Source of the DNA: Brochothrix thermosphacta DSM 20171 = FSL F6-1036
GTDB lineage: Bacteria; Bacillota; Bacilli; Lactobacillales; Listeriaceae
Length of the DNA stretch: 64,000 nt
Direction of reading: 5' to 3'
Assembly (NCBI RefSeq): GCF_036884295.1
Contig: NZ_CP145608.1
Span: 1,054,001 to 1,118,000 of the forward strand
Shown here: one piece after another, positions 1 through 64,000 of the stretch
How positions within the stretch are numbered: the first letter of the stretch is position 1
How the letters are laid out: every line of letters starts with the position of its first letter
The notes under the pieces: generated by a model
Told to the model about the DNA's origin: nothing
The model's database searches: none
Seen by the model: the letters and a program-made list of their open reading frames with translations, nothing else
Program-made: the position numbers and the translations under genes

Positions 1-1
1 C

Positions 2-307
2 AATCAAGATATCGCTGATTATTTTCCGCAAATTGAAGGCGGTATTGATAATAAACGTCGTTTAACTTTAGTTACGATGAATTTAAAAAAAGCGCTAGAT
101 ACTAAAAGTAATCTTTCAGAAGGTGATAACGATTATCTAACAAAAATGTTGTTCTTTATCCAAAAAAATATTTTGGACGAAAATTTCAGTGACGATTTTA
201 TTTTTGAAAGTTTTACACTATCGATAGAGAAGGTTTTACATAATAAAGAGATAGAAGAATATTGTGTCTATAGAACATTTTTAAGAGAATTATTAAACGA
301 ACGTTAA
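2..307 (+). CDS. C-terminal part of an unrecognised protein
   Basis: The reading frame is open from base 2 and runs to TAA at 305-307, so the gene starts upstream of the window. An internal ATG at 77 has no good ribosome binding site and lies inside the same frame, so it is probably not the true start. About 101 residues are visible. They are acidic and helical-looking, with no membrane segment and no motif I recognise. It could be the end of a regulator, but nothing visible supports that. No function is assigned. Confidence 0.6.
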   Translation, partial: NQDIADYFPQIEGGIDNKRRLTLVTMNLKKALDTKSNLSEGDNDYLTKMLFFIQKNILDENFSDDFIFESFTLSIEKVLHNKEIEEYCVYRTFLRELLNER

Positions 308-404
308 ATGAAGTCTATTTATATTCGAAAAATAGGTTAATTATTACTATAAGAGGATATATAACTAAGAGAGAAGGTTTTTAAAACAACAATGGGGTGA
401 GTCT

Positions 405-1526
405 ATGAATATTATCATTGCGATGGATTCAATGAAAAGTGCGTTAACAAGTGAAGCAGCTAATCGTATTATTGCAGATATTGTGACAACAAGAGGTCAT
501 CATGCACTATCATTTACAATGGCGGATGGTGGCGAGGGTACAGCTGAGGCCTTCATGTCAGGTCAATCAGACGGTGAATGGTGTCATGTCGTTACGGTAT
601 CACCCGCTTTTAAAAAAATCGAAGCAAAGTATGGCTGGGTCCCTACTGAAAAAACGGCTTATATTGATGTGAGTGCTGCGTCAGGTATTCAGTATGCATC
701 AGCTGATACACATCCATTGAATCGTACAAGTGCAGGAACCGGTCATTTAATGCGCGATGCATTGGATAAAGGGGCACAAAAAATTGTGCTTGGTTTAGGT
801 GGTAGTGCAACAATTGATGGGGGGATTGGCTTAGTGACTGTTCTAGGCGGTCAATTTTTTAATCGACGCGGTGAACGTTTACAGGGGTGTGGTGCTGATC
901 TCGGTGAAGTGGCTTATATTGATTTATCTCTCTTAGATAAACGATTAGCCAACACAACCATCATTGGTGCCAGTGATGTTACGAACCCTTTGATTGGTGA
1001 GAACGGTGCAGTGCGAGTATTTGGCGCCCAAAAAGGCTTATTACCTGATGAAGAAATTGCCTATGATGAAGCAATGCAGCATTATTTAGAAGTAGCAACT
1101 GGCGCGCTTACAAGCGAAGCGGGTGATGGGGCAGCTGGTGGGATTGGTTTTGCGCTCCGTTTCTTTCTAAAAGGTCAACTGCAATCTGGCGCTACGATGT
1201 TAGTAGAAGCTAATCAATTGCAGGAAGCATTGGAAACAGCAGATTTACTGATTACAGGTGAAGGTCGAATGGATAGCCAGAGTTTAATGGGAAAATTACC
1301 GATTACACTCGCACGTCAAGCTAAAGCTGCAAAAGTACCAGTTATTGCGTTTGTTGGCGGATTTGAAGGTGATGTTGCAGCAGTTGCATCTGAAGGAATT
1401 AGAGCTGTGGTACCCATTGTGCAAGGGCCAGTGACTATCCCTGAAGCGATTTCTGCGGCAGCAACTAATTTGGCAGCTGCAGTTGAACGTACTTTTATCC
1501 TATTAGAATGGGATAAAAAAAGCTGA
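405..1526 (+). CDS. glxK: glycerate kinase (GlxK/GarK family)
   Basis: A 373-residue protein of normal family length, phosphorylating D-glycerate to a phosphoglycerate in the cytoplasm. The N-terminus MNIIIAMDSMKSALTS, the ADGGEGTAEA stretch near residue 42, the glycine-rich LGLGGSATIDGGIG near residue 130 and the late TGEGRMDSQS segment near residue 285 are typical of this family. The ATG at 405 follows a GGGGTGAG ribosome binding site. It stands alone, separated from the next gene by about 770 bases that include a terminator. It may share physiology with the sugar-acid locus downstream, since both feed lower glycolysis, but co-regulation is not shown. Confidence 0.93.
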   Translation: MNIIIAMDSMKSALTSEAANRIIADIVTTRGHHALSFTMADGGEGTAEAFMSGQSDGEWCHVVTVSPAFKKIEAKYGWVPTEKTAYIDVSAASGIQYASADTHPLNRTSAGTGHLMRDALDKGAQKIVLGLGGSATIDGGIGLVTVLGGQFFNRRGERLQGCGADLGEVAYIDLSLLDKRLANTTIIGASDVTNPLIGENGAVRVFGAQKGLLPDEEIAYDEAMQHYLEVATGALTSEAGDGAAGGIGFALRFFLKGQLQSGATMLVEANQLQEALETADLLITGEGRMDSQSLMGKLPITLARQAKAAKVPVIAFVGGFEGDVAAVASEGIRAVVPIVQGPVTIPEAISAAATNLAAAVERTFILLEWDKKS

Positions 1527-2300
1527 CGTACAAAAAAGTTATCATCAAATGAGTTATATTGTCGGTTATAGCTTCAAATTTAATTGATAAATAAGCTGGT
1601 TTTAATTAAGCAAACAGTCGATTCTTCAATATTGTAACTTAAATAGCTAAAATTGAAGAATAATAATGGGGTCAAACGTGTTAAATTAAAACAGTGCTAG
1701 TTAGATGTTTATCTCAAATTACACTCTCCCCAACCCTATAGGTGTAATTTAGTATCCCCAATACAGTAGATATTTAACGAATTTTTTTCCCAACTCCCTA
1801 TTATAATTAATAGCACACAAAGCAACTGTGTAGAATAAAGTCATCACTTTATTCTGTGCAGTTGTTTTTTTGTTTACAAAGAATAGCGGAACCACTAATT
1901 TTCAACAAAGAAGTAGTCGATAAATAGATCTAAAAAGTAGTTCTGAAATGGACTGCTTTTTTATTTGAGTTGCAAATAGATTCCGCTAATAAGTGCATTT
2001 TATTTCAGAATAGGTGCAACATACGCAAAAAAATTTGAACAAGCAATGTATTTTTTGTATTAAAACAAGTGTGTGGATGAAAAAATAGTTACTTTTACAT
2101 AAATTGTTGTCCATTAGTCACCATTTGTTCTTAATATTTGGAAGTATAATAAAAACGACTTATTAATTAATGCAATGTAATCGTTCCAAAAACTGCGCAT
2201 TGCACTACTAAAAGTGCAATTAATTTGTATTGTATTGATGCAATTCCTGGTCTATATTGAATGTAGAGTGATATCACTACTACAAAAACGAGGTGACACA
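1527..2300. other. 774-base non-coding region before the PRD regulator
   Basis: No convincing gene is seen on either strand. The region is AT-rich. It contains a terminator-like hairpin with a T-run at 1822-1871 and a perfect 7-base inverted repeat (ATTGCAC at 2199-2205, GTGCAAT at 2214-2220). Further TGCAAT copies lie at 2171 and near 2238. Spacing and position suit an operator or RNA site for the downstream PRD-type regulator, but this is inference. A small RNA upstream of the terminator is possible and not demonstrated. Confidence 0.5.
1822..1871 (+). terminator. rho-independent terminator hairpin
   Basis: CAACTGTGTAGAATAAAG pairs with CTTTATTCTGTGCAGTTG, with a few G-U pairs, across a short loop, and is followed by seven T. 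It lies almost 300 bases after the glycerate kinase stop, so it ends either a long 3' UTR or a separate short transcript. Confidence 0.75.
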
Positions 2301-4156
2301 GTGCAGCTTTCAAAGCGCGAAATCAGTATTACGCTTACGCTCATTGATGCAAACGGACCGTTGATGACTGCCTTATTAGCAGAACAGTTCGAAATGAGTG
2401 TGCGCAGCATCAAATATGATTTAGATAATATTCGTGCGTGGTTAGAACAAAAAAACTCTCGCTCGTATCTCGAAGAAATAAAGGTATTTGGTTAGAATGG
2501 CCCGATTCAAAAAAACTTGAAATCAAAAATGAGTTGTTACATGTGGCACGTTATGCACTTTTCCCTGATCAGGAAGTACGCATTTACCGTCTGATTTTAA
2601 GGTTAGCACTAGCAGAAACGTTTTTAACTTCAGATACATTGGCTGAGGACATGTCCGTGTCACGCAATACGATTTTAAGCGACCTTGAAAAAATGGAACT
2701 TCTACTTTATGAATATGACGTTACGCTACAACGACGTAACCACTATGGTTTTTGTTTAGCAGGCGAAGAAAGTCAGATTCGATTGTTGATGGAAATTGTT
2801 ATCCAAAAAGGTATGACTGATTATGATGTTTATAACATGATGCAAACGATTGTTAATCAAGAAAAAACACAAGCAACTAATTATGGAATGCCACATGAAA
2901 TGGCAACGATTTTTAACGTCACATTAACAGAGATGGCACAGTTGGTTGACCAAGAAATGCTCGATCAATTTAATTACAGTGAAATTTTAGCCATCATTTT
3001 ACGCGTTGCTATAGCGACAGGTCGTTTAAAAAATACGCATACAATGAAAAGTTATAAAATTCTAGATAATCAGCAACAGCTTGAACAAAAACGAGAACTG
3101 CCATTCTTATTGATGCAAGCTGTGTTTAACTACTATCACTTTCCTAATTTAGAAGATGAATATATTTATATCTTTAGTGACATATTGATTAATTATCAAG
3201 ATGCCAATATTGCAGAGTTAACTACCGCATTAATTGCAGAGGTAAGTGAAAAAGAACAAGTGCCATTTAATGCAGATTAGCAGCTTTTTAATAATCTCTT
3301 TGCTCATTTATCATTAAAACTACATAAAAAACATGTTTTTGTTAATGAATACAATCCCTTTGTGGATGATATAAAGTCGAAAGATTCACACTTATTCAGA
3401 CATATTCAGTTCGCTTCAGAAAAACTGATTGCCAGTTCGGCAGTGATTGTGAACGATTCGTTTGTATCTTATATAGCATTACATTTTTTAGTAGCCTATG
3501 AAAAAGCACAACCCAATCGTGATGTTGTTTCAATTGTCTATATCTGTTCAACAGGTTTGGGTGTGACAAGTTTAATCCAGCAAAAGATTATGGAAGAAGT
3601 AGCAAATGTTGAATTAGTTAGTTTTGCATCTGTCCTTAAAGCACAGGAAGTTATTAAGGAAAAAAATCCAGATTTAGTGGTTAGTATTTTTCCATTAGAA
3701 GGCATTCAACGTCCTTTTATCAAGGTACAGCCATTACCGACCGCTCAAGATATCACGATGATTAATGAGCTTGTACAAGGTGTGTTGCAAAACCGTTCCG
3801 GTGAACATAAATTAACGCGTTTAGTTGCGCGTCAACAAGTCCCCAATAAACAGGGCGTAGAAGATGAAAGTCGTGATCTTTTACTGAGTGCGTTTGTGGT
3901 TTATGAGGAATTGAAACGCCTGTTTGAAGGGCAAATTCAAAGTGGTTATGAAGAAGCTTTCTTGTTGCACGTCATGATGATGGTACATCGTATACATTTT
4001 CAATCACAGTATCAAAATGAGGACAATGTTGTCCCCGAAACATTAGTAACAAATCAAACAGATGTCTGCGCCATTGAAAAAATTATGGCTCATAATAAAC
4101 TTGCAATTAATCGTGCTGAAATAACAGCACTATTACAATATGTATGCATTGAATGA
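2301..4156 (+). pseudogene. disrupted PRD/IIB-type transcription regulator of the SFCGS locus
   Basis: Three pieces read as one BglG/MtlR-like activator of about 617 residues. The first is 2301-2495, GTG start after an AACGAGGTGA ribosome binding site, with helix-turn-helix (MTALLAEQFEMSVRSIKYDL). It shifts frame at the A7 run at 2449-2455, where one extra A would join it to the second piece. That piece is visible in frame from about 2455 and has a second helix-turn-helix (SDTLAEDMSVSRNTILSDL) and a PRD region. An in-frame TAG at 3278-3280 interrupts it, and the same frame then reopens through 3281-4156. The last part holds PRD sequence, a GatB/IIB-like segment (VSIVYICSTGLGVTS near 3530-3570) and a C-terminal helical region. 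Two independent lesions argue for a true pseudogene. Recoding or sequence errors are alternatives. The small PRD gene begins 15 bases after its stop. Confidence 0.8.
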
Positions 4157-4171
4157 AGGAGGTAAAATGTG

Positions 4172-4504
4172 ATGATTTTACCAATAGACGCACAAATGAT
4201 AATTGATGAAAGTGAAGACCGTGAGCGAACAGCAGAAGTAGTCGCTCATACATTAGCTTTAATGTCAGTCCAAGCAATAGTACCGACAGAAATACAGGTG
4301 GTTGTACTAACGAACCATCTTAATGAAATGGTTAAACGCGCGCGTTTATCAGAAAAAATGATGACGATTGATCCGAGCATGTTCAGTGACGTTTCAAGTG
4401 AATCATTAGCACTCGCAACTGAGGTTGTACAAATGATTGGTAATCTACCTGAAGATGAATTGTATTTATTATCCATTCATTTCGAAACAGCAAAATATAA
4501 CTAA
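4172..4504 (+). CDS. stand-alone PRD-domain protein (EF_0829/AHA_3910 type)
   Basis: A 110-residue protein consisting essentially of one PTS-regulation domain, with no DNA-binding part. PRD domains are phosphorylated on histidines by PTS proteins. Here the candidate is the His in the C-terminal LLSIHFETAKYN, with another in VVLTNHLNEM. ATG 4172 is preferred over GTG 4169 because it is 9 bases from AAGGAGGT. It opens the locus that continues with SFCGS and DUF4312. I recall this small PRD family as a named member of the same conserved cluster in Enterococcus faecalis and Aeromonas. It may modulate the neighbouring regulator or sense the transporter's phosphorylation state (inference). Confidence 0.8.
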   Translation: MILPIDAQMIIDESEDRERTAEVVAHTLALMSVQAIVPTEIQVVVLTNHLNEMVKRARLSEKMMTIDPSMFSDVSSESLALATEVVQMIGNLPEDELYLLSIHFETAKYN

Positions 4505-4529
4505 AAAACAATTAGAGGAGGAAATAATA

Positions 4530-4880
4530 ATGATAACAGTCGTAATAGCAGATCGTTTAGGAAAAGGACAAAATGTAGCAAAAGGTGTGGAAGCAGCAGG
4601 CGGACGTGCCGTTGTAGTACCAGGAATGGGCGCTGACATGCGTTTAGGTGATGTGATGCAAACAGAGAAAGCTGATATTGGCATTTCCTTTTGTGGAAGT
4701 GGCGGCGCGGGCGCAATTACAGCTGCAACAAAATACGGTTATGCGGAACGTCATGGTATGCGCTCTGTAGAGGAAGGTGTTACAGCTATTAATGATGGTA
4801 AAACAGTGCTTGGTTTTGGTTTTATGGATCAAGAAGAATTAGGCCGTCGTCTTGTCGAAGCTTATATGAATAAAAAATAA
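4530..4880 (+). CDS. glycine-rich SFCGS family protein (DUF2620-like)
   Basis: A 116-residue soluble protein starting MITVVIADRLGKGQ, with the signature ISFCGSGGAGAIT around its single cysteine, Cys55. ATG 4530 follows AGGAGGAAATAATA, while the longer open frame from 4437 overlaps the PRD gene and is not expected to be used. The family is known only from conserved gene clusters with DUF4310-4312 and sugar-acid enzymes, and is related to YhfU-type proteins. Size, alpha/beta pattern and a Cys followed by a glycine/serine loop recall PTS IIB domains, but the Cys is in mid-protein rather than after the first strand, so that parallel is only a hypothesis. Confidence 0.88.
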   Translation: MITVVIADRLGKGQNVAKGVEAAGGRAVVVPGMGADMRLGDVMQTEKADIGISFCGSGGAGAITAATKYGYAERHGMRSVEEGVTAINDGKTVLGFGFMDQEELGRRLVEAYMNKK

Positions 4881-4903
4881 AAGTGGTGAAAGAGGGATAA
4901 CAG

Positions 4904-5269
4904 ATGGCAAATGTGAAAGAAAAAACAACGGAAATTGTAACAGTTAAAGGCTCTGGCTCGCAAAAAAAACAGGCATTTGCCAGCGCTTTGAATACGATTC
5001 ATAATCAAATTTTAAAATCAGCCAATGATGTCATTGTCAGAATCGAGCTCATTGATATTGAAATTATAACGGCAGAAGCTGTGAATAGTACAGAGCGCTT
5101 TCTGTTCTTCTTTATGCCACGAAAACGCGTTGATTATCATGTGGAGTTGAAAGTAACGATTGAATTAACAAAAATTATTGTTGATAAAGTGCCATTTGTT
5201 AATAAGCAAAAGAAGACATATGAACGTTTAAGTTTACCAAAACGCAAACGTAAAAAACTTGAAGTGTAA
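4904..5269 (+). CDS. DUF4312 family protein
   Basis: A 121-residue soluble protein with no membrane segment. It is rich in Ile/Val beta-strand stretches, with an FLFFFMPRKR segment near residues 66-75 and a very basic end (SLPKRKRKKLEV). ATG 4904 follows an AAGAGGGA ribosome binding site, 23 bases after the SFCGS gene. The family is found only with SFCGS, DUF4311 and DUF4310 and has no assigned biochemical role to my knowledge. A soluble subunit of the predicted transporter is the simplest reading: the basic tail could contact membrane or partner loops (inference). Confidence 0.85.
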   Translation: MANVKEKTTEIVTVKGSGSQKKQAFASALNTIHNQILKSANDVIVRIELIDIEIITAEAVNSTERFLFFFMPRKRVDYHVELKVTIELTKIIVDKVPFVNKQKKTYERLSLPKRKRKKLEV

Positions 5270-5302
5270 ATCATACAAAAAGAAGGATAGGTGAGTACGA
5301 AA

Positions 5303-6085
5303 ATGGAAATCCTGATTGTTTTAATGAAATCTTTACTCATTGGGGGATTGCTTGGATTTGCGGCAGCAGCAGGTGCAGCACGAATGTTTCACGCGCCAGC
5401 AAGTCAAGGTCTAGGTGCCTTTCGAACATTGGGTGAAATGAATGCCTGTGAGGGAGATGCCGCTTCGCATTTCTCATTCGGTTTAGGTTTCTTCTTCAAT
5501 GCTTGGGCATCAAGTGTTGGAGCAGGTGCCTTCACACAAGATGTTACGCATCGAGTGATACCTAACTGGGCAACCGCTGTTTTACTAACGAAAAATAAAA
5601 ATGTAGCAGAAACAATGCATAATCCTAAAAAAATGGGTATAGTCGGTGGTTTAATTGGAATGGTGCTAGTCGCGTTCTTAAATACAACCGCTTCAGCAAT
5701 CCCAGAATCGTTACAAGTCGCTGCTGTTGCAGTATTGGTACCGGCAGCAACGATTTTAATCAATACAGTGATGCCTGTTCTATTTTGGTTAGCTGCCATT
5801 GATGCCGGTCGTCGTTCTGGTTTTTGGGGAACGATCTTGGGCGGGTTATCTCAACTCGTAATGGGTAACGCTGTACCAGGTGTTGTTTTGGGTATTTTGA
5901 TTGGTAAAGGTGTGGATGATATTGGTTGGAACCGTGTGACTAAATCAATTATGGTAGCCATCATATTATTGTTCTTATTTAGTGGTTTCTTCCGAGGTTT
6001 TGATATGCAAATGATTGAAAGTTTTAAATTAACGATTCCAAACTGGTTAAACGATGTGCATAACGTCTTTAATTTCGGTAAATAA
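5303..6085 (+). CDS. DUF4311 family membrane protein, putative transporter subunit
   Basis: About 260 residues with roughly six to seven hydrophobic segments. The conserved-looking region GEMNACEGDAASHFSFGLGF lies near residues 43-62, followed by FFFNAWASSVGAGAFTQDV. ATG 5303 is placed 7 bases after AGGTGAG, and an upstream GTG at 5291 would add four residues. Together with the next gene it would form the membrane part of an uncharacterised uptake system. The acidic/His motif in an otherwise apolar stretch is the best candidate for substrate or ion contact (inference). No similarity to PTS EIIC or MFS proteins is obvious. Confidence 0.85.
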   Translation: MEILIVLMKSLLIGGLLGFAAAAGAARMFHAPASQGLGAFRTLGEMNACEGDAASHFSFGLGFFFNAWASSVGAGAFTQDVTHRVIPNWATAVLLTKNKNVAETMHNPKKMGIVGGLIGMVLVAFLNTTASAIPESLQVAAVAVLVPAATILINTVMPVLFWLAAIDAGRRSGFWGTILGGLSQLVMGNAVPGVVLGILIGKGVDDIGWNRVTKSIMVAIILLFLFSGFFRGFDMQMIESFKLTIPNWLNDVHNVFNFGK

Positions 6086-6103
6086 TAAAAGAGGTGAAAA
6101 AGG

Positions 6104-6754
6104 ATGACAGAAGAAGGATTGAAACGTAATTTTTGGTACGCGGATTGGTCGTTTCCCATTTTCGTAGGAATAATGGCAGCTGCCGTTTTTGCAGGAACGC
6201 ACATGTATTATGTGTATGGTGTGGGTGCTTTTAACGAGGTATCGATTGTTGCAATGCTAAAAGCGGGTATGGACGGTGGTTCTTATGGTGCAGCTGCCGC
6301 TTTTGGTGCAAGTTTCTTATTTGCGCGTATTCTAGAAGGGTCACTCGTAGGGATTCTTGATTTAGGTGGGTCCATTTTAACGGGTGTAGGTATCGGTATA
6401 CCAGCGATTTTTTTGAGTATGAATATCGTCGCACCGATTACTAACTTTGGTTTGGCATTATTGACGGGTGCTATTTGCGGCTTGTTAATTGGTGGTATCA
6501 TCATTCTTATTCGTAAAGTCACTATTAATGGATCGAGTTCTACTTTTGGTGCAGATGTCATGATGGGTGCTGGGAATGCGGCTGGTCGCTTTTTAGGACC
6601 ACTATTAATTTTATCTGCATGTACAGCGTCGATTCCAATTGGTATGGGTTCAGTACTAGGGGCATTGATTTTTTATATTTGGCGTAAACCGATTGCAGGT
6701 GGTGCGATATTAGGTGCCATGATATTTGGCGCAATTTTCCCAATTGCGTTATAA
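6104..6754 (+). CDS. DUF4310 family membrane protein, putative transporter subunit
   Basis: A 216-residue glycine/alanine-rich integral membrane protein with about six hydrophobic segments, beginning MTEEGLKRNFWYADWSFPIF and ending APIAL-like (FGAIFPIAL). ATG 6104 follows AAAGAGGTGAAAAAGG, 18 bases after the DUF4311 stop. Tight spacing and constant co-occurrence with DUF4311 suggest the two form one membrane complex. No transport substrate is known. Gly-rich helices such as GGSYGAAAAFGASF could pack as a channel-like core. Confidence is high for the family and low for the function. Confidence 0.85.
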   Translation: MTEEGLKRNFWYADWSFPIFVGIMAAAVFAGTHMYYVYGVGAFNEVSIVAMLKAGMDGGSYGAAAAFGASFLFARILEGSLVGILDLGGSILTGVGIGIPAIFLSMNIVAPITNFGLALLTGAICGLLIGGIIILIRKVTINGSSSTFGADVMMGAGNAAGRFLGPLLILSACTASIPIGMGSVLGALIFYIWRKPIAGGAILGAMIFGAIFPIAL

Positions 6755-6769
6755 GAAAGGGTGATAAAA

Positions 6770-7876
6770 ATGTATGATTTATTGATACGACAAGGCCGTT
6801 TAGCGACGGATGACATCGTCGATATCGCTATTAAAGATAAAAAAATTATAGCAGTTGCTCCCTTAATAGAAGCAGACGCTCAGGAAGTCATTGATTTGGC
6901 AGGCGAAAGTTATGTGTCAGCGGGCTGGATCGATGATCATGTTCATTGTTATGAAAAGATGACACTTTATTATGATTATCCTGATCAAATTGGAATTCCT
7001 AAAGGTGTAACAACAGTGATTGATGCTGGTACAACAGGTGCGGAGAATGTGGGAGATTTTTATGAATTGGCACAACAGGCAAACACCAACGTTTATGCGC
7101 TCTTGAATATTTCTAAATGGGGAATCGTGGAACAAGATGAACTAGCTGATTTGGCTAAAATTCAATCTGCATTAATCACTCAATCGTTGGCAGATTACCC
7201 TGATTTTATAGTAGGGTTGAAAGCGCGTATGAGCAAAACTGTTGTGGGTGAAAATGGTATTGTCCCCTTACAAATGGTAAAAAAAATACAGTCTGAATGT
7301 AATCACTTACCATTGATGGTACATATCGGTTCTGCTCCTCCTGAATTAGAGGACGTCCTAACCGAAATGTCAGCGGGTGATGTCATGACACATTGTTACA
7401 ATGGTAAACCGAATGGTATTTTTAATACAGCAGGTCAGTTGAAACCTTTTGTTCGTGAAGCCTATGATAAAGGTATTCTCTTTGATATTGGTCATGGGAC
7501 GGACAGTTTTAATTTTAACGTTGCCGAACAAGCGAAAGCAGCAGGAATTATCTGTCAAACGATTAGTACCGATATTTATCATCGCAATCGTGAAACGGGT
7601 CCTGTCTATGATTTGGCGACAACAATTGAAAAAATGTTAGTGATAGGCTATTCATTGGCTGAAGTGTTACCGATGATTACTGAAAACCCTGCAGCAGCAT
7701 TCCATTTGGATAATAAAGGGCAACTAGCAGCAGGATATGATGCTGATATTACTATTTTCAATTTAAAAGAGCGTCGTAAAACATTGGTGGACTCGAATGG
7801 GAACACGCGTGAAACAACGACGGTTATTGTACCATCTCATACTATTATTGGAGGGAGCGTGTATGACTGTGACTGA
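6770..7876 (+). CDS. amidohydrolase/deacetylase-family metallohydrolase
   Basis: A 368-residue cytoplasmic enzyme of the dihydroorotase/adenine-deaminase-like amidohydrolase superfamily. Visible metal-site elements are the His-x-His of WIDDHVHCYEK near residue 60, a Lys in VGLKARMS that could be the carboxylated bridging lysine, His in LMVHIG, His in VMTHCYNG and Asp in TISTDIY. ATG 6770 follows GAAAGGGTG, and its last 14 bases overlap the next gene, implying coupled translation. It probably hydrolyses an amide, acetamide or lactam before the PLP enzyme acts, for example deacylating an N-acyl amino sugar acid. The exact substrate is unknown. Confidence 0.85.
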   Translation: MYDLLIRQGRLATDDIVDIAIKDKKIIAVAPLIEADAQEVIDLAGESYVSAGWIDDHVHCYEKMTLYYDYPDQIGIPKGVTTVIDAGTTGAENVGDFYELAQQANTNVYALLNISKWGIVEQDELADLAKIQSALITQSLADYPDFIVGLKARMSKTVVGENGIVPLQMVKKIQSECNHLPLMVHIGSAPPELEDVLTEMSAGDVMTHCYNGKPNGIFNTAGQLKPFVREAYDKGILFDIGHGTDSFNFNVAEQAKAAGIICQTISTDIYHRNRETGPVYDLATTIEKMLVIGYSLAEVLPMITENPAAAFHLDNKGQLAAGYDADITIFNLKERRKTLVDSNGNTRETTTVIVPSHTIIGGSVYDCD

Positions 7877-8972
7877 AGGAATAAGTTATCAAAAATACGG
7901 TTTAAAAGAAGTGATTAATGCCTCTGGTAAAATGACGATTTTAGGTGTATCAAAAGTGTCTGACAACGTATTAGCCGCACAACAATTTGGCGGGCAACAT
8001 TTTTTTGAAATGAGTGATCTCGTCATCCAAACAGGTCGACATATTGCGCAGTTATTAGAGGTTGAAGATGCAATCGTTGTTTCAAGTGCTTCTGCTGGGA
8101 TTGCACAAAGTGTGGCGGGAATAATTGGCCAAGGTGATTTATTCCATGCGTATCATCCTTATACAAAGAAAGTGAGTCGACGTGAGATCATTGTACCGAA
8201 GGGTCACAATGTTGATTATGGGACACCCGTTGAGGTCATGGTTGGTCTGGGTGGCGGTAAAATAGTCGAGGCGGGGTATGCTAATATGTGTCATGCAGAG
8301 CATATTGAGATGATGGTGACACCAGAAACCGCTGCTATTTTATACATCAAGAGTCATCACACTGTTCAAAAAAGTATGTTGAGTGTAGCAGAAGCGGCAG
8401 CTATTGCCAAAAAATATCAGTTGCCCTTAATTGTTGATGCAGCAGCCGAGGAAGATTTAGAAAAGTATACAGCTGAAGGTGCAAACCTTGTCATTTATAG
8501 TGGAGGCAAGGCCATTGAAGGACCGACATCTGGCTTGGTTATTGGTGATGCAACACTTATTGAGTGGGTGCGATTGCAAACTAAAGGTATTGGACGTGCG
8601 ATGAAAGTAGGCAAAGAAAACATTTTAGGGTTTACGACGGCAATCGAGGATTATATCCAGAACGATAGTGAAAGTGGACATGCGATGAAAGCGCGGTTAC
8701 AGCCATTTTTAGCGGATTTAAATACAATTGCGGGCATTGAGGCAACAGAAGAACAAGATGGCGCTGGACGTGATATATACCGTGCCAAAGTAGCAGTGAA
8801 TGGTCCAGTAACGGCACTTGCAGTTGTTAAACAGCTTAAAGAAGGTCAATTGGCAATCTATACACGTGAATACCGTGCAAACAATGGTGTGATTGAATTT
8901 GATATTCGTGCAGTTAATCAGTATGAGATGACTCAAATTGTTGAACGTTTACGCAGTATTTTAAATAACTAG
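7863..8972 (+). CDS. DgaE-family PLP-dependent ammonia-lyase
   Basis: A 369-residue, SelA-related fold-type I pyridoxal-phosphate enzyme. The PLP lysine is expected in IYSGGKAIEGP (about Lys216), and the preceding PLIVDAAAEEDLE holds the Asp that contacts the cofactor ring. Characterised relatives (DgaE of Salmonella) convert D-glucosaminate-6-phosphate to 2-keto-3-deoxygluconate-6-phosphate plus ammonia. ATG 7863 follows GGAGGGAG and overlaps the amidohydrolase gene. With the aldolase next door, this supports degradation of an amino sugar acid phosphate to pyruvate and glyceraldehyde-3-phosphate. Whether the substrate is glucosaminate or a relative cannot be told from sequence. Confidence 0.88.
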   Translation: MTVTEGISYQKYGLKEVINASGKMTILGVSKVSDNVLAAQQFGGQHFFEMSDLVIQTGRHIAQLLEVEDAIVVSSASAGIAQSVAGIIGQGDLFHAYHPYTKKVSRREIIVPKGHNVDYGTPVEVMVGLGGGKIVEAGYANMCHAEHIEMMVTPETAAILYIKSHHTVQKSMLSVAEAAAIAKKYQLPLIVDAAAEEDLEKYTAEGANLVIYSGGKAIEGPTSGLVIGDATLIEWVRLQTKGIGRAMKVGKENILGFTTAIEDYIQNDSESGHAMKARLQPFLADLNTIAGIEATEEQDGAGRDIYRAKVAVNGPVTALAVVKQLKEGQLAIYTREYRANNGVIEFDIRAVNQYEMTQIVERLRSILNN

Positions 8973-8987
8973 AGAAGAGGAAATGAT

Positions 8988-9728
8988 ATGAAAAAAACAC
9001 CCCAATATATGTCAGATCGTTTATGTTTAAATGTTTTAGCAGGTTCAGTGGAAAACGCAAAAGATTGTTATGAGGCGGCAAACGGTCAAATCGTTCTTGG
9101 TGTGCTCTCTAAAAATTATGAAACGGATGAAGCAGCAATCGCTGATATGAAAAAATATGCTCATGCAACCAACAACGCTCTTTCAGTCGGTTTAGGTGCA
9201 GGTGACCCAAATCAGAGTCAAATGGTGAGCCGTATTTCAGCTATTTTACAACCCCAACATGTGAATCAAGTATTCACTGGTATTGGCGCAAGCCGTGCGT
9301 TACTAGGGCAAAATGAAACAATTGTTAATGGTTTGGTGTCACCGACAGGTAAAGTAGGGTACGTTAATATTGCAACAGGCCCTTTAAGTAGCCAAGCGCC
9401 TGCAACAGAAGTGCCAATTGAAACAGCAATTTCATTGTTAAAAGATATGGGTGGTAGTTCTATTAAGTATTTTCCAATGAAAGGTCTTGCGCATAAAGAA
9501 GAATACATTGCTGTAGCAAAAGCGTGTGCAGACTATGATTTTTATCTTGAGCCGACAGGTGGCATTGATTTAGAAAACTTTGAAGAAATAGTGCAAATTG
9601 CGATTGATGCAGGTGTGAAAAAAGTGATTCCACACGTTTATTCTTCTATTATTGATTCAGAAACTGGACTTACGCGTCCAGAAGACGTTAAAACCTTGAT
9701 TCAAATGATGGAAAAAACGCTGAGTTAA
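8988..9728 (+). CDS. KDGP aldolase family protein (DgaF-like)
   Basis: A 246-residue class I aldolase-type TIM barrel that should split 2-keto-3-deoxy-6-phosphogluconate into pyruvate and glyceraldehyde-3-phosphate. The Schiff-base lysine is probably the one in GGSSIKYFPMKG near residue 158-164. The C-terminal half has FYLEPTGGIDLENF, a phosphate-binding-like glycine turn. ATG 8988 follows AGAAGAGGAAATGAT, 15 bases after dgaE. It is the last gene before a terminator, so it closes the operon. It belongs to the longer KDGP aldolase group associated with these clusters (E. faecalis EF_0839 type, from memory) rather than the short Eda type. Confidence 0.88.
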   Translation: MKKTPQYMSDRLCLNVLAGSVENAKDCYEAANGQIVLGVLSKNYETDEAAIADMKKYAHATNNALSVGLGAGDPNQSQMVSRISAILQPQHVNQVFTGIGASRALLGQNETIVNGLVSPTGKVGYVNIATGPLSSQAPATEVPIETAISLLKDMGGSSIKYFPMKGLAHKEEYIAVAKACADYDFYLEPTGGIDLENFEEIVQIAIDAGVKKVIPHVYSSIIDSETGLTRPEDVKTLIQMMEKTLS

Positions 9729-9754
9729 GTAAATTAGAGCTAGTTGATCTGTAT

Positions 9755-9795
9755 AAACAGTATTTTGACGTTTTCGTTGAAATACTGTTTTTTAG
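9755..9795 (+). terminator. terminator of the SFCGS/dga-like operon
   Basis: AAACAGTATTT pairs with AAATACTGTTT across a 13-base loop and is followed by a T-run. It lies 26 bases after the aldolase stop. Confidence 0.85.
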
Positions 9796-9949
9796 TGTTT
9801 TTTTGCAACAGGAGAGGTCTGCTTATTCTTAATAAAGCTAATTATGTCCTTTTTATCAGCAAAAACATACAATATTTACGAACTGTTATAGTACAGATTT
9901 AAATAGAAAGACGATTTTTAGTTTAAATATGGCGAAATTGTTACTTTTA

Positions 9950-9965
9950 TGTGATAACGCTTACT
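9950..9965. promoter_or_regulatory. cre box upstream of the first aldehyde dehydrogenase
   Basis: TGTGATAACGCTTACT reads on the other strand as AGTAAGCGTTATCACA, one base from the CcpA consensus core TGTAAGCGTTATCA. A weaker cre-like GAAAAACGTTGTCA is at 10043-10056. Both lie upstream of the likely promoter, so CcpA could activate or repress (inference). Confidence 0.6.
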
Positions 9966-10105
9966 TATTGTGTTGTTAAGGTTGGAAACCCTTACAAAAT
10001 AACAACTAAAAAGAGCGTTATGATTATATGGATGGAAATTGCGAAAAACGTTGTCAAATCAGTGTTATTTGTCATTTTTTGTCCCCATCAATTAGCGATA
10101 TTATC

Positions 10106-10114
10106 TGCTATGAT
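10106..10114 (+). promoter_or_regulatory. extended -10 promoter for the first aldehyde dehydrogenase
   Basis: TGC followed by TATGAT forms an extended -10 element 43 bases before the start codon. No good -35 box is seen at 17 bases, which is common for extended -10 promoters or activator-dependent ones. Confidence 0.45.
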
Positions 10115-10156
10115 AAGGATGTAAACAAATAAAACATTTGAAAAGAGGCGCTTAAA

Positions 10157-11497
10157 ATGATTAAAATTACAGACGCTACACTTGAGGTCAGCCAGTTAAT
10201 TGAAGCTGCTAAGGATGCCCAACGCTCTTATGAAAACTTTACACAAGCACAAGTTGATGAAATTATTACAGCTGTATCAGTACAGTTGGGAACAGTTGCT
10301 GAAGAGTTAGCAACACTTGCTCATAATGAAACAGGTTTCGGTAATATTAAAGATAAAATAACAAAAAATATTTACGCAAGTGAACATGTTTATAATAGTA
10401 TCAAGGACATTGCAACAGTTGGTGAAATTGCACGTGATGAAGAAAATAAAATTATGGATATCGCTATTCCAATGGGTGTAGTTGCAGGATTAATTCCATC
10501 AACAAACCCGACATCAACAGTTATATTCAAAGCGCTTATCGCTCTGAAATCACGTAATGCGATTGTATTTTCACCCCATCCAAAAGCATTACAATCAATT
10601 TTAAAGGCTGCGCATTATGTTGAAAAAGCAGCAATCAGTGCAGGTGCACCTGCAGGGCTCATTCAAGTAATCGCACAACCGAGTTTGGATGCGACCAACC
10701 AACTAATGACACACGACGATATCGCTTTGATTTTAGCGACAGGTGGTGGAGCAATGGTTAAAGCTGCTTATCGCTCAGGAACCCCAGCAATTGGTGTAGG
10801 CCAAGGTAATGCGCCTGCATATATTGAAAAATCTGCAGATATTAATAAAGCGGTAACAGATATTATCAACAGTAAGACATTTGACTATGGAACAATTTGT
10901 GCTTCTGAACAATCAATCGTTGTGGATGTGGAGATTAAAGAAGCAGTGAAACAAAAACTGGAAGCAGAAGGCGCTTATTTCTTATCTCGTACAGAAGCTG
11001 ATCAATTAAGCCGTTTCATTATGCGAGAAGGCGGTGGTATGAATCCTGAGCTTGTTGGTAAGCCGGTTGAGACACTTGCGGCAATTAGTGGTTTAGACAT
11101 TCCAGCAGGGATTAAAGTATTGATTTCAGAGGAAACTGAAATTGGCGAACATAATGCGTATTCATGTGAAAAATTGATGCCTGTTTTAGGGATGTACACC
11201 GTTCATTCATGGGAAGAAGGCGTAAGAACTTGTAATATGTTATTGCATAATGAAGGTGCAGGACATACGGCCTTACTACATACAAGTAGTGAAGAACTTG
11301 CATTGGAATATGGCTTGAAAATTGCTGCATCGCGTGTGTTAATTAATACGTACGGTTCACTTGGTGCAATTGGTTTCACAACTAACTTAATGCCATCGCT
11401 CACTTTAGGTTGTGGGGCAGTCGGCGGTAGTAGCACAACTGACAATGTTAGTGTGATGAACCTTTTAAACATCAAACGTGTCGCGTTTGGTAAATAA
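10157..11497 (+). CDS. CoA-acylating aldehyde dehydrogenase, copy 1
   Basis: A 446-residue enzyme resembling the N-terminal domain of AdhE, EutE and SucD, without the iron alcohol-dehydrogenase half. The catalytic cysteine is in DYGTICASEQ, and the cofactor-binding region shows LIPSTNPTSTVIFKAL and FSPHPKA. It should interconvert an aldehyde and an acyl-CoA with NAD(H). Acetaldehyde is the likely default, with other aldehydes such as sulfoacetaldehyde or succinate semialdehyde possible. ATG follows AAAAGAGGCG. It is monocistronic, with its own promoter, cre boxes upstream and a strong terminator. It is closely similar along its full length to the enzyme at 13503-14855. Confidence 0.9.
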   Translation: MIKITDATLEVSQLIEAAKDAQRSYENFTQAQVDEIITAVSVQLGTVAEELATLAHNETGFGNIKDKITKNIYASEHVYNSIKDIATVGEIARDEENKIMDIAIPMGVVAGLIPSTNPTSTVIFKALIALKSRNAIVFSPHPKALQSILKAAHYVEKAAISAGAPAGLIQVIAQPSLDATNQLMTHDDIALILATGGGAMVKAAYRSGTPAIGVGQGNAPAYIEKSADINKAVTDIINSKTFDYGTICASEQSIVVDVEIKEAVKQKLEAEGAYFLSRTEADQLSRFIMREGGGMNPELVGKPVETLAAISGLDIPAGIKVLISEETEIGEHNAYSCEKLMPVLGMYTVHSWEEGVRTCNMLLHNEGAGHTALLHTSSEELALEYGLKIAASRVLINTYGSLGAIGFTTNLMPSLTLGCGAVGGSSTTDNVSVMNLLNIKRVAFGK

Positions 11498-11505
11498 GTA
11501 AAAAA

Positions 11506-11556
11506 TAAAACACCTCAAAAGACAGCTATTAAGTCTGCTTTTGAGGTGTTTTTATT
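11506..11556 (+). terminator. strong rho-independent terminator
   Basis: AAACACCTCAAAAG pairs with CTTTTGAGGTGTTT across a 16-base loop, followed by T-rich sequence. It isolates the aldehyde dehydrogenase gene from the next one. Confidence 0.9.
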
Positions 11557-11682
11557 TTAAAAGCGCGTGTGATGAATAAAGGGATAGTTTAGGCATGATT
11601 TCACACACTATATAAACAAACAATTATTTTTCTAATTGATATAATGAATAAAGTGAAATATAAATTGAAAAGGAGTATACAA

Positions 11683-12306
11683 ATGAAATATGAATGGAGA
11701 AAAAGAGAAAAAAGCCTGTATATGACAACAGGCATTCAAATGCTTAAAATTCCAAAAATGAAGTTTATTACGATAGCAGGGGAAGGTAATCCAAATACAG
11801 CACAGTTCACCCATCAAATCGAAGCGTTATATGGGTTGTCTTATGCCATTCGAATGAAGTACAAAACAGGATATTATGAAGATCCCTTTATTTACACCGT
11901 TTACCCATTAGAAGGTGTATGGACTTCTAAAGAAAAACCAATAGATGGTGTTGTGGATAAAGAGGGCTTGGTTTATCAAATTATGATTCGACAACCTGAT
12001 ACTTTTAATGCTGAAAGATTTGATGAAATTGTTGAAGAAACGTATGCTAAAAAAAATAATCCGTTTATAAAAGTAGCACAGTTAATTGAGTATGAAGAAG
12101 GGCATGTCATTCAAGGGTTACATATTGGTTCATTTGATACAGAAAAAGAAACGTTTGATCAAATGGAGCAATTATTGGCTACAAATAATATGAAAAAAAC
12201 GGTTATTATGGAGAAGTATCAGCATCGTGAAATTTATTTATCCGATGCGAGAAGGGTACTGCCTGAAAAGCAAAAAACGTTACTGCGTTATAAAATAATA
12301 GAGTAA
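11683..12306 (+). CDS. GyrI-like small-molecule-binding domain protein
   Basis: A 207-residue soluble protein beginning MKYEWRKREKSLYMTTG, with KFITIAGEGNPNTAQF near residue 25 and a repeated alpha/beta arrangement typical of GyrI-like/SOUL-type ligand-binding proteins (YdhL/DUF-type). ATG 11683 follows AAAAGGAG, while the earlier ATG at 11644 lacks a binding site. There is no helix-turn-helix, so it is not a regulator by itself. Some family members hydrolyse or bind electrophilic small molecules, so an aldehyde-related role beside two aldehyde dehydrogenases is conceivable but unproven. Confidence 0.75.
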   Translation: MKYEWRKREKSLYMTTGIQMLKIPKMKFITIAGEGNPNTAQFTHQIEALYGLSYAIRMKYKTGYYEDPFIYTVYPLEGVWTSKEKPIDGVVDKEGLVYQIMIRQPDTFNAERFDEIVEETYAKKNNPFIKVAQLIEYEEGHVIQGLHIGSFDTEKETFDQMEQLLATNNMKKTVIMEKYQHREIYLSDARRVLPEKQKTLLRYKIIE

Positions 12307-12340
12307 GTCTAAACCTATTTTCCTTGTCGATAATTAACAA

Positions 12341-12382
12341 ATAAAAGTAGCGCGGAAAATCCTGCGCTACTTTTATTTTTTT
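12341..12382. terminator. bidirectional terminator
   Basis: AATAAAAGTAGCGC pairs with GCGCTACTTTTATT across a 10-base loop, with T-runs on both strands. It serves the GyrI-like gene and possibly the convergent regulator gene, which ends at 12512. Confidence 0.85.
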
Positions 12383-12511
12383 TGCTATTATCTAAAAAAT
12401 GATAAAAAAGCTCCTGCCGAACGATGTTTTCATTAATAGTTTAATGACCTAAGGGCAAAGTATACATTTAATTTATGTAACGAAAACAAGCGGTGATTAA
12501 TGTAATGAGAA

Positions 12512-13255
12512 TTAATCGATATGATAACGTTGTCGATATTGTAAGGGGGTAAGGAGTGTATCTTTTTTAAACACGCGACTGAAATATGTCGGTTCAATAT
12601 AGCCAACGGCCATAGCAATATCAGTTATATTATCAGTGGTTGATCGCAATAAATCTTTCGATCGTTGAATGCGATAATTTGTTAAATAAGCGATAAAAGT
12701 CATTCCCACCGTTTCTTTGAATAAGCGACTGACATAATTTTTGTTTAAATGTACATGATCGGCTAAATCATTTAATGTCAGATTTTTTTGATAATTGGAG
12801 TGTAAGTAAATAAACATACGGTCAACGCTTTGTTTTGTTTTATAAGTTGTTAACTTTCCGTCTCTATTAAGTAAAGATACATGGTTAAGGTTTATAATTG
12901 CTCGATGAATTGCATTTTTAACATCAGTTGACTGAAGAGGGCGCACTAAATAATCAATTGCACCTGCCCTCAAGGCAAATTGTGCACGTTTAAAATCACC
13001 AACATCATCAAATAAAACAACTTTGATAGACGGATGTAATGCAAGAATTTCTTTATATAAGAGCGAACTTTCTTCATCGGGCAATGTTAAGCTGAGTAGC
13101 AATAACTCAGGTTGAGATAATTGTGCGATTTTTAATGCTTCAGTTGCGGTTGCTGCTTCAGGAAGAACAACAGCATTTAAAAAATCTTCATTCAGAACTT
13201 GATGCAAATATTGACGTTCTTTAATATCGTTGCTGACGATCATCACGTAACACAT
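12512..13255 (-). CDS. AraC-type response regulator with degenerate receiver
   Basis: A 247-residue YesN-like protein: receiver-like domain (about 1-120), linker, then an AraC/XylS DNA-binding domain with two helix-turn-helices (LTLNDLADHVHLNKNYVSRL and ITDIAMAVGYIEPTYFSRVF). The receiver lacks the usual phospho-acceptor: the strand reads LLLLSLTLPDE, with Ser where Asp is expected. The acidic pair near the N-terminus is replaced by VSNDIKE and the conserved Lys by Arg (LVRPLQ). ATG 13255 follows AGGGGG, and an upstream start at 13276 is less likely. No histidine kinase is adjacent. It is transcribed away from the second aldehyde dehydrogenase and probably controls it (inference). Confidence 0.85.
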   Translation of the reverse strand: MCYVMIVSNDIKERQYLHQVLNEDFLNAVVLPEAATATEALKIAQLSQPELLLLSLTLPDEESSLLYKEILALHPSIKVVLFDDVGDFKRAQFALRAGAIDYLVRPLQSTDVKNAIHRAIINLNHVSLLNRDGKLTTYKTKQSVDRMFIYLHSNYQKNLTLNDLADHVHLNKNYVSRLFKETVGMTFIAYLTNYRIQRSKDLLRSTTDNITDIAMAVGYIEPTYFSRVFKKDTLLTPLQYRQRYHID

Positions 13256-13460
13256 GGACTGCCCCCTGTAATACAAATTAGTTAATATAATGTAATTTTA
13301 GCACATTAGCATAGTTATTTATAGTGTATTTAGTAGATGTTAAACAATCTAAAGTAATAAATGAAAAGGTGTATAAGATGGGGGTCGAAAAGTGGATTTA
13401 ATCCAGAAAGACCAGAATAAAATCCTAACATTAAAGACATATTATTTGATATGATTATTT

Positions 13461-13474
13461 TGTAAGCGCAAACA
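13461..13474. promoter_or_regulatory. cre box before the second aldehyde dehydrogenase
   Basis: TGTAAGCGCAAACA matches the CcpA consensus at nearly every fixed position and ends 28 bases before the start codon, a typical repression position. Confidence 0.7.
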
Positions 13475-13502
13475 AAAAGGGTGTAAGAGGGAGAGATAAT
13501 CA

Positions 13503-14855
13503 ATGGTTGAAACAATGTTTAAAGACGTAGAAGCAGTTGAAGTCGTAGATGAATTAATATCAACTGCGCAGAAGGCTCAACAAATATATGCAGGGTTCTC
13601 ACAAAAACAGGTGGATCATTTAGTAGCAGTTGTATCGCAAAAACTAGGTGAACAAGCAGAAAAATTAGCAATTCAGGCTCATGAAGAGACGGGTTTTGGT
13701 AATGTAAAAGATAAGATAATAAAAAATACTTTTGCCAGCGAACACGTATACAATAGTATTAAAGATATACCGACTGTTGGGGAAATTAAGCGTGATGATA
13801 TCAACCAAATTATTGAAATTGGCATTCCAATGGGCATTGTTGTGGGGTTAATTCCGTCGACAAATCCAACGTCTACTGTTATTTTCAAGGCACTCCTAGC
13901 TTTAAAATCAAGAAACGCGATTATTTTTTCACCACATCCCAAAGCGTTGAAAGCAATTATGATGACGGTCGAAATGATTGAAAAAGAGATTGTAGCAGAG
14001 GGGGCACCAGCTGGCTTAATTCAAGTTATTAAAAAACCTACTTTGGAAGCGACTCAGTACCTTATGCAACATGATAAAGCGGCTTTAATATTAGCTACTG
14101 GTGGAGGAGCAATGGTCAAAGCGGCCTATCAATCAGGCACACCCGCAATTGGTGTTGGACAAGGAAATGCGCCTACATATATCGAAAAAACTGCAAATGT
14201 TAAAGAAGCTGTGGCAGCTATTATTGAAAGTAAAACGTTTGATTATGGTACTATCTGCGCCTCTGAACAGTCACTAGTAGTAGATAAAGAAATTTGTAAG
14301 GATGTCATAAAGGCACTCGAAAACAAAAAAGCTTACTTTTTATCTGCTGAAGAAGCACAGAAAGTAGGTGCCATCATTATGCTAGAGAATGGTGGGATGA
14401 ATCCTGCAATTGTTGGAAAACCAGCTGTATTTGTCGCAAAATTAAGTGGTATCGAAGTGCCAGAAGATACGAGTGTATTAATTGCTAAGCAAACAAATAT
14501 CGGTAAAGAGTATCCGTTCTCACGTGAAAAATTAACGCCCGTATTGGGTTTTTATACGGTAGAGACATGGGAAGAAGGCATGACAACTTGTAATGCATTA
14601 TTAGCAAATGAAGGCGCTGGACATACTGCGATATTACATACTCAATCAGATGAACGTGTATTAGATTATGGCTTACAGATTACGGCATCACGAGTACTGA
14701 TCAATACGTTAGGCGCGTTGGGTGCCATTGGTTTTACCACGAAATTGGCTCCTTCATTAACATTAGGATGCGGTGCAATCGGTGGAAGTAGTACAACGGA
14801 TAATGTCAGTGTATTGAATCTTTTAAATATCAAACGCATTGCTTATGGCGTATAA
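13503..14855 (+). CDS. CoA-acylating aldehyde dehydrogenase, copy 2
   Basis: A 450-residue paralogue of the enzyme at 10157-11497, with the same catalytic DYGTICASEQ, LIPSTNPTSTVIFKAL and FSPHPKA motifs and the same C-terminal GGSSTTDNVSVLNLLNIKR. It should carry out the same class of NAD-dependent acyl-CoA/aldehyde conversion, perhaps with a different substrate or condition of use. ATG 13503 follows GAGGGAGAG. A strong cre box lies just upstream and a divergent AraC-type regulator 250 bases away. No alcohol dehydrogenase or microcompartment gene is next to it, so the partner enzyme must be elsewhere. Confidence 0.9.
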   Translation: MVETMFKDVEAVEVVDELISTAQKAQQIYAGFSQKQVDHLVAVVSQKLGEQAEKLAIQAHEETGFGNVKDKIIKNTFASEHVYNSIKDIPTVGEIKRDDINQIIEIGIPMGIVVGLIPSTNPTSTVIFKALLALKSRNAIIFSPHPKALKAIMMTVEMIEKEIVAEGAPAGLIQVIKKPTLEATQYLMQHDKAALILATGGGAMVKAAYQSGTPAIGVGQGNAPTYIEKTANVKEAVAAIIESKTFDYGTICASEQSLVVDKEICKDVIKALENKKAYFLSAEEAQKVGAIIMLENGGMNPAIVGKPAVFVAKLSGIEVPEDTSVLIAKQTNIGKEYPFSREKLTPVLGFYTVETWEEGMTTCNALLANEGAGHTAILHTQSDERVLDYGLQITASRVLINTLGALGAIGFTTKLAPSLTLGCGAIGGSSTTDNVSVLNLLNIKRIAYGV

Positions 14856-14907
14856 GATGAATGTGAATAAACGATTGAAATTGAAAATTAGTCTATAGCG
14901 TTTACTG

Positions 14908-14938
14908 ACACGTAATCATTGATTGCGTGTTTTTTGTT
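14908..14938 (+). terminator. terminator after the second aldehyde dehydrogenase
   Basis: ACACGTAATCA pairs with TGATTGCGTGT with one G-U/mismatch and is followed by six T. Confidence 0.75.
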
Positions 14939-15113
14939 GGAATAGGTACCTAAAGTGAAGAGTGACAAGGGATAGGCTGTTGATAAAACAGTATAAATAG
15001 ACTATAATTAGCAAGAAAACCTAGTTAATATTTGGTGCTGACATCTACCTATGTAAGTGTATTTATTAGTATGGATTAAAATAATAGCATAAAGGCTAAA
15101 AGGAAGTGGTAGC

Positions 15114-17279
15114 ATGGATAAAAAATTATCTATTTCGGAACGCTTAGCGCAAGTAGAACAAGAATTAGCTGAATTGAAGCTTCAAGTTAAGAAAAATGCA
15201 GCGTCTGTTAGTATAGAGCGAGAGGTGCCTCGACGTACGGATGAAAAAAATGCATTAAAGGAGAAACCTGCGATTCAAACGAAAAAAGTGACTGTGGTAC
15301 AAACGCCCGTGCAAAGACGTCTTGCGCAACAAGCTGACAGTGCTAAAGGTCACACAACGTTAACATCAACCAAAGTAGAGACACTGCGTAATGAAGAACC
15401 TTTAAAGAAAGAACCTATAAAGACTACTTCAATTGAAGCCATGATTCGTAAAGTATTACCTAAAGTGTTTATTACCATGATAATATTCGGCGTTTTATGG
15501 GGACTTAAAATTGTAAATGATTATGGTGTGTTTGGTTTCGGTTTAAAATTGGGAATCGCCTATATTATATCGATAGCAACAGGTGTTTATGCTTACCGTA
15601 TTTATCAAAAAAACAGTGTGCTCTCAAGTCACTTACTATTTGCACTTAGTTACATCATTGGTATCTTAACAACAGCCGCAGGAACTTTTTTATATGGAGC
15701 GTTTAGTCAGGGTGCAGGTTTAAGTATTGCACTACTGTATATTGTATATGGGTTGTTATTAGCGTACTATAAACGTTATCAACCACTAACAATTTTCATC
15801 GCTCTTACATCGTTGTTATTGCCATATCTATTGGAATATATGGCCGTTTCAAATAATTATATATACGCCTATGTCCTTTTAGTATTTATTGCCCTACAGT
15901 GGCTCACCGTGTCGCAATCACACGTGATGGCTTTTATTGTTAATCATCTATTCTCACTACTGGCAGTTATCTTTTTGAATGTAGCAAATTATGGTGACAA
16001 TGACACGATGGGTATCATTACTCTGATGTGCTTATTGATACTTACAGCAATTACTTGGTTAGGGATGAATCAACGTTGGGGAAATAGCAGTTCATTCCAT
16101 AGCGGTTTGATATATTCACTCTTAATGGTAACATTTGCTGTTTTTATTCTGATGGCAGGCTTTGAAAATTTAATTTCACATCTCATTTTGATAATTTTCT
16201 TCATCGCTATTACAGCATGGAGTTGGAAAAAAGTGATGCCGCGTGTATCTGATATTTATCTTGTTATTACACTAATGACAATAATCACATTAGTTGGTTA
16301 TTTTACAATTAATGCTGCCTGGATGCTTATCTATACGACGTGTGGTTTTGTTTTTGCGCTACTACTGGCTATTAGGTTACAAGCGCCATTCTTATATGCA
16401 ACGAATGGTATTGGTTTTTTCATCTATATTTATTTGGTTATATTTAACACCCATCGACCCGTTTTTACAGTGTTAAATTTGAATGTCGTGTTAATAATTG
16501 TTGGATGTTACCTTATTTATAGTTACTTGAAAAAGACAACGAAGCTTAATAGTAAGGCAACGTTTAGTATTATTAATAGTAATATTGCTGTCTTGGAGTG
16601 GTTGCCACTTGTTACAATCGGTTTAACCTATTTCTTCATTAATCAATTATCTATTATTAGTTTCAATTATCCACTGTATTTAATTATTTTATTAGTAACA
16701 GTTGTGTTATTGTATGATGAGAAGGTTCGATTTGGAAGCCTAATGACAATTTTCCATTTGGCATTAGCTGCTTTTATTTATTGTCGTACACTAGTCAGTT
16801 TTACGTTTGGACAATCTATCTGGGTATTTTTACTTGTAGGTATAGGACTCTTAATTGTGCTGTCTTTCTTAATCTATCATGTGAAACAGCAACGGATTCT
16901 TGAAGGTCATTATGGTTTACAAACACCATGGGATAAACGTTTATCAGCAACCATCTTATTTGGGTTAATGCTATTGTTGGCGCTGAAACTGTATATGCAA
17001 ACCGTGTACTATTACAATGGTAGCCAATCGATTCTTTTTATGGGGCAAACGTTATTGATTTTTGTATTTGCCTTCTATATTATGCATTGGGGATTAACTG
17101 AAAAAGTAAATGTGTTACGCATTGCTGGTTTTAGTTTAGTCATCTTAGCGCTGTTTAAACTCATTTTTATTGATCTATGGTACTTGGGCTTGTTTGTTCG
17201 CTCACTGCTGTTTATTGGTATGGGTGGTATCGGCTTATGGTTAACGTTAAAAGGGAACGAATCACGAAAAAGTAATTGA
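15114..17279 (+). CDS. DUF2339 polytopic membrane protein
   Basis: A 721-residue protein. Residues 1-30 form a short coiled coil (ISERLAQVEQELAELKLQVK). Residues 35-110 are a charged, Lys/Thr-rich linker, and from about 115 onward there are some twenty hydrophobic segments. This layout is that of DUF2339 proteins, whose function is unknown. ATG 15114 follows AAAGGAAGTGG. The stop codon lies 17 bases before the next start, and the next gene's binding site follows it directly, so the two are probably one operon. The coiled coil may serve oligomerisation (inference). Confidence 0.85.
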   Translation: MDKKLSISERLAQVEQELAELKLQVKKNAASVSIEREVPRRTDEKNALKEKPAIQTKKVTVVQTPVQRRLAQQADSAKGHTTLTSTKVETLRNEEPLKKEPIKTTSIEAMIRKVLPKVFITMIIFGVLWGLKIVNDYGVFGFGLKLGIAYIISIATGVYAYRIYQKNSVLSSHLLFALSYIIGILTTAAGTFLYGAFSQGAGLSIALLYIVYGLLLAYYKRYQPLTIFIALTSLLLPYLLEYMAVSNNYIYAYVLLVFIALQWLTVSQSHVMAFIVNHLFSLLAVIFLNVANYGDNDTMGIITLMCLLILTAITWLGMNQRWGNSSSFHSGLIYSLLMVTFAVFILMAGFENLISHLILIIFFIAITAWSWKKVMPRVSDIYLVITLMTIITLVGYFTINAAWMLIYTTCGFVFALLLAIRLQAPFLYATNGIGFFIYIYLVIFNTHRPVFTVLNLNVVLIIVGCYLIYSYLKKTTKLNSKATFSIINSNIAVLEWLPLVTIGLTYFFINQLSIISFNYPLYLIILLVTVVLLYDEKVRFGSLMTIFHLALAAFIYCRTLVSFTFGQSIWVFLLVGIGLLIVLSFLIYHVKQQRILEGHYGLQTPWDKRLSATILFGLMLLLALKLYMQTVYYYNGSQSILFMGQTLLIFVFAFYIMHWGLTEKVNVLRIAGFSLVILALFKLIFIDLWYLGLFVRSLLFIGMGGIGLWLTLKGNESRKSN

Positions 17280-17296
17280 TTGAGGTGAATAATTTA

Positions 17297-17800
17297 ATGA
17301 AGGAAAAGACTGAAAGTTATCAACGCACACCTCTACAACAATGGTGTACTTGGATTAGTTTAGCAATCACTGCAGCAACAGCGTTTTATGTCGCATTTAT
17401 GTATCAACAGTTGCCACAAGTGGTACCGATGCATTTCAATTTTAGCGGTGAAATTGACGGGTGGGGTGGAAAAGGCAGTGTTTGGTTCTTACCTGCTATC
17501 TCACTATTTATGTGGGTGTTACTCTTTATTTTGAGTGATCGGCCAGAACTGCATAATTATTATTACTTAAGAGAAGAAAATAAAACGGCTCAATACCGGT
17601 TTTCATGTTCACTATTAGCCGTTACGAATTTATTTATTAGTGTTGTATTTGCATTGCTTTCTCTAGATGTGATGAACCGGGCGTTAGGGGATGTGTATCC
17701 GCTCCTTTTCCAAAGCATTATTATCGTCGTTATTTTAGGAATACTTGCGATGATTGCTGCACTAGTCAGTTTACGACGCTTTAAACCAAAAAAACAATAA
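17297..17800 (+). CDS. DUF1648/SdpI-like membrane protein
   Basis: A 167-residue protein with four hydrophobic segments. The stretch VPMHFNFSGEIDGWGGKGS near residue 43 is the hallmark of DUF1648, the N-terminal part of SdpI-type immunity proteins and of small transporter-like proteins. ATG 17297 follows GAGGTGA at 8 bases, and a TTG at 17276 would overlap the previous stop. It follows the DUF2339 gene directly, so the pair may form a membrane complex. No toxin gene is nearby, so an immunity role is not supported. Confidence 0.8.
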   Translation: MKEKTESYQRTPLQQWCTWISLAITAATAFYVAFMYQQLPQVVPMHFNFSGEIDGWGGKGSVWFLPAISLFMWVLLFILSDRPELHNYYYLREENKTAQYRFSCSLLAVTNLFISVVFALLSLDVMNRALGDVYPLLFQSIIIVVILGILAMIAALVSLRRFKPKKQ

Positions 17801-17801
17801 A

Positions 17802-17840
17802 AAAACGCTTCCCCTCTTTTAGAGGTAAGCGTTAACTTGT
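17802..17840 (+). terminator. terminator after the DUF2339/DUF1648 operon
   Basis: AACGCTT-CCCCTC pairs with GAGG-TAAGCGTT around TTTTA. The downstream T-run is poor on the plus strand, but an A-run precedes the hairpin, so it may serve the convergent gene as well. Confidence 0.55.
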
Positions 17841-17883
17841 AAATGAAGTGTCAACCTTATCGGAAAATCGATGGGTTGGCGCT

Positions 17884-18420
17884 TTATTTATTTTTTTTTG
17901 GCCAAAAGTAGAATGTTAGTGAATATAAGAAATCAAGTGATAAAAAGAATAGCCACAGGTTAATAACATCGGTGAGCCCTTTTGTGTGACTCGTGTTGTC
18001 AATTTGAAGCACCATAATAATTAACAAAATTGATCCAAAGAAACAAGCGTACAGATGGCGAAGCGAGCCCTTTAATTTATAACGGGCTAAAGACTTTCCA
18101 GTTAATTGTTGTGCGATAGGCAACTGTTTTTCGGTAGCAGGCTTAAATTTATTGTCAATCCAAGCAAGAATAGAACGGCCACAAAAAAGCACAAGACCAA
18201 TATATACTGCTGCTAGTCCATGATAGATTGTTGCGATTGTTCCATCTTTTATTGCAATTGTGGTTGCAAATAGTAACGCAAAATCAATGAATAGAGTGCC
18301 GATAAATAAGGTGACGCTTAATTTCTTTGATTTGAAGAGATAACGGCTGATAAATGCTGAAAAAAACACAAGCCAAAATAGAATTTGAGCGAAGAAAATA
18401 AACCAAAAGTTGTGATTCAT
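17884..18420 (-). CDS. small integral membrane protein, function unknown
   Basis: A 178-residue protein with about five hydrophobic segments, starting MNHNFWFIFFAQILFWLVFF. A cytosolic loop with AWIDNKFKPATEKQLP lies near residues 85-110. ATG at 18420 follows a GGAGTAAC-type binding site on the minus strand. No family motif is recognised and no enzymatic residues stand out. It is convergent with the DUF2339 operon and stands alone. Confidence 0.75.
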   Translation of the reverse strand: MNHNFWFIFFAQILFWLVFFSAFISRYLFKSKKLSVTLFIGTLFIDFALLFATTIAIKDGTIATIYHGLAAVYIGLVLFCGRSILAWIDNKFKPATEKQLPIAQQLTGKSLARYKLKGSLRHLYACFFGSILLIIMVLQIDNTSHTKGLTDVINLWLFFLSLDFLYSLTFYFWPKKNK

Positions 18421-18619
18421 GAAGTTACTCCTTTTTTTTACATAATAGTATTATTATAGCATTATTTCAGTTGAAGGACGACTAAAAGTAAAGTAGTAAT
18501 AGCACGGATATTTCGTTTGATGATTGTCGCAAAAGAAGTTTAATTTGCATAAAGAAGGTGAGTTCGTGTAAAATGAAGTAAAAAGCGAACGTATGTTCCT
18601 GTTTGTGAGAGGTGATGGA

Positions 18620-18964
18620 ATGCTATATAATGATCGGAAAATGCTGAAGTGGCAAGGTTTTTTTCTTAGTGAACACAATGAGGCCTTAGCGTTGTCAAAT
18701 GAAAAAGGTCCAGTTGAGGAACAACAATCTTTAGATGTTATCAGTAAAAGGTTAGAGGCTAGTTGGTTGAATAAAACCCCTGTAAACATTCAACAAAATA
18801 TTATGATAAACGGTAGTTATCAATCTGCTATGAGTGGAATCGTCATGGGTTATCATTCAACGGTGGTGTATCTATTAGATGAAGAGACAAATGGTTATTG
18901 CAGTGTTCCTCTTGCAGAAATAAGGCATGTTACTCTGACAACAGAAAAAAAGTGGTATGAATGA
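18620..18964 (+). CDS. YolD-like protein
   Basis: A 114-residue soluble protein. The opening MLYNDRKMLKWQGFFLSEHNEAL matches YolD-like proteins, which begin with a DRGxxKWxxxxLxEH-type motif, and the remaining sequence is a small beta-rich domain (NGSYQSAMSGIVMGYHST). ATG 18620 follows GAGAGGTGAT. Its stop overlaps the start of the Y-family polymerase gene (ATGA), a pairing that is standard for YolD and UvrX/YqjW. It probably acts with or regulates that polymerase during DNA damage, though the family's exact role is not known. Confidence 0.85.
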   Translation: MLYNDRKMLKWQGFFLSEHNEALALSNEKGPVEEQQSLDVISKRLEASWLNKTPVNIQQNIMINGSYQSAMSGIVMGYHSTVVYLLDEETNGYCSVPLAEIRHVTLTTEKKWYE

Positions 18965-20226
18965 AGAACTTTATTTATGAAGAAATGCCAAAACGCGATA
19001 TTCTTTGCATAGACTGTAAATCTTTTTTTGCAAGTGTTGAAAGTGTTAGAAGAGGTGAGCATCCTTTAGAAAGTTTAGTGGTCGTAATGAGTCGTGGTGA
19101 TTCAGCGGGAGGACTTGTTTTAGCATCTTCGCCGCGAGCAAAGGCAGAATATGGCATTAAAACGGGTACGAGACGATATGAGATACAACCAGAATGGCCT
19201 GTTACCATCGTTGAACCAAGAATGAATGATTATATAAAGATGAATTTAAAAGTTAATACGATTTTAAAACGTTATACGGATGATATTAACTGGTTTCCAT
19301 ATAGCATTGATGAGAGCTTTATTGATGTCACGCATTCTCACACGCTGTTCGGAACAACTTTAGAAATTGCGAGAGCTATTCAAACAACTATTTTTAAAGA
19401 ACTGGGTTTGGTTGTTTGCGTTGGAATTGGTGATAACCCTTTATTAGCTAAGTTAGCATTGGATCATGAGGCAAAAGAAAAATACCCTTACTTAGCATAT
19501 TGGAGCTACCAAGATATAGCGAAAATTTGGGCGATTCATCCATTATCTGCGATGTGGGGGATTGGTCATCGTACAGAAAGAACATTACAAAAAATGGGTA
19601 TCTTTACTGTCAAAGCATTGGCAGAGACAGATGTGGCAAGTCTGCAAAAAAAATTAGGTATTATAGGCGAACAACTTTATTATCATGCGCATGGAATTGA
19701 TTATTCTATCTTAGCAGAACGCATACAACCAGTAAGTACAAGTTATGGTACGTCTCAAATTTTGGAACGTGATTATCATAATCCAGCAGATGTGCTGGTT
19801 GTTATTCGTGAAATGGTTGATAAGGTTGCTACGCGTTTACGAAAACATCAACGAGATTGTGAAGTTTTGCATCTAGCAATCAATTATTCAAAAGGCAGTG
19901 AAGTCGCTAGCTTTTCTATTCAACGCAAAATTAATGCAACGAGTTCCACGACAAAGTTACAAGTAGTCGCCGTTAAATTATTTGAAGATAATTATCAAGA
20001 GGGACCGGTGCGTCGTATATCTATAAGCTGTGGTAAAACCGCAGCTAAAAAAACTTCGCAGCTTAACTTGTTTGAAATAATAGAAGAAACTGTCGCAAAT
20101 GAACGTTTAGAACGTACGATTGACTTGATTAGAGAACGTTATGGTTATCGGGCATTAATACATGCTAGCAGCTTGTCTGAAGGGGCGACCGCGATTAAAC
20201 GTTCACGCCTTGTAGGCGGTCATTAA
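18961..20226 (+). CDS. Y-family DNA polymerase (UvrX/YqjW type)
   Basis: A 421-residue translesion polymerase of the UmuC/UvrX branch. The first catalytic acidic motif is ILCIDCKSFFASVE near residue 14, the second is YSIDESFIDV near residue 117, and a helix-hairpin-helix-like segment MWGIGHRTERTLQKMG lies near residue 200. It inserts nucleotides opposite lesions. The gene overlaps yolD by four bases, so translation is coupled. These pairs are often carried on phages and plasmids, but no integrase or phage gene is nearby here. A second Y-family polymerase, dinB, lies at 56594. Confidence 0.9.
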   Translation: MKNFIYEEMPKRDILCIDCKSFFASVESVRRGEHPLESLVVVMSRGDSAGGLVLASSPRAKAEYGIKTGTRRYEIQPEWPVTIVEPRMNDYIKMNLKVNTILKRYTDDINWFPYSIDESFIDVTHSHTLFGTTLEIARAIQTTIFKELGLVVCVGIGDNPLLAKLALDHEAKEKYPYLAYWSYQDIAKIWAIHPLSAMWGIGHRTERTLQKMGIFTVKALAETDVASLQKKLGIIGEQLYYHAHGIDYSILAERIQPVSTSYGTSQILERDYHNPADVLVVIREMVDKVATRLRKHQRDCEVLHLAINYSKGSEVASFSIQRKINATSSTTKLQVVAVKLFEDNYQEGPVRRISISCGKTAAKKTSQLNLFEIIEETVANERLERTIDLIRERYGYRALIHASSLSEGATAIKRSRLVGGH

Positions 20227-20409
20227 AAATAATTTGTTTTTTCGAGACAAAATACTAACTTGATGACAGATAAAATGATAGAATTAGTTTCGACATAAAG
20301 AAAGTTACTATCAAAAAATAAGAGAGACGTTTGTATATTAGGCAAATTGTTTGATAAATTGAAGTTTCAAACTAAACGAGTTTACATATATAAATGAAAG
20401 GTATCGTGT

Positions 20410-21570
20410 ATGAAAAAATACCCATTGCCAATTTGGATGCTCGTGATTGGTGCATTTGCTATCGGAATGACAGAATTTGTTATTATGGGACTATTAACCG
20501 AAGTAGCAACAGATTTGAAAGTAAGCGTGACTCAAGCAGGACAATTGATTACAATGTATGCACTAAGTGTGGCTATAGGTGGTCCAATTGTTGTTTTACT
20601 GACCTATAAATTAAAGCGAAAAACAACGCTTTTAATATTAATGGCCATCTTTATAATAGGCAATGCCATCGCAGGTGTTGCTGATAACTATGGCGTGATG
20701 ATGTTAAGTCGAATTGTCACAGCTTTTGCTCACGGGTCATTCTTTGGCTTAGGTGCGATTATCGCAGCGAGTCTTGTTCCAAAAAATCGCCAAGCAAGTG
20801 CAATGGCGTTAATGTTTTCTGGTTTGGCCGTTGCTAATATTATCGGGGTACCCTTTGGGACGATTATTGGTCAACAATGGGGATGGCGTGCAAGTTTCTT
20901 GATTATTTCTGTTATTGGTATCATTGCTTTTGCGGGCATATGGAAGTTTGTTCCAGCAGCCGAACAACGTAAAGAAGTCTCGATTAAAACAGAACTGAGT
21001 ATTTTGAAATCCGGTAGTATGTGGACGACGCTATTGATTTCGACATTCAGTTTCAGTAGTGTGTTTGCCTTTTTCACTTATATTTCACCGATTTTACGAG
21101 AAGTAAGTGGCTACGACGATAATGGTGTTGCTCTTGTCTTGATCATTTTTGGTGTGGGTGTAACGATTGGTAACTTGGTCGGTGGTAGAATTGCTGACTG
21201 GAATATTAATAAAGGTCTGATTATTCTGCTTGTATTATTAGAAATCTGGTTTGTAGTCCTTTATTTTATACAATTCAATTTCTATTTGGTGCCGTTTGGT
21301 GTATTTATCTTTGGTATCATCGCTTTTGGTTTGACACCAAGTTTACAATTTAGAAGCATGAAATTATCTCTACAAGCGCCAACGCTGGGGAGTACATTGA
21401 ATCAGTCGGCAATGAATGTGGGAAATGCATTAGGAGCTTTCTTTGGAGGAATAATTATTACAGTATTGCCTTTACAATTCGTTGTTTTAACAGCACCGCT
21501 TTTATCTTTGGTTGGACTTGTCTTACTTTTAGCTCAGATATCTTACGACAAACGGAAACAGATTGTTTAA
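20410..21570 (+). CDS. MFS transporter, AraJ/YdhP-like
   Basis: A 386-residue major facilitator with 12 hydrophobic segments. The opening LPIWMLVIGAFAIGMTEFVIMGLL is typical of the AraJ/PbuE/YdhP drug or arabinose-efflux subgroup, with the N-terminal GPIVVLLTYKLKRKTTL loop serving as the MFS motif A region. It probably exports a drug or metabolite by proton antiport. GAAAGG ends 9 bases before ATG 20410. The gene is preceded by a 180-base AT-rich spacer without a clear terminator. The substrate cannot be assigned. Confidence 0.85.
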   Translation: MKKYPLPIWMLVIGAFAIGMTEFVIMGLLTEVATDLKVSVTQAGQLITMYALSVAIGGPIVVLLTYKLKRKTTLLILMAIFIIGNAIAGVADNYGVMMLSRIVTAFAHGSFFGLGAIIAASLVPKNRQASAMALMFSGLAVANIIGVPFGTIIGQQWGWRASFLIISVIGIIAFAGIWKFVPAAEQRKEVSIKTELSILKSGSMWTTLLISTFSFSSVFAFFTYISPILREVSGYDDNGVALVLIIFGVGVTIGNLVGGRIADWNINKGLIILLVLLEIWFVVLYFIQFNFYLVPFGVFIFGIIAFGLTPSLQFRSMKLSLQAPTLGSTLNQSAMNVGNALGAFFGGIIITVLPLQFVVLTAPLLSLVGLVLLLAQISYDKRKQIV

Positions 21571-21598
21571 AAGAAGATAAAATAAAAAGATAAGAAGC

Positions 21599-21627
21599 TT
21601 GACAATTAGTCTAAATAATTGTAAATT
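21599..21627 (+). promoter_or_regulatory. promoter of the peptide-transporter operon
   Basis: TTGACA (21599-21604), a 17-base spacer and TAAATT (21622-21627) form a good sigma-A promoter, with the start codon about 70 bases downstream. Confidence 0.6.
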
Positions 21628-21699
21628 ATATTTAATTCACACTCGTTCACTTGGAATTGGAAAAGTGTAGAAAAAGAGATGTTTAGGGGGAGAAATAAA

Positions 21700-23274
21700 A
21701 TGAAAAAAGTTTTATTAGGTACGTTAATCGCTGTTTTTGCAGTGGTGTTAGCGGCGTGTGGTAATTCAGGCAGTTCAACAAAAGAGTCGTCTGGTAAAGG
21801 TGGGGTAGATCCAGATGGTTCACTCATTATTGGTGTAGCAGGTGACCCGAGTGTTATGAACCCAAACTACGCTTCAGATCGTGTTACTTTAACTTTGCAA
21901 GAAGCACTTTATGCACCGTTATTTTGGGAACTTGATGGTAAACCAGCATTAGCTAAAAGCCTCGATGTTTCTGATGACAGTCTTGTGTATACAGTTAAAT
22001 TAAAAGATGGCTTGAAATGGCATGATGGTAAAGATTTAACAGCTAAAGATGTTGTATTTACAGTTGAATCAACTTTAGATGAGAAACAAAACTCTTCTAA
22101 CCGTGGTAAATTTGTATTTGATGGTAAACCATTAAAAGTAGAAGCAGTAGATAAAACAACCGTTAAATTTACATTACCAACAGCATCTCCAGCTTTTGAA
22201 GAGACATTAAACACATTCTACCCAATTCCTGAACATATTTTTGCAGGTGTTGACAATATTGAGAAAAGTGATAAAAATAAAAAACCAGTAGGTTCTGGAC
22301 CTTTCCAATTTGTTGAATATAAATCAGGTGAATATGTTGCATTAAAACGTTTTGATGATTATTTTGGTGGTAAACCAAAATTAGCTAAATTAACATTCCG
22401 TATCACAAAAGACCAAAATGCAGCAAATCTAGCTTTACAAAACGGTGAAATTAATTTAAAATCAATTCAACCAGCTGATCGTAAAAAGGTTGAAAAAGCT
22501 AGTGATGTTGATATTATCACATACCCAGAAAACCGTTTAAGCTACTTAGCATTTAACCAAAATCAAGAAGCTTTAAAATCAAAAGAATTACGTCAAGCAT
22601 TATCTTATGCACTTGATCGTAAAGAATTAATTGATGCAGCATATGGTTCAGATGAATATGCAAAACCAGCAAGTTCATTCTTAACAGAGAACACAAAATT
22701 CTTCACTAAAGACGTTGAAACTTATAATACTAACCTAGATAAAGCAAAAGAGTTAGTTGATAAAAGTGGTTTTGATAAATCAACGAAATTAAGTATTTAT
22801 TACTTGAACAACAGTAAAGCACAAGAAAGTATTGCGCTTTATGTACAACAAGAATACAAAAAAATCGGTGTGAACTTGGAATTGAAACCAACTGACCCGA
22901 ATGCGTTAAGCAACATTACGTTAGACCGTAAAAATAAAGATTACTCAATTGCAATTAATGGTTATATCATGGGTAATGATCCAGATGCATACAAAACATT
23001 ATTCCTTAGTGATTCACCATATAACTATAGTAACAACCACGATAAAAAGTTAGATGAACTATTCAATAAAGGTGCCGTTACTGTTGATGATAAAGCGCGT
23101 GAAGCAGTTTATGTTGATGTTCAAAAAAACATTGCTGACAATGCAGTCATTTACCCAATTTCATATGATAATGCGGTATTGGCATTAGATAAACGTTTTG
23201 CAGGTGTTAAAGAAGCAGAACCACAACCTGTATCAATGTTTAAAGATTACTCTAAACTTTATTTGAAAAAATAA
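21700..23274 (+). CDS. oligopeptide ABC transporter substrate-binding lipoprotein
   Basis: A 524-residue family 5 binding protein (OppA/AppA/DppA). It opens with a lipoprotein signal peptide and lipobox, VVLAACGNS, with Cys near residue 20, so it is anchored outside the membrane. LKDGLKWHDGKDLTAKDVVF near residue 105 is the family signature region. ATG 21700 follows AGGGGGAG. A terminator-like hairpin separates it from the permease genes, which usually gives an excess of binding protein over permease. Peptides are the likely ligand, but nickel or sugars occur in the family too. Confidence 0.92.
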   Translation: MKKVLLGTLIAVFAVVLAACGNSGSSTKESSGKGGVDPDGSLIIGVAGDPSVMNPNYASDRVTLTLQEALYAPLFWELDGKPALAKSLDVSDDSLVYTVKLKDGLKWHDGKDLTAKDVVFTVESTLDEKQNSSNRGKFVFDGKPLKVEAVDKTTVKFTLPTASPAFEETLNTFYPIPEHIFAGVDNIEKSDKNKKPVGSGPFQFVEYKSGEYVALKRFDDYFGGKPKLAKLTFRITKDQNAANLALQNGEINLKSIQPADRKKVEKASDVDIITYPENRLSYLAFNQNQEALKSKELRQALSYALDRKELIDAAYGSDEYAKPASSFLTENTKFFTKDVETYNTNLDKAKELVDKSGFDKSTKLSIYYLNNSKAQESIALYVQQEYKKIGVNLELKPTDPNALSNITLDRKNKDYSIAINGYIMGNDPDAYKTLFLSDSPYNYSNNHDKKLDELFNKGAVTVDDKAREAVYVDVQKNIADNAVIYPISYDNAVLALDKRFAGVKEAEPQPVSMFKDYSKLYLKK

Positions 23275-23292
23275 CAGGCATCAGCTGTTAAA

Positions 23293-23333
23293 AAAACTGG
23301 TCGACCACCTCTGTGTGGGTGACCAGTTTTTTA
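23293..23333 (+). terminator. attenuating hairpin between binding protein and permeases
   Basis: ACTGGTCGACCACC pairs with GGGTGACCAGT, with imperfect pairing, followed by six T. The permease genes begin 30 bases later with no new promoter obvious, so partial read-through is likely. Confidence 0.8.
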
Positions 23334-23362
23334 CTCTTTAGGAAAAAGGTAGGAGATATAGA

Positions 23363-24313
23363 ATGATCCGAACAATAATAAAGCGCGTCTTACAAATGAT
23401 ACCGATGTTATTTGTCATTTCGTTAATTTCATTTGCGCTCATCAAACTCGCACCTGGTGATCCGATTAACTCCTTTGTGACACCTGACATGAACCCTGAT
23501 GATGTCGAACGTATTCGTCAAAGTTTAGGATTAGATCAACCCATTTATGTGCAGTATATTCGCTGGTTAGCCAATGTATTCCAAGGAAACTTTGGGTATT
23601 CAATCAGCAATAGCCAACCTGTGCTGGAACAAATTTTGGAACGTATTCCTGCAACTTTAGGTTTAATGGGAACATCGCTCTTTTTAACATTGTTATTATC
23701 AATCCCATTAGGATTGGTAGCAGCAGCTTATGAAGATCGTTGGATCGATAAGTTTCTGAATGGTCTTTCGTATGTAGGTATCTCGATACCAGTATTCTGG
23801 TTTGGGATGATTTTAATTGATTTCTTTTCGATTCGACTAGGATGGTTCCCTAGTTTAGGGATGCGAACGATTGGCGAAACCTCGTTTTCGGATATGGCAT
23901 GGCATGCTGTTTTGCCTGTAGTCACATTAACTTTTCAAGGGTGCGCTTCGTATTACCGTTACGTACGTTCGAATACAATCAATCAATTAAAAGAGGATTA
24001 CGTGTTGTTTGGTTATGCAAAAGGCTTATCTAAATTACAGGTTTTAGCACGACACGTATTAAAAAATGCGTTGTTGCCAGTTATTACGTTATTAGGTATG
24101 TCTTTGCCGCAAATTATTAGTGGCGCGTTTATTACTGAAAGTATTTTTTCATGGCCGGGTATGGGAAGTTTAGGTATTAATGCCATCTTCCAATTAGATT
24201 ATCCAGTTATCATGGCAATTACTTTATTCTCGGCATTATTATTAATAATCGGAAACTTATTAGCAGATATAGCATACACAATAATTGATCCACGCATCAG
24301 GGAAAAGGAGTGA
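23363..24313 (+). CDS. peptide ABC transporter permease, OppB type
   Basis: A 316-residue inner-membrane permease with six hydrophobic segments. It starts MIRTIIKRVLQMIPMLFVIS, has the family's APGDPI segment near residue 30, and carries the ATPase-contacting EAA loop near DYVLFGYAKGLSKLQVLARH at about 210. ATG 23363 follows GGTAGGAGAT. Its last bases run to within 8 bases of the next start, so the two permeases are translated together. It forms the heterodimeric channel with the OppC-type protein. Confidence 0.92.
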   Translation: MIRTIIKRVLQMIPMLFVISLISFALIKLAPGDPINSFVTPDMNPDDVERIRQSLGLDQPIYVQYIRWLANVFQGNFGYSISNSQPVLEQILERIPATLGLMGTSLFLTLLLSIPLGLVAAAYEDRWIDKFLNGLSYVGISIPVFWFGMILIDFFSIRLGWFPSLGMRTIGETSFSDMAWHAVLPVVTLTFQGCASYYRYVRSNTINQLKEDYVLFGYAKGLSKLQVLARHVLKNALLPVITLLGMSLPQIISGAFITESIFSWPGMGSLGINAIFQLDYPVIMAITLFSALLLIIGNLLADIAYTIIDPRIREKE

Positions 24314-24320
24314 GGGAACG

Positions 24321-25211
24321 ATGTCAGGCTTTGAATTTGTAAAAAAACATAATGAAGGCTTTGTTAAAGAAGCAGGCGTTGTGCAAAAAACACGTAATAG
24401 CAGTACTTGGCGATTTATTTTAGCAGATAAACGTGCAATATTTGCAATCAGTGTACTAGTGATTTTGAGCGTTGCCTCACTGTTAGCCTTTTTAACACCC
24501 TATGATCAAAATGCTTTATCCATCCAAGATAAGCTCTTACCGCCTAGTGGTTCTCACTGGTTTGGAACGGATGATCATGGCCGTGATTATTTCACGAGGG
24601 TTCTATATGGTGGGCGTATTTCAATTGCAGTAGGTGTATTATCGATGATAATCGCCATTGTTGTAGGTACGCTTGCAGGAACAATCAGTGGTTATTTTGG
24701 CGGAGTGATTGATAATTTAATGATGCGATTCCTTGATATTTTTATGTCAATTCCATCATTTTTCCTTTTGATGATTTTAAATGCTTACTTAAAACCAGGA
24801 ATTGGAAATATTATCGTTATCATTGGTTTGCTTTCGTGGATGGATGTTGCGCGGATTGTTCGTGCTGAAACACTAACCTTAAAAGGGCGTGAATTCGTCA
24901 TGTATGCTCAATCCTCTGGTGCAGGATTTATGCGTATCATTTTGAAGCATATTATTCCTAATGCGATACCTTCTATAGTAGTTGCAGCATCTCTTAATGT
25001 CGCTGGGGCTATCTTAACAGAATCAGCATTGAGCTTCTTAGGACTAGGCGTTCAACAACCAAATGCTTCATGGGGAAGTATGTTGAACAATGCACAAGGT
25101 TACATGGGAGATGCTACGTACCTAGCTATTTTCCCAGGACTGCTAATTTTACTGACAATTTTGTCGTTCAACATTTTAGGAGATGTATTTAGAAAAGCAA
25201 TGGCTAGATAA
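24321..25211 (+). CDS. peptide ABC transporter permease, OppC type
   Basis: A 296-residue permease with an N-terminal cytosolic stretch and six hydrophobic segments, including HWFGTDDHGRDYFTRVLYGG near residue 85, the OppC signature, and the EAA loop FVMYAQSSGAGFMRIILKH. ATG 24321 follows AAGGAGTGAGG. In ordinary opp/app operons two ATPase genes follow, but here the gene is followed by a 936-base repeat region. The transporter must borrow ATPases encoded elsewhere, or has lost them. Confidence 0.92.
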   Translation: MSGFEFVKKHNEGFVKEAGVVQKTRNSSTWRFILADKRAIFAISVLVILSVASLLAFLTPYDQNALSIQDKLLPPSGSHWFGTDDHGRDYFTRVLYGGRISIAVGVLSMIIAIVVGTLAGTISGYFGGVIDNLMMRFLDIFMSIPSFFLLMILNAYLKPGIGNIIVIIGLLSWMDVARIVRAETLTLKGREFVMYAQSSGAGFMRIILKHIIPNAIPSIVVAASLNVAGAILTESALSFLGLGVQQPNASWGSMLNNAQGYMGDATYLAIFPGLLILLTILSFNILGDVFRKAMAR

Positions 25212-25216
25212 ATGCG

Positions 25217-25327
25217 AAAGCAAAACCAAACGTTTAGCTCCAAAGAAATTGGAACACTTGAATGAGCGACTCTTTTCATCGGGGTGAGAGAGTGAAATTT
25301 AGCAGGAGTTGTTTGGCATTTGTTAGA
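25217..25327. repeat. 111-base direct repeat, copy 1
   Basis: This segment recurs at 25458-25568, offset 241, with only a few differences (for example ACACTTG against ACTCTTG, and GGGGTGAG against GGGTTGAG). A more diverged part continues for about 40 further bases in both copies. It starts 6 bases after the oppC-type stop. No protein is plausible in it. Confidence 0.9.
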
Positions 25328-25457
25328 CACAAATAAAGGCACTCTCAAGCCCACTCAGAACTGAAGAGATTGGAAAAGAATGATTAGCGATTATTTTTAT
25401 CGCTATGAGTCTCTTTGAAATCTCACAAGTTTTGGCTTGAAGTGCTAGATACAAATA

Positions 25458-25568
25458 AAAGCAAAACCAAACGTTTAGCTCCAAAGAAATTGGAACTCTT
25501 GAATGAGCGACTCTTTTCATCGGGTTGAGAGAGTGAAATTTAGCAGGAGTTGTTTGGCATTTGTTAGA
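25458..25568. repeat. 111-base direct repeat, copy 2
   Basis: Near-identical to 25217-25327. The 130 bases between the copies (25328-25457) share only a degenerate tail with the bases after copy 2. This makes a duplicated intergenic module rather than an insertion sequence, as no transposase or terminal inverted repeats are seen. Confidence 0.9.
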
Positions 25569-25661
25569 GAATAGCGAAAGCACTTTCACACCTATTTAAA
25601 ACTGAAGAGGCTTGAGAAAATACCATTTTGACATTTTGTCAGGATGGTATTTTTGAAATTA

Positions 25662-25746
25662 CTGTTATCGTAGCGAATTTATTCGCTTACGAGAACAGTA
25701 TGGGTGCTACTACCGTAGCGGATTTATCCGCTTTACGGGAGTAGTA
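25662..25746. repeat. twin palindromic hairpins in the intergenic region
   Basis: Two hairpins of the same design stand in tandem. The first is GTTATCGTAGCGAA-TTTA-TTCGCTTACGAGAAC, the second TACTACCGTAGCGGA-TTTA-TCCGCTTTACGGGAGTA. Each has a TTTA loop and one bulge. Degenerate copies of the surrounding AGTATGGGACGGAGCGAAAGCGAGTACC-type text follow to about 25825. They resemble extragenic palindromic repeats. The rest of the region, 25826-26147, is AT-rich without recognisable genes. Confidence 0.75.
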
Positions 25747-26116
25747 TGGGACGGAGCGAAAGCGAGTACCAAACGATGTGTTAAGCAGTAAGAGCACCAA
25801 ACGGACGGAGCGGAAGCGAATACCAATCCTTATATCAATTCCTTAAGAGTACTAATCCAATGTTTTAGTTTTGGATTTTGGAGACAAAAAGCGGTAGAGA
25901 CCTTGCTATTTAAAACTTGATTTTTAGATCTGATTTTTTGATTATGAAATTTTCATAAGAGAGACACCTTTGAAAATGGTCTGTTTTAGGAGGTTGCTAT
26001 TTTTCAAGAAATATATATTTAAAAACAGGGCTACTCTGAGATGTTATAGAACAGGCGTTTTTCATTACATTTGTAATGGGTAAAATGACAGGATAGCTAA
26101 AAAGTGAAATATAGTC

Positions 26117-26122
26117 TATAAT
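26117..26122 (+). promoter_or_regulatory. -10 box of the ECF S-component gene
   Basis: TATAAT stands 25 bases before the start codon, with AAAGGAGGAG between. No clear -35 box and no recognised vitamin riboswitch are seen in the upstream 100 bases. Confidence 0.4.
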
Positions 26123-26147
26123 TATTTTTTATAAAGGAGGAGACGCT

Positions 26148-26747
26148 ATGCAGAATTCAAAAAACAAAACATTACGTTTAACGTTACTCGGTGTATTATC
26201 AGCAATTATTATTATTCAAACTTTTGTGCCTTTTCTTGGATATATTCCATTAGGCGTATTAAATATTACAATTATCCCTGTAACGGTAATTGTAGCAGCA
26301 GTAGTTTTAGGACCGAAAGAAGGAGCCATTATTGGAGGTGTTTGGGGACTCATTGTTTTTATACGAGCTTACACAATGCCAACAAGTCCAATGGCTGCTT
26401 ATGTTTTCACAAATCCGATTATTTCTATTTTGCCAAGAATTTTAATTGGATTATTGGCAGGTTATGCCTATAATGGGTTTACTAAGTTAAAGATGCGACG
26501 CTCGTTGGCGTTAGTATTATCAGGAGTGATAGGTTCACTTGTTAATACTGTGCTAGTCTTAGGGTTGATCTATGTGTTTTATAAAGAAGTTTATGCAAGT
26601 GTTTCAAACATTGCTAACGATCAGGTTATAGGAGCGTTATTAGCAATAGTAGGTACTAACGGTATATTTGAAGCAGTCTTCGCCGGAATTGTTGTACCAA
26701 TTATTGCACGCCCATTAATGGGACGCTGGCGAAACCGACTGAAGTGA
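26148..26747 (+). CDS. ECF transporter S component (vitamin-type substrate binder)
   Basis: A 199-residue membrane protein with about six hydrophobic segments. Characteristic features are TIIPVTVIVAAVVLGPKEGA near residue 45 and the ILPRILIGLLAGYAYNG stretch near residue 100, the pattern of PanT-like S components of energy-coupling factor transporters. These bind one vitamin or ion and use a shared EcfAAT module encoded elsewhere. ATG 26148 follows AAAGGAGGAGACG. Pantothenate is a reasonable guess from the family, but no riboswitch or metabolic neighbour fixes the substrate. It lies alone between two repeat-rich regions. Confidence 0.82.
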   Translation: MQNSKNKTLRLTLLGVLSAIIIIQTFVPFLGYIPLGVLNITIIPVTVIVAAVVLGPKEGAIIGGVWGLIVFIRAYTMPTSPMAAYVFTNPIISILPRILIGLLAGYAYNGFTKLKMRRSLALVLSGVIGSLVNTVLVLGLIYVFYKEVYASVSNIANDQVIGALLAIVGTNGIFEAVFAGIVVPIIARPLMGRWRNRLK

Positions 26748-26828
26748 AAATAAAAGTGGAATAAGTGAAAGAACGATAAGCTGCTGGCATTGTTGCGTGA
26801 GCAATTGAGTGCCATTTCATTTGTTTAT

Positions 26829-27117
26829 AACTTAAGAGTAACGTTCTACCTGCTTTATCTCAATTGGAATACCATAAAAAATAAGGCGCTTTAGGCTAGA
26901 AATTTTAATCGTCATAGACTGGTCACCGAAAGAAAGATAAGCTCGTTCTACTTTATCCCAATTGAAATACTAAAAATCTCACTCATTAGACTAATGAAAT
27001 TAAATTGTTATAGACTGGTCACCGAAAGAAAGGGAAACTCGTTTTACTTTCATCCAAATTGAAATGCTAAAAAAATCACTCATTAGACTAAAGAAATTAA
27101 ATTGTTATAGACTGGTC
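26829..27117. repeat. tandem repeat array A, about 96-base units
   Basis: Three copies end with TAGACTGGTC at 26915-26924, 27011-27020 and 27108-27117, i.e. 96 and 97 bases apart. Units 2 and 3 are most alike, sharing CACTCATTAGACTAA and AAATTAAATTGTTATAGACTGG. Unit 1 is diverged, and a further fragment (GAAAGAACGATAAGCT at 26767-26782) hints at an older unit. No gene is visible. Confidence 0.85.
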
Positions 27118-27118
27118 C

Positions 27119-27380
27119 ATGTCTATACTCCAATTTGATTTTCAGGTCTAGTGATTTTTTTATGTGTTTATGAAATTTTGATAAAGTAAGTTTAGGTTGC
27201 TAGAGGATGTCTATACTCCAATTTTATTTTCAGGTCCAGTGAGTTTTTTTATGTGCTTATGAAATTTTGGTAAAGTAAGTTTAGATTGCTAGAGGATGTC
27301 TATTTCTGATTTAAATTTCAGGTCTCGCCGTATTTTTTTACGTTTATGAAGTTTTGATAAAGTAAGCTTGGAGTTCTGGA
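27119..27380. repeat. tandem repeat array B, about 88-base units
   Basis: Three copies begin ATGTCTAT at 27119, 27207 and 27296, i.e. 88 and 89 bases apart. Each contains a TTTCAGGTC motif, a T-run, and GATAAAGTAAG or GGTAAAGTAAG followed by a T/G-rich end. Array B starts directly after array A, with AGACTGGTCC joining them. The following 27381-27600 holds nothing recognised apart from a TATAAT at 27546-27551 before the rhodanese gene. Confidence 0.85.
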
Positions 27381-27624
27381 TGCAGAAAGCAACATTAAAG
27401 ATATTAATATTTAGAGGTAACGAGTTTTAATCTTGTTTGTATTAGATGAGGTAGCATTAGAAAAAAGCATATATTCTGTTAGGTTGTGAGAACATTGTTT
27501 TGAAAACACTGAGCTTGTTTGTTATGAATTAAAAGTAGTGCTTGTTATAATAGTAAGTGGATGTAGGGTGAATAGGCTCAGCCTGTATTAGACCCATAGA
27601 CAAGTAGAAAAGGTGGAATAACTA

Positions 27625-27924
27625 ATGAAATCAGTAACAATGCCAGCATTTGAACAAGCATTCAAACAACAACCGCTTATGCTTCTTGATGTTCGAGAAA
27701 GCGATGAATTTAGTGATGGTCATATAGAAGGTGCTATATCAGTGCCACTATCAATTTTAAGTGAAGAATTAGCACGTTTAGATAAAAAAGAGTCTTATCA
27801 TGTTATCTGTTTAGCAGGAGGCCGTTCAGCTCGAGCGTGTGAACTTTTAACGGACGAGGGGTATGATGTGACAAATGTAATGGGCGGCATGTCAGCATGG
27901 CCTGGAGACGTTGTTGAAGGTTAA
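27625..27924 (+). CDS. single-domain rhodanese-like protein
   Basis: A 99-residue cytoplasmic rhodanese. LLDVRESDEFSDGHIEGAIS near residue 20 is the CH2A-type motif, and the active-site loop is VICLAGGRSARA, with the catalytic Cys near residue 63. Such proteins (PspE/YtwF type) carry sulfane sulfur on that cysteine. ATG 27625 follows AAAAGGTGGAAT. It is monocistronic, ending at a bidirectional terminator shared with the convergent DsbA-like gene. A thiol or persulfide link to that neighbour is possible but not shown. Confidence 0.92.
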   Translation: MKSVTMPAFEQAFKQQPLMLLDVRESDEFSDGHIEGAISVPLSILSEELARLDKKESYHVICLAGGRSARACELLTDEGYDVTNVMGGMSAWPGDVVEG

Positions 27925-27942
27925 TCAAGCAGATAGTGATAA

Positions 27943-27987
27943 TAAAAAAAGAAGACTTTCCTTTAATGAGGAAGTCTTCTTTTTTTG
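27943..27987. terminator. bidirectional terminator between rhodanese and DsbA-like genes
   Basis: AAAGAAGACTTTC pairs with GAAGTCTTCTTT with A- and T-runs on either side. The minus-strand gene's frame-corrected stop (27988-27990) falls just outside it, while the frame as read runs 25 bases into it. Confidence 0.85.
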
Positions 27988-28679
27988 TTAGATATTACAA
28001 GAACCATCTGCACAATCAGCTGCATCAGGAATAAGTTTTTCGGGTTGAGCAATTTTTTTTTTTCTTTGATTTGTTGAATCACTGCTTTAAATTGAGCAGT
28101 CGGTTGAGCGCCAGAAACAGCGTACTTACCGTCGAATAAGAAGAAAGGAACACCTGAAATACCTAAATCACGTGCACGTTGTTGATCATCACGAACACCT
28201 TTTGTGTATGCATCTGAACGTAAGACTGCTTCTGCTTTTTCAGAATCAAGTCCTGCTGCATCCGCAAGTTCTAATAAAGTACTGTTGTCATTAAGATAAG
28301 CACCTTTTGTGAAATAAGCATCAAGTCCTTTTTCAGTCAACTCGGCTTCTTTGCCTTCTTCACGAGCGTAATGACTTAAACGATGCATTTTTAAAGTGTT
28401 TGTAGGTTTGATATGATCGAAATCATAATCCAAACCAGCTTGTTTTGCCATATTAATAACATTTGCGTTCATGGCATCAGCTTCTTCAACAGAAACATTA
28501 TATTTTTCAGATAACATTTCGCGTAAGGGTGCTAATTTTTCAGCAGGTGCAGTAGGATCAAGTTCAAAACTACGATAAGAAACTTCAATGTTCTCATCAC
28601 CATCCACAGCGGCCTCAAAGTTACGTTTACCTATATAACAAAATGGGCAGGCATAATCAGACCAAATTTCAACTTTCAT
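27963..28679 (-). CDS. DsbA/FrnE-like thiol oxidoreductase, C-terminal frameshift
   Basis: A 238-residue reading with a thioredoxin-fold DsbA domain of the FrnE group. The active site is SDYACPFCYIG (Cys11/Cys14), and the cis-Pro loop is GISGVPFFLFDG. It starts at ATG 28679 after a GGAGCG site and has no signal peptide, so it is cytoplasmic. After IQQIKEKKK the frame is disturbed at an A11 run (T11 on the plus strand, 28053-28063). One A more would give IAQPEKLIPDAADCADGSCN and a stop at 27988-27990, just before the terminator. That Cys-containing tail looks like the native family end. The lesion may be an error, slippage or a real mutation. Confidence 0.87.
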   Translation of the reverse strand: MKVEIWSDYACPFCYIGKRNFEAAVDGDENIEVSYRSFELDPTAPAEKLAPLREMLSEKYNVSVEEADAMNANVINMAKQAGLDYDFDHIKPTNTLKMHRLSHYAREEGKEAELTEKGLDAYFTKGAYLNDNSTLLELADAAGLDSEKAEAVLRSDAYTKGVRDDQQRARDLGISGVPFFLFDGKYAVSGAQPTAQFKAVIQQIKEKKKLLNPKNLFLMQLIVQMVLVISNKKRRLPH

Positions 28680-28860
28680 AAAAACGCTCCTTTAATAATT
28701 AGTAGTCACTTCTAAAAAGTAAGTGTATAACTCTAGTTTAGCTAAATTAACAGGAAAAGCAATTATGTTGCTCAAAAGAGGGTAAAACTAAGTAATTGTG
28801 AATATTTCGTGTGTTTATTCTTCGAAAAGAAATTAATTTCAAAATTATAAGCGGAAAAGG

Positions 28861-28904
28861 TTTACAAATAGTGTAATTCGTTTTATTATATTGGTATAGA
28901 CCTT
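28861..28904 (+). promoter_or_regulatory. nagAB promoter with NagR/YvoA-type operator
   Basis: TTTACA (28861-28866), 17 bases, TATTAT (28884-28889) form the promoter. ATTGGTATAGACC at 28890-28902 directly follows and matches the dre operator of NagR/YvoA (ATTGGTATAGACAACT-like) over its first part, so amino-sugar-responsive repression is expected. Confidence 0.7.
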
Positions 28905-28928
28905 TTATTCTGAATGGAGGAGAAGTAG

Positions 28929-30074
28929 ATGTTAAAAGTAATGAAAGACGTAACTATTTATACACATGATGGTGTTATTGAAAACGGATACATTCGCTTC
29001 GATGAAAAAATAAAAAAAATAGGCATTATGGATGAGTACGTGGCTGTAGCCGGTGAAGAAATCATTAACGCGCCAAAAGGTAGTCGATTGATTCCAGGGT
29101 TCATCGATGTGCACACTCATGGTGGTTATTCATTTGATGTAATGGATGCTGATCCTGAAAAATTAGAAATTCAAATTAATTCAATGTTACAAGAAGGGAT
29201 TACATCAATTTTCCCAACGACAATGACACAAGCACCAGAAGCAATTGAAAAAGCTTTAGCAAATATTGCGGAGTCTGCAACGCGTATTCCACAAATTCAA
29301 GGGATTCATCTTGAAGGCCCTTATGTATCAGTATTACATAAAGGTGCTCAACCAGAAGAATATATTAAAGCGCCTGATTTAGAAGAGTTTAAACGCTGGA
29401 ACGCAGCAGCAAACAATTTAATTCGTTTGGTAACATATGCACCAGAAAATGAAAACACACGTATTTTTGAAGATTACCTTGTTGAACATCATATTATTCC
29501 GTCAATGGGACATACTGATGCGACTCGTGCACAGCTTGCGCAAAGTAAAGTCAGTCACGCAACGCACTTATTTAATGCCTCACGTGGACTTCACCACCGT
29601 GAAGCTGGGACAGTAGGACATGCGTTATTAGAACGTAATATTATGGCCGAGTTGATTGTTGATGGTATTCACGTGACACCTGATATGGTGAAGTTAGCCT
29701 ATCAAATGAAAGGTGTTGACCACATTACGGTTATTACCGATTCAATGCGAGCAAAAGGTTTAGAAGAGGGTGTATCTGAACTGGGTGGTCAAACTGTTTA
29801 TGTTAAAGATAAACAGGCACGTCTTAAAGACGGCACATTAGCAGGTAGTGTTTTAACAATGGATGATGCATTCCGCAATATGATGTTATTTACAGGTTGT
29901 TCAATTGCAGACGCGATCCAAATGACATCATACAATCCAGCAAAAGAATTTAATTTAGCACATAAAGGCGATATTGTTGAAGGCAAAGATGCGGATTTCG
30001 TACTTTTAAATACGGAAATGCAAGTTTCTGAAACTTATTCAATTGGACGCCGTTATCAATGGGAGGAAAAATAA
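28929..30074 (+). CDS. nagA: N-acetylglucosamine-6-phosphate deacetylase
   Basis: A 381-residue amidohydrolase that removes acetate from GlcNAc-6-phosphate. The motifs are IPGFIDVHTHGGYSFD near residue 58, HLEGPYVS near 128, GHTDATRA near 196, THLFNASRGLHHREAG near 216 and VITDSMRAKG near 275, which contains the catalytic Asp. ATG 28929 follows AATGGAGGAGAAG. nagB begins immediately after the stop codon. Upstream lies a NagR-type operator. Product glucosamine-6-phosphate passes to NagB and then to glycolysis or back to wall synthesis. Confidence 0.97.
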   Translation: MLKVMKDVTIYTHDGVIENGYIRFDEKIKKIGIMDEYVAVAGEEIINAPKGSRLIPGFIDVHTHGGYSFDVMDADPEKLEIQINSMLQEGITSIFPTTMTQAPEAIEKALANIAESATRIPQIQGIHLEGPYVSVLHKGAQPEEYIKAPDLEEFKRWNAAANNLIRLVTYAPENENTRIFEDYLVEHHIIPSMGHTDATRAQLAQSKVSHATHLFNASRGLHHREAGTVGHALLERNIMAELIVDGIHVTPDMVKLAYQMKGVDHITVITDSMRAKGLEEGVSELGGQTVYVKDKQARLKDGTLAGSVLTMDDAFRNMMLFTGCSIADAIQMTSYNPAKEFNLAHKGDIVEGKDADFVLLNTEMQVSETYSIGRRYQWEEK

Positions 30075-30785
30075 ATGAAAATTTTTGTAAGTAAAACAAA
30101 AGCAGAAGCATCAAAAGAAGCGTACGAGGTATTTGCTAACGATATTAGTAAAGGTGACATTAAAACAATTGGTTTAGCAACAGGTTCAACACCGTTAGAT
30201 TTTTACAAATATGCACGTGAAGCACAACCAAATTGTGAAAATATCACAACAGTTAACTTAGATGAATATGTTGGTTTAGCGCCAGACCATGATCAAAGTT
30301 ACAATTACTTCATGCATGAAAATCTTTTTGATTCAGTTAAATTTGAAAAACATTATTTACCAAATGGTTTAGCTGAAGATTCTGAAGCTGAATGTGCACG
30401 TTATGATAAAGTATTAGATGAAAACCCACTTGATTGGCAATTATTAGGTATCGGTGGAAACGGTCATATTGGTTTTAACGAACCAGGAGCTTCTTTTGAA
30501 GGAACAACACAACGTGTTAAATTAACAGAAGCAACATTAGAAGCAAATGCTCGCTTTTTCGATTCAATCGATGAAGTGCCAACAGAAGCTTACTCAATGG
30601 GAATTGGTTCAATTTTGAAAAGTAAGAAAATTGTTTTATTAGCTTTTGGTGAAGAAAAAGCAGCAGCAATTAAAGCGATGATTGAAGGACCAGTAACGAA
30701 TGAAGTGCCTGCAACAGCATTGCAAAGCCACGATAACGTTATGGTGTTCTTAGACGAAGCAGCTGCAAGTTTGTTGTCGAAGTAA
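30075..30785 (+). CDS. nagB: glucosamine-6-phosphate deaminase
   Basis: A 236-residue NagB of the short Gram-positive type. It converts glucosamine-6-phosphate to fructose-6-phosphate and ammonia. Visible motifs are GLATGSTPLDFYK near residue 36, NLDEYVGLAPDHDQSY near 65 and LGIGGNGHIGFNEPG near 127. The ATG directly follows the nagA stop, with GGGAGGAAAA inside the nagA end serving as binding site. A short hairpin with a T-run follows at 30807-30842. Confidence 0.97.
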   Translation: MKIFVSKTKAEASKEAYEVFANDISKGDIKTIGLATGSTPLDFYKYAREAQPNCENITTVNLDEYVGLAPDHDQSYNYFMHENLFDSVKFEKHYLPNGLAEDSEAECARYDKVLDENPLDWQLLGIGGNGHIGFNEPGASFEGTTQRVKLTEATLEANARFFDSIDEVPTEAYSMGIGSILKSKKIVLLAFGEEKAAAIKAMIEGPVTNEVPATALQSHDNVMVFLDEAAASLLSK

Positions 30786-30806
30786 TACATACTAAATAAT
30801 AATAAG

Positions 30807-30842
30807 TGACATCCTGATAAATTTTATTGGGGTGTTTTTTTT
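30807..30842 (+). terminator. terminator of nagAB
   Basis: ACATCCTGATAAA pairs, with several G-U pairs, to TTTATTGGGGTGT, followed by eight T. Confidence 0.7.
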
Positions 30843-30960
30843 GTTCAATTAAAGTGCTTTAAATTAGTTTTTTTCAAAGCGCGAATCATTGAAAGGGTAA
30901 AAGTAAATATGCTAGTATAGAAAAGAAATAACAATTGTAACTGAAAAAGGGGGCTAGCAG

Positions 30961-31371
30961 ATGAGAGTGCTTTATGATACACCAACGGCAACAGAGTTTG
31001 TTGGTTTAAGGGTAGCGGCAGGTTTATCACCACGTAAAATAGAACATGCTGAAATAGGGCTAGCAAATAGTATTTTCACGGCAACGATTCGTTCGGATGA
31101 CAATGAATTGATTGCAATGGGGCGTATTATCGGTGACGGCGGTTGTAATTTCCAAGTGGTGGATATTGCAGTGCGACCAGATCATCAAGGTAAAGGACTA
31201 GGAAAGAAAATTATGGAACATATTACTACATATATTGAGACGGCAATATTTGAAGACAGTTATGTGAGTTTGATTGCCGATGGCGAAGCGCATAAATTGT
31301 ATGCGCAGTATCGTTTTGAACCGGTTGGTCCAAGTGGCCGTGGAATGTATTATGAACGTCAAAAAAAGTAG
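30961..31371 (+). CDS. GNAT-family N-acetyltransferase
   Basis: A 136-residue acyltransferase. Acetyl-CoA is bound by the stretch VDIAVRPDHQGKGLGKKIME near residue 62-81, with Q/R-x-x-G-x-G/A visible as HQGKGLG. The C-terminal YAQYRFEPVGPSGRGMYYE is typical of the small GNATs annotated as aminoglycoside or amine acetyltransferase-like. ATG 30961 follows AAAGGGGG. The acceptor substrate is unknown. It sits downstream of nagAB but after a terminator, with its own upstream spacer. Confidence 0.85.
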   Translation: MRVLYDTPTATEFVGLRVAAGLSPRKIEHAEIGLANSIFTATIRSDDNELIAMGRIIGDGGCNFQVVDIAVRPDHQGKGLGKKIMEHITTYIETAIFEDSYVSLIADGEAHKLYAQYRFEPVGPSGRGMYYERQKK

Positions 31372-31407
31372 ATGATGGATGTTTCATCGTCTTTTTTTAT
31401 GCAAAAA

Positions 31408-31654
31408 AAGAAACTAGAAATTATTCTAGTTTCAAATTGTAGACAAAGTCTCGAAAAACTACTTTTTTATTTTAAGCTGATTTAAAGAACTTTGACTACG
31501 ATATGAGCAGGCTGATTAGAAATGCTGTTATCGTAGGAACGACGAGTGAATGATGGTGCGCGTACTAATTGCACATAATCCAGATTGAGTAAGGAGTGAC
31601 GACCTGGAATAGCGTTTATCTTCAGCCTCAAGCTCTAATAATTTCTAGTTTCTT
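31408..31654. mobile_element. 247-base inverted-repeat element, MITE-like
   Basis: Perfect 18-base inverted repeats (AAGAAACTAGAAATTATT at 31408-31425 and its complement at 31637-31654) flank a segment without any gene. Inside are further palindromes: AAACTAGAA-ATTA-TTCTAGTTT, and GTAGACAAAGTC against GAACTTTGACTAC. CTGTTATCGTAG at 31525-31536 also occurs in the repeat region at 25662-25673. The right end overlaps another perfect 14-base inverted repeat (31630-31643 with 31659-31672) crossing the tautomerase stop codon. No transposase or clear target duplication is seen. Confidence 0.5.
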
Positions 31655-31662
31655 ATCAATTA

Positions 31663-32052
31663 TTAGAGCTTTCCAGTAATAAATTGTGCTTCTCCATGGC
31701 CGAAACTCCAATCGACGTCGGTGTTTTCAACCATTGAGAACATCACATCGTCTTTTGAAATACCGCATTCTGCTTCTAGTCTTTCAGTAACTAATTGATA
31801 AAGTTTTTGTTTCTTTTCGGGTGTGCGTTTATTGCTAATAATCGTTATTAAAACAAAGTTTTTTGAACGTGTGAAGCCTAAACCTGTGTCATGAATAACC
31901 ATTTCAGCAGGTTTATGTTGGTTAACAACTTGGTAACGATCTAGCTCAGGTACTTCAAGTGCTTCAACCATCGCTACATGAGTGACATCTAACAGCTGAC
32001 GGAGTTGTTCGTCAGTACGACCTTCTAATACATCAAATTTAAATAATGGCAT
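31663..32052 (-). CDS. tautomerase family protein
   Basis: A 129-residue protein of the 4-oxalocrotonate tautomerase/MIF superfamily, with the catalytic N-terminal proline in place (MPLFKFDVLEGR). The start at 32052 is chosen because the Pro must follow the initiator Met and AGGAGG lies 7 bases upstream. The longer open frame to 32181 lies inside iolR. It begins two bases after the iolR stop, so both are one operon. Length suits the longer YusQ/YrdN-type tautomerases. A link to inositol intermediates that enolise, such as inosose or diketo acids, is tempting but unproven. Confidence 0.88.
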   Translation of the reverse strand: MPLFKFDVLEGRTDEQLRQLLDVTHVAMVEALEVPELDRYQVVNQHKPAEMVIHDTGLGFTRSKNFVLITIISNKRTPEKKQKLYQLVTERLEAECGISKDDVMFSMVENTDVDWSFGHGEAQFITGKL

Positions 32053-32053
32053 G

Positions 32054-32833
32054 TTATATCCTCCTGGTTTCAGTAATATTTGTATCGATAACATCGATAT
32101 GATGGGTGTGACAGAATTGTTGGTATTCCGCAGTAAGTCTTTGATCAGTAATAATACCATCGATTTGTTCAAGAGCGGCATAAGTTAAGAGTGTAGATTT
32201 ATCAAATTTTGAATGATCTACTAATAAGTATATGTTCGTTGCTCGGGCAACGACATTGCGTTTAATGTCATATTCCATTAAATCGGAATTAGTTAAGCCG
32301 TTCTCGATTGAAACAGCACTTGCAGCCATAAACGCTTTTGAAATATTATATTTGCCGATGATACTTTCGATGTTTAGCCCCACAAATGAGCGTGTTTCGG
32401 GTTTATATGTGTTGCCGACTAACAGTAAGCGGATGTTTTCAAAAGCCGATGCTGAATTGATAATATCTAAACTGTTTGTCAAAATGGTGATATTGATATT
32501 TGGTGGCAATTGATCAATGATACCAACGGTAGTCGTGCCGGAATCGATGAAGATAAAATCATCATCTTCTATTAAAGTGGCTGCTGCTGCTGCGATATGA
32601 TGTTTTGTTGTCTGGTTTGTAATGTGGCGATGTTCAAATGCAACGAGCTCGCTATTAACTAATGATTTAACACCGCCATATACTTTTTCAACCTTACCAT
32701 TTTCGATAATGAGATTAATATCTCTTCGAATCGTATTTTTAGAGACATCAAAATGTTCACAGAGTTCATCGAGCGAAACAGAACCTTTTAACTCGATGTA
32801 ATTTTCGATTTCTATTAATCGCTTGGCCTTCAT
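32054..32833 (-). CDS. iolR: DeoR-family repressor of inositol catabolism
   Basis: A 259-residue DeoR/GlpR-type regulator. The helix-turn-helix VSLDELCEHFDVSKNTIRRD lies near residues 19-38, followed by the sugar-phosphate-sensing domain with FIFIDSGTTTVGI near residue 93. In Bacillus the inducer of IolR is 2-deoxy-5-keto-gluconate-6-phosphate, the product of IolC. It is divergent from iolA, and candidate operators lie between the two. A tautomerase gene follows directly. The ATG at 32833 has an AGGAGG-type site. Confidence 0.92.
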   Translation of the reverse strand: MKAKRLIEIENYIELKGSVSLDELCEHFDVSKNTIRRDINLIIENGKVEKVYGGVKSLVNSELVAFEHRHITNQTTKHHIAAAAATLIEDDDFIFIDSGTTTVGIIDQLPPNINITILTNSLDIINSASAFENIRLLLVGNTYKPETRSFVGLNIESIIGKYNISKAFMAASAVSIENGLTNSDLMEYDIKRNVVARATNIYLLVDHSKFDKSTLLTYAALEQIDGIITDQRLTAEYQQFCHTHHIDVIDTNITETRRI

Positions 32834-32990
32834 TTGCTATCCTCCTTAGTGATTCGCTAATTGAAGTGACACATCTTCTTATAAAAGATAACATATACTC
32901 AAAAGTTAATCAATATTTAACTTTAATATAGGCATAAAAGTCTTTTTTTATCAATTTTTAGAAATTTTTTGTAATATTTAAGGACAAGTG

Positions 32991-33019
32991 TTGACAATTG
33001 TTGCTAAAAAATGTACGAT
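32991..33019 (+). promoter_or_regulatory. iol operon promoter
   Basis: TTGACA (32991-32996), a 17-base spacer and TACGAT (33014-33019) lie 125 bases before iolA, leaving a long leader that holds the repressor and CcpA sites. Confidence 0.7.
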
Positions 33020-33036
33020 GTAATCGAAAGGTAACC

Positions 33037-33081
33037 AAAACATTACCAAAAACAAGAAGGTAGATGATCAGGTAATGTTTA
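33037..33081. promoter_or_regulatory. candidate IolR operator pair
   Basis: AAAACATTACC (33037-33047) and its inverted partner GGTAATGTTTA (33071-33081) lie just downstream of the promoter, with a further GGTAACC at 33030-33036. Position and symmetry suit a repressor road-block or looped operator. That IolR binds here is inference. Confidence 0.5.
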
Positions 33082-33098
33082 TCTATTTTCTTCTATAG

Positions 33099-33112
33099 TG
33101 TAAGCGTTAACA
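33099..33112. promoter_or_regulatory. consensus cre box of the iol operon
   Basis: TGTAAGCGTTAACA fits the CcpA consensus completely and lies between promoter and iolA, so glucose repression by road-block is expected. Confidence 0.8.
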
Positions 33113-33143
33113 AATAATTAAACAATCTGAGGAGGAAAAAAAC

Positions 33144-34604
33144 ATGGTACAGATTCAAGAGTTGAAAAATTTTATTGGTGGTAAATGGGTAGCTAGTGAA
33201 ACAGATAAATTCGAAGAGGTAACTAACCCAGCTACGAAAGAAGTGATTGCACGTGTTCCTTTATCCACAAAAGCTGATGTTGATCATGCAGTTGAGGTTG
33301 CGCAAGCAGCATTTGAAAAGTGGAAGAACGTGGCCGTTCCAAAACGTGCACGTATTCTTTTTAAATATCAAAACCTTGTAGTTGAGCATAAAGAAGAGTT
33401 GGCAAAAATCATCACTGTCGAAAATGGTAAAAATTTATCGGAAGCGCTTGGCGAAGTTCAACGTGGTATCGAAAATATTGAATTTGCAGCAGGTGCGCCT
33501 TCACTATACATGGGCGATTCGTTGGCGTCGATTGCAACGGATGTTGAAGCAACAAACTACCGTTATCCAATTGGCGTTGTTGCAGGCATAACGCCTTTCA
33601 ACTTCCCGATGATGGTGCCGTGTTGGATGTTCCCGATGGCTGTTGTTCTTGGAAATTCATTTGTATTAAAGCCGTCAGAAAAAACACCATTGCTTACAGC
33701 GCGACTAATTGAACTGTTCCAACAAGCTGGTTTGCCAGATGGCGTGCTTAATATGGTTTATGGTGCTCATGACGTGGTTAATCGTTTAGGCGATCATCCA
33801 GATGTAAAAGCATTATCATTTGTTGGTTCGAAACCAGTAGGAGAATATGTTTATAAACTAGGTAGTGAAAATTTAAAACGTGTTCAAGCGTTGACAGGTG
33901 CTAAAAACCATACCATTGTTTTAAAAGATGCAGATTTACCTGAATCGGTTAAAAACATCGTTTCGGCAGCATTTGGATCGGCAGGCGAGCGCTGCATGGC
34001 TTGTGCGGTAGTCGCTGTAGAAGAAGAAGTAGCAGACGCTTTCATCGCTGAACTGAAAAAACAAACAGCTGAAGTAACAATTGGTAATGGTTTAGAAGAT
34101 GGCATTTTCTTAGGTCCTGTGATTAGTGATGAAAGTAAAGTACGTACAGAAAAATATATTGAAATTGGTTTGAATGAAGGTGCTGAACTTATTCGTGATG
34201 GACGTGGCGAAGGGAGTGGCGATGGTTACTTTGTTGGACCAACGATTTTTGATAAAGTGACGCCTGAAATGACAATTTGGAAAGATGAAATTTTTGCACC
34301 CGTTTTATCAATTGTTCGCGTAAAAGATTTGAAAGAAGGCATTGCAATTGCAAATGAATCAGAGTTTGCGAATGGCGCGTGCTTATTTACCAACAACGCT
34401 TCAGCAGTGCGTTACTTCCGTGAGAACATCGATGCAGGTATGTTAGGGATCAACTTAGGTGTTCCAGCACCGATGGCTTTCTTCCCATTCTCTGGATGGA
34501 AATCATCGTTCTTTGGTACGTTGCATGCGAATGGAAAAGATAGCATTGATTTTTACACTCGCAAAAAAGTTGTCACAGCACGTTACCCTAAATCATATAT
34601 TTAA
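33144..34604 (+). CDS. iolA: methylmalonate/malonate semialdehyde dehydrogenase (acylating)
   Basis: A 486-residue aldehyde dehydrogenase with the catalytic cysteine in [14 protein letters not shown] near residue 285, and the IolA/MmsA hallmark [17 protein letters not shown] near residue 150. It converts malonate semialdehyde from IolJ to acetyl-CoA and CO2. ATG 33144 follows GAGGAGGAAAAAA, and it is the first gene of the operon as in Listeria and Bacillus. The rest of the iol genes follow with 10-65-base gaps. Confidence 0.96.
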
Positions 34605-34619
34605 AGAGGAGTGAACCAG

Positions 34620-35426
34620 ATGGCGGATAATAAATTATTAGTCAAACCAAAAAAAGGACAAGTCGTTCATGAAGTGAATGAAACTAATTCAGAGCTCTCT
34701 TATGTGAGTTTGAAAGTTTTAGAGCTAGAAGTTAACGAAGCCTATATCGAAACATTAAAAGACAAAGAGTGCTGTATTGTAGCCCTTACAGGTCAAATAA
34801 CAGTGACTGAAGGTGATAATAAGTTTGAGAATATCGGCACGCGTCACTCAGTATTTGAAAAAATACCGACAGATAGTGTTTATGTCTCAAACGGCCGTCA
34901 ATTTGGAATCCGTGCAGATAGCGAGGCAAAAGTTGTCCTCGCTTATGCACCATCTGCAAAACAGTTGCCCACTACGCTCATCTCTGCAGCGGATAATACA
35001 GTTGAACATCGCGGGAAATATGCGAATAAGCGTATGGTACACAATATATTGCCTGATTCTGTCACGACAGCAAATAGCTTACTAGTCGTAGAGGTTTACA
35101 CAGAGGCTGGTAATTGGTCGAGCTATCCACCACATAAGCATGATCAGGATAATCTGCCAGAAGAATCGTTACTTGAAGAAACGTATTATCATGAAATGAA
35201 CCCACCACAAGGCTTTGTCTTCCAACGCGTTTATACTGACGATCGTTCAATTGATGAGACGATGACGGTAGAAAATGGTGATGTGGTCATTGTTCCTGCT
35301 GGTTATCATCCAGTTGCGGTACCCGATGGTTACACTTCTTACTATTTAAATGTAATGGCTGGGCCAACAAAAAAATGGCAATTCCACAATGATAAACCAC
35401 ATGAATGGATTTTAACAAGAGATTAA
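34620..35426 (+). CDS. iolB: 5-deoxy-glucuronate isomerase
   Basis: A 268-residue double-stranded beta-helix (cupin) isomerase turning 5-deoxy-glucuronate into 2-deoxy-5-keto-gluconate. The metal-binding cluster NWSSYPPHKHDQDNLPEESL near residue 165 and YHEMNPPQGFVFQRVYTDD are diagnostic, and VPAGYHPV supplies another histidine. ATG 34620 is taken because GAGGAG lies 9 bases upstream, and the GTG at 34611 overlaps that site. It lies 15 bases after iolA. Confidence 0.95.
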   Translation: MADNKLLVKPKKGQVVHEVNETNSELSYVSLKVLELEVNEAYIETLKDKECCIVALTGQITVTEGDNKFENIGTRHSVFEKIPTDSVYVSNGRQFGIRADSEAKVVLAYAPSAKQLPTTLISAADNTVEHRGKYANKRMVHNILPDSVTTANSLLVVEVYTEAGNWSSYPPHKHDQDNLPEESLLEETYYHEMNPPQGFVFQRVYTDDRSIDETMTVENGDVVIVPAGYHPVAVPDGYTSYYLNVMAGPTKKWQFHNDKPHEWILTRD

Positions 35427-35447
35427 TATAAAGGAGTGTTGAAGAGA

Positions 35448-36425
35448 ATGCTGATTAAAACGGATGATACTAAAAAATATGATTTAATTGCAGTGGGACG
35501 AGCGTGTATTGATTTGAACGCTGTAGAATTTAACCGTCCAATGGAAGAAACAATGACTTTTGCAAAATATGTGGGTGGCTCTCCAGCTAACGTCGCTATC
35601 GGTTTAGCCAAACTAGGTTTAAAACCAGGCTTTATTGGAAAATTAGCAGATGACCAACACGGTCGTTTTATTAAAACGTACATGACAGCTGCAGGTGTTG
35701 ATATGGAAGAAACTGTTCTAGATACAGCAGGTCATAAAACGGGATTGGCTTTTACAGAAATTAAAAGTCCATCAGAATGCAGTATCTTAATGTATCGAGA
35801 TGAAGTAGCTGATTTATATCTTGAAGCAAGTGAAGTGGACGAAGCGTATATTAAACAAGCACGCTTATTATTGGTCTCAGGGACAGCGTTATCAATGAGC
35901 CCATCACGTGAAGCGATATTGACAGCAGTAGCCTATGCCAAAAAGAATGATGTACCCGTTGTGTTTGAATTAGATTACCGTCCTTATACATGGCAATCAT
36001 TAGAAGATACGGCTGTTTATTATAGCTTAGTTGCAAATCAAGCAGATATCATCATCGGAACACGTGATGAATTTGATCGTCTAGAGAATAAAGAAGGGGG
36101 TAAGAACGAAGAAACGATTGCTGCATTATTCCAACATAGCGCACAATTAATTGTCATTAAGCATGGTGTAGAAGGATCGTATGCTTACACCAAAGCAGGT
36201 GATGTCTATAATGGTAAAGCTTATAAAACAAAAGTTCTTAAAACATTTGGTGCGGGTGATTCCTATGCAGCTGCATTTATATATGCCGTTCTGGCTGGAA
36301 AATCAATCGAAACAGCATTGAAATATGGTAGCGCATCGGCTTCAATCGTTGTGAGTAAACACAGTTCCTCTGATGCTATGCCTGATGTTGCGGCAATCGA
36401 AGCATTGATTCAAAGTCACGAATAA
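35448..36425 (+). CDS. iolC: 5-dehydro-2-deoxygluconokinase
   Basis: A 325-residue PfkB-family kinase phosphorylating 2-deoxy-5-keto-gluconate at C6. It shows the N-terminal PfkB region (ICVGRACIDLN-like, VGRACIDLN near residue 14, YVGGSPANVAIGLAKLG near 45) and the C-terminal catalytic signature TFGAGDSYAAAFIYA near residue 268 with its aspartate base. ATG 35448 follows AAGGAGTGTTGAAGAG. Its product is both the aldolase substrate and, in Bacillus, the inducer of IolR. Confidence 0.95.
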   Translation: MLIKTDDTKKYDLIAVGRACIDLNAVEFNRPMEETMTFAKYVGGSPANVAIGLAKLGLKPGFIGKLADDQHGRFIKTYMTAAGVDMEETVLDTAGHKTGLAFTEIKSPSECSILMYRDEVADLYLEASEVDEAYIKQARLLLVSGTALSMSPSREAILTAVAYAKKNDVPVVFELDYRPYTWQSLEDTAVYYSLVANQADIIIGTRDEFDRLENKEGGKNEETIAALFQHSAQLIVIKHGVEGSYAYTKAGDVYNGKAYKTKVLKTFGAGDSYAAAFIYAVLAGKSIETALKYGSASASIVVSKHSSSDAMPDVAAIEALIQSHE

Positions 36426-36440
36426 CAAGGAGGTACATAA

Positions 36441-38348
36441 ATGGAAACGATTCGTTTAACGACATCACAAGCGTTGGTGAAATTTTTAAATCAACAATAT
36501 ATTGAAATTGATGGTATTGAAACGCCCTATGTTGAAGGTGTTTTTAATATCTTTGGGCATGGTAACGTGGTGGGGATTGGTCAGGCTTTGCAAGAATCTC
36601 CGGGTCATCTGAAAGTGTATCAAGGTAAAAATGAGCAAGGCATGGCGCATGCGGCAATGGCCTATAGTAAGCAATTGAATCGTCGTAAAATCTTTGCAGT
36701 AACAGCCTCTGCAGGCCCGGGTTCGGCTAACATGGTAACAGCAGCAGCGACAGCGTTTGCTAATAATATACCCATGTTACTCTTGCCTGCTGATACTTTC
36801 GCTACACGTCAGCCTGATCCGGTTTTACAACAATTGGAACATGAGACAAGTTATGCGATTACGACGAATGATGCTTTTCCAGCGGTATCGCGCTATTTCG
36901 ATCGTATTCAGCGTCCTGAGCAACTGATGAGTAGTTTGTTGCGAGCGTTTGAAGTGATGACAAATCCAGCAACAGCAGGTCCTGCAACTCTTTGTATCTC
37001 GCAAGACACTGAGGGAGAAGCGTATGACTATGATGTGAACTTCTTCCAAAAGAGAGTGCATTATATCAACCGTCAAGTCCCTACGACACGTGAAATTGAA
37101 GGTGCTATTCAACGCATTCAACAGAGCCAACGTCCTGTTATTATCGTAGGTGGTGGTGCTCGCTATTCTGAAGCGGCAGAGATATTAAAAGCATTATCGC
37201 TTAAACATAATATCCCATTGGTAGAAACACAGGCAGGGAAATCAACTGTCACCAGTGCGTTTGAGAATAATTTGGGAGGTACCGGCATATTGGGTACTTC
37301 AGCAGCAAATCAGGTGATTTCAGAAACAGATTTAATTATTGGGGTGGGTACGCGTTATACTGATTTCACCACATCATCAAAGACGGCATTTGATGAGAAG
37401 ACAGCTTTTTTAAATATAAATATTAATCGTATGCAAACCTATAAATTAGAAGCGTTTCAAGTGGTCGCAGATGCGCGTGCTGGCTTAGAAGCAATTGCTA
37501 ATGGATTAGGTGATTATACAACAACATATGGCGAAGACTTTCGTAATTATAAAGCGAAGTGGAATGTTGAGCGTGAGCGATTAGCCAACGTTAAATTTAA
37601 CCGTGAAGCGTTTACGCCTGAGATAAAAAATCAATTTGATCAAACAATCATGAACGAATACGCCGATGTGCTAAAGACGGAATTCACACAAACGGCAGCT
37701 TTGATAACGGCGAATGAAACGGTGAAACCAGACAGCATTGTCATTGGTTCAGCAGGCTCATTGCCAGGTGATTTACAACGCCTCTGGAATACAACAGTAC
37801 CTCATACATATAATCTAGAGTATGGTTATTCGTGCATGGGGTATGAAGTCGCAGGTGCATTAGGCGCAAAATTAGCAGCACCTGAACAAGAGGTTTACGC
37901 AGCGCTTGGAGATGGTAGTTTCTTAATGCTCCACACGGAGTTGGTTACGGCTTTACAATACAATAAAAAAATTAATCTATTATTATTTGATAACGCTGGT
38001 TATGGCTGTATTAACAACTTGCAGATGGAACACGGAAGTGACAGCTACCACTGTGAGTTACGTGATAATAACAACACGATCATGAACATTAACTACGCTA
38101 AAGTAGCCGAAGGTTATGGCGCTAAAGGTTATACCGTCAGTACGAAAGAAGAATTAGTAGCCGCAATCAAAGATGCAGAAAAACAAACAGTTTCAACTGT
38201 CATTGAAATTAAAGTATTGCCAAAAACCATGTCAGATGGTTACGATGCTTGGTGGCATGTGGGTGTATCAGAAGTGTCGGATAAAGCGAGTGTTTTAGCA
38301 GCGAATACGACAAAAGAAGAAAAATTACAGCAGGCTAAAAAATACTAG
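36441..38348 (+). CDS. iolD: 3D-(3,5/4)-trihydroxycyclohexane-1,2-dione hydrolase
   Basis: A 635-residue thiamine-diphosphate enzyme that opens the diketo-inositol ring to 5-deoxy-glucuronate. The N-terminal half has the activating Glu region [17 protein letters not shown], and the C-terminal half the ThDP/Mg motif [21 protein letters not shown] with [13 protein letters not shown] 36441 follows ACAAGGAGGTAC. It is 15 bases after iolC and 11 before iolE. It shares fold and motif layout with AlsS encoded at 49237. Confidence 0.95.
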
Positions 38349-38359
38349 GAGGTTCCATA

Positions 38360-39241
38360 ATGACAATTAACTGGGGAATCGCGCCGATTGGTTGGCGAAA
38401 TGATGATATACCTGAAATTGGTAAAGATAATAATTTGCAACAGCTTTTAAGTGATATCGTTGTTGCTAATTTTGAAGGGACAGAAGTGGGCGGCTTCTTC
38501 CCAGACGCTGAAACACTCAACAAAGAGTTGGCGTTACGTGATTTGAAAATTGCTGGGCAATGGTTCAGCAGTTTCATTATCCGTGATGGCATACAAAAAG
38601 TTGAAAGCGCATTCAAAGAACACTGCGAGTATTTGCGAACAGTTAATGCTGCCGTAGCGGTAGTTTCAGAGCAAACGCACAGTATTCAAGCATTAGGAAA
38701 TAATGTATTTACAGAGAAACCCACTTTTACGGATGAAGAATGGGATGTATTAACAACAGGACTTGATCGTTTGGGAGAGATTGCAACAACTTACGACCTG
38801 AAACTTGTTTATCATCATCATATGGGGACAGGTGTACAGACCGCTGAAGAAGTGACGCGGTTATTAAATCAAACAACACCAGAAAAAGTGCATTTATTAT
38901 ACGACTCAGGTCATATTTTTGTATCCGATGGTGATTACCTCACGTTGTTTGATGAACATGTTGATCGTATTGCACATATTCATTTTAAGGACGTGCGTGC
39001 TGACGTTTTAGAAATTTGTAAAGCAGATGGAAAATCATTTTTAAATTCTTTTCTAGAGGGAATGTTTACCGTACCAGGCGATGGTATCATTGATTTCACG
39101 CAAATCTATGCTCGCATAAAAGCAGCGGGCTATAGTGGATGGATTGTGATTGAAGCAGAGCAAGATCCAGCAAAAGCAAATCCGTTAGAATATGCGTTAA
39201 AAGCGCGTCGTTATATTGATGATAAACTGTTGGAAAACTAA
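38360..39241 (+). CDS. iolE: inosose dehydratase
   Basis: A 293-residue TIM-barrel of the AP-endonuclease-2/xylose-isomerase-like family, dehydrating scyllo-inosose to the diketone used by IolD. It opens [19 protein letters not shown], and the metal-binding residues are expected in [35 protein letters not shown] and [13 protein letters not shown] 38360 follows TAGGAGGTTCC. It is the fifth gene of the operon, standing 22 bases before the transporter. Confidence 0.95.
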
Positions 39242-39263
39242 CCCAATCTAGGAGGTTTTTGTG

Positions 39264-40673
39264 ATGAGTGCAGACGGTAAGATGATGAAGCAGCAACGGT
39301 CACCCAAGAAAAAATTAAGTCTGGTGACATGGATTTCAACTTTTGGTGGGCTATTATTCGGTTACGATACAGGCGTTGTGAATGGAGCCTTGCCTTACAT
39401 GGCAGCTTCTGATCAACTAAATCTTACACCTGTAACTGAAGGATTAGTAGCGAGTTCTTTAACTTTTGGTGCCGCTTTTGGTGCGATTATCGGGGGGCAA
39501 TTCTCTGATAAAAAAGGACGCCGTAAATTAATTATGTACTTAGCAGTTATGTTTTTTATTGCAACAATTGGTTGTTCCATTGCACCGAATATTGAAGTGA
39601 TGGTTATCAGTCGTGTATTGCTTGGTTTAGCAGTCGGTGGTGCTTCAGTTACTGTACCAGCTTATCTGTCAGAGATGTCGCCAGCCAATCGACGTGGACG
39701 TATGGTCACCATGAATGAATTGATGATTGTTACAGGGCAGTTAATGGCCTTCACGTTTAATGCGATTTTAGCGACAACGTTTGGTGACGTCAGCCACATT
39801 TGGCGTTACATGTTAGTGATTGCGACACTTCCAGCTGTGATTTTATGGTTTGGGATGTTAGTGATGCCAGAAAGCCCACGTTGGCTAGCTTCAAAAGGCC
39901 GGTTTGGTGAAGCGTTAGCGGTGTTGCTACAAGTGCGTGAGAAAGAAGAGGCGCACGAAGAGATTGAAGAGATTAAGCAGCATTTAGAAGAAGAAGACGC
40001 TATCCAAAAAGCACGTTGGAAAGATTTATCAATTCCATGGATACGCCGAATTGTTTTTATCGGTATCGGTATTGCCGTTGTGCAACAAATCACTGGAGTT
40101 AACTCGATTATGTACTACGGAACCCAAATTTTGAAAAATGCTGGTTTCGGAACACAAGCGGCCATTGTGGGTAACATTGCAAATGGGGTCATCTCTGTAG
40201 CCGCAACCTTTGTTGGTATTTGGTTATTAGGTAAAATTGGTCGACGCCCCATGTTAACCATTGGTTTAATTGGAACGACCTCCGCACTGACATTGATTGG
40301 TATATTTTCATATGTACTCGAAGGATCAGCGGCACTGCCATACGTCGTCTTATCGCTCACAGTTACGTTTTTAGCTTTCCAACAAGGTGCTATTTCACCA
40401 GTCACCTGGTTAATGTTATCTGAAATCTTCCCCTTGAAATTAAGAGGCTTGGGAATGGGTGTAACAGTCTTCTGTTTATGGATTACCAACTTCTTAGTCG
40501 GTTTTTCATTCCCGATTTTACTGGATGCTTTTGGATTGTCAAACACGTTCTTCATGTTTGCGGTTCTGGGTATAGGGGCTATCATCTTTGTACGAAAAGT
40601 ATTGCCAGAGACAAAAGGTTATTCATTAGAGCAATTAGAATATTTCTTCAAAAATCATGTGAAATTCAAATAA
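39264..40673 (+). CDS. iolT: myo-inositol MFS transporter
   Basis: A 469-residue sugar porter with 12 hydrophobic segments. It carries FGGLLFGYDTGVVNGALPYM near residue 25, GGQFSDKKGRRK (motif A), VPESPRW-like MPESPRWLASKGR near 205, QQITGVNSIMYY near 275 and the end PETKGYSLEQLE. These are the standard sugar-transporter signatures. Location between iolE and iolG makes inositol:proton symport the likely job. ATG 39264 follows GGAGGTTTTT, and a GTG at 39261 is adjacent. A small hairpin (TAGAACATTTTGTTCTA) lies in the 65-base gap before iolG. Confidence 0.92.
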   Translation: MSADGKMMKQQRSPKKKLSLVTWISTFGGLLFGYDTGVVNGALPYMAASDQLNLTPVTEGLVASSLTFGAAFGAIIGGQFSDKKGRRKLIMYLAVMFFIATIGCSIAPNIEVMVISRVLLGLAVGGASVTVPAYLSEMSPANRRGRMVTMNELMIVTGQLMAFTFNAILATTFGDVSHIWRYMLVIATLPAVILWFGMLVMPESPRWLASKGRFGEALAVLLQVREKEEAHEEIEEIKQHLEEEDAIQKARWKDLSIPWIRRIVFIGIGIAVVQQITGVNSIMYYGTQILKNAGFGTQAAIVGNIANGVISVAATFVGIWLLGKIGRRPMLTIGLIGTTSALTLIGIFSYVLEGSAALPYVVLSLTVTFLAFQQGAISPVTWLMLSEIFPLKLRGLGMGVTVFCLWITNFLVGFSFPILLDAFGLSNTFFMFAVLGIGAIIFVRKVLPETKGYSLEQLEYFFKNHVKFK

Positions 40674-40711
40674 AAAGGAAAAATGGCTTTCCTTAGAACA
40701 TTTTGTTCTAG

Positions 40712-41752
<1,041 letters not shown>

Positions 41753-41778
41753 AAATTAAGCTTATTGGAGGGTGACTG

Positions 41779-42654
41779 ATGAAATTAGCATTTGATCCAA
41801 GTATGTATCGCGACAATATAAGCATAGAAGATATGATTTATAAAACAGCAGATTTAGGTTATAAATACATTGAAATGAGTCCGCGTGAAGATTTTATTCC
41901 TTTTTACAAATATCCTAAAGTAGACAAGGCAAAAATACAATCCATTAAACGTTGTTTACGTGATACGGGATTAGAAATATCTTCATTACTACCTGTTCAG
42001 TATTGGGCAGGTCCAGATGAATCAGCCCGTCAATCGGCCGTTCGAAACTGGAAACGAGCGATTGAAATTGCAGTGGAGCTAGATGTTGATTTAATGAACA
42101 GTGAATTCAGTGGTTCTAAATATCAACCCGTTGAATGTGAAGCGAAATTTATCCAATCAATGGATGAGTTGATGCCGGTGTTTGAAAAAGAGGGGATACG
42201 TTTGAATCTACAGGCACATCCCTATGATTTCATTGAAACAAATACAGGTGCGATTGATATGATTCGTGCATTAGATAAAGATTGGATTAAACTGGTATAT
42301 TCAATTCCTCACGCCTATTTTTATGATGATGGTATTGGCGATGTAGGTAAACATTTAGATGACGCGGGTGATTTGCTTGACCAAGTGCTATTTGCGGATA
42401 CGTATAACCATAAGGCAGCTTATGGTTTACGCTATATTGTCAACCCGCCAGATGCAAAAGTAACCGTGCACCAACACTTAAATATTGGTGAGGGTGAAAT
42501 TGATTTTGATACTATTTTTCGTAAACTAAGAGAAACGAAATTTGATGGTATTGCGACAAATGCTGTATTTGCTTGGGCAGATCAACCAAAAGCATCAAGT
42601 GATTTTATGATTAAAGCAATGAAAGACGGTTTACGCGGTCTCGATATACGTTAA
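41779..42654 (+). CDS. iolH: IolH-like sugar phosphate isomerase/epimerase
   Basis: A 291-residue TIM-barrel protein resembling Bacillus IolH, starting [20 protein letters not shown]. Possible metal ligands include the Glu in [10 protein letters not shown], the His in [10 protein letters not shown], and [15 protein letters not shown] near residue 235. ATG 41779 follows TTGGAGGGTGAC, 26 bases after iolG. The biochemical role of IolH is not well established, and an isomerase or epimerase step on an inositol stereoisomer or inosose is the usual suggestion. Confidence 0.85.
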
Positions 42655-42667
42655 GGAGGATGAGAAA

Positions 42668-43498
42668 ATGAAGTTAGCATTCAATCAGGCAACGACACTA
42701 GAAAATTCAACGCTCGAAAAAGATTTAGAACTCTGTGAACAACAAGGTTATGACTATATCGAGATACGGACGATGGATAAATTACCTGAGTATCTGGAAA
42801 CGAATACGATGGCAGACTTAAAAAACTTTTTTGACACACATCAGCTTAAGCCGTTGGCATTAAATGCGTTGGTCTTTTTTAATAACCGTGATGAAGAGGG
42901 GCATCAAGAAATTATCCAAGAATTCAAAGCGATGTTAGTTACAGCTCAGGAGCTTAATGTGCCTTATATCGTGGCGGTGCCATTGGTTACAAAAACTAAA
43001 TTTCACAAACAAACGATTCAACAAGATTGTGTTGCTGTATTACGCGAAATGTCTGACTTAGCAAAAGCTAGTGGTGTTAAAATTGCGCTTGAATTTGTTG
43101 GTCATCCTGAATGTACAGTCAATACGTTTGGTCAAGCGTACGATATTATTGAGGCAGTAGATCGTGAGAATGTTGGTGTAGTCTTTGATTGTTTCCATTT
43201 CCATGCAATGGGCTCTAATATCGCTGATTTGGAACGGGCAAAAGGCGATAAAATTTTCATATTACATATGGATGATACCGAAGACTTTCCAATTGGTTTT
43301 TTAACAGATGATGACCGTGTTTGGCCAGGGCATGGCGCTATCGATTTAGAGACACATCTGAAAACACTGCGTAAAATCGGTTTTAAAGGAGTCGCATCAG
43401 TCGAATTATTCCGTCCGGAATATTATCAAATGTCTGCTGAAGAAGTGATTAGGAAAGCAAAAGATACCACTCGCGAAGTATTGCAGGCATATTATTAA
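42668..43498 (+). CDS. iolI: inosose isomerase
   Basis: A 276-residue TIM-barrel. It is closely similar to what I remember of Bacillus IolI: MKLAFNQATTLENSTLEKDL at the start, YDYIEIRTMDKLPEYL, LNALVFFNNRDEEGH, LEFVGHPECTVNTF with metal-binding Glu/His, DCFHFHAMGSN and VSVELFRPEYY. It isomerises 2-keto-myo-inositol and 1-keto-D-chiro-inositol, widening the pathway to D-chiro-inositol. ATG 42668 follows AAGGAGGATGAG, 13 bases after iolH. Confidence 0.93.
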   Translation: MKLAFNQATTLENSTLEKDLELCEQQGYDYIEIRTMDKLPEYLETNTMADLKNFFDTHQLKPLALNALVFFNNRDEEGHQEIIQEFKAMLVTAQELNVPYIVAVPLVTKTKFHKQTIQQDCVAVLREMSDLAKASGVKIALEFVGHPECTVNTFGQAYDIIEAVDRENVGVVFDCFHFHAMGSNIADLERAKGDKIFILHMDDTEDFPIGFLTDDDRVWPGHGAIDLETHLKTLRKIGFKGVASVELFRPEYYQMSAEEVIRKAKDTTREVLQAYY

Positions 43499-43537
43499 AC
43501 TGAGGCATCTTGATGCTCAGAGAAAGGTGGGGCTTTA

Positions 43538-44392
43538 ATGACAATTGTTAATATGAAGGCGATGTTGAATCATGCCTTGGAGAATGAATACGCTGTGCCA
43601 CAGTTTAATTTAAATGGGTTACCGTGGGCAAAAGCATTTTTAAAAAGTGCACAAGCTGAGCAATCTCCGGTTATTATCGCGGCCTCTGATCGTGTTGTTG
43701 ATTTTCTTGGTGGTTTTTCAACTATCTTTGTCATGGTAAATGAATTAATGAAAGAATATAATATAACGGTACCTGTTGCTTTGCATTTGGACCATGGCCG
43801 CAGCGTTGAACGATGTAAAGCCGCGATTGATGCAGGTTTCACTTCCGTTATGATTGATGGGTCACATGCGACGATTGCTGAGAACATTGAAATGACGAAA
43901 GCGGTGACCTCATACGCGCATTCACGTGGCGTTACAGTAGAGGCTGAAGTTGGTACCGTAGGTGGTAATGAAGATGGCTTGATAGGCGGTATACAATATG
44001 CTAAATTGGAAGACTGCGTGGCATTGGTGGAAGAGACGGGTGTTGATGCATTGGCGGCGGCATTAGGTTCAGTTCATGGGCAGTATGTCGGTGAGCCGAA
44101 ACTAGGGTTTAAAGAAATGTCTGCCATTTCAGTAGCAGTAGGCATTCCGCTAGTATTGCATGGGGCATCGGGAATTCCAGAAGATCAGGTCAAGCGAGCA
44201 ATTAAGTTAGGGCATGCAAAAATTAATATTAACACGGAAAATAATATTGCTTTTGCAGAAGTGTTGCGACACATGCTGACAAAAAATCAAACGTTGTTTG
44301 ATCCACAAGCCTATTTAAATCCTGGACAAACAGCAATCGAGGTTGCTGCAATTGCAAAAATGCGAGAGTTTGGTTCAAGTGGAAAAGCATAA
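43538..44392 (+). CDS. iolJ: 6-phospho-5-dehydro-2-deoxy-D-gluconate aldolase
   Basis: A 284-residue class II aldolase of the fructose-bisphosphate aldolase family. It splits the IolC product into DHAP and malonate semialdehyde. Zinc ligands are expected in PVALHLDHGRSVERC near residue 80-94, the class II signature YVGEPKLGF lies further on, and LVLHGASGIPEDQVKRAI holds a further zinc histidine. ATG 43538 follows GAAAGGTGGGG. A small hairpin (CTGAGGCATC/TGCTCAG, 43500-43520) lies between iolI and iolJ and could tune expression. It is the last iol gene before a terminator. The general glycolytic enzyme Fba is the alternative, but context favours IolJ. Confidence 0.9.
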   Translation: MTIVNMKAMLNHALENEYAVPQFNLNGLPWAKAFLKSAQAEQSPVIIAASDRVVDFLGGFSTIFVMVNELMKEYNITVPVALHLDHGRSVERCKAAIDAGFTSVMIDGSHATIAENIEMTKAVTSYAHSRGVTVEAEVGTVGGNEDGLIGGIQYAKLEDCVALVEETGVDALAAALGSVHGQYVGEPKLGFKEMSAISVAVGIPLVLHGASGIPEDQVKRAIKLGHAKININTENNIAFAEVLRHMLTKNQTLFDPQAYLNPGQTAIEVAAIAKMREFGSSGKA

Positions 44393-44408
44393 TATGACAT
44401 GAGAAGCA

Positions 44409-44453
44409 GGAAAAGGTAACCTTGACAATGAGTTGTCGATGTTGCCTTTTTTG
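44409..44453 (+). terminator. terminator of the iol operon
   Basis: AAAAGGTAAC pairs with GTTGCCTTTTTT, enclosing a second small stem (GACAAT/GTTGTC-like). Confidence 0.75.
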
Positions 44454-44530
44454 CATTTATAATAGATGATCAACCTGTTCGTTGGAAAAATGTTAGAATA
44501 GTAAGGTGAAAAGTGGAGGGAGTTGAGTCA

Positions 44531-44995
44531 ATGGAACTGAAACAGTATACAAGTGACGATTTTATGCTTTATTACGCGTTAACGCAACATGAATCTGTCA
44601 TGCGCTATATTACAGGTAATGCCTTAAATGAGGATGAGACAGCACGTAAGTTTGACAAAGTCATGAGATACAACGAAAACAATCGAACAACAGGGCATTA
44701 CCGTGTCTATTTTGAGGGGAAATATATCGGGTATGGAAAAATCACTATATCGAATAAAGAGATTGAAGTAGGTTATATGCTGTTGCCAGCATACATTGGC
44801 CGTGGTCTTGGCAAAAAATTGTTAGCGACATTAATTGATTATGCGAAGAAAGAAGATACGGTGTATGTCATATTTGCGATTATTCAATCTGAAAATGATA
44901 TATCGCGAAACTTATTAAAGTCGTTTGGTTTTCAAACGGTCGCAGTGTATGAAGAAAATGGTACGCGGTGTGAACGTTTAGAATTAGCTAATTAA
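44531..44995 (+). CDS. GNAT-family N-acetyltransferase (RimJ/RimL-like)
   Basis: A 154-residue acyltransferase opening MELKQYTSDDFMLYYALTQ, with the acetyl-CoA site in VGYMLLPAYIGRGLGKKLLA near residue 79-98 (G-R-G-L-G-K). The RSLLKSFGF-like RNLLKSFGFQTVAVYEENG ends the domain. ATG 44531 follows GTGGAGGGAG. It stands alone between the iol terminator and another terminator. Substrate unknown: ribosomal-protein or small-amine acetylation are family options. Confidence 0.85.
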   Translation: MELKQYTSDDFMLYYALTQHESVMRYITGNALNEDETARKFDKVMRYNENNRTTGHYRVYFEGKYIGYGKITISNKEIEVGYMLLPAYIGRGLGKKLLATLIDYAKKEDTVYVIFAIIQSENDISRNLLKSFGFQTVAVYEENGTRCERLELAN

Positions 44996-45007
44996 TTGAA
45001 AACGTAG

Positions 45008-45047
45008 AAAAGGCATCAAACTCGATGAGGAGCTTGATGCCTTTTTG
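45008..45047. terminator. bidirectional terminator
   Basis: AAAAGGCATCAA pairs with TTGATGCCTTTT with T-runs on both strands. It is shared by the convergent GNAT and LysM-3D genes. Confidence 0.9.
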
Positions 45048-45052
45048 TAGCT

Positions 45053-45682
45053 TTATTTATAAACTTTAACGTTTACTGTACGGCGTCCCCAGTTATAACA
45101 TGCGTTTACTGAGTTCATATGAACATCTATTTTTTTGCCACGAATAGCGCCGCCGGTATCGCCTGCAATTGCTTCACCGTAACCTGGCACATAAACTTTA
45201 CTTCCAAGTTTAATTACTTTTGGATCAACAGCAATTACTTTTGATTTTTTTCTTAAGTCAATTCCAGTCGCAGTATAATTGCTCATGCCTCGTTGTGCGC
45301 GACTGTATGCAGATGAACTAACGCGGACCGTTTTAAGAACTTTCTTAGCAGGTGCTTTTTTCTTAACAACTTTTTTCTTAGCAGGTACTTTTTTCACTGC
45401 CTTTTTCTTAGTCGTTGTTTTTTTAGCTGCTGATTTCTTAGCAGGTAGTGTCAATACTTGACCTACGCGAATAGTATTAGCGTTTTTAATTTTATTTTTC
45501 TTTTGTAATTCAGATGCATTCACATTATGACGTTTAGCAATAAGGCTGAGTGTATCGCCACTCTTTACTTTAACGCTAGCTGCATTTACTGAAGTTGTTG
45601 GTAATAAGCCAGAAATAGCAATAGCTCCAATTAATAAGCCACTAATTATATTTTTCTTTAATCGATTATTTTTGGTTTGCAA
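45053..45682 (-). CDS. secreted LysM and 3D-domain cell-wall protein
   Basis: A 209-residue exported protein. Residues 1-34 are a signal peptide (KKNIISGLLIGAIAISGLLP, cleavage after VNAA). Residues 36-80 form one LysM peptidoglycan-binding domain (KVKSGDTLSLIAKRHNVN). Residues 81-116 are a Lys/Ala/Pro linker built of KKAPAKK-like units, and 118-209 a 3D domain (YTATGIDLRKKSKVIAVDP, AGDTGGAIRGKKIDVHM) with the conserved Asp residues of MltA/YabE-type folds. Start codon is TTG after GGGTGG. It probably cleaves or remodels peptidoglycan outside the cell. The basic linker may bind anionic wall polymers. Confidence 0.9.
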   Translation of the reverse strand: MQTKNNRLKKNIISGLLIGAIAISGLLPTTSVNAASVKVKSGDTLSLIAKRHNVNASELQKKNKIKNANTIRVGQVLTLPAKKSAAKKTTTKKKAVKKVPAKKKVVKKKAPAKKVLKTVRVSSSAYSRAQRGMSNYTATGIDLRKKSKVIAVDPKVIKLGSKVYVPGYGEAIAGDTGGAIRGKKIDVHMNSVNACYNWGRRTVNVKVYK

Positions 45683-45792
45683 TTTAAGCGACCACCCTTT
45701 TACGTATTGAATAACTATTAGTAATTATAACCATAAAAGAGTGTTGCTATGTTACAAACATGTAACGATTAAATAATAATATGAAGTCAAGC

Positions 45793-47238
45793 TCATTTTT
45801 CTGACTGATAATCAGTGTTTTGTGTGAGATCAACATCTTTTAATGGAATGATATGAGTTTTATTTTTGAATTTGAATGAAAGGTAAAGAATAATAAAAAT
45901 TGGCAAAGCAGCATAGCTAATGAGCACTTCATCCCATTTGAAATTAAGAACTGATTGATAGTTTTGACCGATGATAACTAATAAACAAAGTGCAAGTGCA
46001 ATGATGGAACCAATCGGGAACCAAGGCGCTTTGTATTTAAGCAGTGAGAGGTCTTTGTTTTGTTTAACATAGGCACGTCGGAAGCGATAATGGCTAATAG
46101 CGATGCCTGCCCATGCTATAAAACCTGTCAATCCGCTGGCGTTAACGAGCCACAAATAAGCGTTAGGGCTGACGAATGAAAGGCTATAAACTGCGAAAGT
46201 CGCAACAAAGCAAATGATTAACGCGACGAATGGAATACCAAAACGATTTGTGCGTTGGAAAATTTTGCCAGCAGCACCGTCATGTCCCATTGAAAATAAC
46301 ATACGAGAAGCTGCAAATAAGACAGAACTTCCAGAAGAAAGGATAGACGTTAAGATTATTGCATTCATGATAGAAGCGACGAAAGCTAAGCCAGCTCGTT
46401 CGAATACTAAAGTGAAGGGGCTAGTTGTAATATCGCTCCCACCCATTAGAGCAGGGCTTGTATACGGGATAATAAGGCCGATTACTAATATTGTTAAGAT
46501 ATAAAACAATAAGATGCGCCAAAACACTTGTTTAATGGCCTTAGGAATACTTTTTTCGGGTGTTGCGCTTTCTCCGGCCATGATTCCAACGGATTCACTG
46601 CCTTGAAAAGAAAATCCGGCAATGAGGAAAATACCTAAGAAAGCCAAAAAGCCACCGTTAAAAGGCGCGTTTCCTGTTGTGAAATTTTTAGTTCCAATAA
46701 ATTCTCCACCAAGAATACCAAAAATAGTTAGAACGCCAATAATCAGAAATAAGATGATTGTAATTACCTTGATTAAAGCAAACCAAAATTCACTTTCGCC
46801 ATAAAATTTTACTGAGAAGGCGTTGAGTGTGAATATTAAAGCAAAGAAGAGTAAACCCCAGAGTAGTAATGAAGTGTGCGGGAACCAATAACGCATGACG
46901 AGGGCTGCCGTAGAGATATCAACAGCGATTGTAATGATGCCGTTCAACCAATAGTTCCAACCAACGGCAAATCCAAAGGCTGGGTCGACAAAACGATTAC
47001 CGTAGGTGGCAAATGATCCCGATACAGGGAGGTAAGTTGCCATTTCACCAACGCCTGTCATTAAAAAATACACCATCGCGCCGATTAAGACGTAGGCAAG
47101 CAAAGCGCCACCTGGACCCGCTTGAGAGATTGCTAGTCCGCTGGACATGAATAAACCGGTTCCGATTGCACCACCAATGGCGATCATTGAAATATGTCTT
47201 GTTTTTAATTTACGTTTTACTTTTACATTTTTTTCCAT
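45793..47238 (-). CDS. lysP: amino acid permease, lysine-specific type
   Basis: A 481-residue APC-superfamily permease with 12 hydrophobic segments. The N-terminal KTRHISMIAIGGAIGTGLFMSSG is the substrate-binding helix 1 of the family, followed by YLPVSGSFATYGNRFVDPAFGFAVGWNYW, typical of LysP/AroP-like permeases. The spacing and GFSFQGSESVGIMAGESATPE segment point to LysP. ATG 47238 is preferred over 47259 because GGTGAT lies 8 bases upstream. It is divergent from the histidine phosphatase gene. Other basic or aromatic amino acids are possible substrates. Confidence 0.85.
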   Translation of the reverse strand: MEKNVKVKRKLKTRHISMIAIGGAIGTGLFMSSGLAISQAGPGGALLAYVLIGAMVYFLMTGVGEMATYLPVSGSFATYGNRFVDPAFGFAVGWNYWLNGIITIAVDISTAALVMRYWFPHTSLLLWGLLFFALIFTLNAFSVKFYGESEFWFALIKVITIILFLIIGVLTIFGILGGEFIGTKNFTTGNAPFNGGFLAFLGIFLIAGFSFQGSESVGIMAGESATPEKSIPKAIKQVFWRILLFYILTILVIGLIIPYTSPALMGGSDITTSPFTLVFERAGLAFVASIMNAIILTSILSSGSSVLFAASRMLFSMGHDGAAGKIFQRTNRFGIPFVALIICFVATFAVYSLSFVSPNAYLWLVNASGLTGFIAWAGIAISHYRFRRAYVKQNKDLSLLKYKAPWFPIGSIIALALCLLVIIGQNYQSVLNFKWDEVLISYAALPIFIILYLSFKFKNKTHIIPLKDVDLTQNTDYQSEK

Positions 47239-47440
47239 GTGTACATCACCCATTTCCAATTATAGCCATTCGAAAATAAAACATTTTGCTTTATCACGCT
47301 ATCAGACTAAAGTGTTTTTGATAATCCTATTAAACACCATAAAATGCAAAGTGTCAATGGCTTATGAGAATAAGTACAATTCTCGTGTTAAGAAGCGATA
47401 TCATTTATAATAAAAGTAACAAGGATAAAGGGGAGACATC

Positions 47441-48007
47441 ATGACTAAAATTATATTTGTTCGACATGCTGAAAAGGAAAAAAATATTGAGGTTGCTGAT
47501 CGAGAGCGTCCGCTCACAGCTGCGGGGATTTTAGCAAGTGAGGCTTTGGTTCAGCAGTTAGAGGCTTACTGTTTTGATCGTATTTTTAGCAGTCCGTTTA
47601 AACGAGCGATGGATACTGTCGAGCCGTTAGCGAAAGCGAATAAACTTAATGTAGAGGAAGTTATAGCTTTGCAAGAGCGTTTGGTTAAACGAGCAGGAAT
47701 AGAAAAACCAGATGATTATGTTGCGCGCCAATGGGAAGATTTTAATTACAAATTAGCTGGTGGTGAAAGTTTGAATGAAGTTCAAAAACGATTAATTGAT
47801 ACGATTGAACAATTAGTCATTGCCTTCCCAACAGAAACAGTATTAATTGGAACACATGGCACAGCATTAGCAACAATTTTAAATTATTATGATGAAACAT
47901 TCGGTATCGAACAATATAAGAAATTGAAACCTAAGATGCCTTACGCTGTAGAAATGATCTTTCAAGGAAAGAAATTAATAACAACCAACGTGTTAAAATT
48001 AAGTTAA
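47441..48007 (+). CDS. histidine phosphatase family protein
   Basis: A 188-residue phosphoglycerate-mutase-like phosphatase. The phospho-histidine motif is FVRHAEKEK (RHA instead of the commoner RHG) near residue 7, the second arginine is in IFSSPFKRAMDT, and the second catalytic His is in LIGTHGTALATIL near residue 138. ATG 47441 follows AAAGGGGAGAC. Only 12 bases separate it from the GTPase gene, so they are likely co-transcribed. Substrate unknown. Confidence 0.88.
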   Translation: MTKIIFVRHAEKEKNIEVADRERPLTAAGILASEALVQQLEAYCFDRIFSSPFKRAMDTVEPLAKANKLNVEEVIALQERLVKRAGIEKPDDYVARQWEDFNYKLAGGESLNEVQKRLIDTIEQLVIAFPTETVLIGTHGTALATILNYYDETFGIEQYKKLKPKMPYAVEMIFQGKKLITTNVLKLS

Positions 48008-48019
48008 GGGGTGATGATT

Positions 48020-49027
48020 ATGGTAGCTAAAAATATATTTAGTCGCTTATTTGATCAAGAATCTGCAAAGGTTGAAAAACAATTACAGCAAAAACTAATC
48101 ATTACAATGGTAGGAGATGTGAATGCGGGGAAATCTTCAACCATTAACCGCATCTTAAATCAAGAGGTTGCTGAGGTGGGTGCTAGCCCGGGTAAAACGA
48201 CGAGTATTTCCGAGTACGACTATGGTGATGGTGTAGTATTGGCAGATACGCCAGGGTTAAATGATGTCGTGACAAGTAATTCGGCCGTAACGCAGGCGTT
48301 TTACCAATCGTCAGATATGATATTGTTTTTCTTGAATGCTGCTGGTACTGTTTTCTCGGAAGTAGAAGACAAGGCTTTAAAAATAGTAGCTGCTGAAAAT
48401 CCTAACATTATTATTGTGTTAAATAAAATAGATGCTTCTGATGATGTGCCTACACAAATCGCCTTCATTAAAGAAAAAACGAATAATAGTTATCCGGTTA
48501 TTCCTGTAAGCTCACGTACAGGTGAAAATATCGATCAACTGGAAACTGAAATGCTTAATCTAGCAACTGAAAATAAAAAGGATTTGGTGTTGGCAAAAAA
48601 GTTCAAAAGTAGGTCATCTGTCGCGAACAAATGGATTGTAGCGGCAAGTGCATCAGCTGGAGGTGTGGGTGTAACGCCTATTCCTTTTGCCGATTCGTTA
48701 GCTTTGTCAGCCTTACAGATTAGTCTCGTGCTTAAGTTGGCCAATTTGTATGAATACTCAATTACTAAAAAAAATCTGCAAGAAATGATGCTTCCTTTAA
48801 TTACGACCACAGTTGGACGAACCTTAGCGGGATCAATAGCGAAAATTGTTCCAGGTGTAGGTACGTTAGTGGGTGGCGCAATAAATGGGGGTGTAGCTGC
48901 TAGTATTACGGCAGCGATTGGATATTCATTTAAAACCATTTTTGAAAAAGAGTGGAAACTTGATGCAAGCACTATTCAATCCGTTTTTTATGATTTTCTA
49001 AAGAAAGAAAAAAAGATTAAAAAGTAA
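48020..49027 (+). CDS. Era-like GTPase with DUF697-type C-terminus
   Basis: A 335-residue protein. The G domain covers about residues 20-190: G1 GDVNAGKSST, G3 DTPGLND, G4 NKIDASD and G5 VSSRTGEN. The C-terminal half (AASASAGGVGVTPIPFADS, then TTVGRTLAGSIAKIVPGVGTLVGGAINGG) is hydrophobic and glycine-rich, like the DUF697 domain of YcjF/YeeP-type GTPases, and probably associates with membrane. ATG 48020 follows AAGGGGTGAT. Function unknown. It may form a dynamin-like or envelope-stress factor. Confidence 0.82.
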   Translation: MVAKNIFSRLFDQESAKVEKQLQQKLIITMVGDVNAGKSSTINRILNQEVAEVGASPGKTTSISEYDYGDGVVLADTPGLNDVVTSNSAVTQAFYQSSDMILFFLNAAGTVFSEVEDKALKIVAAENPNIIIVLNKIDASDDVPTQIAFIKEKTNNSYPVIPVSSRTGENIDQLETEMLNLATENKKDLVLAKKFKSRSSVANKWIVAASASAGGVGVTPIPFADSLALSALQISLVLKLANLYEYSITKKNLQEMMLPLITTTVGRTLAGSIAKIVPGVGTLVGGAINGGVAASITAAIGYSFKTIFEKEWKLDASTIQSVFYDFLKKEKKIKK

Positions 49028-49136
49028 TGTGTGTTATATCTGTACTAGTCTAACGGAATATGAAAATATAACAGAAAGTTAACTAAACTGTAACAGTTTT
49101 ACTGTTTTTCCTAATGTAATCAAGCTTTTTTTATTG

Positions 49137-49142
49137 TATAAT
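49137..49142 (+). promoter_or_regulatory. -10 box before alsS
   Basis: TATAAT lies 95 bases before alsS in the 209-base gap that follows the GTPase gene, while the -35 position is poor. A direct CTGTAACAG-type palindrome (49089-49097) precedes it and could be part of a terminator or an operator. Confidence 0.4.
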
Positions 49143-49236
49143 GGTGATGTAGTCATTCGTTAGAATAAATATAAAAACTGTATCATATCTATTGTGGATA
49201 TAATTAGTACAATAAAATGAAAAGGTGATGATTGTT

Positions 49237-50916
49237 ATGACAAAGGAAATAAAACCCGTATCGACAGGCGCAGATCTTTTTGTAGATACATTAATCAATA
49301 ATAAAGTGGATTATGTTTTTGGTATTCCAGGAGCTAAAATCGATAAAGCGTTTGATGTTTTAGCTGAACGAGGACCAGAGGTTATTGTTTGTCGCCATGA
49401 ACAAAATGCAACGTTGATTGCACAAGGCGTGGGGCGTATTACAGGGAAACCAGGCGTTGTATTAGTAACGTCGGGCCCAGGTGTTACAAATTTGGCAACA
49501 GGATTAGTAACGGCGAACGCTGAAAGTGATCCTGTTTTAGCAGTCGGAGGTAATGTAACCCGTAAAGATAGCTTGAAACGCACGCACCAATCAATGGACA
49601 ATGCTGGTTTTATGAAACATGTTACAAAATCAAGCGTTGAAGTTTTAGACGCTGAAGCCATTCCTGAAGCGATGACAAATGCTTACCGTGAAGCAATGAT
49701 GGGCCGTCCTGGCGCAACGTTTGTTAGTATTCCGCAAGATGTTATTAGTGCCAAGGATGTTCACGCGGCAGCTATTCCAGCGGTATCCGCACCACACTTA
49801 GGTTCTGCATCAAAAAAAGATGTTGAAAAATTAGTTGAGCGTTTAAGCGAAGCTAAATTACCAGTCTTTTTATTAGGAATGCGTGCAAGTTCTGTTGAAG
49901 CAACCGCAGCTATTCGTGATTTTTTAACAAAACACCCTATGCCAGTTGTTGAAACATTCCAAGGTTCAGGAATTATTTCACGAAAATTAGAAAATAATTT
50001 TTATGGTCGTGTAGGTCTCTTCCGTAACCAACCAGGCGATGTTTTACTGAACAAAGCAGATTTGGTTATCACGATTGGATATGACCCCATCGAATATGAT
50101 CCGATTACTTGGAATCCTGATAATGATAGTACAATTATTCATCTTGATACTGTTCCAGCTGACATCGATCACAATTATCAACCTGTTACAGAACTTGTTG
50201 GTGATATCACAGAAACACTTGAATTAGTGACAGAAAAATTAAGTCGTTTAAACTTCGGTGAAGAAGCACAAGCGATTTTGAAAAATGTCCGTGACATGCA
50301 AAATAACCGCCCAATTAAAGCACCTGCACTTGAGGATCAAACACGAGTTCACCCAGTGACATTGGTGAATACACTTCAAAAAATGATCACTGATGATATG
50401 ACAGTAACCGTGGATGTTGGTTCTATCTATATCTATATGGCACGTTTATTCCGCAGTTATGAACCACGTCGTTTATTATTCTCTAACGGGATGCAAACTC
50501 TTGGTGTCGCATTGCCTTGGGGTATTGCAGCGTCACTCGTTCGTCCGACTGAAAAGGTTATCTCAATGTCTGGGGATGGCGGCTTCCTCTTTTCAGGTCA
50601 AGAGCTTGAAACAGCTGTTCGTCTAAAATCGAATCTTGTTCACTTAGTTTGGAATGATGGAACATACGATATGGTTGCTTTCCAACAACAAAAAAAATAT
50701 GGTAAAGATGCTGCCGTTAAATTAGGACCAGTCGACTTCGCTATGTATGCAGAATCAATGGGCGCAAAAGGCTTACGTGTGGATAAAGTTTCTGATTTAG
50801 AAGCGGTATTAGCAGAAGCATTAGCAACAGAAGGTCCTGTTGTTGTAGATATTCCGGTCGATTACCGTGACAACATCAAATTAGCAAATATTGTCATGAT
50901 GGATACAATGAACTAG
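49237..50916 (+). CDS. alsS: acetolactate synthase, catabolic
   Basis: A 559-residue thiamine-diphosphate enzyme condensing two pyruvates to acetolactate and CO2. The activating Glu lies in [16 protein letters not shown] near residue 50, and the ThDP/Mg motif is [20 protein letters not shown] with [15 protein letters not shown] near residue 475. The QQ-KYG segment and absence of a regulatory subunit gene mark the FAD-independent AlsS type rather than IlvB. ATG 49237 follows AAAGGTGATG. alsD starts 16 bases downstream, giving an acetoin-forming operon that drains pyruvate. Confidence 0.95.
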
Positions 50917-50932
50917 AAAGAAGGTTGTGGAA

Positions 50933-51655
50933 ATGTCTGAAACAAAAGCGAACCATTTATTTCAACACTCGACAATGGGTGCATTAGTTGGCGCTCAATT
51001 TGCTGGCTCAATCACATTTTCAGAGTTGTTGAAACAAGGTGATATTGGAATTGGTACATTACATGATTTTGATGGGGAATTAATCGTTATTGACGGGAAA
51101 CCGTATCAAATTAAATCTGATGGTCAAGCCTATCTCAAAACACCAGAAGAAACAACGCCCTATGCGACAGTGTCTCACTTTCAACCGAAATTAAGTTTTG
51201 AAGTAACGGGTGGTAAAACACGTCAAGAAATCGAAGCGAAAATACGTGAGTATGAAACAATCAGCCCGAATATCTTCTTTGCTGTAAAATTAACCGGTGT
51301 GTTTCGTTCAGTCGATACACGCGTTGTTCCTAAACAAACGCGACCTTATCAACCGCTTGTTGAAGCTGTGAAAAAACAACCCGTTTTTCATTTTGAAGAA
51401 GTAAAAGGGACTGTATTAGGTTTTTGGACGCCGACCTATTTTCAAGGTATCGGTGTTGCAGGCTACCATCTTCATTTTATTAATGAAGACCGTACAGCAG
51501 GAGGACATGTATTTGCTTATGACATGTTAGAAGGTACAGTCGAAATTGCACCACAAACCGATTTTCATCTCCAAGTACCCAATACAAAAGAATATTACGA
51601 AGCCGATTTAAATAACCCCAATATGGTGGCTCAAATTGAAGAAGCTGAAAACTAA
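50933..51655 (+). CDS. alsD: alpha-acetolactate decarboxylase
   Basis: A 240-residue cytoplasmic decarboxylase forming acetoin from acetolactate. The zinc-site and family motifs are IGIGTLHDFDGELIVIDGKPYQI near residue 38 and GVAGYHLHFINEDRTAGGHV near residue 178 (the HxH plus later His ligands). ATG 50933 follows AAAGAAGGTTG. A GTG at 50927 overlaps that site. It is the second gene of the alsSD operon and is followed by a strong terminator. Confidence 0.97.
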   Translation: MSETKANHLFQHSTMGALVGAQFAGSITFSELLKQGDIGIGTLHDFDGELIVIDGKPYQIKSDGQAYLKTPEETTPYATVSHFQPKLSFEVTGGKTRQEIEAKIREYETISPNIFFAVKLTGVFRSVDTRVVPKQTRPYQPLVEAVKKQPVFHFEEVKGTVLGFWTPTYFQGIGVAGYHLHFINEDRTAGGHVFAYDMLEGTVEIAPQTDFHLQVPNTKEYYEADLNNPNMVAQIEEAEN

Positions 51656-51678
51656 CGATTAGCGTTAAAAATTATAAG

Positions 51679-51722
51679 ACAATCTTTTGATTAAATATTT
51701 ATCAAAAGATTGTTTTTTTTGT
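51679..51722 (+). terminator. terminator of alsSD
   Basis: ACAATCTTTTGAT pairs perfectly with ATCAAAAGATTGT and is followed by eight T. The 200 bases after it up to 51925 are AT-rich with nothing else recognised. Confidence 0.92.
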
Positions 51723-51925
51723 TTTAAAATAGAGGGAAGTTTCATCATTTTTTATTTCACAAAGACGAGCGGGCTATTTTTTTAATGTGCGTTATGAGCG
51801 TTTTATCATTGGGAACAAGTTGTGTTTTCTTTTTGTAGGTTAACGGAATTTAAACCGCTTTATGCAGGGTTAATATTTAAATTAAGCGTTTTTTTTGGTA
51901 TGATGTGATTGAGGAGGTGAGTAAA

Positions 51926-52456
51926 ATGGAAGAAGTACAGCTAATCGATCCGATAGAAACGAAGCGCTTGCTTTTAATTCCCTATTACAGAGAATATGTT
52001 GAAGCAACAATAGAGGGGCATGCTGCATTAGAAAAGCGCTGTGGTTATAAAGTTGCTGAAGAGTGGCCGGGGATTGATTTTTTCTTTTACTTACCATTCG
52101 CTTTAGAACAGATGCGTGATAATCCGATGGATGCTCAATGGACACGTTTAATTGTCTTAAAAGAAACAGGCGAAGTTATTGGTGAAATTGGGGGACAAGG
52201 GACACCAACTGAAACAAAAGAAGTCGAATTGGGTTATTCGATTGTCCCTCGCTGCCAAAATAAGGGCTATATGACCGAAGCGATTGAAGCGATGATACGT
52301 TGGTTTATCTCAGAAAAAATGACACGTATTACAGCGAAGTGTTTTACATACAACCTTGCATCCAAACATGTGTTGCAAAAAAGTGATTTTGAGTTAGATT
52401 ATTGCGACAAAGATATTATTTATTGGTACTACCCATTGCTAGAGGACGTCGTATGA
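51926..52456 (+). CDS. GNAT-family N-acetyltransferase (RimJ/RimL-like)
   Basis: A 176-residue acyltransferase. It opens IDPIETKRLLLIPYYREYV, the usual ETxRLxLRP-like start of RimJ/RimL proteins, and carries VELGYSIVPRCQNKGYMTEA near residue 97-116 (the acetyl-CoA site with Q/N-x-G-Y-M) and ITAKCFTYNLASKHVLQK near the end. ATG 51926 follows GAGGAGGTGAG. Its stop overlaps the next gene's start by four bases (ATGA), so expression is coupled. Confidence 0.88.
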   Translation: MEEVQLIDPIETKRLLLIPYYREYVEATIEGHAALEKRCGYKVAEEWPGIDFFFYLPFALEQMRDNPMDAQWTRLIVLKETGEVIGEIGGQGTPTETKEVELGYSIVPRCQNKGYMTEAIEAMIRWFISEKMTRITAKCFTYNLASKHVLQKSDFELDYCDKDIIYWYYPLLEDVV

Positions 52457-52938
52457 CGGTGATAATTGCCAGTGGTAAACCGAAGTGTTGGGATAAAACA
52501 GTTGAAACGGTACCTACTAAAGCAAGTGATGTTTACACAGGTACTTTTCATCGATTATGTCGTGATTATACAAAGCATTTTTTAACAACCGAAACAGTAC
52601 TGATTTTATCACCTTATTATGGTTTAGTTGAGTTAGATAAAGTATTAACAGAAACTTATGATGTGCGCTTTAATGCCAGTGGTATAAATAAGAATACAAT
52701 CCAAGCATCACAATTAAAAGCACAATGGTTAAAATTAAAAGAACCTGAACAATCAATCTATCTTTTTGGTGGAGAAAAGTTCATTAAAGTTGTGAAGGCT
52801 TTTATGACAGAAGACGAAGCGAATCGGGTTGAATACCCATTAGTTGGTTTAGGAGGCATTGGCTATATGCAACAGAAAATGAAGTTATCTCTTTTAGCTA
52901 ATGAACCCTTTCACAATACCAAGGATAAAATGATGTAA
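52453..52938 (+). CDS. DUF6884-like protein
   Basis: A 161-residue soluble protein beginning MTVIIASGKPKCWDK, with TVLILSPYYGLVELDKVLT near residue 48 and IYLFGGEKFIKVVKAF near residue 104. The beginning C-x-x-K and the S-x-x-x-GL layout match proteins annotated DUF6884. ATG 52453 overlaps the previous stop. The fold recalls nucleoside-modifying TGT-like accessory proteins, but no function is established. Confidence 0.65.
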   Translation: MTVIIASGKPKCWDKTVETVPTKASDVYTGTFHRLCRDYTKHFLTTETVLILSPYYGLVELDKVLTETYDVRFNASGINKNTIQASQLKAQWLKLKEPEQSIYLFGGEKFIKVVKAFMTEDEANRVEYPLVGLGGIGYMQQKMKLSLLANEPFHNTKDKMM

Positions 52939-52943
52939 CAGAA

Positions 52944-52978
52944 AGCCACAAAGCATAATTTGCTTTGTGGCTCTTTTT
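52944..52978. terminator. bidirectional terminator
   Basis: GCCACAAAGCA-TAAT-TTGCTTTGTGGC forms a nearly perfect stem with T-rich flank. It is shared with the convergent zwf gene. Confidence 0.9.
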
Positions 52979-52982
52979 AGTT

Positions 52983-54452
52983 TTAAGATAATGGGTACCA
53001 TTTAAAACCGTCTTTTGCTAACAATTCATTAGCAGCTTCAGGTCCTGTGCTACCAGATGCATAGTTTGGTAACGATGTTGGATGTGTTGCCCAACCTTCG
53101 TAAATACGATCAACAAGTTGCCATGAAAGTGCTACTTCATCCCAATGAGAGAAGTAAGTTGCGTCACCACGTAAACAATCATGAATAACTTTTTCATACG
53201 CTTCTGGTGCATTAGGATCAACTGAGTCAGCTGATGTTTGTAATACAGTTGGTTGTGTAACCAAGCCTTGTCCAGGTACTTTTACATTGATATTGAGTGA
53301 AATGCTTTCGTTTGGAGCAATTTCTATCACAAGTGTATTGCTGATTTGTTCATTTGAATCATCAAACAAGTTAGGACGGTCATTTTTGAATTCAATCACA
53401 ATACTTGTTTTCTTCGTTTCAAGACGTTTCCCTGTACGGATATATATCGGTACACCGTTCCAACGATCACTATGAGAAGTGAGTTTTCCAGCGACAAAAG
53501 TCTCTGTTGTTGATTTAGGATCAACGTTATCCTCAGAACGATAAGCTTTGTACTTAGTCGCATCTTCAGGATTCGCATCATATTGGCCAGGGACGAAGAA
53601 ATTGTTCACTTCATCAACTTCAGGTACATCAAACGAGCGTAATAGACGAACTTTTTCAGCACGAATATCTGACTTGTCTAATGAAAGAGGGTAATCCATT
53701 AAAACCAGTGAAACAACTTGTAAAATGTGATTTTGGAACATGTCACGTAAAGCGCCACTGTTGTCATAATAACCACCACGCTCTTCCACACCTAAATCTT
53801 CAGCTAAAGTCACTTGGATGTTGCTGATATGACGATTATTCCATAGCGCTTCAATCATTGGGTTTGCGAAACGAATAGCTGATACATTTTGAACCATCTC
53901 TTTACCTAAATAATGGTCGATGCGATAAATTTGATTTTCGTTAAACGCAAGGCCTAAGGCATCATTTAGTTCCTGTGCGGATTCAAGATTATGACCAAAT
54001 GGTTTTTCAATCATTAAACGTTGGTAACCCTCTGTATCCACAAGACCTTCAGATTTTAAACGGACCGCAATTTCATTAAAGAAAGTCGGTGCCATCGCAA
54101 GGAAAAAGATACGATTGCCCTTGAGGCTATATTTTGAATCGAGTTCGTTTGATAAATCAAGTAATACTTTGTATGATTCTTGGTTAGTAACATCATGTGA
54201 ACGGTAATAAAAGTGTGAAACAAATTCTTGGATTTGCGATTTGTCGGCAATTGACGTAATGGAAGAAGCGACCTGTTGTCTGAATAACTCATTAGTTAAC
54301 TGACGACGCGCTGTTCCGATAACTGCGAAGTTTTCTTTTAAAAATCCTTTTGCATACAAACGGTAGATTGCCGGATATAATTTTCGGTTAGCTAAATCTC
54401 CTGTGCCACCAAATATCGTTATAAGCGTTGTTTCTTCTTTTATAGTTGTCAT
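52983..54452 (-). CDS. zwf: glucose-6-phosphate 1-dehydrogenase
   Basis: A 489-residue enzyme oxidising glucose-6-phosphate to 6-phosphogluconolactone, the entry to the pentose phosphate pathway. The NADP site is TIFGGTGDLANRKLYPAIYRL near residue 12-32, and the active site is RIDHYLGKEMVQN near residue 180, with the catalytic His. ATG 54452 follows AGAAGG, and the open frame extends to 54500 without a better start. The order zwf, then rnz, an SDR gene and dinB on the other strand, is one I recall from Listeria. Confidence 0.97.
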   Translation of the reverse strand: MTTIKEETTLITIFGGTGDLANRKLYPAIYRLYAKGFLKENFAVIGTARRQLTNELFRQQVASSITSIADKSQIQEFVSHFYYRSHDVTNQESYKVLLDLSNELDSKYSLKGNRIFFLAMAPTFFNEIAVRLKSEGLVDTEGYQRLMIEKPFGHNLESAQELNDALGLAFNENQIYRIDHYLGKEMVQNVSAIRFANPMIEALWNNRHISNIQVTLAEDLGVEERGGYYDNSGALRDMFQNHILQVVSLVLMDYPLSLDKSDIRAEKVRLLRSFDVPEVDEVNNFFVPGQYDANPEDATKYKAYRSEDNVDPKSTTETFVAGKLTSHSDRWNGVPIYIRTGKRLETKKTSIVIEFKNDRPNLFDDSNEQISNTLVIEIAPNESISLNINVKVPGQGLVTQPTVLQTSADSVDPNAPEAYEKVIHDCLRGDATYFSHWDEVALSWQLVDRIYEGWATHPTSLPNYASGSTGPEAANELLAKDGFKWYPLS

Positions 54453-54769
54453 ATTGATAAGCCTTCTTTCATTCTCATTTAGATGCGTTTTTGCTTGCAC
54501 CTACTAATATAACACGAAAGCTAAAAGTGGTATAGTAAGTGAATCGATAATTTTTAGAGAAATCTGATTTTTCATTGAGATAATAGAAAGTACGGGCTTT
54601 TTTTAATTGTAAAATTGGTCGATAATATAATCAGTTAGCTAATATTATGTTAAAATAAGTGGTACACCTTTTAGGGTGTTTAGCGTTGATAAATAATTTA
54701 AGTGTCTGATATAAATAATCATTTAATTGAATGAATAAAAAATAACAGTGATAGAAACGAGGCATAAAA
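54453..54769. other. 317-base divergent promoter region zwf/rnz
   Basis: AT-rich. The only structure noted is the small palindrome ACACC-TTTTA-GGGTGT at 54664-54679. It must hold the promoters of zwf and rnz, but neither is clear enough to place. No small gene is convincing. Confidence 0.5.
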
Positions 54770-55696
54770 ATGGAACTGACTTTTTTGGGTACAGGAGCAG
54801 GTGTACCAGCGAAAACACGTAACGTCACAGCTATTGCGTTACAATTATTGGATGAACGCAGTGTTTGGTGGCTATTTGATTGTGGAGAAGCAACACAGCA
54901 TCAATTATTGAAGAGTTCTTTAAAACCAGGGAAAATCGAAAAAATATTCATTACACATTTACACGGCGATCATATTTTTGGTTTGCCTGGCTTGTTAAGT
55001 AGTCGTTCATTCCAAGGCGGGGACACAGCGTTAACAGTCTATGGCCCTAAAGGAATTCGTGCTTTTATTGAGACAAGCTTAAAAGTGTCTCAAACACACT
55101 TATCGTATCCGTTGATCATTGAGGAAATGCAACCAGGTGTTATTTTTGAAGATGAACAATTTAAAGTCGAAACAGCACTGCTCAGCCATGGAATCGATAG
55201 TTACGGCTTTAGAATCGAAGAACGTGATAAAGTAGGGAAATTAGATGTTGCAGGGTTAACAAAACTTGGCGTTAAACCAGGCCCTGTATTTAAAGTAATC
55301 AAAGACGGTGGCGATGTGACGCTTGAAGACGGTTCAGTTATCTCAGGTAAAGATTTTGTAGCTCCTTCCATTAAAGGGCGGATTGTTACCATTCTAGGAG
55401 ATACGCGTCCAACCGACACATCTGTTAAATTAGCGCAAGGTGCGAACGTTTTAGTTCACGAAGCAACATTTGAAGCTGATAAAAGTAAAATGGCCCGCGC
55501 TTACTATCATTCGTCAACAACTCAAGCAGCAACAATCGCACTTAAAGCTAATGTAACACACCTTATTTTGACTCATATTTCATCGCGTTATATGTTTGAT
55601 GACTTGAAAAAACTGGCGCAAGAAGCGCGAAGTGTTTTTGAAAATACAGATATTGCAGATGACTTTTCAACGTTCGAGATACCTTATCAAAAGTAA
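54770..55696 (+). CDS. rnz: ribonuclease Z
   Basis: A 308-residue metallo-beta-lactamase-fold endonuclease that trims tRNA 3' ends. It opens [19 protein letters not shown], the short RNase Z start. The zinc motif is [16 protein letters not shown] near residue 62-77, with further ligands in [22 protein letters not shown] and THISSRY. ATG 54770 follows AAACGAGGCAT. It is probably co-transcribed with the SDR gene 40 bases downstream. Confidence 0.96.
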
Positions 55697-55736
55697 AAAG
55701 TAGGGTTGTCTATTTAATGGTTAAGGGAGGTTTAAG

Positions 55737-56504
55737 ATGGAACGTACAATTATTGTGACAGGGGCATCTAGCGGTGTTGGTTTTGAAATAGCAAGTCAGC
55801 TTTTAAAACAGGGAGACACGGTTATTTTGTTGGCACGACGTATCGAAACGATGACAAAACTAGTAGAAGATTATCCTGCTAAAGGGTATGTTTATACCTG
55901 TGATGTAAGTAACTCCGATGCTGTTAAAATAACAATAACGAGTATTCTAGAAAAATTCCCAAGAATTGATGGGGTGATTCATTGTGCTGGTTTTGGTTTA
56001 TTTGAATTAGCGGAAAAAACACCAATTAAAAGCGTGGAAGGTATGTTGTTAACCAATGTTAGTGGGGGGATTCATATCAATCAACTTTTATTGCCACGTT
56101 TTAAAGCGCAACAAGCAGGTCATATTATGATGGTAGCCTCTGTAGCAGGCAAGCTAGCGACACCGAAAACAAGTGCATATGCTGCGAGTAAATTTGCTGT
56201 GATCGGTTATGCTAATGCGTTGCGGATGGAGGTAGCGGCCGATAATATTTTTGTGACAACAATTAATCCCGGCCCGATTACAACCCCATTTTTTGATATT
56301 GCAGATAAAGAGGGGACATATTTAAAAGATGTCGCGCGTTTTAGCTTACAACCAGAAGTAGTTGCGTCTAAAATGATTAAGCTGATTGGCAAGCGTAAAA
56401 GAGAATTGACTTTGCCATTTACAATGGCTTTAGGCGCTCGATTACACTCGCTTTTCCCACGTACTGTGGAATGGATTGCAAAACCCTTTTTCTTGAAAAA
56501 ATAA
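55737..56504 (+). CDS. short-chain dehydrogenase/reductase
   Basis: A 255-residue classical SDR. The cofactor motif is VTGASSGVGFEIASQ at residues 6-20, IHCAGFG (NAG-like) near residue 83, and the catalytic Ser-Tyr-Lys triad is SVAGKLATPKTSAYAASKFAV with Tyr-x-x-x-Lys near residue 153. It resembles DltE/YqjQ-type enzymes of Firmicutes, whose substrate is unknown. ATG 55737 follows GGGAGGTTTAAG. It lies between rnz and dinB, an order shared with Listeria as I recall. Confidence 0.88.
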   Translation: MERTIIVTGASSGVGFEIASQLLKQGDTVILLARRIETMTKLVEDYPAKGYVYTCDVSNSDAVKITITSILEKFPRIDGVIHCAGFGLFELAEKTPIKSVEGMLLTNVSGGIHINQLLLPRFKAQQAGHIMMVASVAGKLATPKTSAYAASKFAVIGYANALRMEVAADNIFVTTINPGPITTPFFDIADKEGTYLKDVARFSLQPEVVASKMIKLIGKRKRELTLPFTMALGARLHSLFPRTVEWIAKPFFLKK

Positions 56505-56593
56505 ATGGAAATATCTAGCTCTATCGATATACTTTTACGAACTTTGGTGCTAAACTTAAATAGAACAGATGTTCTGTTTGGGGAGGTGATAGA

Positions 56594-57667
56594 GTGGAAA
56601 CGAAACGTAAAATTATTCATATTGATATGGACGCTTTTTATGCACAAGTAGAACAGCGTGATTTGCCATCATTAAAAGGGAAGCCTGTTGTGATAGCTAG
56701 TGATCCACGTGTTTCAAAACGAGGCGTTGTAGCAACTGCCTCTTACGAAGCGAGAAAGTTCGGCATTCACTCAGCGATGCCGAGTGTTGAAGCGTTGAAA
56801 CTTTGTCCACAAGCGGTTTTTATCTCCCCACGAATGTCGCGATATCAAGAAATATCGGTCAAAATTCATGAAATATTCCATCGTTTTACGGATGAAATAG
56901 AACCGTTATCATTAGATGAAGCTTATCTTGATGTAACAGTTAATAAAATAAACGAACCTTCAGCTAGCCGGTTAGCGCAAAAGATTCAAGCGACCATTTA
57001 TGATGAATTGCAACTGACAGCATCAGCAGGGGTCTCCTACAATAAATTTATCGCTAAGATGGCATCTGATTATAAAAAGCCAGCAGGTAGAACAGTGATT
57101 ACGCCAGAAAAAGCACTTGCTTTTATCGCAGCCTTACCGATAGATGCTTTTTATGGTGTGGGTCATGTAACTGCTGAAAAAATGCACACACTAGGCATTC
57201 ATACAGGTGCCGATTTATATCAATGGTCAGAATGGGATTTAATCATACAGTTTAAAAAAAGAGGGTACCAACTCTATCGATTAGTTAGAGGTATTGATGA
57301 CTCGCCAGTTCGCTCACAACGTACACGTAAATCGTTTGGACGTGAAACAACCTTTGCCGCAGATGTAGTGGATGAAGCGGAGTTACAATTAGCTTTACGC
57401 TCTTTCTCACAAAGAATATCAAAAACCTTGGTTGATAAGCAGATGAGTGCACAGACGATTGTTTTGAAAATTAGATATAATGATTTCACGACTCAAACAC
57501 GTCGTTTAACTTTGCCAATGCGTTTGACTGAAAGTCATGAACTTTATTTTTATGGGATGCAAATTTTTGAAGAAATGTGGGAACAACGACCGGTGCGTTT
57601 GATTGGTTTAACAGTGACAGGACTAGAAACGAGACAGTTTGAAAATATGAAATTGGTAGGGTTGTAA
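56594..57667 (+). CDS. dinB: DNA polymerase IV
   Basis: A 357-residue Y-family translesion polymerase. The catalytic acids are in IIHIDMDAFYAQVEQRD near residue 8-24 and EPLSLDEAYLDVTVN near residue 105. Its thumb holds FYGVGHVTAEKMHTLGIHTG. The C-terminal little finger is complete, and the protein ends without an obvious clamp-binding QLxLF. GTG start 56594 follows GGGAGGTGAT. It is 15 bases before recO and probably co-transcribed. A 90-base gap with ACAGATGTTCTGT (a possible LexA-like palindrome at 56565-56577) precedes it. Confidence 0.95.
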   Translation: METKRKIIHIDMDAFYAQVEQRDLPSLKGKPVVIASDPRVSKRGVVATASYEARKFGIHSAMPSVEALKLCPQAVFISPRMSRYQEISVKIHEIFHRFTDEIEPLSLDEAYLDVTVNKINEPSASRLAQKIQATIYDELQLTASAGVSYNKFIAKMASDYKKPAGRTVITPEKALAFIAALPIDAFYGVGHVTAEKMHTLGIHTGADLYQWSEWDLIIQFKKRGYQLYRLVRGIDDSPVRSQRTRKSFGRETTFAADVVDEAELQLALRSFSQRISKTLVDKQMSAQTIVLKIRYNDFTTQTRRLTLPMRLTESHELYFYGMQIFEEMWEQRPVRLIGLTVTGLETRQFENMKLVGL

Positions 57668-57682
57668 ACGGGGGCGTTAAAA

Positions 57683-58456
57683 ATGGAACGATGTGAAGGA
57701 TTAATTATTCGCGTGATGGATTACCGTGAATCAGATAAAATCATTCGGCTCTATACAAAAGAGTTTGGGAAAATCAGTCTGGTTGCACATGGGGCAAAAA
57801 AAAGTAATAGCCGCATTGCTGCAGCCACACAGTTGTTTACCTATGGAGAATTCATGTTTTTTGGAAATAAAGGTTTGGGTACTTTGCAACAGGGTGAAGT
57901 AATCGAACGATTCCCAACGATAGCTAGTGATATTTTCACAACAGCGTATGGTTCTTATTGTGTTGATTTATTGGACAAGGCTGTTGAGGAACGTGAACCT
58001 AATCAAGCGCTTTTTCAATTAATTTATCAGGTGTTAGAGAGCATGAATGCGGGTGAAGATGCGCAAGTATTGTCTCAAATTTTTGAAATGAAAATGCTGA
58101 ATACGTTAGGGCATTATCCAGAGCTGCGAGGGTGTGTACTTACAGGTGATACGGAAGGGCCGTTTGATCTCTCCATTAAAAATAATGGTTTGATTACGCA
58201 ACGTTGTTTTGAGGATGATCCTCATCGAATGCATTTATCGGATAAAGTAGTTTATCTCCTGCGATTATATTATTTATTAGATTTTAGCCGTATTGGCAAA
58301 ATTGATGTTAATCAAGCGACGACAGATGAAGTGCAACGTGCAATTGATGCTTACTATGATGAAGTTTCAGGATTAAATTTAAAAACCAAACGCTTTTTAA
58401 AACAAATGTCAACTTGGAGTACTGATTTACAGAAAAAAGATGGCGGAACAACCTGA
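57683..58456 (+). CDS. recO: DNA repair protein RecO
   Basis: A 257-residue recombination mediator that loads RecA with RecR. The OB-fold N-terminus carries CEGLIIRVMDYRESDKIIRLYTKEFGK, with GAKKSNSRIAAATQLFTYGE near residue 38. The C-terminal helical domain holds GHYPELRGCVLTGDTEG, which usually has four zinc-binding Cys but here shows fewer, as is common in Lactobacillales and Listeriaceae. ATG 57683 follows GGGGGCG. It ends before the glyQS T-box leader. Confidence 0.93.
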   Translation: MERCEGLIIRVMDYRESDKIIRLYTKEFGKISLVAHGAKKSNSRIAAATQLFTYGEFMFFGNKGLGTLQQGEVIERFPTIASDIFTTAYGSYCVDLLDKAVEEREPNQALFQLIYQVLESMNAGEDAQVLSQIFEMKMLNTLGHYPELRGCVLTGDTEGPFDLSIKNNGLITQRCFEDDPHRMHLSDKVVYLLRLYYLLDFSRIGKIDVNQATTDEVQRAIDAYYDEVSGLNLKTKRFLKQMSTWSTDLQKKDGGTT

Positions 58457-58474
58457 TTATTGACAGTGAAATTC

Positions 58475-58718
58475 TTGACAAAAACCACTATTTACAGTAT
58501 CTTTATAGAAGTATATAAAGCAATGAAGAGCAGTAGTAGCAAACTGAACCGGTTGAAGTGAGTATGGGCTAGTGGGAACCATATAATACGGCATTTGTGA
58601 AGGCAGCTTGGAGCTTATTTTCTTGAGGTGGATGATTGTAAAATCATCAAGTAGGGTGGAACCGCGATATTTATCGTCCCTATGTTAGTCATTGTGATTA
58701 GCATAGGGACGTTTTTTT
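58475..58718 (+). ncRNA. T-box leader of glyQS (glycine tRNA riboswitch)
   Basis: The leader starts with promoter TTGACA (58475-58480), 17 bases and TATCTT (58498-58503). It contains an AATGAAGAGCAGTAGTAGC-type stem I segment from 58521, and the T-box core AGGGTGGAACCGCG at 58653-58666, followed by a terminator (CGTCCCTATG with CATAGGGACG, 58675-58718) ending in seven T. Uncharged tRNA-Gly should stabilise the antiterminator and turn on glyQS. A GGC in the stem I region near 58567 is a candidate specifier, not certain. Confidence 0.95.
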
Positions 58719-58764
58719 GTGCTTATTCAAACAATGCGAAAAAAAGCTAAAAGGAGAATGTGAA

Positions 58765-59640
58765 ATGAACGTACAAACAATGATTCAAACACTGCAAGCT
58801 TATTGGGCAGAACAAAATTGCTTACTATTACAATCATACGATGTAGAAAAAGGGGCCGGAACAATGAGTCCGTATACTTTTTTACGTGCAATCGGACCAG
58901 AACCTTGGGCAGCTTGTTATGTAGAACCATCACGTCGTCCTGATGACGGTCGTTATGGTGAAAACCCTAACCGTTTATTCCAACATCACCAATTCCAAGT
59001 GGTCATTAAACCATCACCAGATAATATTCAAGAATTGTATTTAAGTTCGTTGGAAGCAATCGGTATTGATCCGCTTAAACATGATATTCGTTTTGTTGAA
59101 GATAACTGGGAAAATCCGTCAATGGGTTGTGCTGGTTTAGGTTGGGAAGTTTGGTTAGATGGTATGGAAATCACTCAATTCACTTATTTCCAACAAGTGG
59201 GTGGTTTAGAATGTTCACCTGTTACAAGTGAAATTACTTATGGAATTGAACGTCTTGCTTCGTATATTCAAGAAAAAGAAAGTGTTTTTGAATTAGAATG
59301 GAACAATGGTGTCACATATCGTATGTTGTTTGGCCAAGCAGAGTATGAGCATTCGAAATATGCATTTGAAACATCTAATCAAGAGATGTTATTAGAAAAC
59401 TTTACGACCTTTGAACAAGAGGCATTAGCACAATTAGAATTAGGGTTAGTACACCCAGCTTATGATTATATTTTAAAATGTTCACACACATTCAACTTGC
59501 TTGATGCTCGTGGTGCAGTTTCGGTCACAGAACGCGCGAATTACATTGGCCGTATTCGTAAACTAGCACGCGGCGTTGCTAAAACGTATGTCGCTGAACG
59601 TGAAAAATTGGGCTTCCCAATGTTGAAAAAGGAGGATTAA
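58765..59640 (+). CDS. glyQ: glycyl-tRNA synthetase, alpha subunit
   Basis: A 291-residue catalytic subunit of the bacterial alpha2beta2 enzyme. Signature parts are [20 protein letters not shown] near residue 24-43, [20 protein letters not shown] near residue 53, and the [14 protein letters not shown] motif 2 region. ATG 58765 follows AAAAGGAGAATG; the open frame from 58717 begins within the T-box terminator and is not used. It stands 4 bases before glyS. Confidence 0.97.
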
Positions 59641-59644
59641 GCAG

Positions 59645-61711
59645 ATGACACAAGATATTTTATTAGAAATTGGTTTAGAAGAAATGCCTGCAAAATATGT
59701 GCAAGCTTCTGAAATTCAATTGAAAGAACATGTACAAGCATGGTTAACAGAACAAGGATTAGAACATGGCGAAGTATCATCTTATTCAACACCACGTCGT
59801 TTAGCAGTGACAGTGCAAGCCGTTGCAGAATCACAAGCTGACCGTGAAGATGAGGTGCGAGGACCTGCTAAAAAGACAGCTTTAGATGAAAACGGCGAGT
59901 GGTCACGCGCAGCACAAGGTTTTGTAAGAGGTCAAGGTGTATCAACAGATGACATCTACTTTAAAGAAGTGAAAGGGACGGAATATGTGTTTGTTTTGAA
60001 AAAAACAACGGGTGTTTCGACAACCGAACTTTTAAAAGAATGGGACAAAATTGTCTTAGGTTTAAATTTCCCAGTTAACATGCATTGGGCTAATCACCAT
60101 GTTAAATACATTCGTCCAATTCACTGGATCGTTGCTTTATACGGTGAAACAGTCGTGCCATTCCAAATTTTAGATGTTGAGACAGGACGCACATCACGCG
60201 GACATCGTTTTTTAGGTAAAGATATTGAAATTAAATCGGCAGCAACCTATGAATCACAATTAGAAGAAGTATTTGTCGTTGCAGAACAAACAAAACGCCG
60301 TGAAATGATTGCGGGTCAAGTGGCTGCATTAGCAACTCAAAAAGGTTGGACTGTTCCAATAGATGAAGATTTACTTGAGGAAGTAACAAACCTCGTTGAG
60401 TACCCAACTGTTTTATTCGGTAACTTTGAAGAGAACTATCTTGATTTACCGGCAGATGTATTGATAACGATTATGCGTGAACACCAACGTTACTTCCCAG
60501 TTACAGATGCGGCGGGTCAATTATTACCGTTCTTCATTACTGTTCGTAACGGAAATGATCAATACCTTGAAACGGTTGCTAAAGGAAACGAGAAAGTCTT
60601 ACGTGCCCGTCTTTCTGATGGTGAGTTTTTCTATCAAGAAGATCAAAAAATTACAATTGCTGCAGCGTTAGAAAAATTAGAAAAAATTACGTTCCACCAA
60701 AAATTAGGTTCAATGTCAGCTAAAATTGAACGAGTGGGTAAAGTCGTTGCAGCATTAGCTGATCGTTTTGGTTTTACAGCAGATGAAAAAGCAGATGTAC
60801 AGCGTGCCGCAGCTATTTATAAATTTGATCTTGTGACTAATTTAGTGGGTGAATTCCCAGAATTGCAAGGCGAAATGGGTTATAAATATGCCTTGTTGCA
60901 AGGTGAAAAAGAAACGGTTGCCACTGCCATTCGTGAGTCATACCTTCCTAAAAGTTCAGAAGGTGAATTACCTAGCAGTAAAATCGGTGCGTTGCTTGCA
61001 TTAGCTGACAAATTAGAAACACTCGGTGGTTTCTTCTCTGTAGATATGGTTCCGACGGGTTCAAATGATCCATTTGCACTTCGTCGTGCGATGATTGGTG
61101 TTGTACGTATTTTAATTAACCAAGGATGGGAATTGCCATTCGACGGCACTATTCGTGAAATTATTACATTACAAGAAAATGCTGGCGTTAAAGTGATGCC
61201 AATTGATGAAACGCTTAACCAATTCCATCAATTCTTAGGTCGTCGTTTACGTAATCTACTAAGCGGTGAAGCTGTTCGTCATGATATTGTTGAAGCAATG
61301 GTCGGTGGTGAAACACGTGATTTATCACAGTTGTTTAAACGTGCGACTGCTCTTAATAACGTGAGTAAAGAAGAGTGGTTCCGTCCAACGGTAGAAGCAT
61401 TAACACGAGTGATGAACTTATCACAAAAATTAGAAGTACCATGTGCTATCGAAGAAGAATTGTTTGAAAATGAAAGCGAAGCAGCGCTTTACACAGCTAT
61501 TACACAAGTAAAACAATCATATAAAGCGGCAACACCTGAAGAAAAATTAGCTTTATTCAAGTCTTTAAAACAACCCATTGAAGCGTTTTTTGAAAATACA
61601 TTAGTCATGGTAGATGATGAAAAGAAACGTAATAATCGTTTATCAATGCTTGCCGAGTTAGCTTCTGTATTACGCAGCTTCGCTAATTTTGATGAAATTA
61701 TTGTTAAATAA
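59645..61711 (+). CDS. glyS: glycyl-tRNA synthetase, beta subunit
   Basis: A 688-residue tRNA-binding subunit. It opens TQDILLEIGLEEMPAKYV, with HWANHHVKYIRPIHWIVALY near residue 140 and PTGSNDPFALRRAMIGVVRIL near residue 465, both typical of GlyS, and the C-terminal DALR-type helical domain. ATG 59645 uses AAGGAGG at the end of glyQ. The pair is regulated together by the T-box leader. A downstream gap of 102 bases separates it from the YaiI gene. Confidence 0.97.
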   Translation: MTQDILLEIGLEEMPAKYVQASEIQLKEHVQAWLTEQGLEHGEVSSYSTPRRLAVTVQAVAESQADREDEVRGPAKKTALDENGEWSRAAQGFVRGQGVSTDDIYFKEVKGTEYVFVLKKTTGVSTTELLKEWDKIVLGLNFPVNMHWANHHVKYIRPIHWIVALYGETVVPFQILDVETGRTSRGHRFLGKDIEIKSAATYESQLEEVFVVAEQTKRREMIAGQVAALATQKGWTVPIDEDLLEEVTNLVEYPTVLFGNFEENYLDLPADVLITIMREHQRYFPVTDAAGQLLPFFITVRNGNDQYLETVAKGNEKVLRARLSDGEFFYQEDQKITIAAALEKLEKITFHQKLGSMSAKIERVGKVVAALADRFGFTADEKADVQRAAAIYKFDLVTNLVGEFPELQGEMGYKYALLQGEKETVATAIRESYLPKSSEGELPSSKIGALLALADKLETLGGFFSVDMVPTGSNDPFALRRAMIGVVRILINQGWELPFDGTIREIITLQENAGVKVMPIDETLNQFHQFLGRRLRNLLSGEAVRHDIVEAMVGGETRDLSQLFKRATALNNVSKEEWFRPTVEALTRVMNLSQKLEVPCAIEEELFENESEAALYTAITQVKQSYKAATPEEKLALFKSLKQPIEAFFENTLVMVDDEKKRNNRLSMLAELASVLRSFANFDEIIVK

Positions 61712-61813
61712 AATATTTTATTAATAAAAAAGGGTTTTAGCTAGCAATGTCGAATATTAGTTATATGACTCTTTTGAAAACGAGTTAATAGCTATTAATG
61801 AGGTGACAACAAA

Positions 61814-62281
61814 TTGTTTAATGGGAGAAGTTATCCAGCAGTAACAGATGTTATTGTGGATGCAGATGCCTGTCCGGTTAAGGAAGAAGTCGCAGAAATA
61901 GCGGCGAATTTTAATATACCTGTTGTCTATGTGGCTTCTTACAATCATTTTTCAATCAATCGTTCAGGGAACTGGGTGTACGTTGATACAATGAAAGAAG
62001 CAGCTGATATGAAAATTGTAAACTTAGCAAAAAGAACGACATTAGTAATCACACAAGATATCGGTTTAGCGAGTTTATTATTGGCTAAAGCAGCGCTAGT
62101 GATTAATCAGTATGGTGTCATTTACGATGAGAATACCATTGATGGCAGTTTAGGAAGACGTTATCTGGCAGCAAAACAACGCCGCCAAGGCGTGCATTCT
62201 AAAGGACCTAAAGCTTTCACATTCGAAAATCGTTTAGACTTCAAAAAACGATTTGTGTCTTATTTAGAAACTATGGAATGA
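61814..62281 (+). CDS. YaiI/YqxD family (DUF188) protein
   Basis: A 155-residue PIN-like protein of unknown function. Its core shows VIVDADACPVKEEVAEIA near residue 14, LVITQDIGLASLLLAK near residue 77, and the conserved GRRYLAAKQRRQGVHSKGPK near residue 115. TTG 61814 is preferred because AGGTGAC lies 8 bases upstream. An ATG 15 codons later or none would miss the DUF188 start. It lies directly before dnaG, as in Bacillus and Listeria (from memory), and is likely co-transcribed with it. Confidence 0.88.
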   Translation: MFNGRSYPAVTDVIVDADACPVKEEVAEIAANFNIPVVYVASYNHFSINRSGNWVYVDTMKEAADMKIVNLAKRTTLVITQDIGLASLLLAKAALVINQYGVIYDENTIDGSLGRRYLAAKQRRQGVHSKGPKAFTFENRLDFKKRFVSYLETME

Positions 62282-62297
62282 AATGATGTGGTAAAAA

Positions 62298-64000
62298 GTG
62301 TCTAGACGTATACCAGAAGAACTCGTCACACGCATTCAACAAGAGAATGACATTGTTGATGTAGTCAGTGATTATGTTCAACTGAAAAAGCAGGGCCGCA
62401 ATTATAGCGGCCTCTGTCCTTTTCATAATGAAAAAACCCCTTCGTTTTCCGTTTCACCTGAAAAACAAATTTTTCATTGTTTTGGGTGTGGAAAAGGTGG
62501 GAACATGTTTACTTTCTTGATGGAATCTGAAGGAATAAGTTTTCAGGAAGCTGCGCTTAAATTGGCGGAACGAAGTCATATTCCAATTGGCGATTTAAAA
62601 GTCACTACTAGTGGTGATCAAACTTTCCAAGAGCCACCGATTGAGGATCAAGAAACGCACAGTATGATTGAAGCCCATGCATTGGTGGCGCAACTTTATC
62701 ATTATATTTTAACGAGTACTGAAGAAGGAACAATCGCGTTGGATTATTTACATGAGCGTGGATTAACCGATGAAGTCATTCGTGAATATAATATTGGTTT
62801 TGCACCTAAAAGTTGGGAATTAGTAACCGCCTTTTTAGAAAAAAGAGGTTTTGATTACAATGTAATGATTGATGCAGGTTTATTAGCAAGACGTGATGAC
62901 GGTAATGCAGTCGATCGTTTTCGTGAACGGGTTATGTTCCCGATTACCAATGACCGTGGTCAAACTATTGCTTTTTCGGGTCGTTTATTGCCCGATGTAG
63001 AGGGTCCAAAATATTTGAATAGTCCTGAAACGCTTTTATTTAATAAGCGAAATGTTCTTTTTAATTTTGCAGCTGCGCGTAAAGCGATACGACAAACTAA
63101 ATCTGTTACAATCTTCGAAGGATTTATGGATGTCATTGCTGCAAGTCAAGCAGGTGTAACAAATGGTGTTGCATCTATGGGGACATCACTTACGCCGGAG
63201 CATATTGCTAAGTTAAAAAGAGTGACTGATCGCCTAATTGTATGCTATGATGGTGATTCTGCAGGTCTGAATGCAACTTACAAAGCAGTGCAGTTGATTC
63301 AGGAGGCACGTGGACTTAATGTAAAGATTATTTCTTTGCCGGAAAAACTTGATCCAGATGAGTATATCCGTAAAAAAGGTGCTGAAGCGTTTAAAGATTT
63401 TTATGAACAGCAACAAATTGAATGGCCGATGTTTTTAATGCGTTATTTAGGAACAATACAAGATTTAAATCAAGCCGATGAAATAGCTAACTATGTGGAT
63501 ACATTGTTGGATGAAATATCGAGAATTGATCGGCCAATCGAGCAAGAAGTTTATTTAACTGAATTAGAACAACGTACCAAAATTGATAAGGCTGTTCTAC
63601 GACAACAATTAGCAACACGACAACCACAAACGGCTTATGAAGAGACTTTTTTTCAACCGCAAACACAACAAGTTGTTAAACGGACAGCTTTGGATAAAAT
63701 GGAACGTTATTTAGTTTTATTGATGCTAAAAGATACACAATTTTTCGACCAAATACAGCAAAAATTTGAAGCGTCTACTTTGAGTTTTTACCACGATGAT
63801 TATCAAGCTATCTATACTTATTTATTGCCATATTATCTCCAAGGTAATATCGCAGATGTTGCACAGTTTTTAATCGAGGTTAAAGATGAACGCGTTAAAA
63901 ATATTATTGTTGAGATGGAAATGGAAGAATTGCCTAATATTGAAGATGTTGATATTGCTGACTGTTGTTATCAATTAGATAAATTGCAACGTTTACAAGA
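62298..64000 (+). CDS. dnaG: DNA primase, incomplete at right edge
   Basis: The frame opens at GTG 62298, with SRRIPEELVTRIQQENDIVD, and runs past the window end, so about 567 residues are visible of an expected 600 or so. The zinc-finger domain has CPFHNEKTPSFSVSPEKQIF and HCFGCGKGG near residues 41-70. The TOPRIM region holds TIFEGFMDVIAASQAG near residue 270 and CYDGDSAGLNATYKA near 315. It makes RNA primers for replication. The GTG is chosen by fit to the family N-terminus although the binding site (GATGTGG) is weak. The sigma factor gene rpoD would be expected next, outside the window. Confidence 0.96.
   Translation, partial: MSRRIPEELVTRIQQENDIVDVVSDYVQLKKQGRNYSGLCPFHNEKTPSFSVSPEKQIFHCFGCGKGGNMFTFLMESEGISFQEAALKLAERSHIPIGDLKVTTSGDQTFQEPPIEDQETHSMIEAHALVAQLYHYILTSTEEGTIALDYLHERGLTDEVIREYNIGFAPKSWELVTAFLEKRGFDYNVMIDAGLLARRDDGNAVDRFRERVMFPITNDRGQTIAFSGRLLPDVEGPKYLNSPETLLFNKRNVLFNFAAARKAIRQTKSVTIFEGFMDVIAASQAGVTNGVASMGTSLTPEHIAKLKRVTDRLIVCYDGDSAGLNATYKAVQLIQEARGLNVKIISLPEKLDPDEYIRKKGAEAFKDFYEQQQIEWPMFLMRYLGTIQDLNQADEIANYVDTLLDEISRIDRPIEQEVYLTELEQRTKIDKAVLRQQLATRQPQTAYEETFFQPQTQQVVKRTALDKMERYLVLLMLKDTQFFDQIQQKFEASTLSFYHDDYQAIYTYLLPYYLQGNIADVAQFLIEVKDERVKNIIVEMEMEELPNIEDVDIADCCYQLDKLQRLQ

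What the first reader, a model, noticed from the sequence alone, without database searches (positions are those of the whole stretch)
4172..9728. Uncharacterised SFCGS/DUF4312/DUF4311/DUF4310 system fused by context to amino-sugar-acid catabolism
Seen: eight tightly spaced genes on one strand (PRD, SFCGS, DUF4312, DUF4311, DUF4310, amidohydrolase, DgaE-like, DgaF-like), one terminator at the end. Known: DgaE/DgaF turn D-glucosaminate-6-phosphate into pyruvate and glyceraldehyde-3-phosphate, in Salmonella after uptake by a mannose-type PTS. The four DUF families have no assigned role that I know. Inference: two soluble plus two membrane proteins replace the PTS as a new type of substrate uptake, perhaps with phosphorylation, since the lyase needs a phosphorylated substrate and no sugar-acid kinase is in the operon. 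The PRD proteins suggest a phosphorelay link. The amidohydrolase suggests the imported compound is N-acylated or cyclic.
Basis: partly seen in the sequence, partly recalled or inferred. Interest (0 to 1): 0.85.

Follow-up and report, generated by a model that had tools for sequence, protein, structure and literature searches.

The report
Candidate new phosphorylating sugar-acid uptake system
Five small uncharacterised genes that travel together seem to take the place of a known sugar importer (or of an importer plus a kinase) in a bacterial pathway for breaking down amino-sugar acids, and may be a new way of importing and phosphorylating food.

Summary
In detail: eight packed genes (4169-9728) and a terminator-like hairpin. 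SFCGS-DUF4312-DUF4311-DUF4310 are contiguous and in order in 95 of 97 loci examined. The enzymes are relatives of the D-glucosaminate-6-phosphate pathway. New evidence: (1) DgaE operons with a GntP permease carry a PfkB kinase in 9 of 9; two with a classical PTS do not (one of these also lacks DgaF); DUF loci lack it next door in 88 of 95, and the window genome has no close match. (2) Two Bartonella plasmids and one Bacillota genome encode HPr and enzyme I beside the module. (3) SFCGS has a ribose-5-phosphate isomerase B fold, keeping the Cys/Gly loop but not the catalytic His or the C-terminal arginine segment; DUF4312 looks dodecin-like. (4) The stand-alone PRD keeps both histidines; one genome has PRD and SFCGS in one open frame. 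No relation to PTS EII proteins was detected; the membrane fold is unresolved. Best reading: a PTS-linked uptake-and-phosphorylation system made of unusual parts. Phosphotransfer is inferred, not shown. The upstream PRD regulator is broken in this strain.

The parts
405..1526 (+). glycerate kinase (not in the operon; context only)
   Evidence: TIGR00045 336.8 bits
2303..4156 (+). large HTH-HTH-PRD-type regulator, broken: frameshift near 2465 and TAG at 3278-3280
   Evidence: pieces in two frames match the intact E. faecalis regulator residues 2-58 and 56-617; Mga/HTH/PRD matches
4169..4504 (+). stand-alone PRD protein (EF_0829 family), two conserved His (H50, H104)
   Evidence: TIGR03582 111.9 bits; H50 and H104 in 88 of 88 distinct sequences
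4530..4880 (+). SFCGS protein, RpiB/LacAB-like fold, conserved Cys55
   Evidence: TIGR03577 215.6 bits; model pLDDT 92.2; fold match to RpiB; Cys55 in 79 of 79 distinct sequences
4904..5269 (+). DUF4312 protein, dodecin-like beta-alpha-beta-beta domain
   Evidence: TIGR03578 107.6 bits; VIA-align first 18 rows Z 7.4-6.7, 15 of them titled dodecin
5291..6085 (+). DUF4311 membrane protein (ATG alternative start at 5303)
   Evidence: TIGR03580 484.5 bits; 5 hydrophobic segments by a simple hydropathy scan
6104..6754 (+). DUF4310 membrane protein
   Evidence: TIGR03579 370.2 bits; 6 hydrophobic segments
6770..7876 (+). amidohydrolase/deacetylase EF_0837 type
   Evidence: TIGR03583 555.4 bits; best solved relative 2ics
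7863..8972 (+). DgaE-family PLP ammonia-lyase
   Evidence: TIGR01437 553.5 bits; [quoted passage not shown]
8988..9728 (+). DgaF-like KDGP aldolase
   Evidence: TIGR03581 403.7 bits, NF047796 385 bits; 3nzr/3lm7
9755..9790 (+). terminator-like hairpin and T run
   Evidence: 16 pairs, loop of 4

Best explanation
PRD + SFCGS + DUF4312 + DUF4311 + DUF4310 form one PTS-linked uptake unit for a 2-amino (probably N-acylated) sugar acid of the D-glucosaminate type. DUF4311 and DUF4310 carry the substrate across the membrane, and phosphate from PEP, passed by enzyme I and HPr, ends up on the substrate during or right after entry. The amidohydrolase removes the acyl group, DgaE converts D-glucosaminate-6-phosphate to 2-keto-3-deoxygluconate-6-phosphate, and DgaF splits it to pyruvate and glyceraldehyde-3-phosphate. 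Shown: gene identity, order, conservation, co-location with DgaE/DgaF, alternation with GntP or PTS genes, usual absence of the kinase next door, HPr/EI beside the module in two lineages, the RpiB fold of SFCGS (model). Inferred: that the module transports, that it uses PEP phosphate, and that the carriers are the PRD histidines and SFCGS Cys55.
For: Unit: SFCGS-4312-4311-4310 contiguous in 95 of 97 loci; of those 95, DgaE in 93, DgaF in 92, amidohydrolase in 93, a PRD-type regulator in 92. DUF4310 and SFCGS are over cut-off in the same 7 of 398 Bacillota genomes. Alternation: DgaE operons without the module next door use GntP + PfkB kinase (8 relatives; Priestia plasmid), a GAT-type PTS (G044) or a Man-type EIIA/B/C/D PTS (L. 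paracasei plasmid); neither of the two PTS stretches has a match to that kinase. Kinase adjacent in 7 of 95 DUF loci, 0 of 73 proteobacterial ones; the window genome's only match is 20% identical and lies beside inositol-type genes; none at E<=0.001 in G114, G218, G456. PTS link: HPr-EI fusion as last operon gene on two Bartonella plasmids, with no EII annotated and no match to four EIIC/EIID queries in positions 15000-55938 of the HY761 plasmid; HPr and EI beside the operon in G218. Sites: PRD His50/His104 88 of 88 and SFCGS Cys55 79 of 79 distinct sequences; four more divergent PRDs also show both His by eye; open-frame PRD-SFCGS fusion in G332. Phosphorylated substrate: the three arginines docked to the phosphate in Salmonella DgaE are kept in 93 of 93 (paper passages).
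Against: No biochemical data. No detectable relation of SFCGS, DUF4312, DUF4311 or DUF4310 to PTS proteins by hhalign (shallow profiles, many single-sequence targets, so weak). The DUF4311/4310 model is poor. The three phosphate arginines are equally kept in 10 of 10 comparison enzymes, so they do not discriminate. A kinase is adjacent in 7 of 95 loci; in the 60-relative set the contrast is 3 of 7 against 8 of 8 (one-sided p 0.026, not corrected for kinship). One of the two PTS comparators (G044) has no DgaF match in its 18 kb. PfkB genes 25-30% identical to the kinase exist elsewhere in G002, G006, G332 and G441. HPr/EI beside the module could serve only the PRD regulators, and in G218 another EIIC with an HPr-EI fusion lies about 8-10 kb away. 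In G042 the module stands alone and the enzymes are elsewhere with their own kinase. EI and HPr in 9 of 9 genomes is weak because both are common, and all 9 also have ordinary PTS_EIIC genes.
Confidence: 0.55

Rival explanations
1. The module is a non-phosphorylating transporter (channel or ion-coupled) whose PRD protein and regulator only sense the PTS state; phosphate is added by a kinase encoded elsewhere.
For: A kinase is adjacent in 7 of 95 DUF loci; PfkB genes of 25-30% identity occur elsewhere in some module genomes; PRD domains are usually regulatory (established knowledge); HPr/EI beside the module could feed the regulator; GntP-type operons show that the same enzymes work with non-PTS import.
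Against: No close match to that kinase in the window genome and none at E<=0.001 in G114, G218, G456; 0 of 73 proteobacterial loci have it next door; two extra soluble partners, one with an invariant Cys, would be unexplained. Other kinase families were not searched for.
Confidence: 0.27
2. SFCGS is an RpiB/LacA-like isomerase and the soluble proteins are metabolic enzymes; only DUF4311/4310 transport.
For: RpiB fold, Z up to 13.0; the CGTG loop, a Lys and mostly the Asp of the DH motif retained; the LacA-like L147 also lacks the His and the C-terminal motif.
Against: The catalytic His is lost and the C-terminal arginine segment is missing; no LacB-like gene recognised in the operon; SFCGS stays with the membrane genes where DgaE, DgaF and amidohydrolase are not adjacent (G042/L106); PRD-SFCGS open-frame fusion in G332.
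Confidence: 0.13
3. A known PTS family diverged beyond recognition (for example the glucitol type, which also has two membrane proteins).
For: Similar number and kind of parts to DgaABCD or the glucitol PTS.
Against: hhalign against SrlA, SrlE, SrlB, Man-, Aga-, Gat- and Lac-type proteins gave probabilities of 4.7% or less; SFCGS matches RpiB, and no EIIB was among the 50 rows shown in either fold list.
Confidence: 0.05

Closest known systems
Salmonella D-glucosaminate system DgaABCDEF (PTS plus DgaE, DgaF; paper passages; mannose type by the title of Miller 2013 in a reference list)
   Same: Same DgaE and DgaF families; four transport genes before them; PTS-linked. The same layout with Man-type EIIA/B/C/D is on a L. 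paracasei plasmid.
   Different: The four transport genes are other families (SFCGS, DUF4312, DUF4311, DUF4310), with an extra PRD protein and usually an amidohydrolase.
GntP permease + PfkB kinase version of the amidohydrolase-DgaE-DgaF operon (8 relatives, Priestia megaterium)
   Same: Same three enzymes.
   Different: Import by a GntP-family permease and a separate kinase; GntR-type regulator; no DUF module.
RpiB/LacA/LacB sugar-phosphate isomerases
   Same: Fold of SFCGS and its Cys-Gly-Ser/Thr-Gly loop.
   Different: Catalytic His and the C-terminal GRHQ-R segment are missing.
Dodecins
   Same: DUF4312 model superposes on whole dodecin chains, Z 7.4-6.7.
   Different: Longer, with a C-terminal extension; ligand residues not examined; Z below 8.
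PRD domains of PTS-controlled regulators (MtlR/LicR/BglG type)
   Same: Both conserved histidines.
   Different: A free single domain encoded as part of a transport unit, without a recognised DNA- or RNA-binding domain.

Membership tests
PTS enzyme II complex | sequence or fold homology to EIIA, EIIB, EIIC or EIID | tested here: inconclusive
   hhalign probabilities at or below 4.7%, but profiles were shallow; DUF4311/4310 fold not resolved
PTS enzyme II complex | phosphate relay from PEP through EI and HPr to the substrate | not testable with these tools
   only context: HPr/EI encoded beside the module
PTS enzyme II complex | invariant phosphorylatable His/Cys in soluble subunits | tested here: met
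   PRD H50 and H104 88 of 88, SFCGS Cys55 79 of 79 distinct sequences; conservation only, not phosphorylation
PTS enzyme II complex | no separate sugar kinase needed | tested here: inconclusive
   kinase next to 7 of 95 loci; only a 20% identical match in the window genome; other kinase families not searched
RpiB/LacAB isomerase | fold | tested here: met
   Foldseek 16 of 16 matches at E<=0.001 are RpiB or the RpiB-like uronate isomerase 4u8f; VIA-align first 23 entries Z 13.0-8.0; PF02502 finds SFCGS in G114 at E 7.1e-5 and G218 at 5.8e-4, below its cut-off
RpiB/LacAB isomerase | catalytic Cys in CGTG loop | tested here: met
   CGSG aligned
RpiB/LacAB isomerase | catalytic His and C-terminal phosphate arginines (residue roles recalled) | tested here: not met
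   His replaced, C-terminal segment absent; LacA-like L147 also lacks them
dodecin | fold | tested here: inconclusive
   first 18 rows Z 7.4-6.7, 15 titled dodecin, the others tt0972 and Rv1498A; below the cautious limit of 8
dodecin | flavin or other ligand binding, dodecamer | not tested
   no assembly or ligand test made
PRD domain | two conserved histidines | tested here: met
   divergent members (L108 only E 0.034 against the family model)
[quoted passage not shown]
   all kept in the window protein; Arg226 is Asp here
[quoted passage not shown]
   373.3 against 600 bits for NF047797; subfamily TIGR01437 is met with 553.5 against 385.3
DgaF KDGP aldolase | score over the curated equivalog cut-off | tested here: met
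   NF047796 385 against 300 bits

The most novel reading that the evidence does not exclude
A previously unrecognised type of phosphotransferase permease: HPr passes phosphate to a free PRD domain acting as EIIA, then to Cys55 of an RpiB-fold protein acting as EIIB, and on to the substrate carried by a DUF4311/DUF4310 membrane pair, with a dodecin-like protein as scaffold or gate. None of the parts would descend from known EII proteins, so the sugar PTS principle would have been invented again from a regulator domain and an isomerase fold.
Probability: 0.3. Interest if true: 0.88.

Novelty: new variant of a known kind. Interest (0 to 1): 0.72.

Why it matters
The module is widespread (at least 492 matching stretches in one-genome-per-species data), highly conserved in two phyla, and its DUF family names appear in no paper of the open library searched. 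If it imports and phosphorylates, it adds a class of transporter to bacterial sugar physiology, gives functions to five unknown families, and shows how a regulatory domain and an isomerase fold may be reused for group transport. It is directly testable in a laboratory strain.

Tried and rejected
Rejected: SFCGS as a classical EIIB or as a glucitol-type EIIB (the CGG motif looked similar by eye; hhalign 0.1%; no EIIB among the 50 rows shown in either fold list). DUF4311/DUF4310 as distant Man-, Aga-, Gat-, Lac- or glucitol-type EIIC/EIID or GntP: no support, though the test is insensitive. The weak DUF4310 match in G129 is a short stretch in an unrelated-looking membrane ORF. The RecA and haemoglobin rows for DUF4312 are very probably tandem-fusion artefacts. 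The idea that DgaE would lose its phosphate arginines in GntP/kinase operons failed: kept in 10 of 10, so that line does not discriminate. A first profile comparison of SFCGS with RpiB is not usable because RpiB rows were cut at the wrong place; a corrected multiple alignment is, and the profile comparison was not repeated. Foldseek with the fused model found nothing at E<=0.001; VIA rows for residues 442-537 match unrelated helical proteins and were ignored. A weak DUF4311 match in the E. coli control genome was not identified (one search failed). E. coli complete genomes: no match with Klebsiella DNA in near mode. Counting notes: one search uses distinct sequences over 60 residues only; one search uses 93 of 94 DgaE sequences of the DUF loci (one under 300 residues dropped) and 10 others. 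Papers: searches; passages only were read in PMC9529869, PMC7701990, PMC11135667, PMC7396535 and PMC11325843; the rest (among them PMC2912369, which names EF0839) were seen as listings only; PMC3754740 (Salmonella dga paper) is not held.
Full report
WHAT IS THERE. The window is G000:C1:1054001-1118000 of a 2.56 Mb genome. It is very probably a Brochothrix: the same-genus genome G001 has a contig of 46,535 bases, the length of Brochothrix campestris NZ_AODH01000002.1, whose DUF4310 is 93% identical; the exact species is not known to me. All eight genes of the finding are present with high family scores, short gaps and one overlap and a terminator-like hairpin at 9755-9790. Upstream, a large regulator with HTH and PRD parts is broken by a frameshift near 2465 and an in-frame TAG at 3278-3280; the small PRD protein is intact.

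CONSERVATION AND CONTEXT. SFCGS-DUF4312-DUF4311-DUF4310 are contiguous and in order in 95; the other two are L019 (contig starts in DUF4311) and L099 (DUF4310, amidohydrolase, DgaE and the start of DgaF not found). Of the 95: DgaE 93, DgaF 92, amidohydrolase 93, PRD-type regulator 92, PRD 89 by BLAST. The three without a regulator match are L016, L036 and L105; L016 and L105 are the same B. campestris contig end and L036 ends soon after DgaF. Of the six without a PRD match, two are that same contig end and four (L108-L111) have a more divergent PRD (L108 only E 0.034). The set is redundant: 73 of the 95 are proteobacterial, many of them Enterobacterales and Aeromonas. In broader draws DUF4310 is over cut-off in 7 of 398 Bacillota and 12 of 398 genomes of the phylum of Hafnia; SFCGS is over cut-off in the same 7 Bacillota genomes. 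In the sampled rows the membrane proteins are 56-82% identical to the window's.

THE NATURAL COMPARISON. Among 60 relatives, 17 have a DgaE over the family cut-off; all 8 with DUF4310 are among them, 9 lack DUF4310. I read the neighbourhoods of those 9 and of the separate DgaE locus of G042, plus three named plasmids. With a GntP permease (PF02447, 469 bits for L178; the other seven relatives 80-99% identical, one of them split over two ORFs; Priestia by annotation) a PfkB kinase is next to DgaF in 9 of 9. The regulators there are GntR by Pfam in L178, by annotation in Priestia and by resemblance in the rest. With a classical PTS the kinase is absent from the stretch in 2 of 2: a L. paracasei plasmid (Man-type EIIA/B/C/D, DgaE, DgaF) and G044 (GAT-type EIIA, EIIB, EIIC and DgaE; but no DgaF match, so a poorer comparator; a ribokinase-like ORF further on belongs to what looks like a ribose operon). 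With a Lac-type EIIC plus MupG and no DUF genes in the stretch it is present in 2 of 2 (G042, C. difficile plasmid), both with GntR. With the DUF module it is next door in 7 of 95: B. campestris (counted twice) and L020, L046, L096, L102 and L104, which also carry the Lac-type EIIC-MupG block, a block that brings the kinase even away from the module. No proteobacterial DUF locus of 73 has it. The window genome has only a 20% identical match, in the gene at 35436-36425, beside genes that look like an inositol cluster; G114, G218 and G456 have none at E<=0.001, whereas G002, G006, G332 and G441 have PfkB genes of 25-30% identity elsewhere. In the 60-relative set alone the contrast is 3 of 7 versus 8 of 8, one-sided p 0.026, without correction for kinship. 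So in the question of who supplies the phosphate the module behaves more like a PTS than like an ion-coupled permease. Kinases of other families, or a chromosomal KdgK, were not searched for and remain the main loophole.

PTS LINK. On two Bartonella plasmids the operon ends with a regulator and an HPr-enzyme I gene, a 671-aa fusion in HY761. No EII gene is annotated on that plasmid, and tblastn with four EIIC/EIID proteins finds none in positions 15000-55938. In G218 the operon is followed on the same strand by a HAD-type hydrolase, HPr and EI. That genome has two further EI and two further HPr matches; one fused pair with an EIIC lies about 8-10 kb away on the same contig, so a link of the nearer HPr/EI to the module is likely but not certain. 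The two proteobacterial regulators tested carry a PTS_EIIA_2 domain. All 9 module-bearing genomes tested have EI and HPr and also ordinary PTS_EIIC genes, so that line is weak.

THE PARTS. SFCGS: a confident model (pLDDT 92.2) matches ribose-5-phosphate isomerase B: 16 of 16 Foldseek matches at E<=0.001 are RpiB or the RpiB-like uronate isomerase 4u8f, and VIA-align gives Z 13.0-8.0 for the first 23 entries and 7.9 for the next. The Pfam RpiB model finds SFCGS itself in G114 and G218 below its cut-off (E 7.1e-5 and 5.8e-4). In the alignment the Cys-Gly-Ser-Gly loop is kept and a following Lys nearly always, the Asp of the DH motif is mostly kept and its His becomes an invariant Arg; the catalytic His and the C-terminal GRHQ-R segment are missing (their roles are recalled from RpiB work). 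LacA-like L147 also lacks them. Cys55 is present in 79 of 79 distinct sequences. DUF4312: modelled well within the fused chain (10-residue blocks 72-97 for residues 1-100); the first 18 VIA rows have Z 7.4-6.7 and 15 of them are titled dodecin, which is suggestive only. PRD: both histidines in 88 of 88 distinct sequences. In G332 PRD and SFCGS lie in one open frame of 249 codons, a possible fusion, although a ribosome-binding site and ATG inside could also start SFCGS alone. DUF4311 and DUF4310: hydrophobic segments and many invariant charged residues, but no usable fold and no solved relative by profile. No similarity to the PTS proteins tried was found.

THE ENZYMES. [quoted passage not shown] The three arginines that a manual docking places at the phosphate (PMC9529869, passages) are kept in 93 of 93 enzymes of DUF loci and 10 of 10 others. 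Arg226, placed near the carboxylate, is Asp in the window and Lys in 79 of 93. DgaF is over the equivalog cut-off. The amidohydrolase is closest to 2ics, the EF_0837-type structure (that 2ics is EF_0837 is recalled); activity of such enzymes on N-acyl D-amino acids and acetyl-(R)-mandelate is recalled, not from a call, and would fit an N-acyl D-glucosaminate. Klebsiella L098 and 36 other loci also have a lactonase. PMC7701990 (passages) describes EF0839 as an eda-like enzyme perhaps linked to amino-sugar metabolism.

JUDGEMENT. That the five proteins are the substrate-entry unit of this pathway is likely (my estimate 0.8). That they use PEP phosphate is the best explanation of the kinase pattern and of the HPr/EI neighbours (0.55). 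That the phosphate passes through the PRD and Cys55 is the boldest reading (0.3). The names DUF4310, DUF4311 and DUF4312 and the Aeromonas locus tags and TIGR accessions tried occur in no paper of the open library searched; what I read on E. faecalis concerns the DgaE/DgaF genes.

Noticed in passing
window 2214-4156: Large PRD/HTH regulator gene broken by a frameshift and a nonsense codon although the operon behind it is intact.
   Followed up: partly
window 10157-11497 and 13503-14855: Two similar acetylating acetaldehyde dehydrogenase genes, with a gene for an AraC-type response regulator on the other strand between them.
   Followed up: no
window 58514-58684: T-box leader, 94 bits, just over the gathering score of 93; downstream gene not examined.
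   Followed up: no
L096 12626-15361; L182 5212-7903; L189 4760-7292: A Lac-type PTS EIIC followed by MupG (6-phospho-N-acetylmuramidase), with a 90-99 aa protein between them in L096 and L182 (no Pfam match for the L096 one), forms a second exchangeable block before the amidohydrolase-DgaE-DgaF-kinase genes, hinting at a muramic-acid-related substrate.
   Followed up: partly
L134 1354-2064: A glucitol-type EIIBC in G203 seems to have lost most of its EIIB domain.
   Followed up: no
L013/L015: DUF4310 of G311 is split over two reading frames although the neighbouring operon genes look open.
   Followed up: no
L099 10777-11355: In an Aeromonas caviae record DgaF sequence follows DUF4311 directly: DUF4310, amidohydrolase, DgaE and the start of DgaF seem deleted.
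   Followed up: partly
L097 / L115: The Bartonella plasmid with the operon also carries a type VI secretion gene cluster and has part of its replication region in an inverted second copy.
   Followed up: no
L108-L111: A HAD-type hydrolase (Pfam for L108; by resemblance in the others) follows DgaF in these more distant Bacillota members.
   Followed up: no
L177 7488-8331: In G044 a gap of about 840 bases without an ORF of 80 aa or more lies between an enolase-type gene and DgaE, and no DgaF was found in the stretch.
   Followed up: no
L023, L028, L033, L053, L084, L086, L094: In several Enterobacterales the operon lies next to what looks like the rapZ-npr PTS-Ntr gene cluster (HPr-like match on the other strand).
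   Followed up: no
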